Below, piece by piece: positions 1 to 40,707 of a DNA stretch of 40,707 nt. This stretch comes from a virus. Location of the stretch: IMG/VR virus record IMGVR_UViG_3300020410_000023, positions 1 to 40,707 of that record; one strand, written 5' to 3'. Every line of letters begins with the position of its first letter. Position 1 is the stretch's first letter. The notes under the pieces were generated by a model. It was not told the origin of the DNA. It did not search any database and saw nothing but the letters and a program-made list of their open reading frames with translations. The translations under genes and the position numbers were made by a program.

Positions 1-1
1 A

Positions 2-958
2 ACTGTAGTTGATGGTGCAATTACTGCTGTTGCCTTAAACCAAGGTGGAACAGATTACTTAATTGGAGATACTTTAACAATCACAAATGCTAATGCAGGT
101 GGTGTTGCTACATTGAACCTTGGATCATTGGTAACTGGAACTGGTGGATTCAGTAATGCAACTGCTGTTGCAACAACTGGTGGATCAGGAACAGGATTAA
201 CTCTTGATACTACAGTAGATGCATCTGGAGCACTCACAAACCTTACAGTGAACGCTGCAGGAACTGGTTATGCAAATGGTGAAACAATTACACTTACAAA
301 TCCTAATGCAGGTGGAGTAGCTACAACAGATACTCTTGTCGTTGGAACTGGTTATATTGACGGAACTGGACTTGCAACGACTGGTGGTGGGGGAAGCGGT
401 TTGACAGTTGATGTTACTACATCAGGTGGTCAAGTAACTGGAGTTACAGTGAACGCTGCAGGAACAGGATATGCTGTTGATGACACCATTACCATAACCA
501 ACCCTAATGGTGGTGGAGTACAAACACTAGGATCTATTGCTACTGCAGGAACAGGATATGCTGATGGAACTGGTATCGCAGTTGTTGGAGGAGGTGGAAC
601 TGGATTAACAGTTGATCTCACTACATCAGCAGGAGTAGTTACTGGTGTTGCAATCAATGCAGATGGATCTGGTTATGCAGCATCTGACGTTGTTACTATT
701 GTAAATGCTAATGGATCAGGTGCTAAGACTCTTGGTTCTATTACAACAGCAGGAACTGGATACTCAGCAGGAACTGGAGTTGCAACAACTTCAGCTGGAT
801 CAGGAACTGGTCTAACAGTTGATACTACAGTTGATGAAAATGGAGCAATAACTGCTGTTACAATCAATGATGATGGATCTGGTTATGCAGCATCTGAAGT
901 TATAACTATTGCAGGGGGTAGTGGAACTGCTCAATTTACTGTGTCAGAAATACATGGT
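2..958 (+). repeat. Tandem in-frame repeats, about 204 bp per unit
   Basis: Units begin at about 140 (69 codons), 347, 551 and 755, with a partial unit before 140. The units at 347 and 551 are exactly 68 codons each. Each encodes TGY-x-x-GTG ... GLTVD ... G-x-V-T ... GY ... TI-x-N-x-N. The repeats have diverged at the DNA level, so they are protein repeats and not a recent DNA duplication. Confidence 0.85.
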
Positions 959-1264
959 AATGGTTGTACAATTCCTATATCTGCTGTATTTGGCAATGAT
1001 GCAACCTTTGATGTTGCAAGTGTATTTGTTGATGGTTCTATTAACATTGCTACTGTATTCACAGATGCAACATTCTCACTCGCTGACATCACAGCGATGG
1101 AAGTCGGTGCAACTCTAACAGGAGCAACTAGTGGAACTGTTGGAACTATTACTGCTATGGATAGCAGTTCTGTTACTGTTGATAATGTAGATGGATTCTT
1201 CAAAGTAGGAGAAACCGTTGGTGCTAATGATGTTACTAACTTGACTATTAATTCATTCGGATAA
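2..1264 (+). CDS. Repetitive virion (tail-fibre-like) protein, 5' partial
   Basis: The frame is open from base 2, so the start lies upstream of the window. The visible part is about 420 residues, very rich in Gly, Thr, Ala, Val and Asn. It consists of tandem units of about 68 residues with recurring TGY, GLTVD and ITITN motifs, followed by a different C-terminal beta-type module (GATLTGATSGTVG). It has almost no charged helices, as in fibrous or adhesin-like virion proteins. It lies directly upstream of neck gene 13, where cyanomyoviruses carry baseplate and tail-fibre-type structural genes. A structural role is inferred from composition and position. No T4 homologue is recognised and the receptor or partner is unknown. 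Confidence 0.75.
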   Translation, partial: TVVDGAITAVALNQGGTDYLIGDTLTITNANAGGVATLNLGSLVTGTGGFSNATAVATTGGSGTGLTLDTTVDASGALTNLTVNAAGTGYANGETITLTNPNAGGVATTDTLVVGTGYIDGTGLATTGGGGSGLTVDVTTSGGQVTGVTVNAAGTGYAVDDTITITNPNGGGVQTLGSIATAGTGYADGTGIAVVGGGGTGLTVDLTTSAGVVTGVAINADGSGYAASDVVTIVNANGSGAKTLGSITTAGTGYSAGTGVATTSAGSGTGLTVDTTVDENGAITAVTINDDGSGYAASEVITIAGGSGTAQFTVSEIHGNGCTIPISAVFGNDATFDVASVFVDGSINIATVFTDATFSLADITAMEVGATLTGATSGTVGTITAMDSSSVTVDNVDGFFKVGETVGANDVTNLTINSFG

Positions 1265-1270
1265 TAACAA

Positions 1271-2077
1271 ATGTCTGCTACTAGACCCTCAAGTAAAACT
1301 GAATTAAAAGACTATGCCCTTCGTAGATTAGGTTATCCTACGATTGACATAAACGTCGCTACTGAGCAGTTAGATGACTTAGTAGAAGAAGCTATTGATT
1401 ACTACCAAGAATATCATTATAACGGAAGTTATAAAGCATTTCTTAGAATAGAAGTAACCGAAGCAATAAAAAATAATGCACAAGCATACTCTCAAGAAGG
1501 TTCTAGTGCATGGTATGGAATTAATAATTATGTTGATACTGCACCTGGCACATTAGGTATCAATCATGTATATACAAGTATTGGTGCATCTAGTATAGTA
1601 CCAGGAAATATTTTTAATATTAAATATCAGATATTTTTGAATGACATCTATGCTATGACGCATGGACATATTTTACACTACTTCTTAACCTCACAATATC
1701 TTGAAACTCTTGATTGGATTACTAACTCACAGGCAAATCGTAGAGTAAAATGGAACGAACATCAAGGTAGATTATATCTTGATATGGATTGGAGTGACTT
1801 TGAAGTTGGTGACTACATACTAGTAGACTGCACAATGAGGCAAGATCCAGATACATATACAGGAATGTATAATGATAACTGGTTAAAGGATTACGTTGAA
1901 GCACTATTCCAACAACAGTGGGGTAGGAACTTAAGTAAGTATGATGGGATTCAAATGCTAGGTGGTGTTACCTTAAATGGTAGACAGATCCTAGAAGATG
2001 GATCAACTTTCAAATCAGATCTTGAAAAAGAACTTCGTGATCGTTACGAAATTCCACCTATGGATATAGTGGGGTAA
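1271..2077 (+). CDS. gp13: Neck protein gp13
   Basis: This 268-residue protein resembles T4 gp13, which with gp14 forms the neck that closes the filled head and accepts the tail. The N-terminal segment around LKDYALRRLGYPTIDI followed by an acidic helix (LDDLVEEAIDYYQEYH) is typical of the cyanomyovirus form. It is somewhat shorter than T4 gp13 (about 309 aa). ATG at 1271 lies six bases after the upstream stop. Genes 13, 14, 15, 16 follow each other with gaps or overlaps of only a few bases, as one late transcription unit. Confidence 0.9.
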   Translation: MSATRPSSKTELKDYALRRLGYPTIDINVATEQLDDLVEEAIDYYQEYHYNGSYKAFLRIEVTEAIKNNAQAYSQEGSSAWYGINNYVDTAPGTLGINHVYTSIGASSIVPGNIFNIKYQIFLNDIYAMTHGHILHYFLTSQYLETLDWITNSQANRRVKWNEHQGRLYLDMDWSDFEVGDYILVDCTMRQDPDTYTGMYNDNWLKDYVEALFQQQWGRNLSKYDGIQMLGGVTLNGRQILEDGSTFKSDLEKELRDRYEIPPMDIVG

Positions 2078-2081
2078 TTAA

Positions 2082-3008
2082 ATGGCTATCTCAAACACAC
2101 CTGCACAAGATTACGTACAGTCTGATTATTCTCATAGTGCACGTTTTAAAGCAAACGGTTCTGCACAAGAGCAAAAGTTCATTGAAAACCTAGTAGTAGA
2201 AAGCATTGAAATCTATGGTCAAGACATATATTATGTTCCGAGGACTATTGTCAACCGCGACACAGTTTTCGGAGAAGATTCTGACGGAAAGTTTGAATCA
2301 GCTAAACCAATCAGAGCCTACGTCAATAATGTCGAAGGATGGGAAGGACAAGGTGAGTTACTTACAAAATTTGGAATACGTATCGAAGATAAGACGACGT
2401 TTATATTCTCCCGTGAAAAGTTTAAAGAAAAAGTGGACGACTCTACAACACTTAATGTCGAAGGACGACCAAACGAAGGGGATCTAATATGGTTTCCTAT
2501 AACTAAACATTTATTTGAAATACAATTTGTAGAAGTAGAAAGACCATTCTATCAGTTAGGTAGAAACTTTGTATGGGAATGTCAGTGTGAACTCTTCGAG
2601 TACAGTGACGAAGCGATTGATACAGGCATTGCAGAACTAGATGCTATCGAAACTGCATTTGCAAATGCTATTACAGTAGGTCTTGCTACTGGTGGTAGCG
2701 GTGACTTTACAGCAGGTGAGACTGTTACAGGTGGTTCATCTAATGTAACTGCTGAAGTTAAGTCTTGGGATTCTGCTACTAGAACTCTTATTGTTATAAA
2801 TCGTTCTGGAACATTTACTGTTCCCGAAACCATTACTGGTGGAACATCTAGTGCGTCTTGGACAACCGCATCTTATAATACTATAGATAATAAGAACATC
2901 GAGTACGATCAAAACATGGAGTTTGAGACTGCTGATGATGATATTATTGACTTCTCCGAATCTAATCCATTTGGAACTGTTGGAAACACTACTGACTTGA
3001 CAATCTAA
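2082..3008 (+). CDS. gp14: Neck protein gp14
   Basis: This 308-residue protein resembles T4 gp14, the partner of gp13 in the head-tail neck. The core (residues 30-180) has the family pattern around VESIEIYGQDIYYVPR and FEIQFVEVERPFYQLG. Residues about 205-265 form an extra Gly/Thr/Ser-rich beta module (GETVTGGSSNVTAEV ... ETITGGTSSASW) absent from T4 gp14 (about 256 aa), which explains the greater length. The same style of module ends the upstream virion protein. The stop overlaps the gene 15 start as TAATG. Confidence 0.9.
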   Translation: MAISNTPAQDYVQSDYSHSARFKANGSAQEQKFIENLVVESIEIYGQDIYYVPRTIVNRDTVFGEDSDGKFESAKPIRAYVNNVEGWEGQGELLTKFGIRIEDKTTFIFSREKFKEKVDDSTTLNVEGRPNEGDLIWFPITKHLFEIQFVEVERPFYQLGRNFVWECQCELFEYSDEAIDTGIAELDAIETAFANAITVGLATGGSGDFTAGETVTGGSSNVTAEVKSWDSATRTLIVINRSGTFTVPETITGGTSSASWTTASYNTIDNKNIEYDQNMEFETADDDIIDFSESNPFGTVGNTTDLTI

Positions 3009-4039
3009 TGCTAGGAACATACGCTTACCACGAAATATTCAGAAAGACCATTGTTGGTTTTGGAACTCTCTTCAATAATATTGAATTGAGAAGACAGAAT
3101 GAGGTTATGAAAGTTCCTCTTGCATATGGTCCTAAACAAAAATTCTTAGCACGTTTAGATCAAAACCCTGATCCTACAAATAAAAGAGTACAAATAACAT
3201 TACCTAGAATTTCTTTTGAAATTGCAGGTATGAGTTACGATCCTACAAGAAAAGTATCTCCTACTCAAAAGATAAAGATATCAAAAGACGTAGATGAAAA
3301 TTATAATACTTACATGCCAGTTCCATATAATTTAGATTTTGAACTAGCAATTATTTCTAAGAACCAAGATGATGGTCTACAAATTTTAGAACAGGTATTA
3401 CCTATATTCCAACCTCATTATAATCTACCAGTCAAGTTATTGTCTGCAATGAAAGAGATAAAGGATGTTCCTGTAGTTCTACAATCTATAGACTATGAAG
3501 ATGATTATGAGTCAGACTTTACTTCTCGTAGAGCAATCATCTATACACTAAGGTTTACTGCAAAAACATATCTATACGGTCCTGTTACAGAACACAAGAT
3601 CGTCAGAAAGGCAAAAGTCGATTACTATTCATCTACAAATACAACTACAGCACCAAGACAGGTTCGTTATACTACTACACCAGAGGCATGGACTGATAAG
3701 GATGGAACTGTAGTAACTACCTTGTCTGCTAATATTACTGCTGCAACTACTAACATTCCAGTTGCAAGTGCAACAGGTGTTGCTAAGTGGGATGATCTTT
3801 ATATTGGTAGTGAGCAGATGAAAGTTACTGGCATAACAGGTAATACTGTTCATGTACAAAGAGGTCGAAATGGAACTGTAGCAGCAACTGCAGTAGGTGG
3901 AGCAAACGTATTTAAACTTGATGCAGCTGATGACGCATTAGTCACTGCTGATGATGATTTTGGTTTCAATGAAACTACATCATTCTTCCAAGACATGAAG
4001 AAATACAACCCTGTGAGTGGTCAAGATGAATCCATTTGA
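3008..4039 (+). CDS. gp15: Tail sheath stabiliser / tail completion protein gp15
   Basis: This 343-residue protein resembles T4 gp15, the terminator at the head-proximal end of the tail that caps sheath and tube and docks to the neck. The N-terminus (MLGTYAYHEIFRKTIVGFGT) and the segment around residues 60-190 (PRISFEIAGM, LDFELAIISKNQDDGLQILE) are family features. Residues about 233-305 form an added beta module (TTNIPVASATGVAKWDDLYI, GSEQMKVTGITGNT) not expected in T4 gp15 (about 272 aa). It overlaps gene 14 by one base and gene 16 by 14 bases. Confidence 0.9.
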   Translation: MLGTYAYHEIFRKTIVGFGTLFNNIELRRQNEVMKVPLAYGPKQKFLARLDQNPDPTNKRVQITLPRISFEIAGMSYDPTRKVSPTQKIKISKDVDENYNTYMPVPYNLDFELAIISKNQDDGLQILEQVLPIFQPHYNLPVKLLSAMKEIKDVPVVLQSIDYEDDYESDFTSRRAIIYTLRFTAKTYLYGPVTEHKIVRKAKVDYYSSTNTTTAPRQVRYTTTPEAWTDKDGTVVTTLSANITAATTNIPVASATGVAKWDDLYIGSEQMKVTGITGNTVHVQRGRNGTVAATAVGGANVFKLDAADDALVTADDDFGFNETTSFFQDMKKYNPVSGQDESI

Positions 4040-4454
4040 AGGACTAGATAAGACTTTCGGAACTGAACCTTCCGAACTTAAAAAACATGTAGAAAAGGTA
4101 AAACCATCACTAAAGAAAAGTGAGCAAGAGGACATAGTAAAAGACTATGAAGCATCTCGTGCTCAACTACATAACTTAGTGATGAAAGGACAGGAGGCAG
4201 TCGATGGAATACTTGACGTGGCAAGAGCGTCAGATCATCCTAGAGCTTATGAAGTGGCAGGTCAACTTATTAAAAATGTAGGTGATGTTGCTGATAAGTT
4301 AATTGATCTTCAATTAAAAATAAAAGAATTAGATAAAGAGGAGAAGAAAGGACCTACGAATGTTACTAATGCCATGTTTGTAGGTAGCACATCGGATCTT
4401 CAAAAAATGTTAAAGGCACAAAAGAACATAAATAAAGATACTGAAACAACATAG
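4026..4454 (+). CDS. gp16: Terminase small subunit gp16
   Basis: This 142-residue protein fits the T4-type small terminase, which recognises DNA and regulates the gp17 packaging motor. It is highly charged and helical (QEDIVKDYEASRAQLHNLVM ... VADKLIDLQLKIKELDKEE), consistent with the coiled-coil core of gp16 oligomers. The frame is open to a GTG at 4017, but the ATG at 4026 (MNPFEGLDKTFG) is preferred; it gives a 14-base overlap with gene 15. As in other cyanomyoviruses, and unlike T4, several genes separate 16 from 17. Confidence 0.85.
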   Translation: MNPFEGLDKTFGTEPSELKKHVEKVKPSLKKSEQEDIVKDYEASRAQLHNLVMKGQEAVDGILDVARASDHPRAYEVAGQLIKNVGDVADKLIDLQLKIKELDKEEKKGPTNVTNAMFVGSTSDLQKMLKAQKNINKDTETT

Positions 4455-4462
4455 ACACGACA

Positions 4463-4999
4463 ATGACAGTACTTAATGTATTAAGCACTAACACTATAGC
4501 AGCAGGAGCAACTGAATATCAGGTGATCCAGACTGGATTCTATAGAGTTGGTTCCACTGCAGGTGCAGCAACTGTAACCTTTGGTAGTGGTCCTGCAATC
4601 ACACTTGTGCAGAATGAGTTCATTCTTGTAAAAGGTGGTAAGCCAGGTCAAGCACAAATTATAAAGGCAGTCTCAGATTCTACTGGAGATTACTTTGTTG
4701 GACAACATCTACAAGATAGTTCTGCCAACCATCCATTCTCTGTAGGAGATTTTATCGCTGTTGTAGATAACGGTACTAGTCCTTCCATAGACAGTAACTT
4801 CTTATCAGCAGGAACGGCAGGTAAAAAAATAACTGCTGCAAATAATGTTAATATGTTAAGCACAGATATTGATTCATCAAGTGCGTCTGCTGATTATACA
4901 TATTCATCAGGCAATAAAGCACTAGTTCAACGCTGCGTAAAAATCGCTGCTGCTACCAGTGCGGTTATCGTAGAAGAAGTGCAAGTAGTTGGTGGGTAA
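4463..4999 (+). CDS. Conserved hypothetical protein, probable virion component
   Basis: This 178-residue protein is rich in Ala, Ser, Thr, Val and Gly with short alternating beta-type segments (ATEYQVIQTGFYRVG, NEFILVKGGKPGQAQIIKAV). There is no signal peptide or membrane segment. Low charge and position among neck and terminase genes suggest a small structural or decoration protein, but I recognise no named family. ATG at 4463 follows the gp16 stop by eight bases, and the stop overlaps the next start by one base (TAATG), so it is co-translated with its neighbours. Confidence 0.7.
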   Translation: MTVLNVLSTNTIAAGATEYQVIQTGFYRVGSTAGAATVTFGSGPAITLVQNEFILVKGGKPGQAQIIKAVSDSTGDYFVGQHLQDSSANHPFSVGDFIAVVDNGTSPSIDSNFLSAGTAGKKITAANNVNMLSTDIDSSSASADYTYSSGNKALVQRCVKIAAATSAVIVEEVQVVGG

Positions 5000-5832
5000 T
5001 GGAAACCTGTAAAAAGGGACAATACTATTGTAACACTGATAAAAAGTGTAAACCTATTCCTGATGGACATACAGTTCGTGAAGATGGGTTTCTAGTGAAA
5101 GAGGCGAAGAAGTACTACGGTGGTAAGAACACTAAACCTAAAGGGTTTGGAACTGACCAACGAGGACCTATCAATCAAGAAGCGGAACGTATTGTTCGTG
5201 GTATGAAAGCGAAGAGTGCAGGTCGTTTTAAAAAATTATATGGGAAACGTGATAAGGAAGTAATGTATGCTACCGCTAACAAGTTGGCACAAAAAGAACA
5301 ATTAAAAGTTATGTATTATCAGGATTTCATCAAATTAGTAGAAGGTAATCCTACAACACGTATGTTAACTAAGTCTAAGACAAAACAGACTGGTAATATA
5401 AGTGCTGATAGGGGATCTGATGAAAAAGCGAATCGAGCTAAACGTAAAGGTCTCGAAAAAGATTTAAAGAAAAAAGGCATTGGTTACAAAAAAGGTGTAG
5501 GAGAGTATAAATACAAATCCGATGATGGCAAAGAAGGTACAGGTCGTGAGGTTACATACCAAACAAGTCCTGGCAAAGGAATGTCAAAACGTAGATTCGG
5601 AAAAGTAATGCGTCGTTTAGGACGCAAGCATGGTCAAGAGTCAGTCATTACAAAAGACAAAGACAAACCTGCAAGACTACACGATACACAAAGTAAAAAA
5701 CCAGGCAAATCTGCAAATCTAGGGAAATCCAATCCAGGTAAAAATCCAAAGGGCGAAGGCGAGACATCAGGAACCAAAATTAGAAGTGGAAAATTACCAA
5801 AAACAAACAAAAAAGCGTATCACTACAATTAA
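4999..5832 (+). CDS. Lys-rich hypothetical protein with Cys-containing N-terminus
   Basis: This 277-residue protein has a compact N-terminal Cys module (CKKGQYYCNTDKKCKPIPDG; Cys 4, 11 and 17). A motif of this kind heads several uncharacterised marine phage proteins as I recall. The rest is very rich in Lys, Arg and Gly (for example KKKGIGYKKGVGEYKYKSDD, RRFGKVMRRLGRKHGQES) and probably partly disordered. The charge suggests contact with DNA or packaging in the virion, but no catalytic motif is visible. It starts on the last base of the preceding stop codon. A different frame remains open across its 3' end (see findings). Confidence 0.7.
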   Translation: METCKKGQYYCNTDKKCKPIPDGHTVREDGFLVKEAKKYYGGKNTKPKGFGTDQRGPINQEAERIVRGMKAKSAGRFKKLYGKRDKEVMYATANKLAQKEQLKVMYYQDFIKLVEGNPTTRMLTKSKTKQTGNISADRGSDEKANRAKRKGLEKDLKKKGIGYKKGVGEYKYKSDDGKEGTGREVTYQTSPGKGMSKRRFGKVMRRLGRKHGQESVITKDKDKPARLHDTQSKKPGKSANLGKSNPGKNPKGEGETSGTKIRSGKLPKTNKKAYHYN

Positions 5833-5928
5833 GAACGCTATAGAAGACCTACAAAAAGAACATGATGAAGGCTGTTGTAAGCAACCGTCTTCAAAGCAAA
5901 ACAACAAAACCATTTAGGTATTTTTGCT

Positions 5929-5936
5929 TATAAATA
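5929..5936 (+). promoter_or_regulatory. T4-type late promoter TATAAATA
   Basis: A perfect T4 late -10 element (TATAAATA) sits 25 bases before the ATG at 5962, in the gap after the Lys-rich gene. Such elements are read by host RNA polymerase carrying gp55 and activated by gp45, both encoded in this window. It would drive the 5962 gene and the PTOX cassette behind it. Confidence 0.65.
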
Positions 5937-5961
5937 ATTGTGTAATGGAGTTGAAACTATC

Positions 5962-6183
5962 ATGTCCCACTACACGGTTGGTTACCATAATAACCTAAAT
6001 CAGCATTTTGAAATATGCGAGTACGCCGATACCGCATATGACGCAATAGAACACAGTAAAGAGGATGTCTCGTATCTACACGAGCATCCTTCTTTTATTG
6101 ATTATTGCAAACAAATTCCAATCCGAACAGAGGTAGATAACGTCTTCCTTTCTAGGGCATGTGGAATACCAATGGGGTGTTAA
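5962..6183 (+). CDS. Small conserved cyanophage protein of unknown function
   Basis: This 73-residue acidic soluble protein starts MSHYTVGYHNN and has a helical middle (YADTAYDAIEHSKEDVSYLH). The ATG at 5962 is preferred over the in-frame TTG at 5938, which would lie inside the late promoter region. There is no signal peptide or membrane segment and no motif I can name. It is the first gene downstream of a TATAAATA late promoter, and its stop is two bases before the next small gene, so it belongs to the PTOX transcription unit. Confidence 0.7.
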   Translation: MSHYTVGYHNNLNQHFEICEYADTAYDAIEHSKEDVSYLHEHPSFIDYCKQIPIRTEVDNVFLSRACGIPMGC

Positions 6184-6185
6184 CT

Positions 6186-6290
6186 ATGAAAAATTTACCA
6201 ATAACATCCTCGTTAATTATCTTTGTAACTATAGGCACAGCACTATGGTTTTATCCCCAATACGCTTGGGCACATCCTATATTAGTATGA
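6186..6290 (+). CDS. 34-aa single-pass membrane peptide upstream of PTOX
   Basis: The ORF starts at ATG 6186, two bases after the preceding stop and after a G-rich stretch (GGGG) that could serve as ribosome binding site. It ends in TGA that overlaps the PTOX start as ATGA. The product has a short basic N-terminus (MKNLP), one hydrophobic helix at residues about 6-23 (ITSSLIIFVTIGTALWFY) and a short tail PQYAWAHPILV. The size and topology recall the tiny single-helix subunits of photosynthetic complexes, but I cannot match it to one. A cleaved signal peptide (after AWA) is another reading. Real coding is supported by the exact ATGA coupling. Confidence 0.6.
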   Translation: MKNLPITSSLIIFVTIGTALWFYPQYAWAHPILV

Positions 6291-6787
6291 AAAAATTTAA
6301 TACATGGGTCTTGGATACTACAATCTATATCCTTGACTTTCTCTACAGAGGTAGAGACTTCCAGAGGTTCTGGGTTCTAGAGGTGATAGCAAGAGCACCT
6401 TACTTTTCATTTATCAGTGTGTTACATTTTCGTGAATCATTAGGACTTAGAGGAGAAGAACACATATACTTAATGAAGGAGCACTTCTATCAAGCATTAA
6501 ATGAGACCGAGCATCTGGAGGAAATGGAGACTAGGGAGGGCAATAAGTACTGGATTGATCGGTTCTTTGCCAAGCACCTTGTTCTGGTTTATTATTGGAT
6601 CATGGTTGGGTATTATCTCATTGATCCTGTTAACGCTTATGACATCAACATGAAGATAGAGAAACATGCATACGAGACATATACAAAATATAGTGCATGG
6701 CATCCAGAAGATAAGAAGATAGCAGAGATAGCAGAAGACGAATTGAAGCATGCAAAAGAACTACACCACGCAATGTCAATGATATGA
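6287..6787 (+). CDS. ptox: Plastoquinol terminal oxidase (PTOX, alternative-oxidase family)
   Basis: This 166-residue protein is a di-iron quinol oxidase that would oxidise plastoquinol with O2 to water at the thylakoid membrane, acting as a safety valve for photosynthetic electrons. All six expected ligands are visible: E32 (LEVIARAPYF), E73 and H76 (LNETEHLEEME), E125 (KIEKHAYE), and E152 and H155 (DELKHA). The frame is open upstream to 6161. ATG 6287 is chosen because it overlaps the stop of the preceding 34-aa gene as ATGA and starts just before the conserved domain. Its own stop overlaps the next ATG, again as ATGA. PTOX is a known cyanophage auxiliary metabolic gene. Confidence 0.93.
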   Translation: MKKFNTWVLDTTIYILDFLYRGRDFQRFWVLEVIARAPYFSFISVLHFRESLGLRGEEHIYLMKEHFYQALNETEHLEEMETREGNKYWIDRFFAKHLVLVYYWIMVGYYLIDPVNAYDINMKIEKHAYETYTKYSAWHPEDKKIAEIAEDELKHAKELHHAMSMI

Positions 6788-6888
6788 TCGTCTGGAGTAT
6801 TGTATGGATGATTGCAATACTTGTCATTTGTGTGAGTGTTGTGATATACTACATATTAAGATTCGATCATTTCTGGCCAAATGAATAA
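6784..6888 (+). CDS. 34-aa single-pass membrane peptide downstream of PTOX
   Basis: The ORF begins at ATG 6784 inside the PTOX stop (ATGA) and ends at TAA 6888, overlapping the next gene by eight bases. The product is almost entirely one hydrophobic helix (residues about 2-25, VWMIAILVICVSVVIYYILR) with a short C-terminal tail DHFWPNE. It has the same length as the peptide upstream of PTOX but no clear sequence identity to it. The gapless ATGA coupling on both sides argues that it is translated. No family is recognised. A PTOX membrane partner or a tiny photosystem-like subunit is a guess. Confidence 0.6.
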   Translation: MIVWSIVWMIAILVICVSVVIYYILRFDHFWPNE

Positions 6889-7153
6889 GATTTTCATTAC
6901 ATGTATTGTTGGTGCAATAGCATGGTGTGCTGCAGCATCAGCAGGAACTCTTATTGATATTGATCGTGAACAATTTTATGATGATCTTTGGGAAGGATAT
7001 AGAAAGGCAGTCATAGAAAAAAATATGGAAAATGCCACCCCTGTTGAAGATTCTATAAATAGTGCACTAGAGGATTTTTGGGAGCAAGAACATGGGAGCA
7101 ATGGTTCCACCAAGTCGGAAGAGTTGTTACAACTTCCGAGTAGTGTCGATTGA
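6881..7153 (+). CDS. Small secreted hypothetical protein
   Basis: This 90-residue protein begins with a clear signal peptide (MNKIFITCIVGAIAWCAAASA, cleavage likely after residue 21). An acidic mature part follows (TLIDIDREQFYDDLWEGYRK ... SALEDFWEQEHGS). It is probably exported to the periplasm or thylakoid lumen. No enzymatic motif is visible. It overlaps the upstream 34-aa gene by eight bases and the downstream nuclease gene by 62 bases in another frame, so it is part of the PTOX-to-terminase transcription unit. Confidence 0.7.
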   Translation: MNKIFITCIVGAIAWCAAASAGTLIDIDREQFYDDLWEGYRKAVIEKNMENATPVEDSINSALEDFWEQEHGSNGSTKSEELLQLPSSVD

Positions 7154-7556
7154 TAGAGTTGTTGATGGTGATACCATTGATGTTTCAATAGACTTAGGAT
7201 TTGATCTTATTAAAAAAGAAAGAGTACGCGTAGCAGGTGTTGATACTCCTGAGAAGAGAACTAGAGACTTAGAAGAAAAAGCATTAGGTATTGATGCTAC
7301 TAACTGGATGAAGAAAAACTTAGAGGAAACTTTAGATGGAGATGAGGAACTTACTATCAGAACCGAACTCGTCGGTGGCATGGGTAAGTATGGTAGGCTT
7401 CTTGGTTGGTTATATGTCGGGGATGATGATGTATCACTTAATGAAAAAATGATTGATGAAGGATATGCATGGGCATATGATGGTGGTACAAAACAGAAAA
7501 ATTTTGAAGAGTTGAGAGAGATAAGAAGATCAAAAGGAACTTTACTTGAGGGATAA
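7092..7556 (+). CDS. Staphylococcal-nuclease-like (TNase) endonuclease
   Basis: This 154-residue protein has the SNase fold signature: a first strand with VVDGDTIDV (metal-binding Asp), RVRVAGVDTPEKR (catalytic Arg region and the DTPE motif) and YGRLLGWLYVGDDDVSLNEK leading to the C-terminal helix. It would cleave DNA or RNA using Ca2+. A GGGAG eight bases before ATG 7092 supports that start, although an in-frame ATG at 7104 is possible. Its stop overlaps the gene 17 start. Cyanomyoviruses often carry such a nuclease beside the large terminase; a role in host DNA degradation or packaging is inferred. Confidence 0.85.
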   Translation: MGAMVPPSRKSCYNFRVVSIDRVVDGDTIDVSIDLGFDLIKKERVRVAGVDTPEKRTRDLEEKALGIDATNWMKKNLEETLDGDEELTIRTELVGGMGKYGRLLGWLYVGDDDVSLNEKMIDEGYAWAYDGGTKQKNFEELREIRRSKGTLLEG

Positions 7557-9205
7557 TGGCACAACAGGAAGTATACTTAGGTAATCCTAATCTTAAAAAA
7601 GCAAACGTTTCTCAGAATTTTACTAAGAAACAAGTTGCTGAGTATTTGAAATGTGTAGAAGATCCTATCTACTTTATTAGAACATATATTAAAATCGTTT
7701 CACTAGACGAGGGTATCATACCATTTAAGATGTATGATTTCCAAGAGAGTATGGTAGGTAAGTTTCATAAACATAGATTTAATATTGCTAAGTTACCTCG
7801 TCAGTCTGGTAAATCAACAATCGTTACAGCATATCTATTATGGTATGTGCTATTCAATGATAATGTAAATGTCGCAATCCTCGCAAACAAAGCCCCAACT
7901 GCAAGAGAAATGTTGGGACGCTTACAATTATCTTACGAGAATCTTCCTAGATGGTTGCAACAAGGTATCTTGGGGTGGAACAAAGGAAGCTTGGAGTTGG
8001 AGAACGGAAGTAAGATCCTCGCTTCAAGTACTAGTGCTTCTGCTGTTCGCGGTATGTCCTTTAACATTATATTTCTGGACGAGTTCGCGTTCGTTCCGAA
8101 TCATATTGCTGAACAGTTCTTTGCTAGTGTGTATCCTACTATATCTTCTGGTAAAAAAACAAAAGTTATTATTATTTCTACACCTCATGGGATGAACCAA
8201 TACTATAAGTTATGGCACGATGCTGAACGTGGTGCTAATAACTATGTTGCAACTGAGGTTCATTGGTCTCAAGTACCTGGCAGAGATGCTAAATGGAAAC
8301 AACAAACTATTGAGAATACATCTGAAGCACAGTTCAGAGTTGAGTTTGACTGTGAGTTCTTAGGATCTGTTGATACTCTTATATCTCCTAGTAAATTAGG
8401 TGCTATGCCATATGATGATCCTATTAAACAAAACAGAGGTCTAGCAATATATGAAGAAAGAATAGAAGATCATAATTATATTGTAACTGTTGATGTATCT
8501 CGTGGTATTGGTGGTGACTACTCAGCATTCTGTGTTGTAGATACTACAACCATACCTTACAAATTAGTTGCTAGATATAAAAACAATGAAATAAAACCAA
8601 TAGTCTTACCTAATATTATTGTTGATGTATGTAAACATTATAATAATGCATACGTTCTATGTGAGGTAAATGATATAGGTGGACAGGTAGCAGACATCAT
8701 TCAATATGATTTGGAATATGAGAATCTATTAATGGCTGCTATGCGTGGTAGAGCAGGTCAACAACTAGGACAAGGTTTCTCTGGTAAGAAAACACAACTT
8801 GGTGTGAAGATGAGTACTGCAGTTAAACAAGTTGGTTGTTCTAATCTTAAAGCATTAATAGAAGATGATAAATTATTAGTTACAGATTATGACACTATAT
8901 CTGAACTGACTACCTTTATTCAAAAGGGTCAATCATTCCAAGCAGAAGATGGATGTCATGATGATCTTGCTATGTGTCTTGTTATTTTTGGATGGATGGC
9001 AATGCAAGAATACTTTAAAGAGATGCATGATAATGATGTTAGAGCAAGAATATATGCGGATCAAAGAGATGCTATAGAACAAGATATGGCTCCATTTGGA
9101 TTTATTAATGACGGATTAGAAGATGATGTTATTGTTGATGCACAGGGAGAAAGATGGGAACTCGCGGAATATGGTGATGTTCAACACATGCTTGACTTTA
9201 GGTGA
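7556..9205 (+). CDS. gp17: Terminase large subunit gp17
   Basis: This 549-residue protein is the DNA packaging ATPase and headful nuclease. Walker A is LPRQSGKST at residues 80-88, Walker B IIFLDEFAF at 171-179 and the coupling motif IISTPHG at about 206-212. The RNase H-like nuclease domain begins with TVDVSRGIGGD (Asp 313, Asp 321), and a final acidic site is in DGCHDDLAMCL. It is somewhat shorter than T4 gp17 (610 aa), as usual in cyanomyoviruses. Its ATG overlaps the nuclease stop. A late promoter follows for gene 18. Confidence 0.97.
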   Translation: MAQQEVYLGNPNLKKANVSQNFTKKQVAEYLKCVEDPIYFIRTYIKIVSLDEGIIPFKMYDFQESMVGKFHKHRFNIAKLPRQSGKSTIVTAYLLWYVLFNDNVNVAILANKAPTAREMLGRLQLSYENLPRWLQQGILGWNKGSLELENGSKILASSTSASAVRGMSFNIIFLDEFAFVPNHIAEQFFASVYPTISSGKKTKVIIISTPHGMNQYYKLWHDAERGANNYVATEVHWSQVPGRDAKWKQQTIENTSEAQFRVEFDCEFLGSVDTLISPSKLGAMPYDDPIKQNRGLAIYEERIEDHNYIVTVDVSRGIGGDYSAFCVVDTTTIPYKLVARYKNNEIKPIVLPNIIVDVCKHYNNAYVLCEVNDIGGQVADIIQYDLEYENLLMAAMRGRAGQQLGQGFSGKKTQLGVKMSTAVKQVGCSNLKALIEDDKLLVTDYDTISELTTFIQKGQSFQAEDGCHDDLAMCLVIFGWMAMQEYFKEMHDNDVRARIYADQRDAIEQDMAPFGFINDGLEDDVIVDAQGERWELAEYGDVQHMLDFR

Positions 9206-9216
9206 CGTTTCAAAAA

Positions 9217-9224
9217 TATAAATA
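9217..9224 (+). promoter_or_regulatory. T4-type late promoter TATAAATA for gene 18
   Basis: TATAAATA lies 42 bases before the gp18 ATG, in a 60-base gap after gene 17. The leader contains GGAG at 9252-9255 as ribosome binding site. A dedicated late promoter fits the high demand for sheath protein. Confidence 0.75.
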
Positions 9225-9265
9225 ATCTTAGACAACCGCTAATGGCATTCTAGGAGTATATAAAC

Positions 9266-11518
9266 ATGGCAGCGAATCAATCATCGCCAGGTGTAGTAGT
9301 ACAAGAGAGAGATCTGACAACTGTCTCTACAGTATCAACTGCGAATATTGGTGTAATGGCAGCCCCCTTTGAGTTGGGACCTGTAGAAGAAATCGTTGAG
9401 GTCTCAAGTGAGAGACAATTAGCAGAACAGTTTGGTGAACCAAATGACTACAACTATGAGTATTGGTTTACTGCTGCACAGTATCTTGCATACGGAGGTA
9501 CACTTAAGACAGTCCGTGTTGCATCCTCAACCTTAAAGAACGCAGTTGACACAGGAACTGCACCTTTAATTAAAAATTTACAAGATTACGAAACAACTTT
9601 TGAAACTGCAAACAACACATTTACATGGGTTGCAAGGACTGCAGGTGCTAAAGGTAATTCAATCGGTGTATTTGTAACAGACGCAGGTGCTGATCAAATC
9701 GCTGTTATTCCTGCTCCTGGTTCTGGTAACGACCCTGAGTTCGTTGCAGACGCTGCTATAAGTGCATCTTCTGGTGCTGCAGGTAAAGTATTCAAGTATT
9801 CCATAGTCTTAACAGTTGAGTCAGTTGTTGGTGATTTTACACCTGGTGCAACAACAACAATTAGCATTTCTGGTTCTAACGAAACAGTTAATGTTCTATC
9901 ATATGACCCAACAAACCTTAAACTAGAAATCGGATTACCTGGTGGCGGTGTTACAGGTATTATTGCTGCAGGTCAGACAATTACTCAAGGAACAAATACT
10001 TGTGATATTGCAACAAACGGAATTGAAAGACGTTTGTATATTGCAAGTGATAAAGGAACTGTTGCTTTCGCTGCTGCTGACAGTATTCAAGATACAAACT
10101 CTACAGCATTCTCTATTACATCTGTAAGAAATGAGTATGCAGAGCGTGAGTATCTACCAGGCGTTAAGTGGATCAACGTTGCTCCACGTCCTGAGACTTC
10201 ACAGTTTGCATCACAGAATGGTGGATTCAGAGATGAAATGCATGTTCTTGTGGTTGACATTGATGGTAAGATCACAGGTACTGTTGGTGCATTACTTGAG
10301 AGATTTACTGGTCTATCAAAAGCATCAGACGCTAAGACTTCTGTAGGAGAAACAAACTACTATCCAGAAGTTATTAAACAGCAATCACAATACATCTTCT
10401 GGGGTGAGCACGAATCTACAACATTCGCTGCTACTGGAACTGCTTCAGATGGTGTTTGGGGACAGAGTGCTCAAACACGTCAGTTCAACCTATTGCGTTC
10501 AGCAGCTGGTTCAACTGATTACCCTGCAGGTAGAACTACCGTGGGTTCTAAAAACAATTCCACTTACTACTACAGATTCATTAACGGTGCTGATTACGGT
10601 ACTTCTGGTGGATCATATACAGTATCTAACACAGATGTTGCTACAGCATATCAGTTAGTCGAGGATCCTGAGTCACAGACCATTGACTTTATTCTCGCTG
10701 GTCCTTCTGGTCCTGATGACGCAAGTGCAATCGCTAAGATTACTTCACTAACAAATATTGTTGAAGAGCGTAGAGACTGTATGTTATTTGTATCACCAAG
10801 ACGTGCAAACGTTGTGGGTGTAAGTAGTGGAACGACTGTTACCACAAATATAATCAACTTCTTTAAGCAACTACCAAGTAGTTCTTATATGGTATTTGAT
10901 TCTGGATACAAATATATTTACGACAAGTATAACGACGTTTATAGATATATCCCTTGTAACGGTGACGTAGCAGGTCTATGTTTACAGACAACTGAGACAT
11001 CAGAAGCATGGTTCTCACCTGCAGGATTCCAACGTGGTGTTTTAAGAAATGCTATTAAACTAGCATATACACCAACTAAAACTCAACGTGATAACTTATA
11101 CGCTAACAGAGTTAACCCAGTAGTATCATTCCCAGGACAGGGTGTAGTACTATTCGGTGATAAGACTGCTCTTGGATTTGCCAGTGCATTTGACAGAATT
11201 AACATTCGTCGTTTGTTCTTGGTTGTTGAGAGAGTTATCTCTGGTGCTGCTAAGGCACAACTCTTTGAACAGAATGATGAGTCACAAAGATCACTCTTTG
11301 TTAACATCATCGAACCATATCTAAGAGATGTTCAAGGACGTAGAGGAGTTACAGACTTTATTGTTAAGTGTGATTCTTCTAACAATACTCCAGAGGCAGT
11401 TGACCGTGGTGAGTTTTATGCGGAGATATACTTGAAACCAACCCGTACAATCAATTACATCACTCTAACATTTGTTGCAACACGGACTGGTGTTAGTTTC
11501 GGTGAGGTCGCAAGCTAG
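9266..11518 (+). CDS. gp18: Tail sheath protein gp18
   Basis: This 750-residue protein is the contractile sheath subunit. The N-terminus (SSPGVVVQERDLTTVSTVST) and C-terminal region (FVNIIEPYLRDVQGRRGVTD, YAEIYLKPTRTINYITLTFV) are diagnostic of myovirus sheath proteins; the C-terminal part forms the conserved inner core. It is longer than T4 gp18 (659 aa). Residues about 172-252 look like an inserted Gly/Thr-rich surface module (GDFTPGATTTISISGSNETV). It has its own late promoter and a strong terminator downstream. Confidence 0.96.
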   Translation: MAANQSSPGVVVQERDLTTVSTVSTANIGVMAAPFELGPVEEIVEVSSERQLAEQFGEPNDYNYEYWFTAAQYLAYGGTLKTVRVASSTLKNAVDTGTAPLIKNLQDYETTFETANNTFTWVARTAGAKGNSIGVFVTDAGADQIAVIPAPGSGNDPEFVADAAISASSGAAGKVFKYSIVLTVESVVGDFTPGATTTISISGSNETVNVLSYDPTNLKLEIGLPGGGVTGIIAAGQTITQGTNTCDIATNGIERRLYIASDKGTVAFAAADSIQDTNSTAFSITSVRNEYAEREYLPGVKWINVAPRPETSQFASQNGGFRDEMHVLVVDIDGKITGTVGALLERFTGLSKASDAKTSVGETNYYPEVIKQQSQYIFWGEHESTTFAATGTASDGVWGQSAQTRQFNLLRSAAGSTDYPAGRTTVGSKNNSTYYYRFINGADYGTSGGSYTVSNTDVATAYQLVEDPESQTIDFILAGPSGPDDASAIAKITSLTNIVEERRDCMLFVSPRRANVVGVSSGTTVTTNIINFFKQLPSSSYMVFDSGYKYIYDKYNDVYRYIPCNGDVAGLCLQTTETSEAWFSPAGFQRGVLRNAIKLAYTPTKTQRDNLYANRVNPVVSFPGQGVVLFGDKTALGFASAFDRINIRRLFLVVERVISGAAKAQLFEQNDESQRSLFVNIIEPYLRDVQGRRGVTDFIVKCDSSNNTPEAVDRGEFYAEIYLKPTRTINYITLTFVATRTGVSFGEVAS

Positions 11519-11534
11519 ACCTACGATTATAACT

Positions 11535-11559
11535 AAGACCCCTTCGGGGGTCTTTTTTT
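11535..11559 (+). terminator. Rho-independent terminator after gene 18
   Basis: A perfect 8-bp stem (AAGACCCC / GGGGTCTT) closes a UUCG tetraloop and runs into T7. It begins 17 bases after the gp18 stop, before the late promoter of gene 19. Confidence 0.93.
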
Positions 11560-11581
11560 ATGCTCGAAAATTTTAGTTTGT

Positions 11582-11589
11582 CTAAATAC
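11582..11589 (+). promoter_or_regulatory. Late promoter variant CTAAATAC for gene 19
   Basis: CTAAATAC lies 28 bases before the gp19 ATG, directly after the gene 18 terminator. The same CTAAATA core precedes genes 20 and 67/68, which supports it as the phage variant of the late -10 element. Confidence 0.6.
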
Positions 11590-11616
11590 TACTGACGGAA
11601 ATTCTTTATATCACCA

Positions 11617-12198
11617 ATGGCAGAAAGAGGAACTATTGACGATTTTAAAGCGAAGGTCACCTCAGACTTCGCACGTCCTAATCTATTCCAAGTTGATCTA
11701 GCCTTCCCTAATGATATACTTCAAGGAGCTGACCTCATAGATCTTGGTAAGTTTACTGTGAGAGCAGCTAATTTGCCTTCATCTCAGGTTGGTGTAATTG
11801 AAGTTCCATTTAGAGGACGAGTGCTTAAGATCGCGGGAGACAGGACATTTGAACCTTGGACTATTACTGTTATGAATGACAGTGGGTTCAAAGTTAGAAC
11901 CGCATTTGAATTGTGGGCAAGTAGCATTCAAGCTTACAATGAGAACTTTACTTCAGCAGCAGGTCTTGGTGACAAGTCTGATAGTACTGGTTACTTCGCT
12001 GATATGAAAGTTCATCAGTTAGCAAGAGATCTAAAAGCAGGGGATCAACCTAAGATACTTAAATCTTACAAGTTCTATAACGTATTCCCAAGTAATATCG
12101 CAGCGATAGATCTTGACTTTGGAAACAATGATGCAGTTGAAGAGTTCACTGTTGAGTTACAAGTCCAATACTGGATGCCAGAATCGAGCCAGGACTAA
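11617..12198 (+). CDS. gp19: Tail tube protein gp19
   Basis: This 193-residue protein matches the myovirus tail tube subunit, which stacks as hexamers inside the sheath. Family features are the segments ARPNLFQVDLAFP, FTVRAANLPSSQVGVIEVPF and LKIAGDRTFEPWTITVMND. It is slightly longer than T4 gp19 (163 aa). It stands between a terminator and late promoter upstream and gene 20 downstream. The gp3 protein at 17492 shares the tube-type beta fold in outline but is a separate gene. Confidence 0.95.
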   Translation: MAERGTIDDFKAKVTSDFARPNLFQVDLAFPNDILQGADLIDLGKFTVRAANLPSSQVGVIEVPFRGRVLKIAGDRTFEPWTITVMNDSGFKVRTAFELWASSIQAYNENFTSAAGLGDKSDSTGYFADMKVHQLARDLKAGDQPKILKSYKFYNVFPSNIAAIDLDFGNNDAVEEFTVELQVQYWMPESSQD

Positions 12199-12202
12199 CC
12201 TC

Positions 12203-12210
12203 CTAAATAT
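12203..12210 (+). promoter_or_regulatory. Late promoter variant CTAAATAT for gene 20
   Basis: CTAAATAT lies 25 bases before the gp20 ATG in a 36-base gap after gene 19. It matches the variant seen before gene 19 and the tandem copies before the gene 67/68 homologue. Confidence 0.55.
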
Positions 12211-12234
12211 AACAGGAACAATCATTAAAATATA

Positions 12235-13851
12235 ATGGCACAACAGCTCTTCGGTTTTTCACTAGAGAGAGCAAAGAAGGTTCCCAAGGGACCTTCTTTT
12301 GTTCAAAAGGATAGTTTAGATGGATCACAACCTGTAGTGGGTGGTGGTTACTATGGCTATTCTGTTGACTTTGATGGACAAATCCGTAATGAATATGAAC
12401 TCATCACTCGTTATAGAGAGATGGTTCTACAACCAGAATGTGATAGTGCAGTTGACGATGTAGTTAACGAAACTATCTGTGGTAACTTTGACGACGTACC
12501 TGTAGAATTAGAACTATCTAATCTTAAGGTATCCGAAAAAATTAAAAAACTAATGAGAGAAGAGTTCCAAGAGATTCTTCGTTTATTAGATTTTGATAAT
12601 AGATCCTATGAGATCTTCCGTAGATGGTATGTCGATGGAAGATTGTTCTATCATAAGGTTATAGATCCTAAAAAACCACGTAACGGTTTAGTCGAATTAA
12701 GATACATCGACCCTAGAAAGATTCGTAAGGTTACTGAATACGAGCAGAAGAAACCTGGCGAATTGAGAAATGCAGACCTTAATACTCAGTTGACTCAGAA
12801 GAGTGCTGAGTATTTTCTGTACAATCCAAAGGGACTTAGAAATTCTACTAATCAAGGACTGAAAATTGCACCAGATTCAATTACATATTGTCACTCTGGT
12901 ATTCAAGACCTTAATAAAAACATGGTCTTGTCACACTTACATAAAGCAATCAAGGCAGTTAATCAACTGCGAATGATTGAAGATAGTCTTGTAATCTATC
13001 GTTTATCAAGAGCACCAGAACGTAGAATATTCTATATCGACGTTGGTAACTTACCTAAGAACAAAGCGGAGCAATACCTTCGTGAAGTTATGGGTAGGTA
13101 TAGAAACAAACTTGTATACGATGCAAACACAGGAGAGATAAAAGATGACAAGAAATTCATGTCAATGCTCGAAGACTTCTGGTTACCCAGAAGAGAAGGG
13201 GGACGAGGTACTGAAATCTCTACGTTGCCAGGTGGACAAAATCTTGGAGAACTTGAGGATGTCAAGTACTTCCAAAAGAAACTTTACAAATCGCTCAACG
13301 TTCCGAACTCAAGGTTAGAGACTGAGACTACATTTAACATAGGACGTGCTGCTGAAATCACACGTGACGAAGTTAAATTCCAAAAGTTTGTCGCACGTCT
13401 ACGTAAACGTTTCGGTGAACTATTCACAGACCTTCTTAAAACACAACTCATTCTTAAGGGAATCATCTCTATTGAAGAATGGGAAGTGATGAAAGAGCAC
13501 ATTCAGTTTGACTACATTGCTGACAATTACTTTACAGAACTCAAAGAGATTGAAATCCGCAATGAAAGAATGAATGAAGTTAATCAAATGGATCCTTACG
13601 TTGGTAAGTACTTCTCGATTGAACACATTCGTCGTCAAATATTGAAACAAACTGATGTCGAGATAAAAGAGATCGACAAACAGATTGAAGCTGAAACGGA
13701 AGCAGGTTTAATCCTGTCTCCAGAAGACCAGATGGCAGCAGAGATGGGCATGATGCCAGGCGAAGAAGGAGGAGCACCTGCAGAAGGAGGAGCACCCCAA
13801 GACCCAAAGTCCGTAATTGATCCTGCGGATCAGAAGCGGGGAGAGTTCTAA
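12235..13851 (+). CDS. gp20: Portal vertex protein gp20
   Basis: This 538-residue protein is the dodecameric portal through which DNA enters the prohead and to which neck proteins bind. Strong family segments include QIRNEYELITRYREMVLQPE, RYRNKLVYDANTGEIKDDK and the region around TEISTLPGGQNLGELEDVKY and LNVPNSRLETETTFNIGRA. The length is close to T4 gp20 (524 aa). The C-terminus is acidic, Pro/Gly-rich and probably flexible (EEGGAPAEGGAPQDPKS). The gene 20 region is a standard diversity marker for these phages. Confidence 0.97.
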   Translation: MAQQLFGFSLERAKKVPKGPSFVQKDSLDGSQPVVGGGYYGYSVDFDGQIRNEYELITRYREMVLQPECDSAVDDVVNETICGNFDDVPVELELSNLKVSEKIKKLMREEFQEILRLLDFDNRSYEIFRRWYVDGRLFYHKVIDPKKPRNGLVELRYIDPRKIRKVTEYEQKKPGELRNADLNTQLTQKSAEYFLYNPKGLRNSTNQGLKIAPDSITYCHSGIQDLNKNMVLSHLHKAIKAVNQLRMIEDSLVIYRLSRAPERRIFYIDVGNLPKNKAEQYLREVMGRYRNKLVYDANTGEIKDDKKFMSMLEDFWLPRREGGRGTEISTLPGGQNLGELEDVKYFQKKLYKSLNVPNSRLETETTFNIGRAAEITRDEVKFQKFVARLRKRFGELFTDLLKTQLILKGIISIEEWEVMKEHIQFDYIADNYFTELKEIEIRNERMNEVNQMDPYVGKYFSIEHIRRQILKQTDVEIKEIDKQIEAETEAGLILSPEDQMAAEMGMMPGEEGGAPAEGGAPQDPKSVIDPADQKRGEF

Positions 13852-13862
13852 ATACTAAATAT
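13848..13862 (+). promoter_or_regulatory. Tandem late promoter variants CTAAATAC/CTAAATAT
   Basis: Two copies of CTAAATA sit side by side (13848-13855 and 13855-13862); the first overlaps the gp20 stop codon. They lie 22 to 36 bases upstream of the ATG at 13884 and probably drive the prohead core and protease genes. Confidence 0.5.
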
Positions 13863-13883
13863 ATAATGTAGGTAACTATTATT

Positions 13884-14219
13884 ATGCCAAGCGAAATAGC
13901 ACAAGGAATCGTCGATCATATATTTGGCGATGAAAAAGCAAAAGCGGTAGATGCATTTAACGATGCAATGGCTGCTACAGCTTATGATGCAATACAAGCT
14001 CAGAAAAAAGAGTTTGCACAAAAAATGGGTTTTGAACTAGATCAAACTGCACAATCTGCAGCTGATGAACTAGAAGATAAGTTAGTAGATGACGGATCTG
14101 GTGAAACTAAGGTTGAACCTGTCTTACCTGACAGACTACCACATGAACCACCTGTTGATGCTACACCTGCATCTGTAGAAGAACCAATAGAGGAACCAAA
14201 AAATGAGACTGATAGCTGA
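13884..14219 (+). CDS. Prohead core protein (gp67/gp68-like)
   Basis: This 111-residue acidic, helical protein (AKAVDAFNDAMAATAYDAIQ) has a Pro/Glu-rich tail (EEPIEEPKNETDS). It sits exactly where T4 carries the small prohead core genes 67 and 68, between portal gene 20 and protease gene 21. It would be part of the internal scaffold that is later digested by gp21. Sequence identity to T4 gp67 or gp68 is not obvious to me, so the call rests on position, size and composition. It overlaps gene 21 by 17 bases. Confidence 0.7.
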   Translation: MPSEIAQGIVDHIFGDEKAKAVDAFNDAMAATAYDAIQAQKKEFAQKMGFELDQTAQSAADELEDKLVDDGSGETKVEPVLPDRLPHEPPVDATPASVEEPIEEPKNETDS

Positions 14220-14847
14220 AGAGATCACTCAAGTTGATTTCCTAACTGAGGAAAAGAACGGAAAGAAGTCACACTTCATAGAAGGTATTTTCTTACAATC
14301 AGAGATCACTAATAAGAATGGAAGGATGTATCCTTTCAAAACACTTCAGAGAGAAGTCGCTAAGTACGAAGAGTCACAGATCAGAAAAGGTCGTGCACTT
14401 GGAGAACTTGGACATCCAGATGGTCCTTCAATCAACCTAGATAGGGTATCCCATAAGATAGAATCTTTGAGAGAAGATGGAAATAATTTCGTCGGTAGAG
14501 CAAAGATACTTGACACACCTATGGGTAACATTGCATCATCACTACTAAGTGAAGGTGTAAAGTTAGGAGTTTCTTCAAGAGGAATGGGTTCTCTGAAGAA
14601 AGAATCTAATTGCAACATAGTCCAAGATGACTTTATGCTTGCAACTGCTGCTGATATAGTAGCAGATCCTTCAGCACCAGACGCATTTGTGAATGGTATC
14701 ATGGAAGGAAAAGAATGGGTATGGGACAATGGAGTTATTAAAGAAGCAAGAATAGCGGAAATTAAGAACGAAATTGATCATGCAACCCTTATAAATCTAC
14801 AGGAAAAGAAGCTTTCCGCATTCGAGAAGTTTCTTAAGAGTCTGTGA
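14203..14847 (+). CDS. gp21: Prohead core scaffold and protease gp21
   Basis: This 214-residue serine protease (family S77 type) matures the prohead by cutting scaffold and capsid proteins. Catalytic His is in ELGHP (H71) and the nucleophile Ser in LGVSSRGMGS (about S125). The N-terminal part (SHFIEGIFLQSEITNKNGR) is typical. The length matches T4 gp21 (212 aa). It starts inside the preceding core gene and is followed by a late promoter for gene 22. Confidence 0.95.
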   Translation: MRLIAEEITQVDFLTEEKNGKKSHFIEGIFLQSEITNKNGRMYPFKTLQREVAKYEESQIRKGRALGELGHPDGPSINLDRVSHKIESLREDGNNFVGRAKILDTPMGNIASSLLSEGVKLGVSSRGMGSLKKESNCNIVQDDFMLATAADIVADPSAPDAFVNGIMEGKEWVWDNGVIKEARIAEIKNEIDHATLINLQEKKLSAFEKFLKSL

Positions 14848-14849
14848 TT

Positions 14850-14857
14850 TATAAATA
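14850..14857 (+). promoter_or_regulatory. T4-type late promoter TATAAATA for genes 22-23
   Basis: TATAAATA lies three bases after the gp21 stop and 38 bases before the gp22 ATG. No other late element is evident between genes 22 and 23, so this promoter probably serves both. Confidence 0.75.
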
Positions 14858-14894
14858 AAACTGTATATAACGCTAATGTAATCGGAGTTAAACA

Positions 14895-15995
14895 ATGTCT
14901 GAGACCTCTAATAAAGAGTTAGATAACATGGAGCAAGTGAAAGAAGACGCAGCAACTGGAACAGCAGCTATCACTAAAGGTGCGACTTCTGGAGAAAAGA
15001 TTGATACTTCTCAAGGTAAGTACACTGATATCGGTGGTTCTGATAGTAAATCATCAGAAGGTGCTAAGGGAACTGAAAATCTAGGAAGCAAAGCTGCAGC
15101 CCCTGTAGGAGTAGAAGGTGATAAGTCTATCAAGACTAAACCATCAGCTGCAGGAACATCTAACGTAAGTGCAGGTCTTAGTGGTAAGATCTTCGATGAC
15201 GTGGAGAACAAAGATGAAGAAACAATCCAAGAACAAGAAACAGAGACAGCAGATGAAGCCAAGTACGACTTTACTGCGGATGTTGACGCTCTTGTCGGAG
15301 GTGAAGAACTATCAGAAGAGTTCAGAGACAAAGCAGTAACCATCTTTGAAGCCGCAGTCACCTCAAGAGTAAATGAGGAAACTAAAGCGTTAACTGAAGC
15401 ATTTGAATCTACTCTGACTGAGGAAGTCGAGAAGATCAAAACAGAATTGGCTGAAAAAGTCGATGACTATCTATCTTATGCTGCTGAACAGTGGATCAAG
15501 GAAAATTCACTCGCTGTTGAGCACGGTATAAAGACTGAGATGGCAGAGTCATTCTTTAACGGTCTAAAAGGTCTCTTCGTAGAGCATAACTTTAATGTTC
15601 CCGAAGAAAAATACAATCTCCTAGACGGAATGTCAGGGGAACTTGATGAAATGGAGAAAAAACTCAATGAGCAAATCGACGCTAACGTATCTTTGAACAA
15701 GAGAATTGGCGAATTTGTTAAAATGGAAATCGTGAACGAATGTGCTGCAGGTCTCGCAGAGACACAAAAGGAGAAACTAGTTTCTCTTGCAGAGGGTGTT
15801 GAGTTTGAGAATGAAGAAGACTATCGCAAGAGAGTCGAAACAATTAAGGAATCATATTTCACTAGGAAGGCTGAAGTTGCTGCAGAATCTGCAAAAACTG
15901 AACCCACCGAAGAAAGTTCAGAACCCTTAGTTGAAAGTACAGCAAGCGGAACTATGTCGAAATACGTAGATGCAATCGCTCGTTGGTCCAAATAA
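14895..15995 (+). CDS. gp22: Prohead core scaffold protein gp22
   Basis: This 366-residue protein is the main internal scaffold of the prohead, removed by gp21. It is very acidic and helical, with coiled-coil stretches (TSRVNEETKALTEAFESTL, MEKKLNEQIDANVSLNKRIG) and a low-complexity Ser/Gly/Lys-rich N-terminus. The C-terminal end (SKYVDAIARWSK) is a recurring feature of T4-like scaffolds. It is longer than T4 gp22 (269 aa), mainly through the N-terminal extension. Gene 23 follows after 28 bases. Confidence 0.92.
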   Translation: MSETSNKELDNMEQVKEDAATGTAAITKGATSGEKIDTSQGKYTDIGGSDSKSSEGAKGTENLGSKAAAPVGVEGDKSIKTKPSAAGTSNVSAGLSGKIFDDVENKDEETIQEQETETADEAKYDFTADVDALVGGEELSEEFRDKAVTIFEAAVTSRVNEETKALTEAFESTLTEEVEKIKTELAEKVDDYLSYAAEQWIKENSLAVEHGIKTEMAESFFNGLKGLFVEHNFNVPEEKYNLLDGMSGELDEMEKKLNEQIDANVSLNKRIGEFVKMEIVNECAAGLAETQKEKLVSLAEGVEFENEEDYRKRVETIKESYFTRKAEVAAESAKTEPTEESSEPLVESTASGTMSKYVDAIARWSK

Positions 15996-16023
15996 TTAAT
16001 AAACTACTTAACAAGGAGACATA

Positions 16024-17421
16024 ATGTCACTACAATCACTCCAAGAAAAGTGGGCACCCGTTCTAAATCACGAAGCTCTTCCAGGCATCGAGGATACTTA
16101 CAAGAAAGGCGTAGTCGCACAACTTCTTGAGAACCAAGAAATAGCATTAAAAGAAGAGGGTAACGTTCTTAACGAAACTCTTCAGACAGTTGGAACAGGT
16201 GGATTCGGTGCAGGTGCAACTGCAACAGGTCCAGTCGCAGGTTTCGACCCAGTATTAATTTCATTGATCAGAAGATCAATGCCTATGTTGATCGCTTACG
16301 ATATCGCAGGTGTTCAACCAATGACAGGTCCTACAGGACTTATCTTTGCAATGAGAACTGCTTACGGAGATGAGAGAAGTCCTGCTTCCTCAGACTTCAG
16401 AGAAGCATTCTTCAATGAGCCTAACGCAGGTTTCTCTGGTGCAGGTGGAACAGGTCTATCAAACTATGACCCAACAGCATCAGGTTCTGCAGTTAACGAC
16501 GCTGAAGGAGCAAATCCAGGTGTTCTTAATGACTCATCACCAGGTACCTACGAGGTAACAGGCGATGCAACAGGCATGAACACAACTACTGCTGAAGCAT
16601 TAGATGACTCAAGTGCATCTACAGCATTCAGAGAGATGGGTTTCTCAATCGAGAAAGTAACTGTTACAGCGAAATCTCGTGCTTTGAAAGCTGAGTACAG
16701 TATTGAGCTTGCTCAAGACTTGAAAGCAATTCATGGTCTAGATGCCGAGCAAGAGTTAAGCAACATTCTCTCAACAGAGATCCTTGCTGAAATCAACAGA
16801 GAAGTTGTTAGAACTATCTACACTAACGCTGTTGCAGGTGCTCAAAACAATACTGCTAACGCAGGTATCTTCGACCTTGACGTTGACTCAAATGGAAGAT
16901 GGTCAGTTGAGAAGTTCAAAGGACTTCTATTCCAGATCGAACGAGATGCTAACGCTATCGGTCAGCAAACTCGTCGCGGGAAGGGCAACATCCTAATCTG
17001 TTCTGCAGATGTGGCTTCTGCTCTTGGTATGGCAGGTGTTCTAGATTACGCTCCTGCTCTTAATGGTAACAACGCATTAACAGGTGTAGACGATACTTCT
17101 TCTACTCTAGTTGGAACATTAAACGGACGCATTAAGGTCTATGTTGATCCTTACTCTGCTAACGTTGCTGACAAGCACTTCTATGTTTCTGGATACAAAG
17201 GTACTTCACCTTATGACGCAGGATTATTCTACTGCCCATACGTTCCATTACAGCAAGTCAGAGCAATCAACCCAAATACCTTCCAGCCCAAGATTGGCTT
17301 TAAGACAAGATACGGTATGGTTTCTAACCCATTCGCACAAGGTCTTACACAAGGTAGTGGTGCTCTTACAGCGAACACAAACAAGTACTACAGAAGAGTA
17401 CAAGTTGCAAACATCATGTAA
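16024..17421 (+). CDS. gp23: Major capsid protein gp23
   Basis: This 465-residue protein is the HK97-fold capsid subunit. Diagnostic segments are PLIFAMRTAYGDE-like (LIFAMRTAYG), EMGFSIEKVTVTAKSRALKA and EYSIELAQDLKAIHGLDAE. A gp21 cleavage site of the T4 type (L/I-x-E) may be LNE at residues 49-51, leaving a mature protein from about residue 52; this is an inference. AAGGAG ahead of the ATG is a strong ribosome binding site. A UUCG terminator follows. It is shorter than T4 gp23 (521 aa), as in other cyanomyoviruses. Confidence 0.97.
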   Translation: MSLQSLQEKWAPVLNHEALPGIEDTYKKGVVAQLLENQEIALKEEGNVLNETLQTVGTGGFGAGATATGPVAGFDPVLISLIRRSMPMLIAYDIAGVQPMTGPTGLIFAMRTAYGDERSPASSDFREAFFNEPNAGFSGAGGTGLSNYDPTASGSAVNDAEGANPGVLNDSSPGTYEVTGDATGMNTTTAEALDDSSASTAFREMGFSIEKVTVTAKSRALKAEYSIELAQDLKAIHGLDAEQELSNILSTEILAEINREVVRTIYTNAVAGAQNNTANAGIFDLDVDSNGRWSVEKFKGLLFQIERDANAIGQQTRRGKGNILICSADVASALGMAGVLDYAPALNGNNALTGVDDTSSTLVGTLNGRIKVYVDPYSANVADKHFYVSGYKGTSPYDAGLFYCPYVPLQQVRAINPNTFQPKIGFKTRYGMVSNPFAQGLTQGSGALTANTNKYYRRVQVANIM

Positions 17422-17440
17422 TTCAAATTACATATTTCCA

Positions 17441-17465
17441 AAGAGACCTTCGGGTCTCTTTTTTA
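17441..17465 (+). terminator. Rho-independent terminator after gene 23
   Basis: A perfect 8-bp stem (AAGAGACC / GGTCTCTT) with a UUCG loop is followed by a T-rich tract. It starts 19 bases after the gp23 stop and precedes the gene 3 late promoter. The design matches the terminator after gene 18. Confidence 0.93.
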
Positions 17466-17470
17466 TTGTT

Positions 17471-17478
17471 CATAAATA
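17471..17478 (+). promoter_or_regulatory. Late promoter variant CATAAATA for gene 3
   Basis: CATAAATA lies 13 bases before the gp3 ATG, directly behind the gene 23 terminator. It differs from the T4 consensus only at the first base. Confidence 0.55.
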
Positions 17479-17491
17479 ATTAAAAAGTTTA

Positions 17492-18040
17492 ATGGCAAAC
17501 TGGTATAAAGAACAGCTTACGAACAAGAACTTTTTGTCTCCAATAGGATTTGTATTTCTATTAGATAAGGCAAGGAAGACTTCTTTCCTATGTCAGAAAG
17601 CAAACCTACCTACAATGGTATTAGGTGATGTCAATATTCCTACAGCAGGTTTCGTTCCTATTCCTGTAGAAGGTAATATACAGTATCAAGATTTAAGTAT
17701 TGAGTTTATAGTTGACGAAGATTTAAGAAATTATATGGAACTCCATAACTGGATGAGAGCATTAGGAACACCTCAAAGTCGTGGAGAAAGAAATCAATGG
17801 CAAGTACAATGGGAAGATCATCCTACAGAAGATGGTAGATTCTCAGATGCTACTCTACAGGTATTGAACAATAACAACCTTGCTAATTTTGATATAGTAT
17901 TTAAGTCACTATTTCCTACATCATTAAGTTCTCTACCATTTGATGTCACATCTGGTGACAATAACTACCTAACTGCTACCGCAACATTTAGATACATATT
18001 ATATGAAATCAGAAATGTCAACACCACCGACAGACGTTGA
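17492..18040 (+). CDS. gp3: Tail completion / tube terminator protein gp3
   Basis: This 182-residue protein matches the cyanomyovirus gp3, which caps the tail tube and stops its elongation. The N-terminus (MANWYKEQLTNKNFLSPIGF) and the tube-like segment (IQYQDLSIEFIVDEDLRNYM) fit; the size is close to T4 gp3 (176 aa). Position directly after gene 23 is the normal cyanomyovirus arrangement. The stop overlaps the next ATG by one base (TGATG). Confidence 0.88.
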   Translation: MANWYKEQLTNKNFLSPIGFVFLLDKARKTSFLCQKANLPTMVLGDVNIPTAGFVPIPVEGNIQYQDLSIEFIVDEDLRNYMELHNWMRALGTPQSRGERNQWQVQWEDHPTEDGRFSDATLQVLNNNNLANFDIVFKSLFPTSLSSLPFDVTSGDNNYLTATATFRYILYEIRNVNTTDRR

Positions 18041-18459
18041 TGCCCAAAATAAAGTTTGAAAAAACATTGCTTATCGGATCAGGTAAAATTACTTGGTATC
18101 AGAAGGCAGAAAGGTGGGTAAGAAGAAAATTTAAGAATCCTTTTACGCAGCATCTCCTATTAGGTATTATCAAATACTTGCAAACGCAATGGATTAATGC
18201 TAAGATATATAATACTATGAAGGATGTCGATGCAGACATTGAAAAAATCCAATCCCAATGGGAAAAAAATGACCAACAAACAAGACACAACATCGTGGAG
18301 ACAGGAGTATTTGGAGATGAAGGCTGGTCTATCCAAATCACAAATCCGATTGTTGAAAGAGGGACCTCAGCAACTAGCACAGGCATGGTTACTGGGAGCG
18401 ATGCATCAGGACTACGACAGGATGAAGGGGATCAAGAGGAATTACCCGAAAGAAAATAA
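18040..18459 (+). CDS. Conserved hypothetical protein overlapping the next gene
   Basis: This 139-residue protein begins MPKIKFEKTLLIGSGKI at ATG 18040, which shares a base with the gp3 stop. The first half is basic and helical (WYQKAERWVRRKFKNPFTQH, IYNTMKDVDADIEKIQSQWE). The second half, from about residue 77, lies in a region also read in another frame by the following gene. It remains rich in G-starting codons, as real coding frames are. No signal peptide, membrane segment or known motif. Function unknown. It may form a translational pair with the 18269 gene. Confidence 0.65.
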   Translation: MPKIKFEKTLLIGSGKITWYQKAERWVRRKFKNPFTQHLLLGIIKYLQTQWINAKIYNTMKDVDADIEKIQSQWEKNDQQTRHNIVETGVFGDEGWSIQITNPIVERGTSATSTGMVTGSDASGLRQDEGDQEELPERK

Positions 18460-18520
18460 AGGACAAATGCAATCCTCATTGAAGGAATATCTACAAAGTC
18501 AAAAAGATCAAGGCATTTAA
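18269..18520 (+). CDS. Small conserved protein between gene 3 and uvsY
   Basis: This 83-residue charged helical protein starts at ATG 18269 (MTNKQDTTSWRQEYLEMKAG) after a GGGA element. It contains a well-formed helix-rich core (LSKSQIRLLKEGPQQLAQAW, MHQDYDRMKGIKRNY). The frame is open to an earlier ATG at 18224, but that adds residues unlike the rest. It overlaps the previous gene by 191 bases out of phase and stops two bases before uvsY. A role near recombination or packaging is only suggested by position. Confidence 0.7.
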   Translation: MTNKQDTTSWRQEYLEMKAGLSKSQIRLLKEGPQQLAQAWLLGAMHQDYDRMKGIKRNYPKENKGQMQSSLKEYLQSQKDQGI

Positions 18521-18522
18521 TT

Positions 18523-18951
18523 ATGAATCTAGAGGCATTACAGGAACAGTGGAAATCTGATTCTGTTATTGATCCTGAGAAATATGGTGAGGAGTCTACT
18601 AGGATTCCTCAACTTCACTTGCGGTACATGGAAATATACAACACGTATGCCTTGATGAAGAAAGAAAGACAGAGTGAATATAGAAAGATGGTAAGGGAAA
18701 AATGGATATACTATAAAGGTAAAGCACCTGCACAAAAATATAAAGAACTTCCTTTTGACTTTAAACTTATGACTAAGGAGGAAGTCAATATGTTCATCGA
18801 GTCTGACGATGACATACAAAAATTACAATTAAAAATAGACTATATAGATCAAGTGCTCTTCTTTTTAGATGGTGTCTTGAAGCAAATTGGAAGTCGTAAC
18901 TTTCAAATCAAAAATGCTATTGAGTGGGAGAGGTTTCAAAGTGGCATGTGA
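18523..18951 (+). CDS. uvsY: UvsY recombination mediator
   Basis: This 142-residue protein matches T4 UvsY (137 aa), which loads UvsX recombinase on ssDNA coated with gp32. Similarity is plain at the N-terminus (MNLEALQEQWKSDSVIDPEK against the T4 LEDLQ pattern) and at the C-terminus (FLDGVLKQIGSRNFQIKNAI, then the ending ERFQSGM). It is basic and helical. It lies directly before uvsW, as in T4. Confidence 0.93.
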   Translation: MNLEALQEQWKSDSVIDPEKYGEESTRIPQLHLRYMEIYNTYALMKKERQSEYRKMVREKWIYYKGKAPAQKYKELPFDFKLMTKEEVNMFIESDDDIQKLQLKIDYIDQVLFFLDGVLKQIGSRNFQIKNAIEWERFQSGM

Positions 18952-18954
18952 TCT

Positions 18955-20409
18955 ATGGATCTTACAATCCGAAAGAAGAATGAAGTATATTTAAAAGTTG
19001 ACGCTGAACCATCTACCCATCAAGAACTAGCAGATTTTTTTACCTTTGAGGTTGACAATGCAAAGTATATGCAGAAGAACCGAAGGTATAAAGGTTGGGA
19101 TGGGAAAGTAAGATTATATTCTCCTGCTACTGGGGAGATATACTGCGGTCTATATTCATATCTAATAGATTGGTGTCAGAAAAAGAAGTATTCATATCAT
19201 ACTGAAAAGCACGAACATTTTGGTCTCCCTTTGGAAGAGAACGATCTAATAACTCCTGAGGCTGTAACTGGCTTCGTTCGGGCACTTTCTCTTCCTGTAA
19301 AAGTACGCGATTACCAACTGAAAGCAATATACGAATGCCTGAGATACAACAGACGAGTCCTATTGTCGCCAACTGCCAGTGGGAAATCCTTGATGATCTA
19401 TTCATTGGTTAGGTTTCATGTAAATGTTGATCGTCCAGTTCTTATTGTAGTTCCTACTACTTCTCTTGTAGAACAAATGTATAAAGACTTTGAGGAGTAT
19501 GGATGGAAAGCATCAGCATACTGTCATAAGATATACGGTGGAGAAGAAAAATATACAGATAAACCAGTTGTAATTACTACTTGGCAATCCATATACAAGG
19601 AACCACGTAAATGGTTTGAACGCTTTGATGTTATTATAGGCGATGAAGCACATTTATTCAAGGCTAAATCTCTAACAAGATTAATGTCTAAGTTACATGA
19701 CTGTAAGTATAGGTATGGTTTTACTGGGACACTGGATGGAACTAACGTAAATCAATTAGTATTAGAAGGTGTTTTTGGTAAATGTTCTAAAGTAACTAAG
19801 ACTGAAACACTGATGAAGAAAGGACATCTTGCTCAGTTAAAAATAAAAATTTTATTGTTGAAACATGAAGAGAAACTATTTGAAGGATATCAAGATGAGA
19901 TAGAGTACCTGACCGAACATGAAAACCGTAATAAATTTATCCGAAATCTAGCGTGTGACCTAGAAGGTAATACACTAGTGCTCTTTAATTACGTAGAAAA
20001 ACATGGTCTACCTTTACATGAATTGATAAATAGCTATACAGATAAGTCTGTATACTTAGTTCATGGTGGTGTTGAGACAGAAGATAGAGAAGAGATTAGA
20101 TGGTTGACTGAAAGGTCTAGCAATTCTATTATCGTTGCATCGTTAGGAACATTCTCTACTGGTATCAATATCAAAAACCTACACAATGTTATTTTTGCAT
20201 CACCTTCTAAATCAAGAATACGTAACCTTCAGTCGATAGGTCGTGTATTGAGGAAGGGAGAGAATAAATCGAAAGCAACTCTTTATGATATAGCTGATGA
20301 CATTTCTACGGATACAGGAAAGAACTATACTCTCCGACATCTGTATGAAAGGATCAAAATATATAATGAAGAGAACTTTAATTATGAAGTTGTAGAAATT
20401 ACTATCTAA
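18955..20409 (+). CDS. uvsW: UvsW DNA/RNA helicase
   Basis: This 484-residue superfamily 2 helicase unwinds R-loops and branched DNA and helps the switch from origin-dependent to recombination-dependent replication. Motifs: Walker A SPTASGKS at 138-145, Walker B DEAH at 230-233, motif III FTGTL at 256-260, and motif VI QSIGRVLRKG at 426-435. The N-terminal DNA-binding part (residues 1-110) carries the YKGWDGKVRLY element of the family. It starts three bases after uvsY and ends one base before the next gene. Confidence 0.96.
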   Translation: MDLTIRKKNEVYLKVDAEPSTHQELADFFTFEVDNAKYMQKNRRYKGWDGKVRLYSPATGEIYCGLYSYLIDWCQKKKYSYHTEKHEHFGLPLEENDLITPEAVTGFVRALSLPVKVRDYQLKAIYECLRYNRRVLLSPTASGKSLMIYSLVRFHVNVDRPVLIVVPTTSLVEQMYKDFEEYGWKASAYCHKIYGGEEKYTDKPVVITTWQSIYKEPRKWFERFDVIIGDEAHLFKAKSLTRLMSKLHDCKYRYGFTGTLDGTNVNQLVLEGVFGKCSKVTKTETLMKKGHLAQLKIKILLLKHEEKLFEGYQDEIEYLTEHENRNKFIRNLACDLEGNTLVLFNYVEKHGLPLHELINSYTDKSVYLVHGGVETEDREEIRWLTERSSNSIIVASLGTFSTGINIKNLHNVIFASPSKSRIRNLQSIGRVLRKGENKSKATLYDIADDISTDTGKNYTLRHLYERIKIYNEENFNYEVVEITI

Positions 20410-20410
20410 C

Positions 20411-20854
20411 ATGGCAATCAATTACGCAAAGCATGAAGAGGAGTTCTACGGAGTTTTCAAACTCGTGAGTGGAGAGGAAGTACTTGGTCGAGCAGTTTTA
20501 ACAGAAGATCAAGGAGAGTCTCTAGTTTTTATTCAAGAACCAGTTTGTATACAATTCATAGACAAAGAAATAAATGAAAAGAAACTAGCACGTGCTATTG
20601 GGTTTTCCAAATGGCAACAGTTATCTGATGAAGATTTTTATATTATAAGAGAGAAAGATATTATTACTGTTTCATCTATGAATAAAGAAGTTATTTTCAT
20701 GTATGAAGCATACGTCCACGGTGCCGACGGTTTTGGGAAACCTAGACCACAAATGAAAACAGACCTCAGTAAAACTTCTGGTTACGTAGGTAGGATTGAT
20801 GAGGCAAGAAAGAAGTTTGAAAAGATCTTTAAAGACTCTACAGAATCCCCTTGA
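20411..20854 (+). CDS. Conserved cyanophage protein, possible Sm-like fold
   Basis: This 147-residue protein has an N-terminal segment (FYGVFKLVSGEEVLGRAVLT followed by ESLVFIQEPVCIQF) with the beta-strand pattern of Sm/LSm-like domains, in which a 'KL-x-SGEE-x-x-G' strand turn recurs. The rest is acidic or basic helix with no catalytic motif. The fold is an inference from pattern. It follows uvsW without a gap and is the last gene before the gene 55 promoter. Confidence 0.6.
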   Translation: MAINYAKHEEEFYGVFKLVSGEEVLGRAVLTEDQGESLVFIQEPVCIQFIDKEINEKKLARAIGFSKWQQLSDEDFYIIREKDIITVSSMNKEVIFMYEAYVHGADGFGKPRPQMKTDLSKTSGYVGRIDEARKKFEKIFKDSTESP

Positions 20855-20881
20855 ACCCTTACATGGTTATTGTAGTGGTAT

Positions 20882-20910
20882 TTGACACCTTTGTCAAGCC
20901 CTGCTATAAT
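20882..20910 (+). promoter_or_regulatory. Sigma70-type promoter of gene 55 with dyad over the -35
   Basis: TTGACA (20882-20887), a 17-base spacer and TATAAT (20905-20910) give a perfect consensus promoter 24 bases before the gp55 ATG. TTGACA is also the left half of an inverted repeat (TTGACA-CCTT-TGTCAA, 20882-20897). A GGAGGA ribosome binding site follows at 20923-20928. It would be read by host polymerase before the late switch and drive 55, 47, DUF3110 and 46. Confidence 0.9.
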
Positions 20911-20933
20911 AAATCTATTGTCGGAGGACAAAT

Positions 20934-21407
20934 ATGAGGAAGGCGAATCCCAAAAAGAAGCAGCACTACGTTGATAACGCTGAGTTTTTAAACCAGATTA
21001 TCAAATATAAAAGAAAAGTCAAGGAAGCGGAAGAATCTGGCAAAGCCAAACCCCGCGTGAACAATTATATAGGAGGGTGTTTTTTAAAGATAGCTACCCA
21101 CCTATCGTACAGACCGAACTTCATCAACTACATGTATAAAGATGACATGGTATGTGATGGGATAGAGAACTGTATCCAATACATTGATAACTTTGATCCA
21201 GAAAAATCTAGAAATCCTTTTGCCTATTTTACACAGATAGTTTACTATGCCTTCCTTCGTAGAATTGCCAAAGAGAAAAGACAGATGGATATAAAGGAAA
21301 AGATATTAGAGAAGTCTGGTTACGAACATGTATTCTCAGTTGACGGAGAAGCAAGTGCAGACTATAATCAAATTAAGTCTCGTGTGGAGATGAATACTAA
21401 ACGATGA
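20934..21407 (+). CDS. gp55: Late-transcription sigma factor gp55
   Basis: This 157-residue protein matches T4 gp55 (185 aa), a minimal sigma factor that makes host RNA polymerase read TATAAATA promoters. The region DGIENCIQYIDNFDPEKSRN followed by PFAYFTQIVYYAFLRRIAKE corresponds to the sigma region 2 core in T4 gp55 ([20 protein letters not shown]-like). It has its own consensus sigma70 promoter, which fits expression before late genes. It overlaps gene 47 by four bases (ATGA). Confidence 0.95.
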   Translation: MRKANPKKKQHYVDNAEFLNQIIKYKRKVKEAEESGKAKPRVNNYIGGCFLKIATHLSYRPNFINYMYKDDMVCDGIENCIQYIDNFDPEKSRNPFAYFTQIVYYAFLRRIAKEKRQMDIKEKILEKSGYEHVFSVDGEASADYNQIKSRVEMNTKR

Positions 21408-22438
21408 AGATATTATTAATAACTGATCAACACTTTGGTGTTCGTAATGACAACGTGTACTTTATAGAACATTATAAAAAATTCTATGGTCAAATAGTCA
21501 TACCATTTATAGAAAAACTTGGTATCAAAGAGATTATTAATCTAGGTGACACGTTTGATAAACGTAGATCAATAAACTATATGTCTCTTGATGAAGCAAA
21601 GTCAATGTGGTTTGATCCTATTACAGAACTAGGATGTCATATGACTAGTCTAGTAGGTAACCATGACATATATTATAAGAATACACTTAGGATAAATGCT
21701 CCAACAGAACTATTAGGAGAGTACGAAAACTTTGATACAGTAGATAAACCAACTACTCTTAACTATGATGGGTTAGATATCCTTATGCTACCTTGGATAT
21801 GTGAAGATAACTATGATAAAACTCTTAGAGTAATTACTGAGAGTGAAGCACCTGTGTGTATGGGTCATCTAGAACTCAATGGTTTTGAAGCACATCCTGG
21901 TCATGTAATGCAGACAGGAACTGACATGTATATATTCCAGAAATTTAAAAAGGTATTTTCTGGACACTATCATACTAAATCTAATATGGATAATTGTTAT
22001 TATCTTGGCAACCCTTACCAATTATACTGGAGTGATTATGGAGCAAGAAGAGGATTCCATGTCTTCGACACAGAAACTTTACGAACTACTTTTTACAGAA
22101 ATCCCTTTGACACTTTTCATAAGTTGTATTATAATAATAAATTGGAGCCATTGGATGAGAAAAGTCTGGAAGGAACATTCGTCAAACTCATAGTAGAAGA
22201 CAAAGGTGACTATGCTAGATTCGATTACAATGTGCGAAAACTTCAAGATATAGGTCTTGCAGATCTTAAAATTGTAGAAGACCTTAGTGTCAATCTTGAG
22301 GAAGGTGATGCTACCATAGAAACTGAAGACACTTTAACTTTACTTGATAACTACATAGATGAAATAGATATCAAAGTAAATAAAGATAATGTCAAATCAG
22401 TTATGAGATCACTTTACATGGAGGCAGCAGAACTATAG
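21404..22438 (+). CDS. gp47: Recombination nuclease subunit gp47 (SbcD/Mre11-like)
   Basis: This 344-residue metallophosphoesterase pairs with gp46 to resect DNA ends for recombination-dependent replication. Metal-binding motifs are DQHFG (8-12), GDTFDKRR (48-55), GNHD (85-88), the later GHLELNG, and SGHYHTKS near residue 187. The length is close to T4 gp47 (339 aa). It starts inside the gp55 stop, and its stop shares its last base with the GTG start of the next gene. Confidence 0.96.
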   Translation: MKILLITDQHFGVRNDNVYFIEHYKKFYGQIVIPFIEKLGIKEIINLGDTFDKRRSINYMSLDEAKSMWFDPITELGCHMTSLVGNHDIYYKNTLRINAPTELLGEYENFDTVDKPTTLNYDGLDILMLPWICEDNYDKTLRVITESEAPVCMGHLELNGFEAHPGHVMQTGTDMYIFQKFKKVFSGHYHTKSNMDNCYYLGNPYQLYWSDYGARRGFHVFDTETLRTTFYRNPFDTFHKLYYNNKLEPLDEKSLEGTFVKLIVEDKGDYARFDYNVRKLQDIGLADLKIVEDLSVNLEEGDATIETEDTLTLLDNYIDEIDIKVNKDNVKSVMRSLYMEAAEL

Positions 22439-22689
22439 TGTTCGTATTGACAACTGGAAAAAAAGGTGGTGTATGGTCTGTTATGAATGACAAGAACAAA
22501 AAGACTGTACATTGTTTTGAAGAAAGAGAAGATGCTGAAAGGTATCTCTATCTTCTTGAAGCAGATGACGTTACAGACTTAACAGTCATGGAAGTTGATC
22601 CAGATATAGTTGCCCTAAACTGTGACAATTTTGGTTATAATTATACTATTGTCACTCCAGATGATTTTATAGTTCCCCCTAAAAAATGA
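22438..22689 (+). CDS. DUF3110 family protein
   Basis: This 83-residue protein matches the DUF3110 pattern known from cyanobacteria and plastid-bearing eukaryotes: MFVLTTGKKGGVWSV, then CFEEREDAERYLYLLEADDV, then an acidic 'EVDP' stretch and a final IVPP. The start is GTG at 22438, overlapping the gp47 stop (TAGTG); it fits the family N-terminus better than the internal ATG at 22483. The molecular function of DUF3110 is not known to me. It sits between the two nuclease subunit genes, overlapping gene 46 by four bases. Confidence 0.75.
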   Translation: MFVLTTGKKGGVWSVMNDKNKKTVHCFEEREDAERYLYLLEADDVTDLTVMEVDPDIVALNCDNFGYNYTIVTPDDFIVPPKK

Positions 22690-24407
22690 TTACATTTGAA
22701 ACTTTGAAGTGGAAGAACTTTCTTTCCACAGGTGATCAGTGGATTGAGATGAACCTCAATACAACTACATCTACATTAATCGTAGGTGCAAATGGTGCAG
22801 GTAAATCTACTATGTTAGATGCATTGACATTTGCTTTGTTTAACAAACCGTTTAGGAAAATTTCTAAAGGTCAACTGGTAAATAGTATCAACGAAAAAGG
22901 AACTAAAGTCGAACTGACATTTACTATAGGGAGGGATGAGTACCGTGTATTCAGAGGAATTAAACCTACTACGTTCGAGGTTTATAGGAACAATAAGTCA
23001 CTTGATCAGGATGCTGCAACTAAAGACATGCAGAAATACCTCGAACAAAGCATTCTCAAACTCAACTTCAAGTCCTTTACACAAGTCGTCATCTTGGGTT
23101 CATCCACATTTGTCCCCTTCATGCAACTCAAAGCACCTCACAGGAGAGAAGTTATCGAAGATCTACTCGACATCCAGATCTTCTCACAAATGAATCAACT
23201 CCTTAAGGATAGAGTTCGTGCTGCTAATATAAAAGATAAAGACTGCACACATATGGTAATGTTGGCAGAAGAGAAAGTAACATCACAAGAGAAGTTAATC
23301 GACTCATTGAAAGAAGTTAATGATGAATTAAAAGAAACTCAACTAAAGAAATTAAATACAAAGAACCTCCAGATCTTAGATATATGCAAGGACAAAGAGG
23401 AGATTGAAAAACAATTAGAAACATCAAAGGACGTATTAAAAGACTTTGATAGTCATAAGAAATCACTACAAGAGTTAAGGTCTACTGAATCTGATATCAA
23501 ATCAGAACTAAGGAGAGTCACTAAAGAAACAAAATTCTTTAAGAACAATGATACATGCCCTACATGTACTCAGGTTATCAATCCAGATTTTAAAAAGGAT
23601 AAGGTAGATATTCTAACAAAGGATGGTGTATCTCTTACAAAGAAAACAAACGAATTTAAAGAACAGATTTCTACTCTTGTAGAAACTATACAGGAACTAG
23701 AAACTATATCTGAAGAGGTATATCAACTTCGTAGTCAGGTATCATCTTATGATAGAGACATTATTCGTTTAGAAAAAGATGTACTTACTATTGAAAAGGA
23801 ATTAGATAAGTTAGCACATGATACTCCTAACATTGATAAGGAGAATCATATACTAAAGTCTCTTGAATCAGATCTAGAAGATGTCAGAGACAAGTGTGGT
23901 AAGGTATCAGAAGAACTAGATGAGTTCAAAGTCGTTGCTAATTTACTGAGAGACTCTGGTATCAAAGCAAAAATTATTAGAAAGTATGTGCCTGTATTCA
24001 ATACATTGATTAATAAATATCTGCACAGTATGGATACCTACTTTAACTTTACTCTTGATGAAGAGTTTAATGAAGTTATTAAGAGTAGGTTTAGAGATGA
24101 GTTTAGTTACTCATCATTCTCAGAAGGTGAGAAACAAAAGATTGACTTAGCACTTCTCTTTACTTGGAGAGAGGTAGCACGTATGAAGAACTCAGCAGCA
24201 ACTAATCTGTTGATTCTTGATGAAGTATTTGATAGTTCTCTTGATGCTGCTGCAACAAATGATCTAATCAGTATACTTTTAAAACTAGGTGCTGACACAA
24301 ATTTATTTGTGATATCACATAAAGGTGAAATTCTTATGGATAAATTCAAACGAACTTTATCCTTTGAAAAGATAAATGATTTTAGTAAAATGGTGGATGA
24401 TGCTTAA
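22686..24407 (+). CDS. gp46: Recombination nuclease subunit gp46 (SbcC/Rad50-like)
   Basis: This 573-residue SMC-type ATPase partners gp47. Walker A GANGAGKST is at 34-42, the zinc-hook-like CPTC at 291-294 between two coiled-coil arms (about 180-290 and 310-420), the ABC signature SSFSEGEKQ at 476-484 and Walker B LLILDEVFD at 508-516. The size matches T4 gp46 (560 aa). It is translationally coupled to the DUF3110 gene and overlaps the next membrane-protein gene by eight bases. Confidence 0.96.
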   Translation: MITFETLKWKNFLSTGDQWIEMNLNTTTSTLIVGANGAGKSTMLDALTFALFNKPFRKISKGQLVNSINEKGTKVELTFTIGRDEYRVFRGIKPTTFEVYRNNKSLDQDAATKDMQKYLEQSILKLNFKSFTQVVILGSSTFVPFMQLKAPHRREVIEDLLDIQIFSQMNQLLKDRVRAANIKDKDCTHMVMLAEEKVTSQEKLIDSLKEVNDELKETQLKKLNTKNLQILDICKDKEEIEKQLETSKDVLKDFDSHKKSLQELRSTESDIKSELRRVTKETKFFKNNDTCPTCTQVINPDFKKDKVDILTKDGVSLTKKTNEFKEQISTLVETIQELETISEEVYQLRSQVSSYDRDIIRLEKDVLTIEKELDKLAHDTPNIDKENHILKSLESDLEDVRDKCGKVSEELDEFKVVANLLRDSGIKAKIIRKYVPVFNTLINKYLHSMDTYFNFTLDEEFNEVIKSRFRDEFSYSSFSEGEKQKIDLALLFTWREVARMKNSAATNLLILDEVFDSSLDAAATNDLISILLKLGADTNLFVISHKGEILMDKFKRTLSFEKINDFSKMVDDA

Positions 24408-24642
24408 AGTTTGGAAAATATGGAAGTACTCATTAGGATCTTTTAATGATGAAACAACGAAGGAATATGATAATGCTGTGGTCGTTGTTCGATCTGTTAT
24501 CTGTGCTTGTTATCTCATTACTAATTGTTTTATTGTATCAGGGGTGATACGACATTGGAATGCCAATCAGAAAAGTGGCACACAAGTGGTCGCACCTGTT
24601 GACAGTTCCGCTATAATAAAGACATCTAAGGAACAGCAATGA
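24400..24642 (+). CDS. Small membrane protein downstream of gene 46
   Basis: This 80-residue protein starts MLKVWKIWKYSLGSFNDETT and has one hydrophobic helix at residues about 25-47 (VVRSVICACYLITNCFIVSG). A polar tail follows. Adjacent ATGs at 24397 and 24400 are both usable; the frame is also open to 24376. A small protein of this type recurs near gene 46 in cyanophages as I recall; the function is unknown. Its 3' end contains a TATAATAAA element, and it overlaps the cobT-like start as ATGA. Confidence 0.7.
   Translation: MLKVWKIWKYSLGSFNDETTKEYDNAVVVVRSVICACYLITNCFIVSGVIRHWNANQKSGTQVVAPVDSSAIIKTSKEQQ
24612..24617 (+). promoter_or_regulatory. Possible -10 element (TATAATAAA) before the cobT-like gene
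   Basis: The string GCTATAATAAA is shared with the gene 55 promoter. A TTGACA is present at 24599-24604 but only seven bases upstream, too close to be a normal -35, and no good hexamer lies at 17 bases. It could be an extended -10 promoter or one using an activator. It lies 22 bases before the ATG. Confidence 0.4.
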
Positions 24643-26801
24643 ACATCAATCAAGAAGTCAAAGGAACACTCGCTAGACTACTAGCAACAGAAAACCTTAC
24701 AGTAGAGCATCGTAAGGTAAGCACAGCATACTTCGATACAGAGAAGCGTCTACTATGTCTTCCTATCTGGAAGAATGCTTCTAACACAGTATACGATCTT
24801 CTAGTAGGTCATGAGGTAGGACATGCATTATACACACCTAACGAAAGACCAGAGAATGTTAACAAGTCATTCCTTAATGTTCTAGAGGATGTAAGAATCG
24901 AGAAGTTGATGAGAGCAGCATATCCAGGTCTTAAGAAAACTTTCTTCAATGGATATGCAGAGTTATGGAAGGATGACTTCTTTGGTGTTGCTAACGAAGA
25001 TGTAAATGAGATTGCTTTTATTGATCGTATCAATCTATTCTACAAAGGTTGCTATGACATGGAGTTCACTGATGAAGAGAGAGTATATGTAGAACGTGCA
25101 GGTGCAACAAAAACTTTTGATGAAGTTGTAGAACTAGCAATCGAACTATATGGTTTGATGGAAGAGAAAGATCTAGAGAAACTTGCATCATTACCTAACG
25201 AAGGAAATGACATGGACTTTGATCTAGATGACTTTGAATTGACTCCATCTCAATCAGACAATCAAGGTGAAGAGCAGAGAATTGACTCTAAGAAACCTGC
25301 TCAGTCAGACTCTAATCCAGAAGATGAGGGAGATGAAGATGAGCAAGATGCACCACTACCTTCTACTATGGGTGGAGATACAGGTACTGTTGAGACAGAA
25401 GCAAAAACAGATGCAGCATTTATAGAAGCATTAGATTCATTAATTGATGAGGATGCTAAAGAGTGGGTTTACTTAGACTTACCAAAGATCGACTTAGACA
25501 AATTCATCATACCTTCTAAGCAAATTACAGAGACACTATACTATCACTTCAACGGTAGAGCAATGTCTTCAAGCGACGAATATAACTGGTATATGGAGCA
25601 ACTTAACTATGGAATCAAAAAGTATCTTGATTTCAAAAAGTCAGCATCTAAAACTGTAAACTATCTTGTAAAACAGTTTGAAATGAAGAAGTCTGCAGAG
25701 AACTACAAGAGACAGGCAACTTCTAAGACAGGTGTTATCAATACAAATGCACTTCACAAGTACAAGTTAACAGATGATATCTTTAAGAAAATCACTGTTG
25801 TTCCAGATGGTAAGAATCATGGTCTTGTAATGTATCTTGACTGGTCTGGTTCTATGTCTTGGACTATCCTTGATACACTTAAGCAAGTATACAATCTAGT
25901 TTGGTTCTGCAAAAAAGTAAACATTCCATTCAGAGTATACGGATTTGCTAGTGGTTTCAAAGGTGGTAGAGGTTACTACTATCATGGTAATGATCATACT
26001 CATCCATGCATGACACCAAAAGAAAATCAGTTAGCGATTGGTGATGATGTAGATTTACTAGAGTTCTTATCTTCTAGACAACGCACTAGAGATCTTGAAG
26101 AGTCAATGAAGTATCTCTTCCTACAGTGCCAAAGTTTCCATAACTCACAGTTAGGATATTGTCATGAGTATAGTTTAGGTGGAACTCCATTAGCAGAAGC
26201 ACTATATGCTTCACGTCAAATTGTTGACAGACTAAAGAGAGAAGAGAAAGTATCTAAAGTAAATGTTATCTGTCTAACTGATGGCGAAGCACAACCAATG
26301 AACTTCACTGCTAAGTCAACTTATGAGCACAACGAAGGTCAGTGGTATGCAAAGAGTCTAGCAACTACTTATGGTAAAGTTTACTTCTTACGTGATAGAA
26401 CAACTGGTTACACTAAGAAAATAGATACTTGCTCAAGTGCTACTACATCAGGTATCGTAGGTTTCCTTAGAGAAATTACTGATTACAACTGGGTAGGTAT
26501 TCGTCTATGCAACAAAGGTGATGCAAATCGTATGTTCAGACAGTACGCTATGGCAGACTATGAGAAACTAGATAAGCAATGGAGAAAAGAAAGATGGGCA
26601 TCTATCAAGAATGACTGTGGATTTACTGAAGCATTCTTTATGCCTGACAGAGGTAACGGAGAAGGAACTCAGGATATCGAAGTCAAGCAAAAGAGTGAGG
26701 TTGCTACTAAGGCAGAACTACAACGTGCATTCAAAAAGCACATGGGTTCTAAGATGACTAACAAGACAATCCTCAACGCATTCATCAATCAAATAGCATG
26801 A
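24639..26801 (+). CDS. cobT: CobT-like metallopeptidase/VWA-domain protein
   Basis: This 720-residue protein has an N-terminal zinc-peptidase-like motif HEVGH (58-62) followed by LEDVRIE (82-88, likely third ligand). Then comes an acidic low-complexity linker (about 190-260), and a C-terminal von Willebrand A domain with a complete MIDAS (DWSGS at 401-405, GGTPLAEAL and LTDGEA later). Cyanophage homologues are often labelled CobT for resemblance to the cobaltochelatase VWA subunit. The HExxH part instead resembles the metallopeptidase/VWA proteins paired with MoxR ATPases. The AAA+ partner is encoded at 28556. It begins an ATGA-coupled set with pebS and pcyA. Confidence 0.85.
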   Translation: MNINQEVKGTLARLLATENLTVEHRKVSTAYFDTEKRLLCLPIWKNASNTVYDLLVGHEVGHALYTPNERPENVNKSFLNVLEDVRIEKLMRAAYPGLKKTFFNGYAELWKDDFFGVANEDVNEIAFIDRINLFYKGCYDMEFTDEERVYVERAGATKTFDEVVELAIELYGLMEEKDLEKLASLPNEGNDMDFDLDDFELTPSQSDNQGEEQRIDSKKPAQSDSNPEDEGDEDEQDAPLPSTMGGDTGTVETEAKTDAAFIEALDSLIDEDAKEWVYLDLPKIDLDKFIIPSKQITETLYYHFNGRAMSSSDEYNWYMEQLNYGIKKYLDFKKSASKTVNYLVKQFEMKKSAENYKRQATSKTGVINTNALHKYKLTDDIFKKITVVPDGKNHGLVMYLDWSGSMSWTILDTLKQVYNLVWFCKKVNIPFRVYGFASGFKGGRGYYYHGNDHTHPCMTPKENQLAIGDDVDLLEFLSSRQRTRDLEESMKYLFLQCQSFHNSQLGYCHEYSLGGTPLAEALYASRQIVDRLKREEKVSKVNVICLTDGEAQPMNFTAKSTYEHNEGQWYAKSLATTYGKVYFLRDRTTGYTKKIDTCSSATTSGIVGFLREITDYNWVGIRLCNKGDANRMFRQYAMADYEKLDKQWRKERWASIKNDCGFTEAFFMPDRGNGEGTQDIEVKQKSEVATKAELQRAFKKHMGSKMTNKTILNAFINQIA

Positions 26802-27421
26802 GTCTCTGGAAAAATTATCAGGAAGCGGTTTTTGAAACGTTTCCTGATTTGACATTTGAAAAACAACATGTTCACTGGATCAATGACAGGGGAGTAAACC
26901 TCACTGCTGACTTGTATTCTGGTAAACATTTTATTAAGTCTAGGCATGTTGATATATGGGATGACAAACTAAACATTCATAACAATGTAATCTATCCTAA
27001 GACAGGACATAACCTTCCCTGTTTTGGTATGGATCTCATGGGGTTCTTTGAAAAGAAAGTCATCATAGTATTTGACTTCCAACATCCTGTAGAAAAATAT
27101 CTAATGTCTGTACCTGAGTTACCAAAAGCAGAAGGAACATATAGATTCTTTGAACCTGGTAATCATTTCTCTGAAAATATATTTGTTAGGTATTGCACTA
27201 TGTCTGAGGTAGATGATTATCTTCCTGACTTTAAAAAATATCTATCGGTATATAAAAGTATGTTAGATGAAGCACAACCCACAGGAGAGGATACTAGTTG
27301 CTATAATGATTTTGATAAGTATATGATAAGACTTGACCCTATCTCAGGATATCTAGGTAGTGCCTTTGGTAAAGAAGAATCAGATAAACTAATCAAGGAG
27401 TTCTTTTTCAGTTATGCATAA
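26798..27421 (+). CDS. pebS: Phycoerythrobilin synthase PebS (bilin reductase)
   Basis: This 207-residue ferredoxin-dependent bilin reductase closely follows the phage PebS pattern: YPKTGHNLPCFGMDLMGF, VIIVFDFQHPVEKYL, FFEPGNHFSENIFVRYC, and LDPISGY. PebS reduces biliverdin to phycoerythrobilin in two steps. The two catalytic Asp residues of the family are D79 (FGMDL) and D180 (RLDPISGY). It lacks about 25 residues of N-terminal extension found in the well-studied phage enzyme. PebA is an alternative, because both share these residues. ATGA overlap with the cobT-like gene and an eight-base overlap with pcyA show an operon. Confidence 0.9.
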   Translation: MSLWKNYQEAVFETFPDLTFEKQHVHWINDRGVNLTADLYSGKHFIKSRHVDIWDDKLNIHNNVIYPKTGHNLPCFGMDLMGFFEKKVIIVFDFQHPVEKYLMSVPELPKAEGTYRFFEPGNHFSENIFVRYCTMSEVDDYLPDFKKYLSVYKSMLDEAQPTGEDTSCYNDFDKYMIRLDPISGYLGSAFGKEESDKLIKEFFFSYA

Positions 27422-28094
27422 TATTAATCAGGACATAGCAGTTCTATTAGCATACTGTATGCAGGACTTTGAGGGTGTAGAACCATTAGAGTGTCCTATG
27501 CCAGAAGTTAAAAGGGAAGATCTTGTCATTAGAAATACAATGTACAAGACACCTAAACTTAGGAAGATACATTTAGAACTAGCAGAACTAAAAGGATTAA
27601 AGATATTACACTGTGTATTTTTTCCAGACCCTAATTATAATTTACCTATCTTTGGATGTGATATAGTTGCTAACGATAAGATTGTTAGTGCTGCTATTGT
27701 TGACGTATCACCAGTAAAAGGATTTGAAGAGTGGGATAAGATTAGAGATATTAGTAATGCTTTTGACTTTAGTGAGAAGAGACATATACCTGCATGGGGT
27801 GATGATGTATTTTCTCCTTATGCTAAGTTTATGCGTTTAAGTAATGACAAAGACATATCAAACTTCTATGTTCTTGTAGTAAACTACTTAAAAACATATT
27901 GTGATCTAGTAGATTCTGCTGAAAAGGATGACAACTGGATCATGACTATGCTAAGATATGATGACCAGATTCATTATTGTAAACAACAAAAAAAGAATGA
28001 CAAAACACGTGCCATTCTTGTAAATTTATTTGATGAAACTTGGGCAAATAATTACATAGATAATGTACTATTTGACCTTCCTAGGATTAAATAG
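27414..28094 (+). CDS. pcyA: Phycocyanobilin:ferredoxin oxidoreductase PcyA
   Basis: This 226-residue bilin reductase matches PcyA: LRKIHLELAELKGLKILHCV, NLPIFGCDIVANDKIVSAAI, IHYCKQQKKNDKTR and the ending WANNYIDNVLFDLP. PcyA reduces biliverdin to phycocyanobilin in a four-electron reaction fed by ferredoxin. The catalytic residues appear intact: H53 and H66 (matching cyanobacterial His74 and His88) and D83 (matching Asp105). It overlaps pebS by eight bases. Its last 27 bases overlap the end of a convergent minus-strand gene. Confidence 0.93.
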   Translation: MHNINQDIAVLLAYCMQDFEGVEPLECPMPEVKREDLVIRNTMYKTPKLRKIHLELAELKGLKILHCVFFPDPNYNLPIFGCDIVANDKIVSAAIVDVSPVKGFEEWDKIRDISNAFDFSEKRHIPAWGDDVFSPYAKFMRLSNDKDISNFYVLVVNYLKTYCDLVDSAEKDDNWIMTMLRYDDQIHYCKQQKKNDKTRAILVNLFDETWANNYIDNVLFDLPRIK

Positions 28095-28244
28095 ATTCCA
28101 GTTCTTATTGAAGATTACATCTATGTAAACCCATTTTGCATAGTGAACTCCACGATAACACAGCAGGGCAAAGACCTTCTCTGGATTATGAATTTCTGGA
28201 TCGTATTCTGGAACATCTGGTATCTTCCAATTAATTTGTAACAT
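28068..28244 (-). CDS. 58-aa minus-strand protein convergent with pcyA
   Basis: Reading the minus strand, ATG at 28244 is preceded by a perfect AGGAGG (28254-28259) at nine bases. The ORF gives a 58-residue protein (MLQINWKIPDVPEYDPEIHN ... ALLCYRGVHYAKWVYIDVIF) with normal amino acid balance, ending at TAG 28068. A CTAAATAT late-type element lies further upstream at 28263-28270. The opposite strand has no competing gene here except the last 27 bases of pcyA. No family is recognised. Almost all nearby genes are on plus, so it is an isolated counter-strand gene. Confidence 0.65.
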   Translation of the reverse strand: MLQINWKIPDVPEYDPEIHNPEKVFALLCYRGVHYAKWVYIDVIFNKNWNLFNPRKVK

Positions 28245-28262
28245 TTGTCTTTACCTCCTGTA

Positions 28263-28270
28263 ATATTTAG
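28263..28270 (-). promoter_or_regulatory. Late-type element CTAAATAT on the minus strand
   Basis: The minus strand reads CTAAATAT just before the AGGAGG of the 58-aa gene, matching the variant found before genes 20 and 67/68. The spacing puts the expected start of transcription very close to the ribosome binding site, which lowers confidence. Confidence 0.4.
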
Positions 28271-28313
28271 TGTTCGGAGATCCTAACAAAAAAGTTCAAG
28301 CAAGCACATTTTT

Positions 28314-28478
28314 ATGAAAACTACCAAATGGTCTGCCTACATTCTATTACAATCTAATAGATTAACTAAAGTAGAATTTACAACCGAATCAAATTTAAGA
28401 GAAGATGCTGAACAACGTTGTAAAGCGATGTATGGAGTAAGTGATATCAGACAGCTTAAAAGAGAGTGGACAGTTTAA
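28314..28478 (+). CDS. 54-aa small basic protein
   Basis: ATG 28314 opens a 54-residue frame (MKTTKWSAYILLQSNRLTKV ... QRCKAMYGVSDIRQLKREW) ending at TAA 28478. Its composition is that of a small folded alpha/beta protein with no membrane segment. It fills most of the gap between pcyA and the cobS-like gene and is read on plus, divergently from the 58-aa minus-strand gene. No canonical ribosome binding site is obvious. It resembles other tiny cyanophage proteins of unknown function but I cannot name a family. Confidence 0.6.
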   Translation: MKTTKWSAYILLQSNRLTKVEFTTESNLREDAEQRCKAMYGVSDIRQLKREWTV

Positions 28479-28495
28479 TTAGTGTACCACGTGGC

Positions 28496-28524
28496 TTGCA
28501 AATGGTATCGTTTACTATTATAAT
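28496..28524 (+). promoter_or_regulatory. Sigma70-type promoter before the cobS-like gene
   Basis: TTGCAA (28496-28501), a 17-base spacer and TATAAT (28519-28524, extended to TATAATAAA) form a good vegetative promoter 32 bases before the cobS-like ATG. Confidence 0.75.
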
Positions 28525-28529
28525 AAATG

Positions 28530-28537
28530 TATAAATA
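28530..28537 (+). promoter_or_regulatory. T4-type late promoter TATAAATA before the cobS-like gene
   Basis: A perfect late -10 element begins six bases after the sigma70 -10 and 26 bases before the ATG at 28556, giving an early and a late promoter in tandem. Confidence 0.65.
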
Positions 28538-28555
28538 AATGATTCCGATTACATC

Positions 28556-29626
28556 ATGACTTTCCAACCAATCTTTACTAAAGACGATCTCCTTAACTTC
28601 TTTCAAGCAGGAGACATAGACACAGAACAAGTAAAAGCATTCGCTACAAAATACAATGTTCAGATTCAAAGTGTCACCAAGAGAATGAACAAACTTCCAC
28701 AGTTCCAGAAACTAGGTCGTGGTCGTTGGAATCTTACTGCACAAGAGATTCATAAGGCATTTGTTGCACCTTCTGCACAACCTGCTGTTGAGACATCTTA
28801 CATTCCTGATAAGGACAACACCTATGTTCCTTTCGGTAACTACAATAGTCTCAAGAAGATTATACAGTCTAAGATGTTCTATCCTGCGTTCATCACTGGT
28901 CTATCTGGTAACGGAAAGACTTTCTCTGTTGAGCAAGCATGTGCTGCTCTAGGACGTGAGTTGATCAGAGTCAACATTACTATCGAGACAGATGAAGATG
29001 ATCTTATCGGTGGTTTCCGTCTTAACGATGGGTCAACTGTATGGCATAACGGTCCTGTTATTGAAGCACTCGAAAGAGGTGCAGTACTTCTCCTAGACGA
29101 GATCGACCTAGCATCTAACAAGATTCTATGTTTACAATCTATCCTTGAAGGTAAGGGTGTATTCCTTAAGAAAATTGGAAGATTTGTAAAACCTGCTGCA
29201 GGTTTCACGATTATAGCCACCGCTAATACAAAAGGAAAAGGTTCTGACGATGGTAGATTCATAGGAACTAATGTTCTTAACGAAGCATTCCTTGAGAGAT
29301 TCCCTATCACTTTTGAGCAAGAGTATCCATCTGCATCTATTGAGAATAAGATTCTAGCAAATCAAGGATGTGATAAAGAGTTCGCAGACAACCTAGTCAA
29401 GTGGGCAAGTATCATCCGTAAGACATTCTTTGATGGTGGTGTTGATGAAGTGATTACAACACGTAGACTTGTTCACATTGTTCAAGCATTCAACATCTTC
29501 AACAACAGATTGACTGCTATCACTCATTGTGTTAACCGTTTCGATGATGACACTAAGCAATCATTCCTTGATCTTTATACTAAAGTTGACGCAGGGGAAG
29601 AAACAGAGTATAATGAAGGGGAATAA
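28556..29626 (+). CDS. cobS: CobS/MoxR-like AAA+ ATPase
   Basis: This 356-residue AAA+ ATPase has Walker A GLSGNGKT (115-122), Walker B LLLDEIDL (178-185) and sensor 1 IIATANTKG near residue 220. An N-terminal extension of about 85 residues contains a helix-turn-helix-like part (LPQFQKLGRGRWNLTAQEIH). It is the cyanophage protein usually labelled CobS; the likely partner is the VWA protein at 24639. No CobN-type chelatase subunit is visible, so a role as a MoxR-type remodelling ATPase is at least as likely as cobalt insertion. Two promoters precede it; another lies in its 3' end. Confidence 0.9.
   Translation: MTFQPIFTKDDLLNFFQAGDIDTEQVKAFATKYNVQIQSVTKRMNKLPQFQKLGRGRWNLTAQEIHKAFVAPSAQPAVETSYIPDKDNTYVPFGNYNSLKKIIQSKMFYPAFITGLSGNGKTFSVEQACAALGRELIRVNITIETDEDDLIGGFRLNDGSTVWHNGPVIEALERGAVLLLDEIDLASNKILCLQSILEGKGVFLKKIGRFVKPAAGFTIIATANTKGKGSDDGRFIGTNVLNEAFLERFPITFEQEYPSASIENKILANQGCDKEFADNLVKWASIIRKTFFDGGVDEVITTRRLVHIVQAFNIFNNRLTAITHCVNRFDDDTKQSFLDLYTKVDAGEETEYNEGE
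29586..29614 (+). promoter_or_regulatory. Sigma70-type promoter inside the 3' end of the cobS-like gene
   Basis: TTGACG (29586-29591), a 17-base spacer and TATAAT (29609-29614) lie in the last codons of the cobS-like gene. Transcription would start near 29621, about 18 bases before the next ATG. It would drive the DUF3310 gene and the gene 45-44-62-regA replication cluster. Confidence 0.7.
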
Positions 29627-29640
29627 TAACCCTTCATTAT
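29610..29640 (+). promoter_or_regulatory. Hairpin covering the next gene's start codon
   Basis: ATAATGAAGGG (29610-29620) and CCCTTCATTAT (29630-29640) are perfect 11-bp complements around a nine-base loop. Two stop codons (TAATAA, the end of the cobS-like gene) lie in the loop, and the first two bases of the ATG at 29639 are in the 3' arm. There is no T-run after it, so it is not a terminator. It probably controls translation initiation. Confidence 0.7.
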
Positions 29641-29953
29641 GAGGAAATACAATGAGGATGGATATCTAAAAGAGATTTCCGAATACATTGCTAATACATA
29701 CCGAGGTCATTATTCTGTAGGAAACGTACAGACTCTTGACCTCATTGACTCTGTTGGTGATGCTGAAGCATTCTGTAGAAGTAATGTTCTAAAGTATGCA
29801 TCACGTTATGATAGGAAAGGGACAGCAAGAAAGGACATTCTAAAGATTGTTCACTATGGTCTACTCCTCCTACACTTCAACGACAAACGCGAAAAAGCAA
29901 ATCAAACTAATGCAGGAACTCCTTCTGCCTTTACTGTAGATTACGACAAATGA
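29639..29953 (+). CDS. DUF3310 family protein
   Basis: This 104-residue protein carries the DUF3310 pattern found in many phages: HYSVGNVQTLDLIDSVGDAE, then FCRSNVLKYASRYDRKGTAR, then DILKIVHYGLLLLHF. Family members are often labelled nucleotide-kinase-like because of phage T7 gp1.7; the biochemical role in cyanophages is not established. Its ATG is in the arm of a strong hairpin, and no ribosome binding site is obvious at the usual distance. The stop overlaps gene 45 as ATGA. Confidence 0.75.
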   Translation: MRKYNEDGYLKEISEYIANTYRGHYSVGNVQTLDLIDSVGDAEAFCRSNVLKYASRYDRKGTARKDILKIVHYGLLLLHFNDKREKANQTNAGTPSAFTVDYDK

Positions 29954-30609
29954 TTATGATTACCAAACCCACTATTGAAATTCTAAAGAACTTTTGTTCT
30001 ATCAACAAGTCTCTTGTTATTAAACCTGGCAATAGGTTAAGTACATTAAGTATCAATAAAAATATTCTTGCCTATGCTGATGTTGAGGAACAGTTTGATT
30101 CACAGATGTCTATCTATGATCTCTCAACATTTTTAGGTGGGTTATCTTTATTTGAGAAACCATCTATTGATACATCAAAAGATAATTATGTAACTGTTAG
30201 TGATGCTGCAGGACGTTCTAAAACTAGATTCTTCTATGCCGATCCTGATATTATTACACAACCTCCAGAAAAGGAAATTACTCTTCCTAGTCAGGATGTT
30301 AGTTTCCATCTTGATGCTAATGTTCTTCAGCAACTTCAACGTGCTGCTTCAGTATATCAACTACCAGACTTATGTCTTTATGGTGACAGTGAAGTAATGA
30401 ACTTGACTGTATGTGATAAGAAGAATGATACATCAAACAGTTATTCAGTTGAAGTAGGATCTACAGATGCTGAGTTCTGCTATTGTTTTAGAGTTGAGAA
30501 TTTAAAACTATTACCTGGTGCATATGATGTGTCAATAAGTAAAACTAACGTTGCACTCTTCCAAGGTAATGGGATAAAATATTTTATAGCACTAGAACCA
30601 AACACATGA
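29950..30609 (+). CDS. gp45: Sliding clamp gp45
   Basis: This 219-residue protein matches the T4 clamp gp45 (228 aa), the trimeric ring that tethers DNA polymerase and also activates late transcription with gp55. Family features are ILKNFCSINKSLVIKPGNRL, SIYDLSTFLGGLSLF and FYADPDIITQPPEKEITLP. It starts within the DUF3310 stop (ATGA); an in-frame ATG at 29956 is also possible. Its stop overlaps the next gene by four bases. Confidence 0.95.
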   Translation: MIMITKPTIEILKNFCSINKSLVIKPGNRLSTLSINKNILAYADVEEQFDSQMSIYDLSTFLGGLSLFEKPSIDTSKDNYVTVSDAAGRSKTRFFYADPDIITQPPEKEITLPSQDVSFHLDANVLQQLQRAASVYQLPDLCLYGDSEVMNLTVCDKKNDTSNSYSVEVGSTDAEFCYCFRVENLKLLPGAYDVSISKTNVALFQGNGIKYFIALEPNT

Positions 30610-31103
30610 ACATCTTTGTGACTGACCCAGACCCCATTAAATCAGCACAAGTCTTACCAGACAAACACATAGTAAAGATGCCATTAGAGACATGTCAAAT
30701 GCTTTCTATTGTTGCATCAGAGAAATGGGGTCATGGATTCGGTGTTCTACCTAAAGTAGATGGAGCACCATACAAAACAGATAAGGGTGCATTTCGTAAT
30801 CACCCTTGTACTATCTGGGCACAGAATAACTTTCGTTGGTTGATAGAACATGGTCTTGCATTGTGTGCAGAATATACACACAGATATAACAAGACACATA
30901 GTTGTCAATACACCATAGAGTGTGCGGATATTATTTTCCCAGATTGCCCACCACCAACATCATTTGTATTTGCAGGTCCTGATCAATTCAAGTATGATAC
31001 TAGCATTGACATCTTTACTGCATACAAAAGATATGTTGCATTTAAACCTTGGGTCGCCACTAATTACTTACGTGACCCATCTCGCAAACCAAATTGGGTA
31101 TGA
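30606..31103 (+). CDS. Uncharacterised conserved phage protein in the replication cluster
   Basis: This 165-residue protein belongs to a recurrent phage family I recognise by its motifs but cannot assign a function to: an N-terminal 'DPDP ... DKHIVKMPLETCQMLSIV', then NHPCTIWAQNNFRWLIEHGL, EYTHRYNKTH and a C-terminal PWVATNYLRDPSRKPNW. Conserved His, Glu and Cys residues suggest an enzyme, perhaps acting on nucleic acid, but this is a guess. It is inserted between clamp gene 45 and clamp-loader gene 44, coupled to both by ATGA overlaps. Confidence 0.75.
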   Translation: MNIFVTDPDPIKSAQVLPDKHIVKMPLETCQMLSIVASEKWGHGFGVLPKVDGAPYKTDKGAFRNHPCTIWAQNNFRWLIEHGLALCAEYTHRYNKTHSCQYTIECADIIFPDCPPPTSFVFAGPDQFKYDTSIDIFTAYKRYVAFKPWVATNYLRDPSRKPNWV

Positions 31104-32041
31104 ATGATTTTTTATGGGTGGAGAAATACAGACCAAAAAAGATTGAGCACTGTATTCTTCCATCAAATGTGAAAGAGACTTTTACTAGTTTCGTAAAGCA
31201 AGGAGAGATACCAAATCTCTTGTTGTCAGGAACAGCAGGAGTCGGTAAAACAACTATTGCAAAAGCATTATGCAATGAATTAGGAGCAGACTTCTATGTT
31301 ATTAATGGGTCTGATGAGGGTAGATTCTTGGACACTGTACGCAATCAGGCAAAGACCTTTGCTGCTACTGTTTCTCTTACATCTGAATCTCGTCATAAAA
31401 TTCTCATTATTGATGAAGCGGACAATACGACACCCGACGTACAATTACTCTTACGTGCCTCAATCGAGGAGTTCCAGAAAAACTGTCGGTTCATCTTCAC
31501 GTGTAATTTTAAGAATAAAATAATTGAACCTCTACACTCTAGAACAACTGTTATTGATTTTAATGTTCGTGGAAAAACAAAACAAGAACTCGCTAGTAAA
31601 TTCTTTGAACGGTGTCGTGGGATTCTTGTTGCAGAAGATATACAATACACTGATTCTGTGGTCGCTCAAGTCGTCCAGAAATACTTCCCAGACTTTAGAA
31701 GAACACTCAACGAATTACAGAGATACGCATCTACAGGAAAAATAGATACTGGTATCTTGGCAACCCTTGGTGATGCTAAGATAGATCCACTTGTAGCATC
31801 ATTAAAGAACAAGAAATTTAATGATGTTAAGAAGTGGGTTCAACAAAATATAGATAACGATCCTATATCTATCATGCGTAAACTGTATGATAGTTTACCT
31901 ACAACAGTAGATAGTCCTAGTGTTGCTGCAGCAGTTTTAATAATTGCTGAGTATCAATACAAGGCAGCATTTGTTGTAGACCAAGAGATAAACTTATTAG
32001 CTTGTCTTACTCAAATTATGTTGGAGTGTAACTTTAAATGA
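31100..32041 (+). CDS. gp44: Clamp loader large subunit gp44
   Basis: This 313-residue AAA+ ATPase loads gp45. It begins MNDFLWVEKYRPKKIEHC; Walker A GTAGVGKTT is at 44-52, Walker B IIDEAD at 103-108, and the arginine-finger motif is SRT at 147-149 where most loaders have SRC. The start is taken at ATG 31100, which overlaps the previous stop as ATGA, rather than the in-frame TTG at 31094. Length matches T4 gp44 (319 aa). Confidence 0.96.
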   Translation: MNDFLWVEKYRPKKIEHCILPSNVKETFTSFVKQGEIPNLLLSGTAGVGKTTIAKALCNELGADFYVINGSDEGRFLDTVRNQAKTFAATVSLTSESRHKILIIDEADNTTPDVQLLLRASIEEFQKNCRFIFTCNFKNKIIEPLHSRTTVIDFNVRGKTKQELASKFFERCRGILVAEDIQYTDSVVAQVVQKYFPDFRRTLNELQRYASTGKIDTGILATLGDAKIDPLVASLKNKKFNDVKKWVQQNIDNDPISIMRKLYDSLPTTVDSPSVAAAVLIIAEYQYKAAFVVDQEINLLACLTQIMLECNFK

Positions 32042-32304
32042 CTAACAGATTTATGAAAAAACGTGAGAAGATCAGGGCACAAATGAAGTCCAGATTCTAT
32101 TATTTGTTCTGGGGTGCTATGGCAGGTGCTGTTGTAGGTGGACAAATTTATGTTGGTACATCTTATCGTTTTATGGCAAAATCAATGAACAGATGGTTTG
32201 ATGAAACTGTTCAGATATTGCAACAACCAATAAAACCTAGAACAATGGTTCCTATCCCAATGCCTACTCCAGATTACTATGACAATCCTATGATAATCAG
32301 ATGA
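32038..32304 (+). CDS. Small membrane protein between genes 44 and 62
   Basis: This 88-residue protein has a basic N-terminus (MTNRFMKKREKIRAQMKSR), one hydrophobic segment at residues about 20-42 with a Gly motif (FWGAMAGAVVGGQIYVG) and a Pro-rich tail (VPIPMPTPDYYDNPM). No family is recognised. The AVVGG core recurs in two other small membrane proteins of this window (34982 and 36303). ATGA overlaps on both sides tie it to the replication operon. Confidence 0.7.
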   Translation: MTNRFMKKREKIRAQMKSRFYYLFWGAMAGAVVGGQIYVGTSYRFMAKSMNRWFDETVQILQQPIKPRTMVPIPMPTPDYYDNPMIIR

Positions 32305-32921
32305 AAAAGATAGGAATATTTCCAACAAATATCTTTGAGTTTCAATTACATGATCTCCAACTTCGGGATGATGTCTATAGTTATATTGACACTCTTAAGA
32401 TGAGTCGGTTTAACTTTCCACATAGAGTCATGAGTTCTCATGGTGATCTTCATAAACACGAAGAACTTAAACCATTGTATGATTGGTTTCATCAGTGTTT
32501 AGAAGAGGCAAGAGTAGCAGAAGGATTACAATGTGAAAGTTTAAAGATATCATTGTCATGGGCAAACTGGGCACCTAAACAATCTGGTGCAGGTCACCCA
32601 ATGCATAGACATAACTATGCGTACTACTCTGCTGTATATTATCTTACAGAAGGATCACCTACAGTCTTTTTAGATCCTGTAGATATTAGAGGGTTAGATA
32701 CTCTTGAAATATTACAGGGAGATAGAGAGAGTGTTCCTAATGAAAAAGAAATAGTTGCAGAACCTGGTAAACTAATTCTATTTCCTGGTTGGTTAAGACA
32801 TTGTTCAGCACCACATCATCAGGACTTTAATAGATTTACTATATCATTCAACAGTCTTCCTGATGGTGCCATTAACGGTGGTCCTGGTGGAGTTCCAGTT
32901 GCAACCTTGAAAATATTATGA
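32301..32921 (+). CDS. 2OG-Fe(II) oxygenase family protein
   Basis: This 206-residue protein resembles the double-stranded beta-helix oxygenases often found in T4-like marine phages. The metal-binding area is HPMHRHNYAYYSAVYYLTEG (His 99-104) and a distal His in FPGWLRHCSAPH (H167/H171), followed by R178 in NRFTISFN for 2-oxoglutarate. The N-terminal pattern IGIFPTNIFEFQL and the HxH-like first motif fit the Oxy_5/TIGR02466 type. The substrate is unknown. It is ATGA-coupled to its neighbours inside the replication cluster. Confidence 0.8.
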   Translation: MKKIGIFPTNIFEFQLHDLQLRDDVYSYIDTLKMSRFNFPHRVMSSHGDLHKHEELKPLYDWFHQCLEEARVAEGLQCESLKISLSWANWAPKQSGAGHPMHRHNYAYYSAVYYLTEGSPTVFLDPVDIRGLDTLEILQGDRESVPNEKEIVAEPGKLILFPGWLRHCSAPHHQDFNRFTISFNSLPDGAINGGPGGVPVATLKIL

Positions 32922-33742
32922 TGAAAACTCCATTGCGTTATCCTGGTGGCAAATCTCGTGCCACAAAAAAGATAGCACAATTTCTTCCAGATCTTACAAA
33001 GTATAAATCATATCATGAACCATTCTTAGGAGGTGGGTCTGTTGCATTATACATTGCTCAAACTTATCCTCACCTAGACATCTGGGTGAATGATCTATAT
33101 ACACCATTAATAGAATTTTGGCAAACCCTAGCATCCAAAGGAGATGAACTCTACAATGAACTTATTCAACTTAAATACAGGCACTGTGAACCTGGGTCTG
33201 CTAAACAACTTTTTCTCGAAGCTAAAGAGTATCTCGATAGAGAAACCTCAACCACATTTGATCGCTCCGTTAGTTTTTATATTGTTAATAAGTGTAGCTT
33301 TAGTGGTCTCACAGAATCGTCCTCCTTCTCCCCTCAAGCCTCAGACAACAACTTCACAGTTAGAGGCATTGAAAAATTAAAATACTATAGGAGTATCATT
33401 GAAACTTGGAAAATCACCAACACGACGTACGAGGAACTATACACTGATAGTGTGGGCACTTTTACTTACCTTGACCCACCTTATGAAATCAGATCTTCAT
33501 TGTACGGAAAGCGAGGTAGGATGCACAAAGGATTCGATCACGATAAATTCTATGAAAACTGTGATCACTCCTGTGGACACATGATGGTATCATATAATAG
33601 TTCTCAGTTAATTAAAGATAGATTTGTAGACTGGGATGCACAAGAGTACGATCACACCTACACTATGAGATCAGTAGGTGACTACATGAAAGATCAACAA
33701 GACAGAAAAGAATTACTTTTATTAAATTATGGCATACGATGA
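32918..33742 (+). CDS. dam: Dam-type adenine-N6 DNA methyltransferase (D12 class)
   Basis: This protein of about 274 residues has the D12 class motifs: PLRYPGGKSRA near the N-terminus, SAM-binding EPFLGGGSVALY (33-44 from the second ATG) and catalytic DPPY (185-188). It would methylate adenine in a short target such as GATC, protecting phage DNA or altering host restriction. Two adjacent ATGs (32918, 32921) are possible; the first overlaps the previous stop. It lies between genes 44 and 62 and overlaps 62 by 14 bases. Confidence 0.92.
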   Translation: MMKTPLRYPGGKSRATKKIAQFLPDLTKYKSYHEPFLGGGSVALYIAQTYPHLDIWVNDLYTPLIEFWQTLASKGDELYNELIQLKYRHCEPGSAKQLFLEAKEYLDRETSTTFDRSVSFYIVNKCSFSGLTESSSFSPQASDNNFTVRGIEKLKYYRSIIETWKITNTTYEELYTDSVGTFTYLDPPYEIRSSLYGKRGRMHKGFDHDKFYENCDHSCGHMMVSYNSSQLIKDRFVDWDAQEYDHTYTMRSVGDYMKDQQDRKELLLLNYGIR

Positions 33743-34127
33743 TCGTTATCCTCTAAAGGATTATTTGAATAGTATTAATTACACTAAGGATTACCTCATG
33801 GAAGAGGATCCAGACTGGGAAAAGAATTACCCAACTTATGTTATTAATAAGTGTATGTCACATCATATGGATACTATTGTCTTTGCTAATGAAATGAATA
33901 GATATCCTAATTTAGATAAACGTTTGCAATATGATTTTTATATACATACTGTTAGACCCAAAAGAAGATTTTCTCCTTGGGCAAAGAAACAGCAAGTGAA
34001 AGATCTTGACCTTGTGAAAAAATACTATGGTTATAGTAGTGAAAAAGCAAATCAAGCCTTACGGATCTTAACTCCTGACCAACTTAACTACATTAGACAA
34101 AAACTGAGCAAGGGAGGCAAGAAATGA
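33729..34127 (+). CDS. gp62: Clamp loader small subunit gp62
   Basis: This 132-residue protein is the partner of gp44. It is shorter than T4 gp62 (187 aa), as in other cyanomyoviruses. The segment around YDFYIHTVRPKRRFSPWAKK followed by LVKKYYGYSSEKANQALRIL matches the T4 gp62 region 'PRGKRYGKWAK ... LLAKRYQ'. Position directly before regA is the T4 order. It overlaps dam by 14 bases and regA by four. Confidence 0.9.
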   Translation: MAYDDRYPLKDYLNSINYTKDYLMEEDPDWEKNYPTYVINKCMSHHMDTIVFANEMNRYPNLDKRLQYDFYIHTVRPKRRFSPWAKKQQVKDLDLVKKYYGYSSEKANQALRILTPDQLNYIRQKLSKGGKK

Positions 34128-34540
34128 ATGATGTGGATTGGACTAAAGATGATATGGTTGAAGTCACTCTTAAAGAACCAGATGACTTCTTAAAAATAAG
34201 AGAGACTCTTACTCGTATAGGTGTAGCATCTAGAAAAGAAAGAAAGTTATACCAGTCATGTCATATTCTTCATAAGAAAGGACAGTATTACATAGTACAT
34301 TTCAAAGAGTTATTTGCATTAGACGGTAAGAAAGCAAATCTTTCAGAGAATGATTTACAACGCAGGAATAGAATTATTAAACTACTGTCTGATTGGGGAC
34401 TAGTAGAGATTGTTAAGGTATCAGATGTGGTAGATGTAGCACCACTAAGTCAGATAAAGGTAATAGCATACAGGGAAAAGGGAGAGTGGATCCTTGAGTC
34501 CAAGTATAACATCGGTAAAAAGAGACAAGTATCAGAATGA
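34124..34540 (+). CDS. regA: RegA translational repressor
   Basis: This 138-residue protein matches T4 RegA (122 aa), which binds early mRNAs near start codons and blocks their translation, including the clamp and loader genes. The conserved stretch is near-identical to T4 in pattern: RETLTRIGVASRKERKLYQS, CHILHKKGQYYIVHFKELF and LLSDWGLVEIV. It closes the 45-44-62-regA cluster. A 26-base gap with a weak AGAGT/ACTCT dyad follows. Confidence 0.96.
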   Translation: MNDVDWTKDDMVEVTLKEPDDFLKIRETLTRIGVASRKERKLYQSCHILHKKGQYYIVHFKELFALDGKKANLSENDLQRRNRIIKLLSDWGLVEIVKVSDVVDVAPLSQIKVIAYREKGEWILESKYNIGKKRQVSE

Positions 34541-34566
34541 TATATAGAGTAGGTAAACTCTAAATC

Positions 34567-34977
34567 ATGACAGAAGCAGTTAAAAAAGAAGAACCTAAGA
34601 AGAAAGGTATCCTAGGTAAGCTTAAAGAAGCAGCAGACGATAAAGAAGAGCAACTCGCTATTCTTTCTACATTCGTAAGATTGGCAGTGCTTGTGTGGTC
34701 CGCAGGGATCTTGACGTTAGCATATGTTAAATTGCCAGCTGCATTTAAAATACCAGAACAAAAACTGGATCCAACTTTCATAGCTTCGGTCTTTACTGGT
34801 ACGCTAGCTACTTTTGGCGTACAAGCGGCTGGTAAGAAAAAGAATGGTGATAATGGTGGAGGAGCAAGCATATCTAAAAAAGATATGGAGTTCCTTATTG
34901 CTAAAGCATCAGAGACTGCACCTGCTCAAACTATAAGAATTGAGTCAGCACCTGTCAAAATCGTCCCTGATAAATAA
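34567..34977 (+). CDS. Two-helix membrane protein, holin-like topology
   Basis: This 136-residue protein has a very charged N-terminus (MTEAVKKEEPKKKGILGKLK), two hydrophobic segments (about 33-54, LSTFVRLAVLVWSAGILTLA, and about 70-88, FIASVFTGTLATFGVQAA) and a charged Gly/Lys-rich C-terminal tail. Small size with two helices and charged ends is what many holins look like, but no lysis partner is adjacent and the call is only topological. It is the first gene after regA. Confidence 0.7.
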   Translation: MTEAVKKEEPKKKGILGKLKEAADDKEEQLAILSTFVRLAVLVWSAGILTLAYVKLPAAFKIPEQKLDPTFIASVFTGTLATFGVQAAGKKKNGDNGGGASISKKDMEFLIAKASETAPAQTIRIESAPVKIVPDK

Positions 34978-34981
34978 GATC

Positions 34982-35218
34982 ATGCAAAAAATTATTAATG
35001 TACTTGCTATTGCGTCTACTGTTGTATCTGCTACCGTTGTTGGTGGTGGTATATACGTATACCTCAATAGGGCATCCATCATTGATGGAGTTAAATCTAA
35101 AGTTATGGAATCAGTTATGCCATCTGTACCAGGTATTAATGGATTGGGTTCTGGAACTACACCAGAGGTAGGACTTCCTGAGTTACCTGTGGCAGATGTA
35201 GAAGTTCCTAGTTTTTAA
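34982..35218 (+). CDS. Small membrane protein with VVGGG helix
   Basis: This 78-residue protein starts MQKIINVLAIASTVVSATVV at ATG 34982. One N-terminal hydrophobic helix (about 5-28, including SATVVGGGIYVYLNR) precedes a polar part with SVPGINGLGSG and an acidic Pro-rich tail. The frame is open to 34940, but that would overlap the previous gene further. The function is unknown. It shares the VVGGG-type core with the proteins at 32038 and 36303. Confidence 0.7.
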   Translation: MQKIINVLAIASTVVSATVVGGGIYVYLNRASIIDGVKSKVMESVMPSVPGINGLGSGTTPEVGLPELPVADVEVPSF

Positions 35219-35227
35219 GAGGTAATT

Positions 35228-35821
35228 ATGAATAAATGGATAGGTATTAGTCTGGGAGGAATCTTAGGCATAACACATATAGGTATGATTGGTATGATTG
35301 CTACTCAGAAAGGTAGTAAATTACCTAAGATTGATATACCTCATGGTGACTATACTTCTTATGTTATCTCAGCAAGCGAAGAAGGATATAAAATAAGTTA
35401 TTCAGCAAACGATCCCAAGACAGCATACATTACTAAAGATATTAAAGAGAAAGGTGGATTCCTAGGACTTGCAAATAATACTACTAAGGTTACAGAAGAG
35501 TACTTCATGGATGGTCAGATCAATCAGGGCGGTCCTGTATCTAACCATAGGTCTTGGATAGATATGCCACCTGGTCTAACAGGTGCACAGGCAGCTGCAA
35601 TAGATGAGATCAGAAAAAGTGAAGCATGTATCGAAGCAGTCGGTGCAGCAAAAGGAACTGGGAGACTGGTTGGGACTAGCATTGGTGCTGCTGCTGCTCC
35701 TAGTCTTTCCTCTATTCCCTTTGTTGGTTGGGTTGCTGCAGGTTGGGTAGCAATGTTTGGTGGAGATCAAGGTGCAGATATAGGTGGTAACATGGCAGAA
35801 GATTTAAACAAGAACTGCTAA
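35228..35821 (+). CDS. Membrane protein with C-terminal glycine-zipper-like helices
   Basis: This 197-residue protein has an N-terminal anchor (WIGISLGGILGITHIGMIGM, residues about 4-25), an exposed middle domain (DYTSYVISASEEGYKISYSA) and C-terminal hydrophobic, small-residue-rich segments (VGTSIGAAAAPSLSSIPF, VGWVAAGWVAMFGGDQGADI) with spaced Gly and Ala as in glycine zippers. Two Cys lie near the C-terminal half and the end. No family is recognised. A GAGGTAA ribosome binding site precedes the ATG; the next gene starts one base after the stop codon begins to end (TAATG). Confidence 0.65.
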   Translation: MNKWIGISLGGILGITHIGMIGMIATQKGSKLPKIDIPHGDYTSYVISASEEGYKISYSANDPKTAYITKDIKEKGGFLGLANNTTKVTEEYFMDGQINQGGPVSNHRSWIDMPPGLTGAQAAAIDEIRKSEACIEAVGAAKGTGRLVGTSIGAAAAPSLSSIPFVGWVAAGWVAMFGGDQGADIGGNMAEDLNKNC

Positions 35822-36303
35822 TGCAGACTGTTGATAATTTTTTAAGTGCTGAAGAGTTCAATGATTTGGAGTCTCGCATACTAGGAGACCATATTGATTG
35901 GTATTGGAATGATGGTATTACTCATGAGGGTGATGGGTTATTCCAATTTACTCATACTATATTTGATGCACCTAAAGATCAGAAGAGTCCTTTGTTCTAT
36001 CATTGCAAATCAGTATTAAATAAACTAGGTGGTGCTGTCTATAGAATAAAAGCAAACCTAACTATTAAAACTGAATCACATACATACACTGGTTATCATA
36101 CAGATTTTACTGAAGAGGAATTTGTAGGACAGACTGGTGTTTTTTATATGAATACTAACAATGGATGGACTGAGTTTAAATCTGGTATAAAGGTAAATAG
36201 TATTGCAAACCGCATGTTAATATTTGATTCTAAGTACGAACATGTAGGTGTAACATCTACTGACAGTAATCGTAGAGTCGTTCTAAATTTTAATTTTAAG
36301 TAA
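35821..36303 (+). CDS. 2OG-Fe(II) oxygenase (prolyl-4-hydroxylase-like)
   Basis: This 160-residue protein has the complete facial triad and co-substrate residue of 2-oxoglutarate oxygenases: H93-T-D95 in TGYHTD, distal H141 in SKYEHVGVTSTDSNRRVVLN and Arg 151/152. The N-terminus (VDNFLSAEEFNDLESRILGD) is typical of phage members. The substrate is unknown; protein or nucleic acid hydroxylation is possible. It is coupled to both neighbours by TAATG one-base overlaps, so it belongs to the small-membrane-protein operon. Confidence 0.85.
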   Translation: MQTVDNFLSAEEFNDLESRILGDHIDWYWNDGITHEGDGLFQFTHTIFDAPKDQKSPLFYHCKSVLNKLGGAVYRIKANLTIKTESHTYTGYHTDFTEEEFVGQTGVFYMNTNNGWTEFKSGIKVNSIANRMLIFDSKYEHVGVTSTDSNRRVVLNFNFK

Positions 36304-36545
36304 TGGATTTTCAAAAAATAACTACAGGAGTAACAGCAGCAGCAGTTGTAGGAACTGGTGCAGTAGTTGGTGGTGGTCAAATTATTGACAATATGAATGA
36401 CGGTCCTGCCAGAAGACAAGAAGCACAATTAGAAGAGATAAGAAAAGTTATCAGAGAAGAGATTTATATACAACTAGTAGAGAACTGGCCAAAGACTTCA
36501 GGTCCTGTGAAAGGTTATCAAGTTAATCCTATACCTAAGAAGTAG
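36303..36545 (+). CDS. Small membrane protein with AVVGGG helix
   Basis: This 80-residue protein has an N-terminal helix rich in Ala, Val and Gly (residues about 8-28, VTAAAVVGTGAVVGGGQIID) followed by a charged amphipathic helix (RRQEAQLEEIRKVIREEIYI) and a Pro-rich end. It starts on the last base of the oxygenase stop. Its 3' end overlaps the 3' end of the converging minus-strand gene by 11 bases. The function is unknown. Confidence 0.65.
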   Translation: MDFQKITTGVTAAAVVGTGAVVGGGQIIDNMNDGPARRQEAQLEEIRKVIREEIYIQLVENWPKTSGPVKGYQVNPIPKK

Positions 36546-37365
36546 GTTTTCTAGGAGGCAATCCTTTTTTCTTACGATACTCATCCGTTATAATATCTTG
36601 ACGAGTGGGTTTCGTAACTTTTTTGCCAAATTTTTTCTTTACGAAGTCTGTTGCTTTTTTAATTATAGGTTTTATTACTCTTAATAATAATGGTGTTGCA
36701 GCTGCAGACGCAGTTGCAATTACTGCTATTGCTGCTGTTGTGCTGACTTGACCTGCATTAGGTACAAACTGTTCTACTGTTGGAACAGGTTCCCAGATAG
36801 TCTCACAGATCAATCCATCAGGTGTTAGTTTATATTCCTTTACTTGCTCATCACCCTTCTGATTCCTGTCACCTATACGTCTAGCATTCTTAGGAGGACA
36901 CTCTACTTCTTTCTTATTATCGCCAGGTGTTTTTGGTGGTTCAACATCTGGTGAAGGAGGTGTTAAAGGTTCACCTGTATCAATACCCTCTGCCTCTTCT
37001 GGTTCAACGTATACTGTTTGCCAAGACAATTCTCTAGCATCATACTCAGGTGGTTCATAGTATGGCATACCACCATCACATAACACTACGTTCTGTTTAG
37101 GATCATCATTTACTAGTTGTTTATTTTTATTAGCAGGATCCTTTGCGTTCTCTTTATTGACTTTTACACAACCTGGCATGTTTACAATAGGAGTTCCTAT
37201 CAATGTTGTTACTGGAACTTCTATTGGTAAAGCACTGTACGGTGAGTAGACCCAATTATGTTGAATGGGTCTAACACCTATGTAATTATTTCCAACAGGA
37301 CGAATGGTAATATTAGGTATACCCGCATTATTTAATTGTATATTTTGTATTTCATTTATCGGCAT
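36535..37365 (-). CDS. Tail-anchored Pro-rich protein, last gene of the minus-strand set
   Basis: This 276-residue protein starts at ATG 37365 behind AGGTGAT; a GTG at 37374 is in frame but less likely. The N-terminal region is beta-like (IQNIQLNNAGIPNITIRPVG). A Pro/Glu-rich linker follows (TPPSPDVEPPKTPGDNKK), with four Cys in all. Near the C-terminus a hydrophobic segment (STTAAIAVIATASAAATPLL) leads into a strongly basic tail (KKATDFVKKKFGKKVTK). Topology suggests a protein anchored by its C-terminal helix. No family is recognised. It overlaps the preceding minus-strand frame by 14 bases. Confidence 0.7.
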   Translation of the reverse strand: MPINEIQNIQLNNAGIPNITIRPVGNNYIGVRPIQHNWVYSPYSALPIEVPVTTLIGTPIVNMPGCVKVNKENAKDPANKNKQLVNDDPKQNVVLCDGGMPYYEPPEYDARELSWQTVYVEPEEAEGIDTGEPLTPPSPDVEPPKTPGDNKKEVECPPKNARRIGDRNQKGDEQVKEYKLTPDGLICETIWEPVPTVEQFVPNAGQVSTTAAIAVIATASAAATPLLLRVIKPIIKKATDFVKKKFGKKVTKPTRQDIITDEYRKKKGLPPRKPTS

Positions 37366-38515
37366 TGATATCACCTATTGACATTTCAAAGTCTTTGGGA
37401 TCATTGCTATTAGGTTGTTTCCACTTAGGTTGTGGTGTTATATGTTGATGTGGTACCACCTGACCACCAGGAGCTGTTACTACTACGTCAGCACATATGG
37501 TATGGTAAGGAGATTTAGGATGAAAAAATATTCCACTCTTTTTTAATTCACCACAGTTTTTTAATCTTGCTAATTCAAAGTCTAATCTCTTATTAGCTAC
37601 GTTTTGATTAGACAAATCTATCTGAGCCTGTGCTGCATCATGGCATTGTTTAGTTAACTTCTTATTCATAGGTATTGATAGGGTAGCAGACAATCCTATG
37701 TTAAATGATTGGTTTGCTTTCATATCAGTCCGAATAGGTTTTCTCCATAAAACTTGACCAGGATTATCAGGTCTACCGTCAGGTCCGTCTACATCAACTC
37801 TGATATCCATGTCAGCACCATCTTCAAACCATCTACTACCGTCATCTTTGGTTCGGGTATCATACCATGTTTCCCAAGGGTAGTTCTTAACCGTAATAGT
37901 TTGTGTGGTTGTCCGACCTGTAAAGTCAGTAGCATCATATTGTGGTTCGTAATATACGTCCTCCCAAGGATCCTTTCTTGAATCTGCAAATTGAATGTAT
38001 GGTGTAACGTTAAGTGTACTACCTTGACACTGAACACCATTACCATAGGTATTAGTTATATACGGTCCCTGTAAAACTTGTATAGCTTGATTGGTCACTG
38101 AGCCACTGGAATTTGCTATTGGATTCGCTGTGGCAGATACACCTCCGACACTTTCTGCTAGTACTACTGTTGGAGATAAAATACTAGTTATGGTCGCTAT
38201 TGCGTAAACGTACTTGTTGTATCTGTGACACTTTGGATAGTGGTGGTACGCTGTATTATTGTCTGGTTGGTCATCCCTGGGCCTTGATAGCTCTGAGTGA
38301 ATTGGAATGCTTCGCCTGGTGTTGATATGGTGAAGTTGTTCGCTTGACTGAAGTCTAAACTGTCGAAGGAACTTGTTACAGTTCCTGATACGTTTACTCC
38401 ACTTGCTGAAGTTGCTGATTGTGAAGGAGTCACTGTCACTGTGGAAGTGTTCACTGGTGGGTTGAGTGCTTCTCCATTGTTTGAAACCCCTACCCCTGTT
38501 ACTGAGTATTCCCAT
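37352..38515 (-). CDS. Exported Cys-containing protein; start unresolved
   Basis: The frame is open for 387 residues from ATG 38515, but only the part from about 38218 (residue 100) onwards looks like a real protein. There a signal-peptide-like stretch (NKYVYAIATITSILSPTVVL then AES) leads to a beta-rich region (TTTQTITVKNYPWETWYDTR) and a helical region with Cys (KQCHDAAQAQIDLSNQNVAN). The first 100 codons lie opposite frame to a convincing secreted gene (38197-38676) and read like a shadow. No ATG, GTG or TTG occurs in frame between them. Function unknown; an exported envelope protein is inferred. Confidence 0.55.
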   Translation of the reverse strand: MGILSNRGRGFKQWRSTQPTSEHFHSDSDSFTISNFSKWSKRIRNCNKFLRQFRLQSSEQLHHINTRRSIPIHSELSRPRDDQPDNNTAYHHYPKCHRYNKYVYAIATITSILSPTVVLAESVGGVSATANPIANSSGSVTNQAIQVLQGPYITNTYGNGVQCQGSTLNVTPYIQFADSRKDPWEDVYYEPQYDATDFTGRTTTQTITVKNYPWETWYDTRTKDDGSRWFEDGADMDIRVDVDGPDGRPDNPGQVLWRKPIRTDMKANQSFNIGLSATLSIPMNKKLTKQCHDAAQAQIDLSNQNVANKRLDFELARLKNCGELKKSGIFFHPKSPYHTICADVVVTAPGGQVVPHQHITPQPKWKQPNSNDPKDFEMSIGDINADK

Positions 38516-38676
38516 CCTGTACGATAATCTATTGAAAATATGGTCTCCTGGACCGTGGATTCAGTTTCCGTGTGGCTCGTCATGGAACCCTGTTGGAAAT
38601 TTGGTACGACTGGAACCGCAAGGGTTCTCAGTGGTATACCCATGAAACATATCACTAGTAGTACTATACGTTTCAT
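38197..38676 (-). CDS. Secreted Ser/Thr-rich protein
   Basis: This 159-residue protein has a signal peptide (MKRIVLLVICFMGIPLRTLA, cleaved near residue 20) and a mature part rich in Ser, Thr, Val and Gln (NTSTVTVTPSQSATSASGVN, NFTISTPGEAFQFTQSYQ). The mature part has no Cys, consistent with an extended beta structure at the cell surface or in the periplasm. It lies 17 bases after the 38694 gene and runs into the frame of the next minus-strand gene. No family is recognised. Confidence 0.7.
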   Translation of the reverse strand: MKRIVLLVICFMGIPLRTLAVPVVPNFQQGSMTSHTETESTVQETIFSIDYRTGWEYSVTGVGVSNNGEALNPPVNTSTVTVTPSQSATSASGVNVSGTVTSSFDSLDFSQANNFTISTPGEAFQFTQSYQGPGMTNQTIIQRTTTIQSVTDTTSTFTQ

Positions 38677-38693
38677 AATATTATATAGTTGCT

Positions 38694-39206
38694 TTATCGG
38701 ATTGTGATTTCTGTGACTAGTTGTCCAGTTGCTGAAGTTCCAGATCCACCTGCTGTTAGTGCCATTGCTCCAGAAGTTGCAATAGTACCAGCAAGACTTC
38801 CTGCAGTACCAGGTGCTGTAGAAACTATGTTACTGTAACCTAATACATCACCTACATCAGCAGCAGTAGTAACAATAGCATCACCAGTTGTTATGTTCTG
38901 AGTGAAACTATATGAATTTCCTTGGGTTGACTGTGCTACATCAGGAAGTGCAAAAGTTGCTACACCTGCAGTGCTTACAGCAGAGATACCACCTAAGTTA
39001 CTAGCAGCACTACCACCAGACGGTGTAATAGTTGTGTCAACACCAGATCCACTAGTGCTGTAAGAGTTACCCGCCCTTGAAACTGAAGTATAGCCTGCAT
39101 CAACCTGTAGTTGAACAGAGCTAGTCAGTCTATGAGTGAGGTCTGCTCTCGCTGCCATTGGACTCATCAAACCAATCATACCGAAAAAGATTAATGCTTT
39201 TTTCAT
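38694..39206 (-). CDS. Secreted Gly/Ser/Thr-rich protein, first gene of the minus-strand set
   Basis: This 170-residue protein has a clear signal peptide (MKKALIFFGMIGLMSPMAARA, cleavage near residue 21). The low-complexity mature part (RLTSSVQLQVDAGYTSVSRA, TSGSGVDTTITPSGGSAASN, TAGGSGTSATGQLV) resembles self-associating surface or fibre proteins in composition. The ATG is preceded by AGAAG. It is the first of four co-directional minus-strand genes. No matching family is known to me. Confidence 0.7.
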   Translation of the reverse strand: MKKALIFFGMIGLMSPMAARADLTHRLTSSVQLQVDAGYTSVSRAGNSYSTSGSGVDTTITPSGGSAASNLGGISAVSTAGVATFALPDVAQSTQGNSYSFTQNITTGDAIVTTAADVGDVLGYSNIVSTAPGTAGSLAGTIATSGAMALTAGGSGTSATGQLVTEITIR

Positions 39207-39303
39207 TTTCTTCTAAGTAGATATAACTATCTGATCTATATAGGTGTCGAGAACCCCCTAGAAATGTTCGGAATGTACCGTTTGCTTATACCTGAGTCTA
39301 TGG

Positions 39304-39333
39304 TTAAATAGTATTGTCGCCTTCGGGGACACA
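39304..39333 (+). promoter_or_regulatory. Hsp20 leader: late-like element and UUCG hairpin
   Basis: TTAAATAG (39304-39311) resembles the CTAAATA late variant. Just behind it, TTGTC-g-CC / GG-GACAA-like arms around a UUCG loop (39315-39331) can fold with one bulged G. There is no T-run, so this is more likely a 5' leader hairpin than a terminator. Confidence 0.4.
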
Positions 39334-39364
39334 ATTTACACTCGCTTACTTAAGGAGAACCATT

Positions 39365-39793
39365 ATGGAAAAAATAGAAAGGTATCGCTCTACCGATTTA
39401 CCAGATCTTTTAGATAAGATTTCAAGAAACAGTATTGGACTAGACAACTACTTCGATCAGTTTTTTAATATTCCTTCTTCCAACTATCCACCTTATAATT
39501 TAATTAACTTGAATAATCATGAGTCTAGACTAGAGATTGCTCTAGCAGGATTCAAAAAGGAAGAGGTAAAAGTCTACACAGAATATGGAAAACTAGTAGT
39601 AGAAGGAACTAAACCAGAAGAGAAACAAACCACTGAGTACTTCCACAGAGGACTAGCACGTAGAAACTTTAACAAATCTTGGACACTATCTGAAGACTGT
39701 GTAGTTGATGACGTTACATTTGAGAACGGATTACTTACAATAGAGCTAAAGAAAATTGTTCCAGAAAAACATGCACGTAAAGATTACATCTAA
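39365..39793 (+). CDS. hsp20: Hsp20 / alpha-crystallin small heat shock protein
   Basis: This 142-residue chaperone has the alpha-crystallin domain at about residues 45-130: LEIALAGFKKEEVKVYTEYG, LVVEGTK, HRGLARRNFNKSWTL and GLLTIELKK. Hsp20 is a common cyanomyovirus gene; it would hold unfolding proteins during infection, and a link to photosystem protection has been proposed. The start is ATG 39365 behind a strong AAGGAG; the frame is open to 39314 but that lies in the leader. A CTAAATAG element overlaps its stop. Confidence 0.93.
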   Translation: MEKIERYRSTDLPDLLDKISRNSIGLDNYFDQFFNIPSSNYPPYNLINLNNHESRLEIALAGFKKEEVKVYTEYGKLVVEGTKPEEKQTTEYFHRGLARRNFNKSWTLSEDCVVDDVTFENGLLTIELKKIVPEKHARKDYI

Positions 39794-39797
39794 ATAG
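39790..39797 (+). promoter_or_regulatory. Late promoter variant CTAAATAG
   Basis: CTAAATAG overlaps the hsp20 stop codon and lies five bases before the next ATG. The short spacing means a transcript from it would lack a leader, so it may be chance. Confidence 0.25.
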
Positions 39798-39801
39798 GTG
39801 T

Positions 39802-40440
39802 ATGGAATTACATCATGAAGAAAACTACTGGTGGGATCTGTTTAGTTGGAAAGAACTAGAACTCCTCATCAACTTAAGACCACTCATGTCTACCGACAGG
39901 GTGGTTCTTTTGCATTCAAAAAAAGGATATAAATGGAATTTAGATACTTGGTCTACACAAGATTCAGTTCCTGCTTCAGTTATTAAAGAAGTATTGGAGA
40001 CTGGGTTTCTGTATATCAAAGAAGCATCTAGGTTTACCAGAAAGATTAATGAACTAGCAAAGGAAATAGAAAAAGAATATGGGTATCAAACTGATGCTCA
40101 CATCTATGCAACTCTAAACCCAGACTTACCCCATCCTCTAGGTGCTCACATAGATGACAATGATAATGTTATAGTACAATGTGAAGGTGCAACTAACTGG
40201 AAGGTATGGGATAAGATGGATGTTATACCTGATAGTAGAAAGGATTGGGTAAATCTAGATTTGGATAAACCTCCTGTGCTAGATATAACGTTACTACCAG
40301 GTGATGCTGTGTGGATTCCAAAATACTATCCGCATCTTGCAACTTCTGAAGATGATAGACTATCAGTAAGTTTTCCTTCAAGGGGTGTTAAAGGTGTTAC
40401 ATTTCAAGACAGAGAATGGTTAACTTTAGACAAAATTTAG
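39802..40440 (+). CDS. JmjC/cupin-4-like 2OG oxygenase
   Basis: This 212-residue protein has the Fe(II) site of JmjC-type hydroxylases: H116-I-D118 in GAHIDDNDNVIVQCEGATNW, with the characteristic downstream W-x-x-W strand, and the distal H178 in WIPKYYPHLATS. LLPGDAVWIP is the usual turn before it. Related bacterial proteins hydroxylate ribosomal proteins, so a translation target is possible but not shown. It follows hsp20 by eight bases and overlaps the pstS start by 25 bases. Confidence 0.85.
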   Translation: MELHHEENYWWDLFSWKELELLINLRPLMSTDRVVLLHSKKGYKWNLDTWSTQDSVPASVIKEVLETGFLYIKEASRFTRKINELAKEIEKEYGYQTDAHIYATLNPDLPHPLGAHIDDNDNVIVQCEGATNWKVWDKMDVIPDSRKDWVNLDLDKPPVLDITLLPGDAVWIPKYYPHLATSEDDRLSVSFPSRGVKGVTFQDREWLTLDKI

Positions 40441-40707
40441 CAGTTGTATTGCTTCCTTTACTACTCACAAGTAGTTGTGCAAATGCAAGAACAAGATTGA
40501 GTGGTGCAGGTGCATCATTCCCATCTAAGATCTATACTCGTTGGTTCGCAGACGTAGCTAAGTCTGGTGGAGCAAGAGTAAACTATCAGGCAGTTGGATC
40601 TGGTAGTGGTAGAAAAGCATTTATTGATGAGACCGTAAACTTCGGTGCGTCTGATGATCCTATGAAACAAAAGGACATAGACAAAGTAACAAGAGGATTA
40701 GTTCAGA
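40416..40707 (+). CDS. pstS: Phosphate-binding protein PstS, 3' partial
   Basis: The frame starts at ATG 40416, inside the oxygenase gene, and runs off the window after 97 codons. A signal peptide (MVNFRQNLAVVLLPLLLTSS then CANA) is followed by the PstS signature LSGAGASFPSKIYTRWFADV, NYQAVGSGSGRKAFID and FGASDDPM, which bind phosphate in the periplasm for the Pst transporter. Phage pstS is known to be induced under phosphate limitation through the host PhoB. No Pho box can be judged here because the upstream region is coding. The rest of the gene lies beyond 40707. Confidence 0.92.
   Translation, partial: MVNFRQNLAVVLLPLLLTSSCANARTRLSGAGASFPSKIYTRWFADVAKSGGARVNYQAVGSGSGRKAFIDETVNFGASDDPMKQKDIDKVTRGLVQ

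Follow-up and report, generated by a model that had tools for sequence, protein, structure and literature searches.

ORF1, a 34-residue single-helix microprotein encoded directly upstream of the plastoquinol terminal oxidase (PTOX) gene of a cyanophage, belongs, on the evidence of its conservation, to a new family that is coding and under protein-level selection. We regard it, with a probability of about 55%, as a phage thylakoid microprotein that is co-translated with enzymes of the plastoquinone pool and may have an accessory or assembly/docking function as a small subunit. ORF2, the 34-residue single-helix protein encoded on the other side of PTOX, is unrelated to ORF1.

Gene Organization around PTOX

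The window, i.e., the whole stretch of 40,707 nucleotides that was analyzed, derives from a T4-like cyanophage, as assigned from its T4-type gene content, and is a fragment of 40.7 kb. The features of the PTOX locus are as follows.

5929..5936, + strand: TATAAATA, an exact match to a T4-late-promoter-like octamer, lying 26 nt ahead of the string's first gene; putative in function
5962..6183, + strand: phrog_8866 protein (T4-GC224 in isolates), 73 aa
6186..6290, + strand: ORF1, 34-aa single-helix microprotein, MKNLPITSSLIIFVTIGTALWFYPQYAWAHPILV; new family MK[ND]LP[IV]xS...A[WY]
6287..6290, + strand: ATGA junction of ORF1 and PTOX, stop-start overlap
6287..6787, + strand: PTOX, plastoquinol terminal oxidase, 166 aa; Pfam AOX, phrog_4235, conserved Glu/His ligands
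6784..6787, + strand: ATGA junction of PTOX and ORF2
6784..6888, + strand: ORF2, 34-aa single-helix protein, MIVWSIVWMIAILVICVSVVIYYILRFDHFWPNE; phrog_25423, part of the nuclease-side module and not of PTOX
6881..7153, + strand: ORF3, 90 aa; phrog_15947, with an EELLQLPS tail common to phrog_814
7092..7556, + strand: SNase-like endonuclease, phrog_452; the constant neighbor of ORF2
7556..9205, + strand: terminase large subunit gp17, the right border of the variable region

In the string phrog_8866–ORF1–PTOX–ORF2–ORF3–SNase–gp17, each neighboring pair overlaps or is at most 2 nt apart. The string sits between gp17 and a putative S-adenosylmethionine-lyase-like gene; the latter (4999–5832 of the window) is a cyanophage gene whose match to S-adenosylmethionine lyase (PF23780, 4e-6) falls below the curated cutoff. 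The ORF3 tail of EELLQLPS type runs across the start of the SNase gene. The same tail also closes unrelated N-termini in other phages, so the stretch of ORF3/SNase overlap serves repeatedly as a module.

A sequence-only reading of this DNA had described two 34-codon ORFs flanking PTOX and ATGA overlaps on both of its sides, and all of these are present at the positions listed above. The PTOX start that it placed at 6287 is in line with the records of isolates, whose listed matches start at residue 1 or 4. Its description of both small ORFs as unannotated holds for ORF1, but not for ORF2, which is an ordinary member of phrog_25423 matched over its full length (residues 1–34, E = 1.2e-19) and is annotated as PHM1_223 in P-HM1.

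The PTOX of the window carries an AOX domain (Pfam PF01786, 2.2e-11) and matches phrog_4235 (5e-94). Its candidate diiron ligands E32, E73xxH76, E125, and E152xxH155, which we assign from general knowledge of AOX, are invariant among 8 diverse phage PTOX sequences and make up the ligand set of an AOX/PTOX diiron center (four Glu, two His, and ExxH twice). PTOX passes electrons from the plastoquinone pool to oxygen, while the NDH-1 complex, of which NdhI and NdhP are subunits, supplies electrons to this pool (PMC10452541, PMC5082946). Sullivan et al. (2010) describe cyanophage PTOX and the plastocyanin gene petE as members of a mobile cassette (PMC3037559).

Conservation and Selection of ORF1

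Both flanking ORFs had been described as hydrophobic helices, and hydropathy gave a strong signal for ORF2 (19-residue mean 2.86) and a moderate one for ORF1 (1.81). AlphaFold2 modeled ORF1 as a single helix of residues 6–29 (mean pLDDT 86). The six frames of the window contain 77 ATG ORFs of 28–40 aa, of which 8 have a hydropathy of at least 1.8 and so reach that of ORF1; shape alone is therefore weak evidence. The case for ORF1 and ORF2 rests on conservation, which excludes a chance ORF.

The ORF1 family is 28–34 aa in length with the consensus M-K-[ND]-L-P-[IV]-x-S-[ST]-x-[IV]-[IL]-F-G...A-[WY], in which M1, K2, P5, F13, A27, and W/Y28 are nearly invariant. It occurs in two forms, a long one ending in AWxHPILV and a short one ending in AWV or AYV; 58 of 113 distinct peptides stop at about position 29, with no tail past A-W/Y-x. 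The family had no match in Pfam, PHROGs, NCBIfam, or PDB; two members gave weak Pfam HP1-holin matches (E 0.05), and nothing better was obtained in Pfam or NCBIfam. PDB profile searches with the ORF1 models A2 and A6 returned no photosynthetic chain among matches up to E 10, including the known small subunits of NDH-1, PSI, PSII, and b6f. ORF1 as a homologue of a known small photosystem, b6f, or NDH-1 subunit was rejected for lack of such a profile match.

Between sequence pairs differing by no more than 15%, in-frame pN/pS was 0.125 for the 29-aa form and 0.183 for the 34-aa form, while the shifted frames gave 0.75–4.7. When the copies were divided by context, the ratio was 0.209 for those overlapping PTOX, 0.233 for those linked to PTOX without overlap, and 0.237 for those without PTOX (shifted frames, 0.7–2.9). 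The low dN/dS anticipated by the sequence-only reading was thus observed for both ORFs, at a pN/pS of about 0.2 among near relatives for ORF1 and a dN/dS of about 0.18 for ORF2. A pure leader would leave its amino-acid sequence free of constraint, but coupled and uncoupled copies of ORF1 are equally constrained. This equality indicates that ORF1 most likely makes a protein with a role of its own, whose dose relative to the cargo may, we infer, be set by the coupling.

Distribution of ORF1

Relatives were collected from IMG/VR by one scan with ORF1 alone (124 confirmed) and another with the short forms (155 confirmed), giving 162 unique loci and 118 distinct peptides after duplicate removal, from cyanophages that are mostly uncultured. 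The seed alignment was built from PTOX-linked copies, so distant members elsewhere may be under-sampled. ORF1 also occurs, unannotated, in the cultured isolates S-SSM7 and P-RSM1 (HMM E 1e-10 and 3e-7; neither is in the model), which means that genes under about 40 codons have been missed in well-studied marine phages. It lies at 165554–165643 in S-SSM7, between T4-GC224 and petE, and at 133623–133712 in P-RSM1, between petE and PTOX. A tblastn search of isolate phages with one ORF1 peptide gave no match, whereas the profile searches did reveal homologues.

No relative was obtained when 84,980 genomes of bacteria and archaea were scanned by pattern, and a profile search of about 210 genomes of the Prochlorococcus genus and family (6, 61, 151) gave only chance-level short matches. 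Host PTOX loci had no ORF1 upstream. A limited literature collection contained no report on phage thylakoid microproteins or small cyanophage ORFs. The usual upstream neighbor of ORF1 is the phrog_8866 gene (110/159 loci). ORF1 was present in 39 of 71 loci of the window's own PTOX clade and in almost none of the Synechococcus-phage PTOX set. Its absence beside PTOX in close relatives, named beforehand as evidence against a link, was found for some of them, as P-SSM4 and P-HM1 lack it. Conversely, about 24 ORF1 loci have no PTOX nearby and often follow heme oxygenase; PTOX was found elsewhere on 0 of 20 such contigs, all of which are fragments.

Coupling of ORF1 to PTOX

In the PTOX-independent scans, PTOX was located within 1.2 kb downstream in 95 of the 114 ORF1 loci with enough flank. 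Over all loci, the exact 4-nt overlap was found in 114 of 132 PTOX-linked cases; among the other 18, the distance exceeds 300 nt in 12, most with a small gene of the T4-GC49 family in between. A Shine-Dalgarno sequence lies ahead of ORF1 in 111/162 loci, but ahead of the overlapped PTOX start in only 3/114. This makes translational coupling of PTOX to ORF1 likely, and PTOX probably receives its ribosomes from ORF1 directly after they terminate there.

On a quick PTOX tree, the ORF1-overlap state changed at least 28 times, a count that recombination within PTOX could inflate, versus 66–91 times with shuffled labels. The overlap thus appears to be inherited, yet often gained or lost. The many PTOX genes without ORF1 indicate that PTOX does not depend on it. 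At L119:2263, a frameshift fuses ORF1 into PTOX; the fusion may be natural or an artifact of sequencing error. In several loci, PTOX genes without ORF1 have a late-promoter-like octamer of the TATAAATA type approximately 6 nt before the ATG (L006:2977-3001, L081 (P-SSM4), L255, L262, L266, L267, L029, L076, and L080), and a leaderless late PTOX mRNA is predicted from this short distance.

Exchange of Genes behind ORF1

The same coupling was observed with other genes. An NdhI-only scan yielded 71 usable unique loci, with ORF1 upstream in 22 and the identical ATGA overlap in 12; the NdhI-coupled copies comprise eight distinct peptide sequences. Locus L384 carries NdhI behind ORF1 where L381, L361, and L365 carry PTOX, although the flanks are 93–96% identical; the alignment ends with the final base of the ORF1 stop and picks up again past the cargo. 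Locus L144 has the order ORF1-ATGA-ndhP-psaJF-psaC, where NdhP was named through its L339 homologue and PsaF/PsaJ by Pfam. The viral NdhP at L339:4922-5062 matches PDB 6khi_P (1.2e-7), and that at L144:3558-3692 is its relative by eye. A swap on the other side of the joint was found between L042 and P-HM1, in which PTOX and the downstream DNA are 96% alike while the sequences diverge exactly up to the PTOX ATG, upstream of which one has ORF1 and the other the phrog_8866 gene. Swaps at both the ORF1 stop and the PTOX ATG show that the stop-start joint is a recurrent exact exchange point; such overlaps serve as exact exchange joints for metabolic genes.

The overlap partners long enough to be named are PTOX (114), NdhI (12), NdhP (1), and one 31-aa microprotein; all but the last act on the plastoquinone pool or NDH-1, a linkage that may partly reflect the hypervariable gp16–gp17 region that these genes share. 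The non-overlapping neighbors are heme oxygenase before ORF1 and 2OG oxygenase, Nfu, or petE after it. A partner specific to PTOX should occur only with PTOX. ORF1 exists without PTOX nearby and is coupled in the same manner to NdhI and NdhP, so it is not a dedicated PTOX partner. The functional link that the earlier reading drew between PTOX and its two neighbors is therefore retained in part: for ORF1, a conserved peptide with one helix, the tie to a gene of photosynthetic electron transport holds but is not exclusive to PTOX, and ORF2 drops out.

ORF2 and the Nuclease Module

An ORF2-only scan located an SNase gene downstream in 70 of 80 ORF2 loci; contact between PTOX and ORF2 was seen in about 20 of these 80, mainly in the closest relatives of the window. 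Two genes separate PTOX from the ORF2 homologue in P-HM1, and P-SSM4, L008, and L009 carry ORF2 without ORF1. Proteins of phrog_814 are similar to ORF2 in their N-terminal half and to the end of ORF3 in their tail. On the gene order, ORF2 was rejected as a PTOX partner; it forms, as a small membrane protein in its own right, part of the adjacent nuclease/terminase module. The proposal that ORF1 and ORF2 are matched partners sandwiching PTOX in the membrane fits the arrangement in the window and its closest relatives (L001–L005), but the nuclease-side position of ORF2 and its occurrence without ORF1 make it very improbable.

Proposed Role of ORF1

In the favored reading, ORF1 would be a tiny single-pass protein in the thylakoid membrane of the infected cell. 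Its conserved Lys-bearing MKNLP end is presumably cytoplasmic, with helix 6–29 spanning the membrane and the A-W/Y end on the lumenal face. Co-translation would set it beside enzymes that feed (NdhI and NdhP of NDH-1) or drain (PTOX) the plastoquinone pool, and alternative or cyclic electron flow may be favored during infection. The pool shared by the overlap partners suggests that ORF1 helps to place or assemble enzymes there. More tentatively, this virus-only microprotein could be an interchangeable membrane subunit or adaptor, in which one conserved peptide is stop-start coupled to PTOX, NdhI, or NdhP and electron-flow modules are plugged in behind it. ORF1 is a concrete, testable candidate for the means by which cyanophages get their borrowed electron-transport enzymes into the thylakoid of the host.

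ORF1 could instead act as a translational leader only, whose good ribosome-binding site and overlap drive the following gene while the peptide is inert. The Shine-Dalgarno counts and the exchange of cargo exactly at the joint fit this explanation, as does petE in the same slot with its stop/start overlapping or touching; however, the constraint is equal without overlap, and the residues listed above are nearly invariant. A bare leader is hence rather improbable; ORF1 probably does have the coupling role, which is nevertheless insufficient as an explanation. Slightly easier to entertain, though still unlikely, is a general phage membrane peptide riding in the variable region. Single-helix phage peptides are often lysis regulators, holin-like proteins, or superinfection-exclusion factors, and the weak HP1-holin matches and the location of some copies beside 2OG oxygenase, Nfu, and heme oxygenase are consistent with such employment. 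The nameable overlap partners, all but the 31-aa microprotein being plastoquinone or NDH-1 genes, argue otherwise, and no lysis genes were recognized beside ORF1. Jointly, we give these two explanations about one third of the weight.

Another origin considered for ORF1 was plastocyanin, either as a decayed signal peptide or as a leftover of its N-terminus, since petE signal peptides end in LPAWA, ORF1 ends in AWA-like motifs, and petE occupies the same slot in other loci. This origin is scarcely credible: the peptides that stop without a tail have no mature product, and the coexistence of ORF1 with a complete petE in S-SSM7 and P-RSM1 contradicts it.

Comparison with Known Small Subunits

ORF1 has a close likeness in NdhP and NdhQ of cyanobacterial NDH-1L, which share its size class, single helix, and place in thylakoid electron transport; ORF1 even overlaps a viral ndhP in L144. 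It differs in having no detectable similarity to any solved chain and in not being found in host genomes. CydX/CcoM-type proteins are small subunits of terminal oxidases, and ORF1 resembles them as a single-helix protein of roughly 30–40 aa encoded beside a quinol oxidase. However, no sequence match was found, ORF1 is also paired with NdhI and NdhP, and PTOX, unlike the oxidases associated with CydX/CcoM, is a monotopic protein with a diiron center. The petE-PTOX cassette (PMC3037559) likewise has a small gene of electron transport immediately ahead of PTOX, overlapping or touching it, in the same variable region. ORF1 is instead a membrane microprotein unrelated to plastocyanin, and it is unannotated even beside petE.

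Other Small Proteins near PTOX and ORF1

A second single-helix microprotein (IPKWFYYTVISMG...) overlaps ORF1 at L297:2090-2185 and lies beside ndhP at L339:5049-5150; it weakly resembles PsbJ (E 0.3). A similar-looking microprotein is located upstream of PTOX in L227 and overlaps it. In L203, L205, and L242, which are of Synechococcus-phage type, short single-helix ORFs (e.g., TIVIFGTITSLVVWGLNNAYPI) occur just before PTOX and are possibly very distant relatives of ORF1 (E 2.9 for L242). In S-SSM4, the gene immediately ahead of PTOX (L168:2283-2492), annotated as hypothetical, encodes a PsbN domain (PF02468, 2.5e-9). Phage PTOX is often adjoined by a T4-GC49 protein gene, and a weak T4-GC49 relative (22% identity, E 8e-6) was found upstream of PTOX in Prochlorococcus (L402:2122-2427), which suggests that phages may have acquired both genes together.
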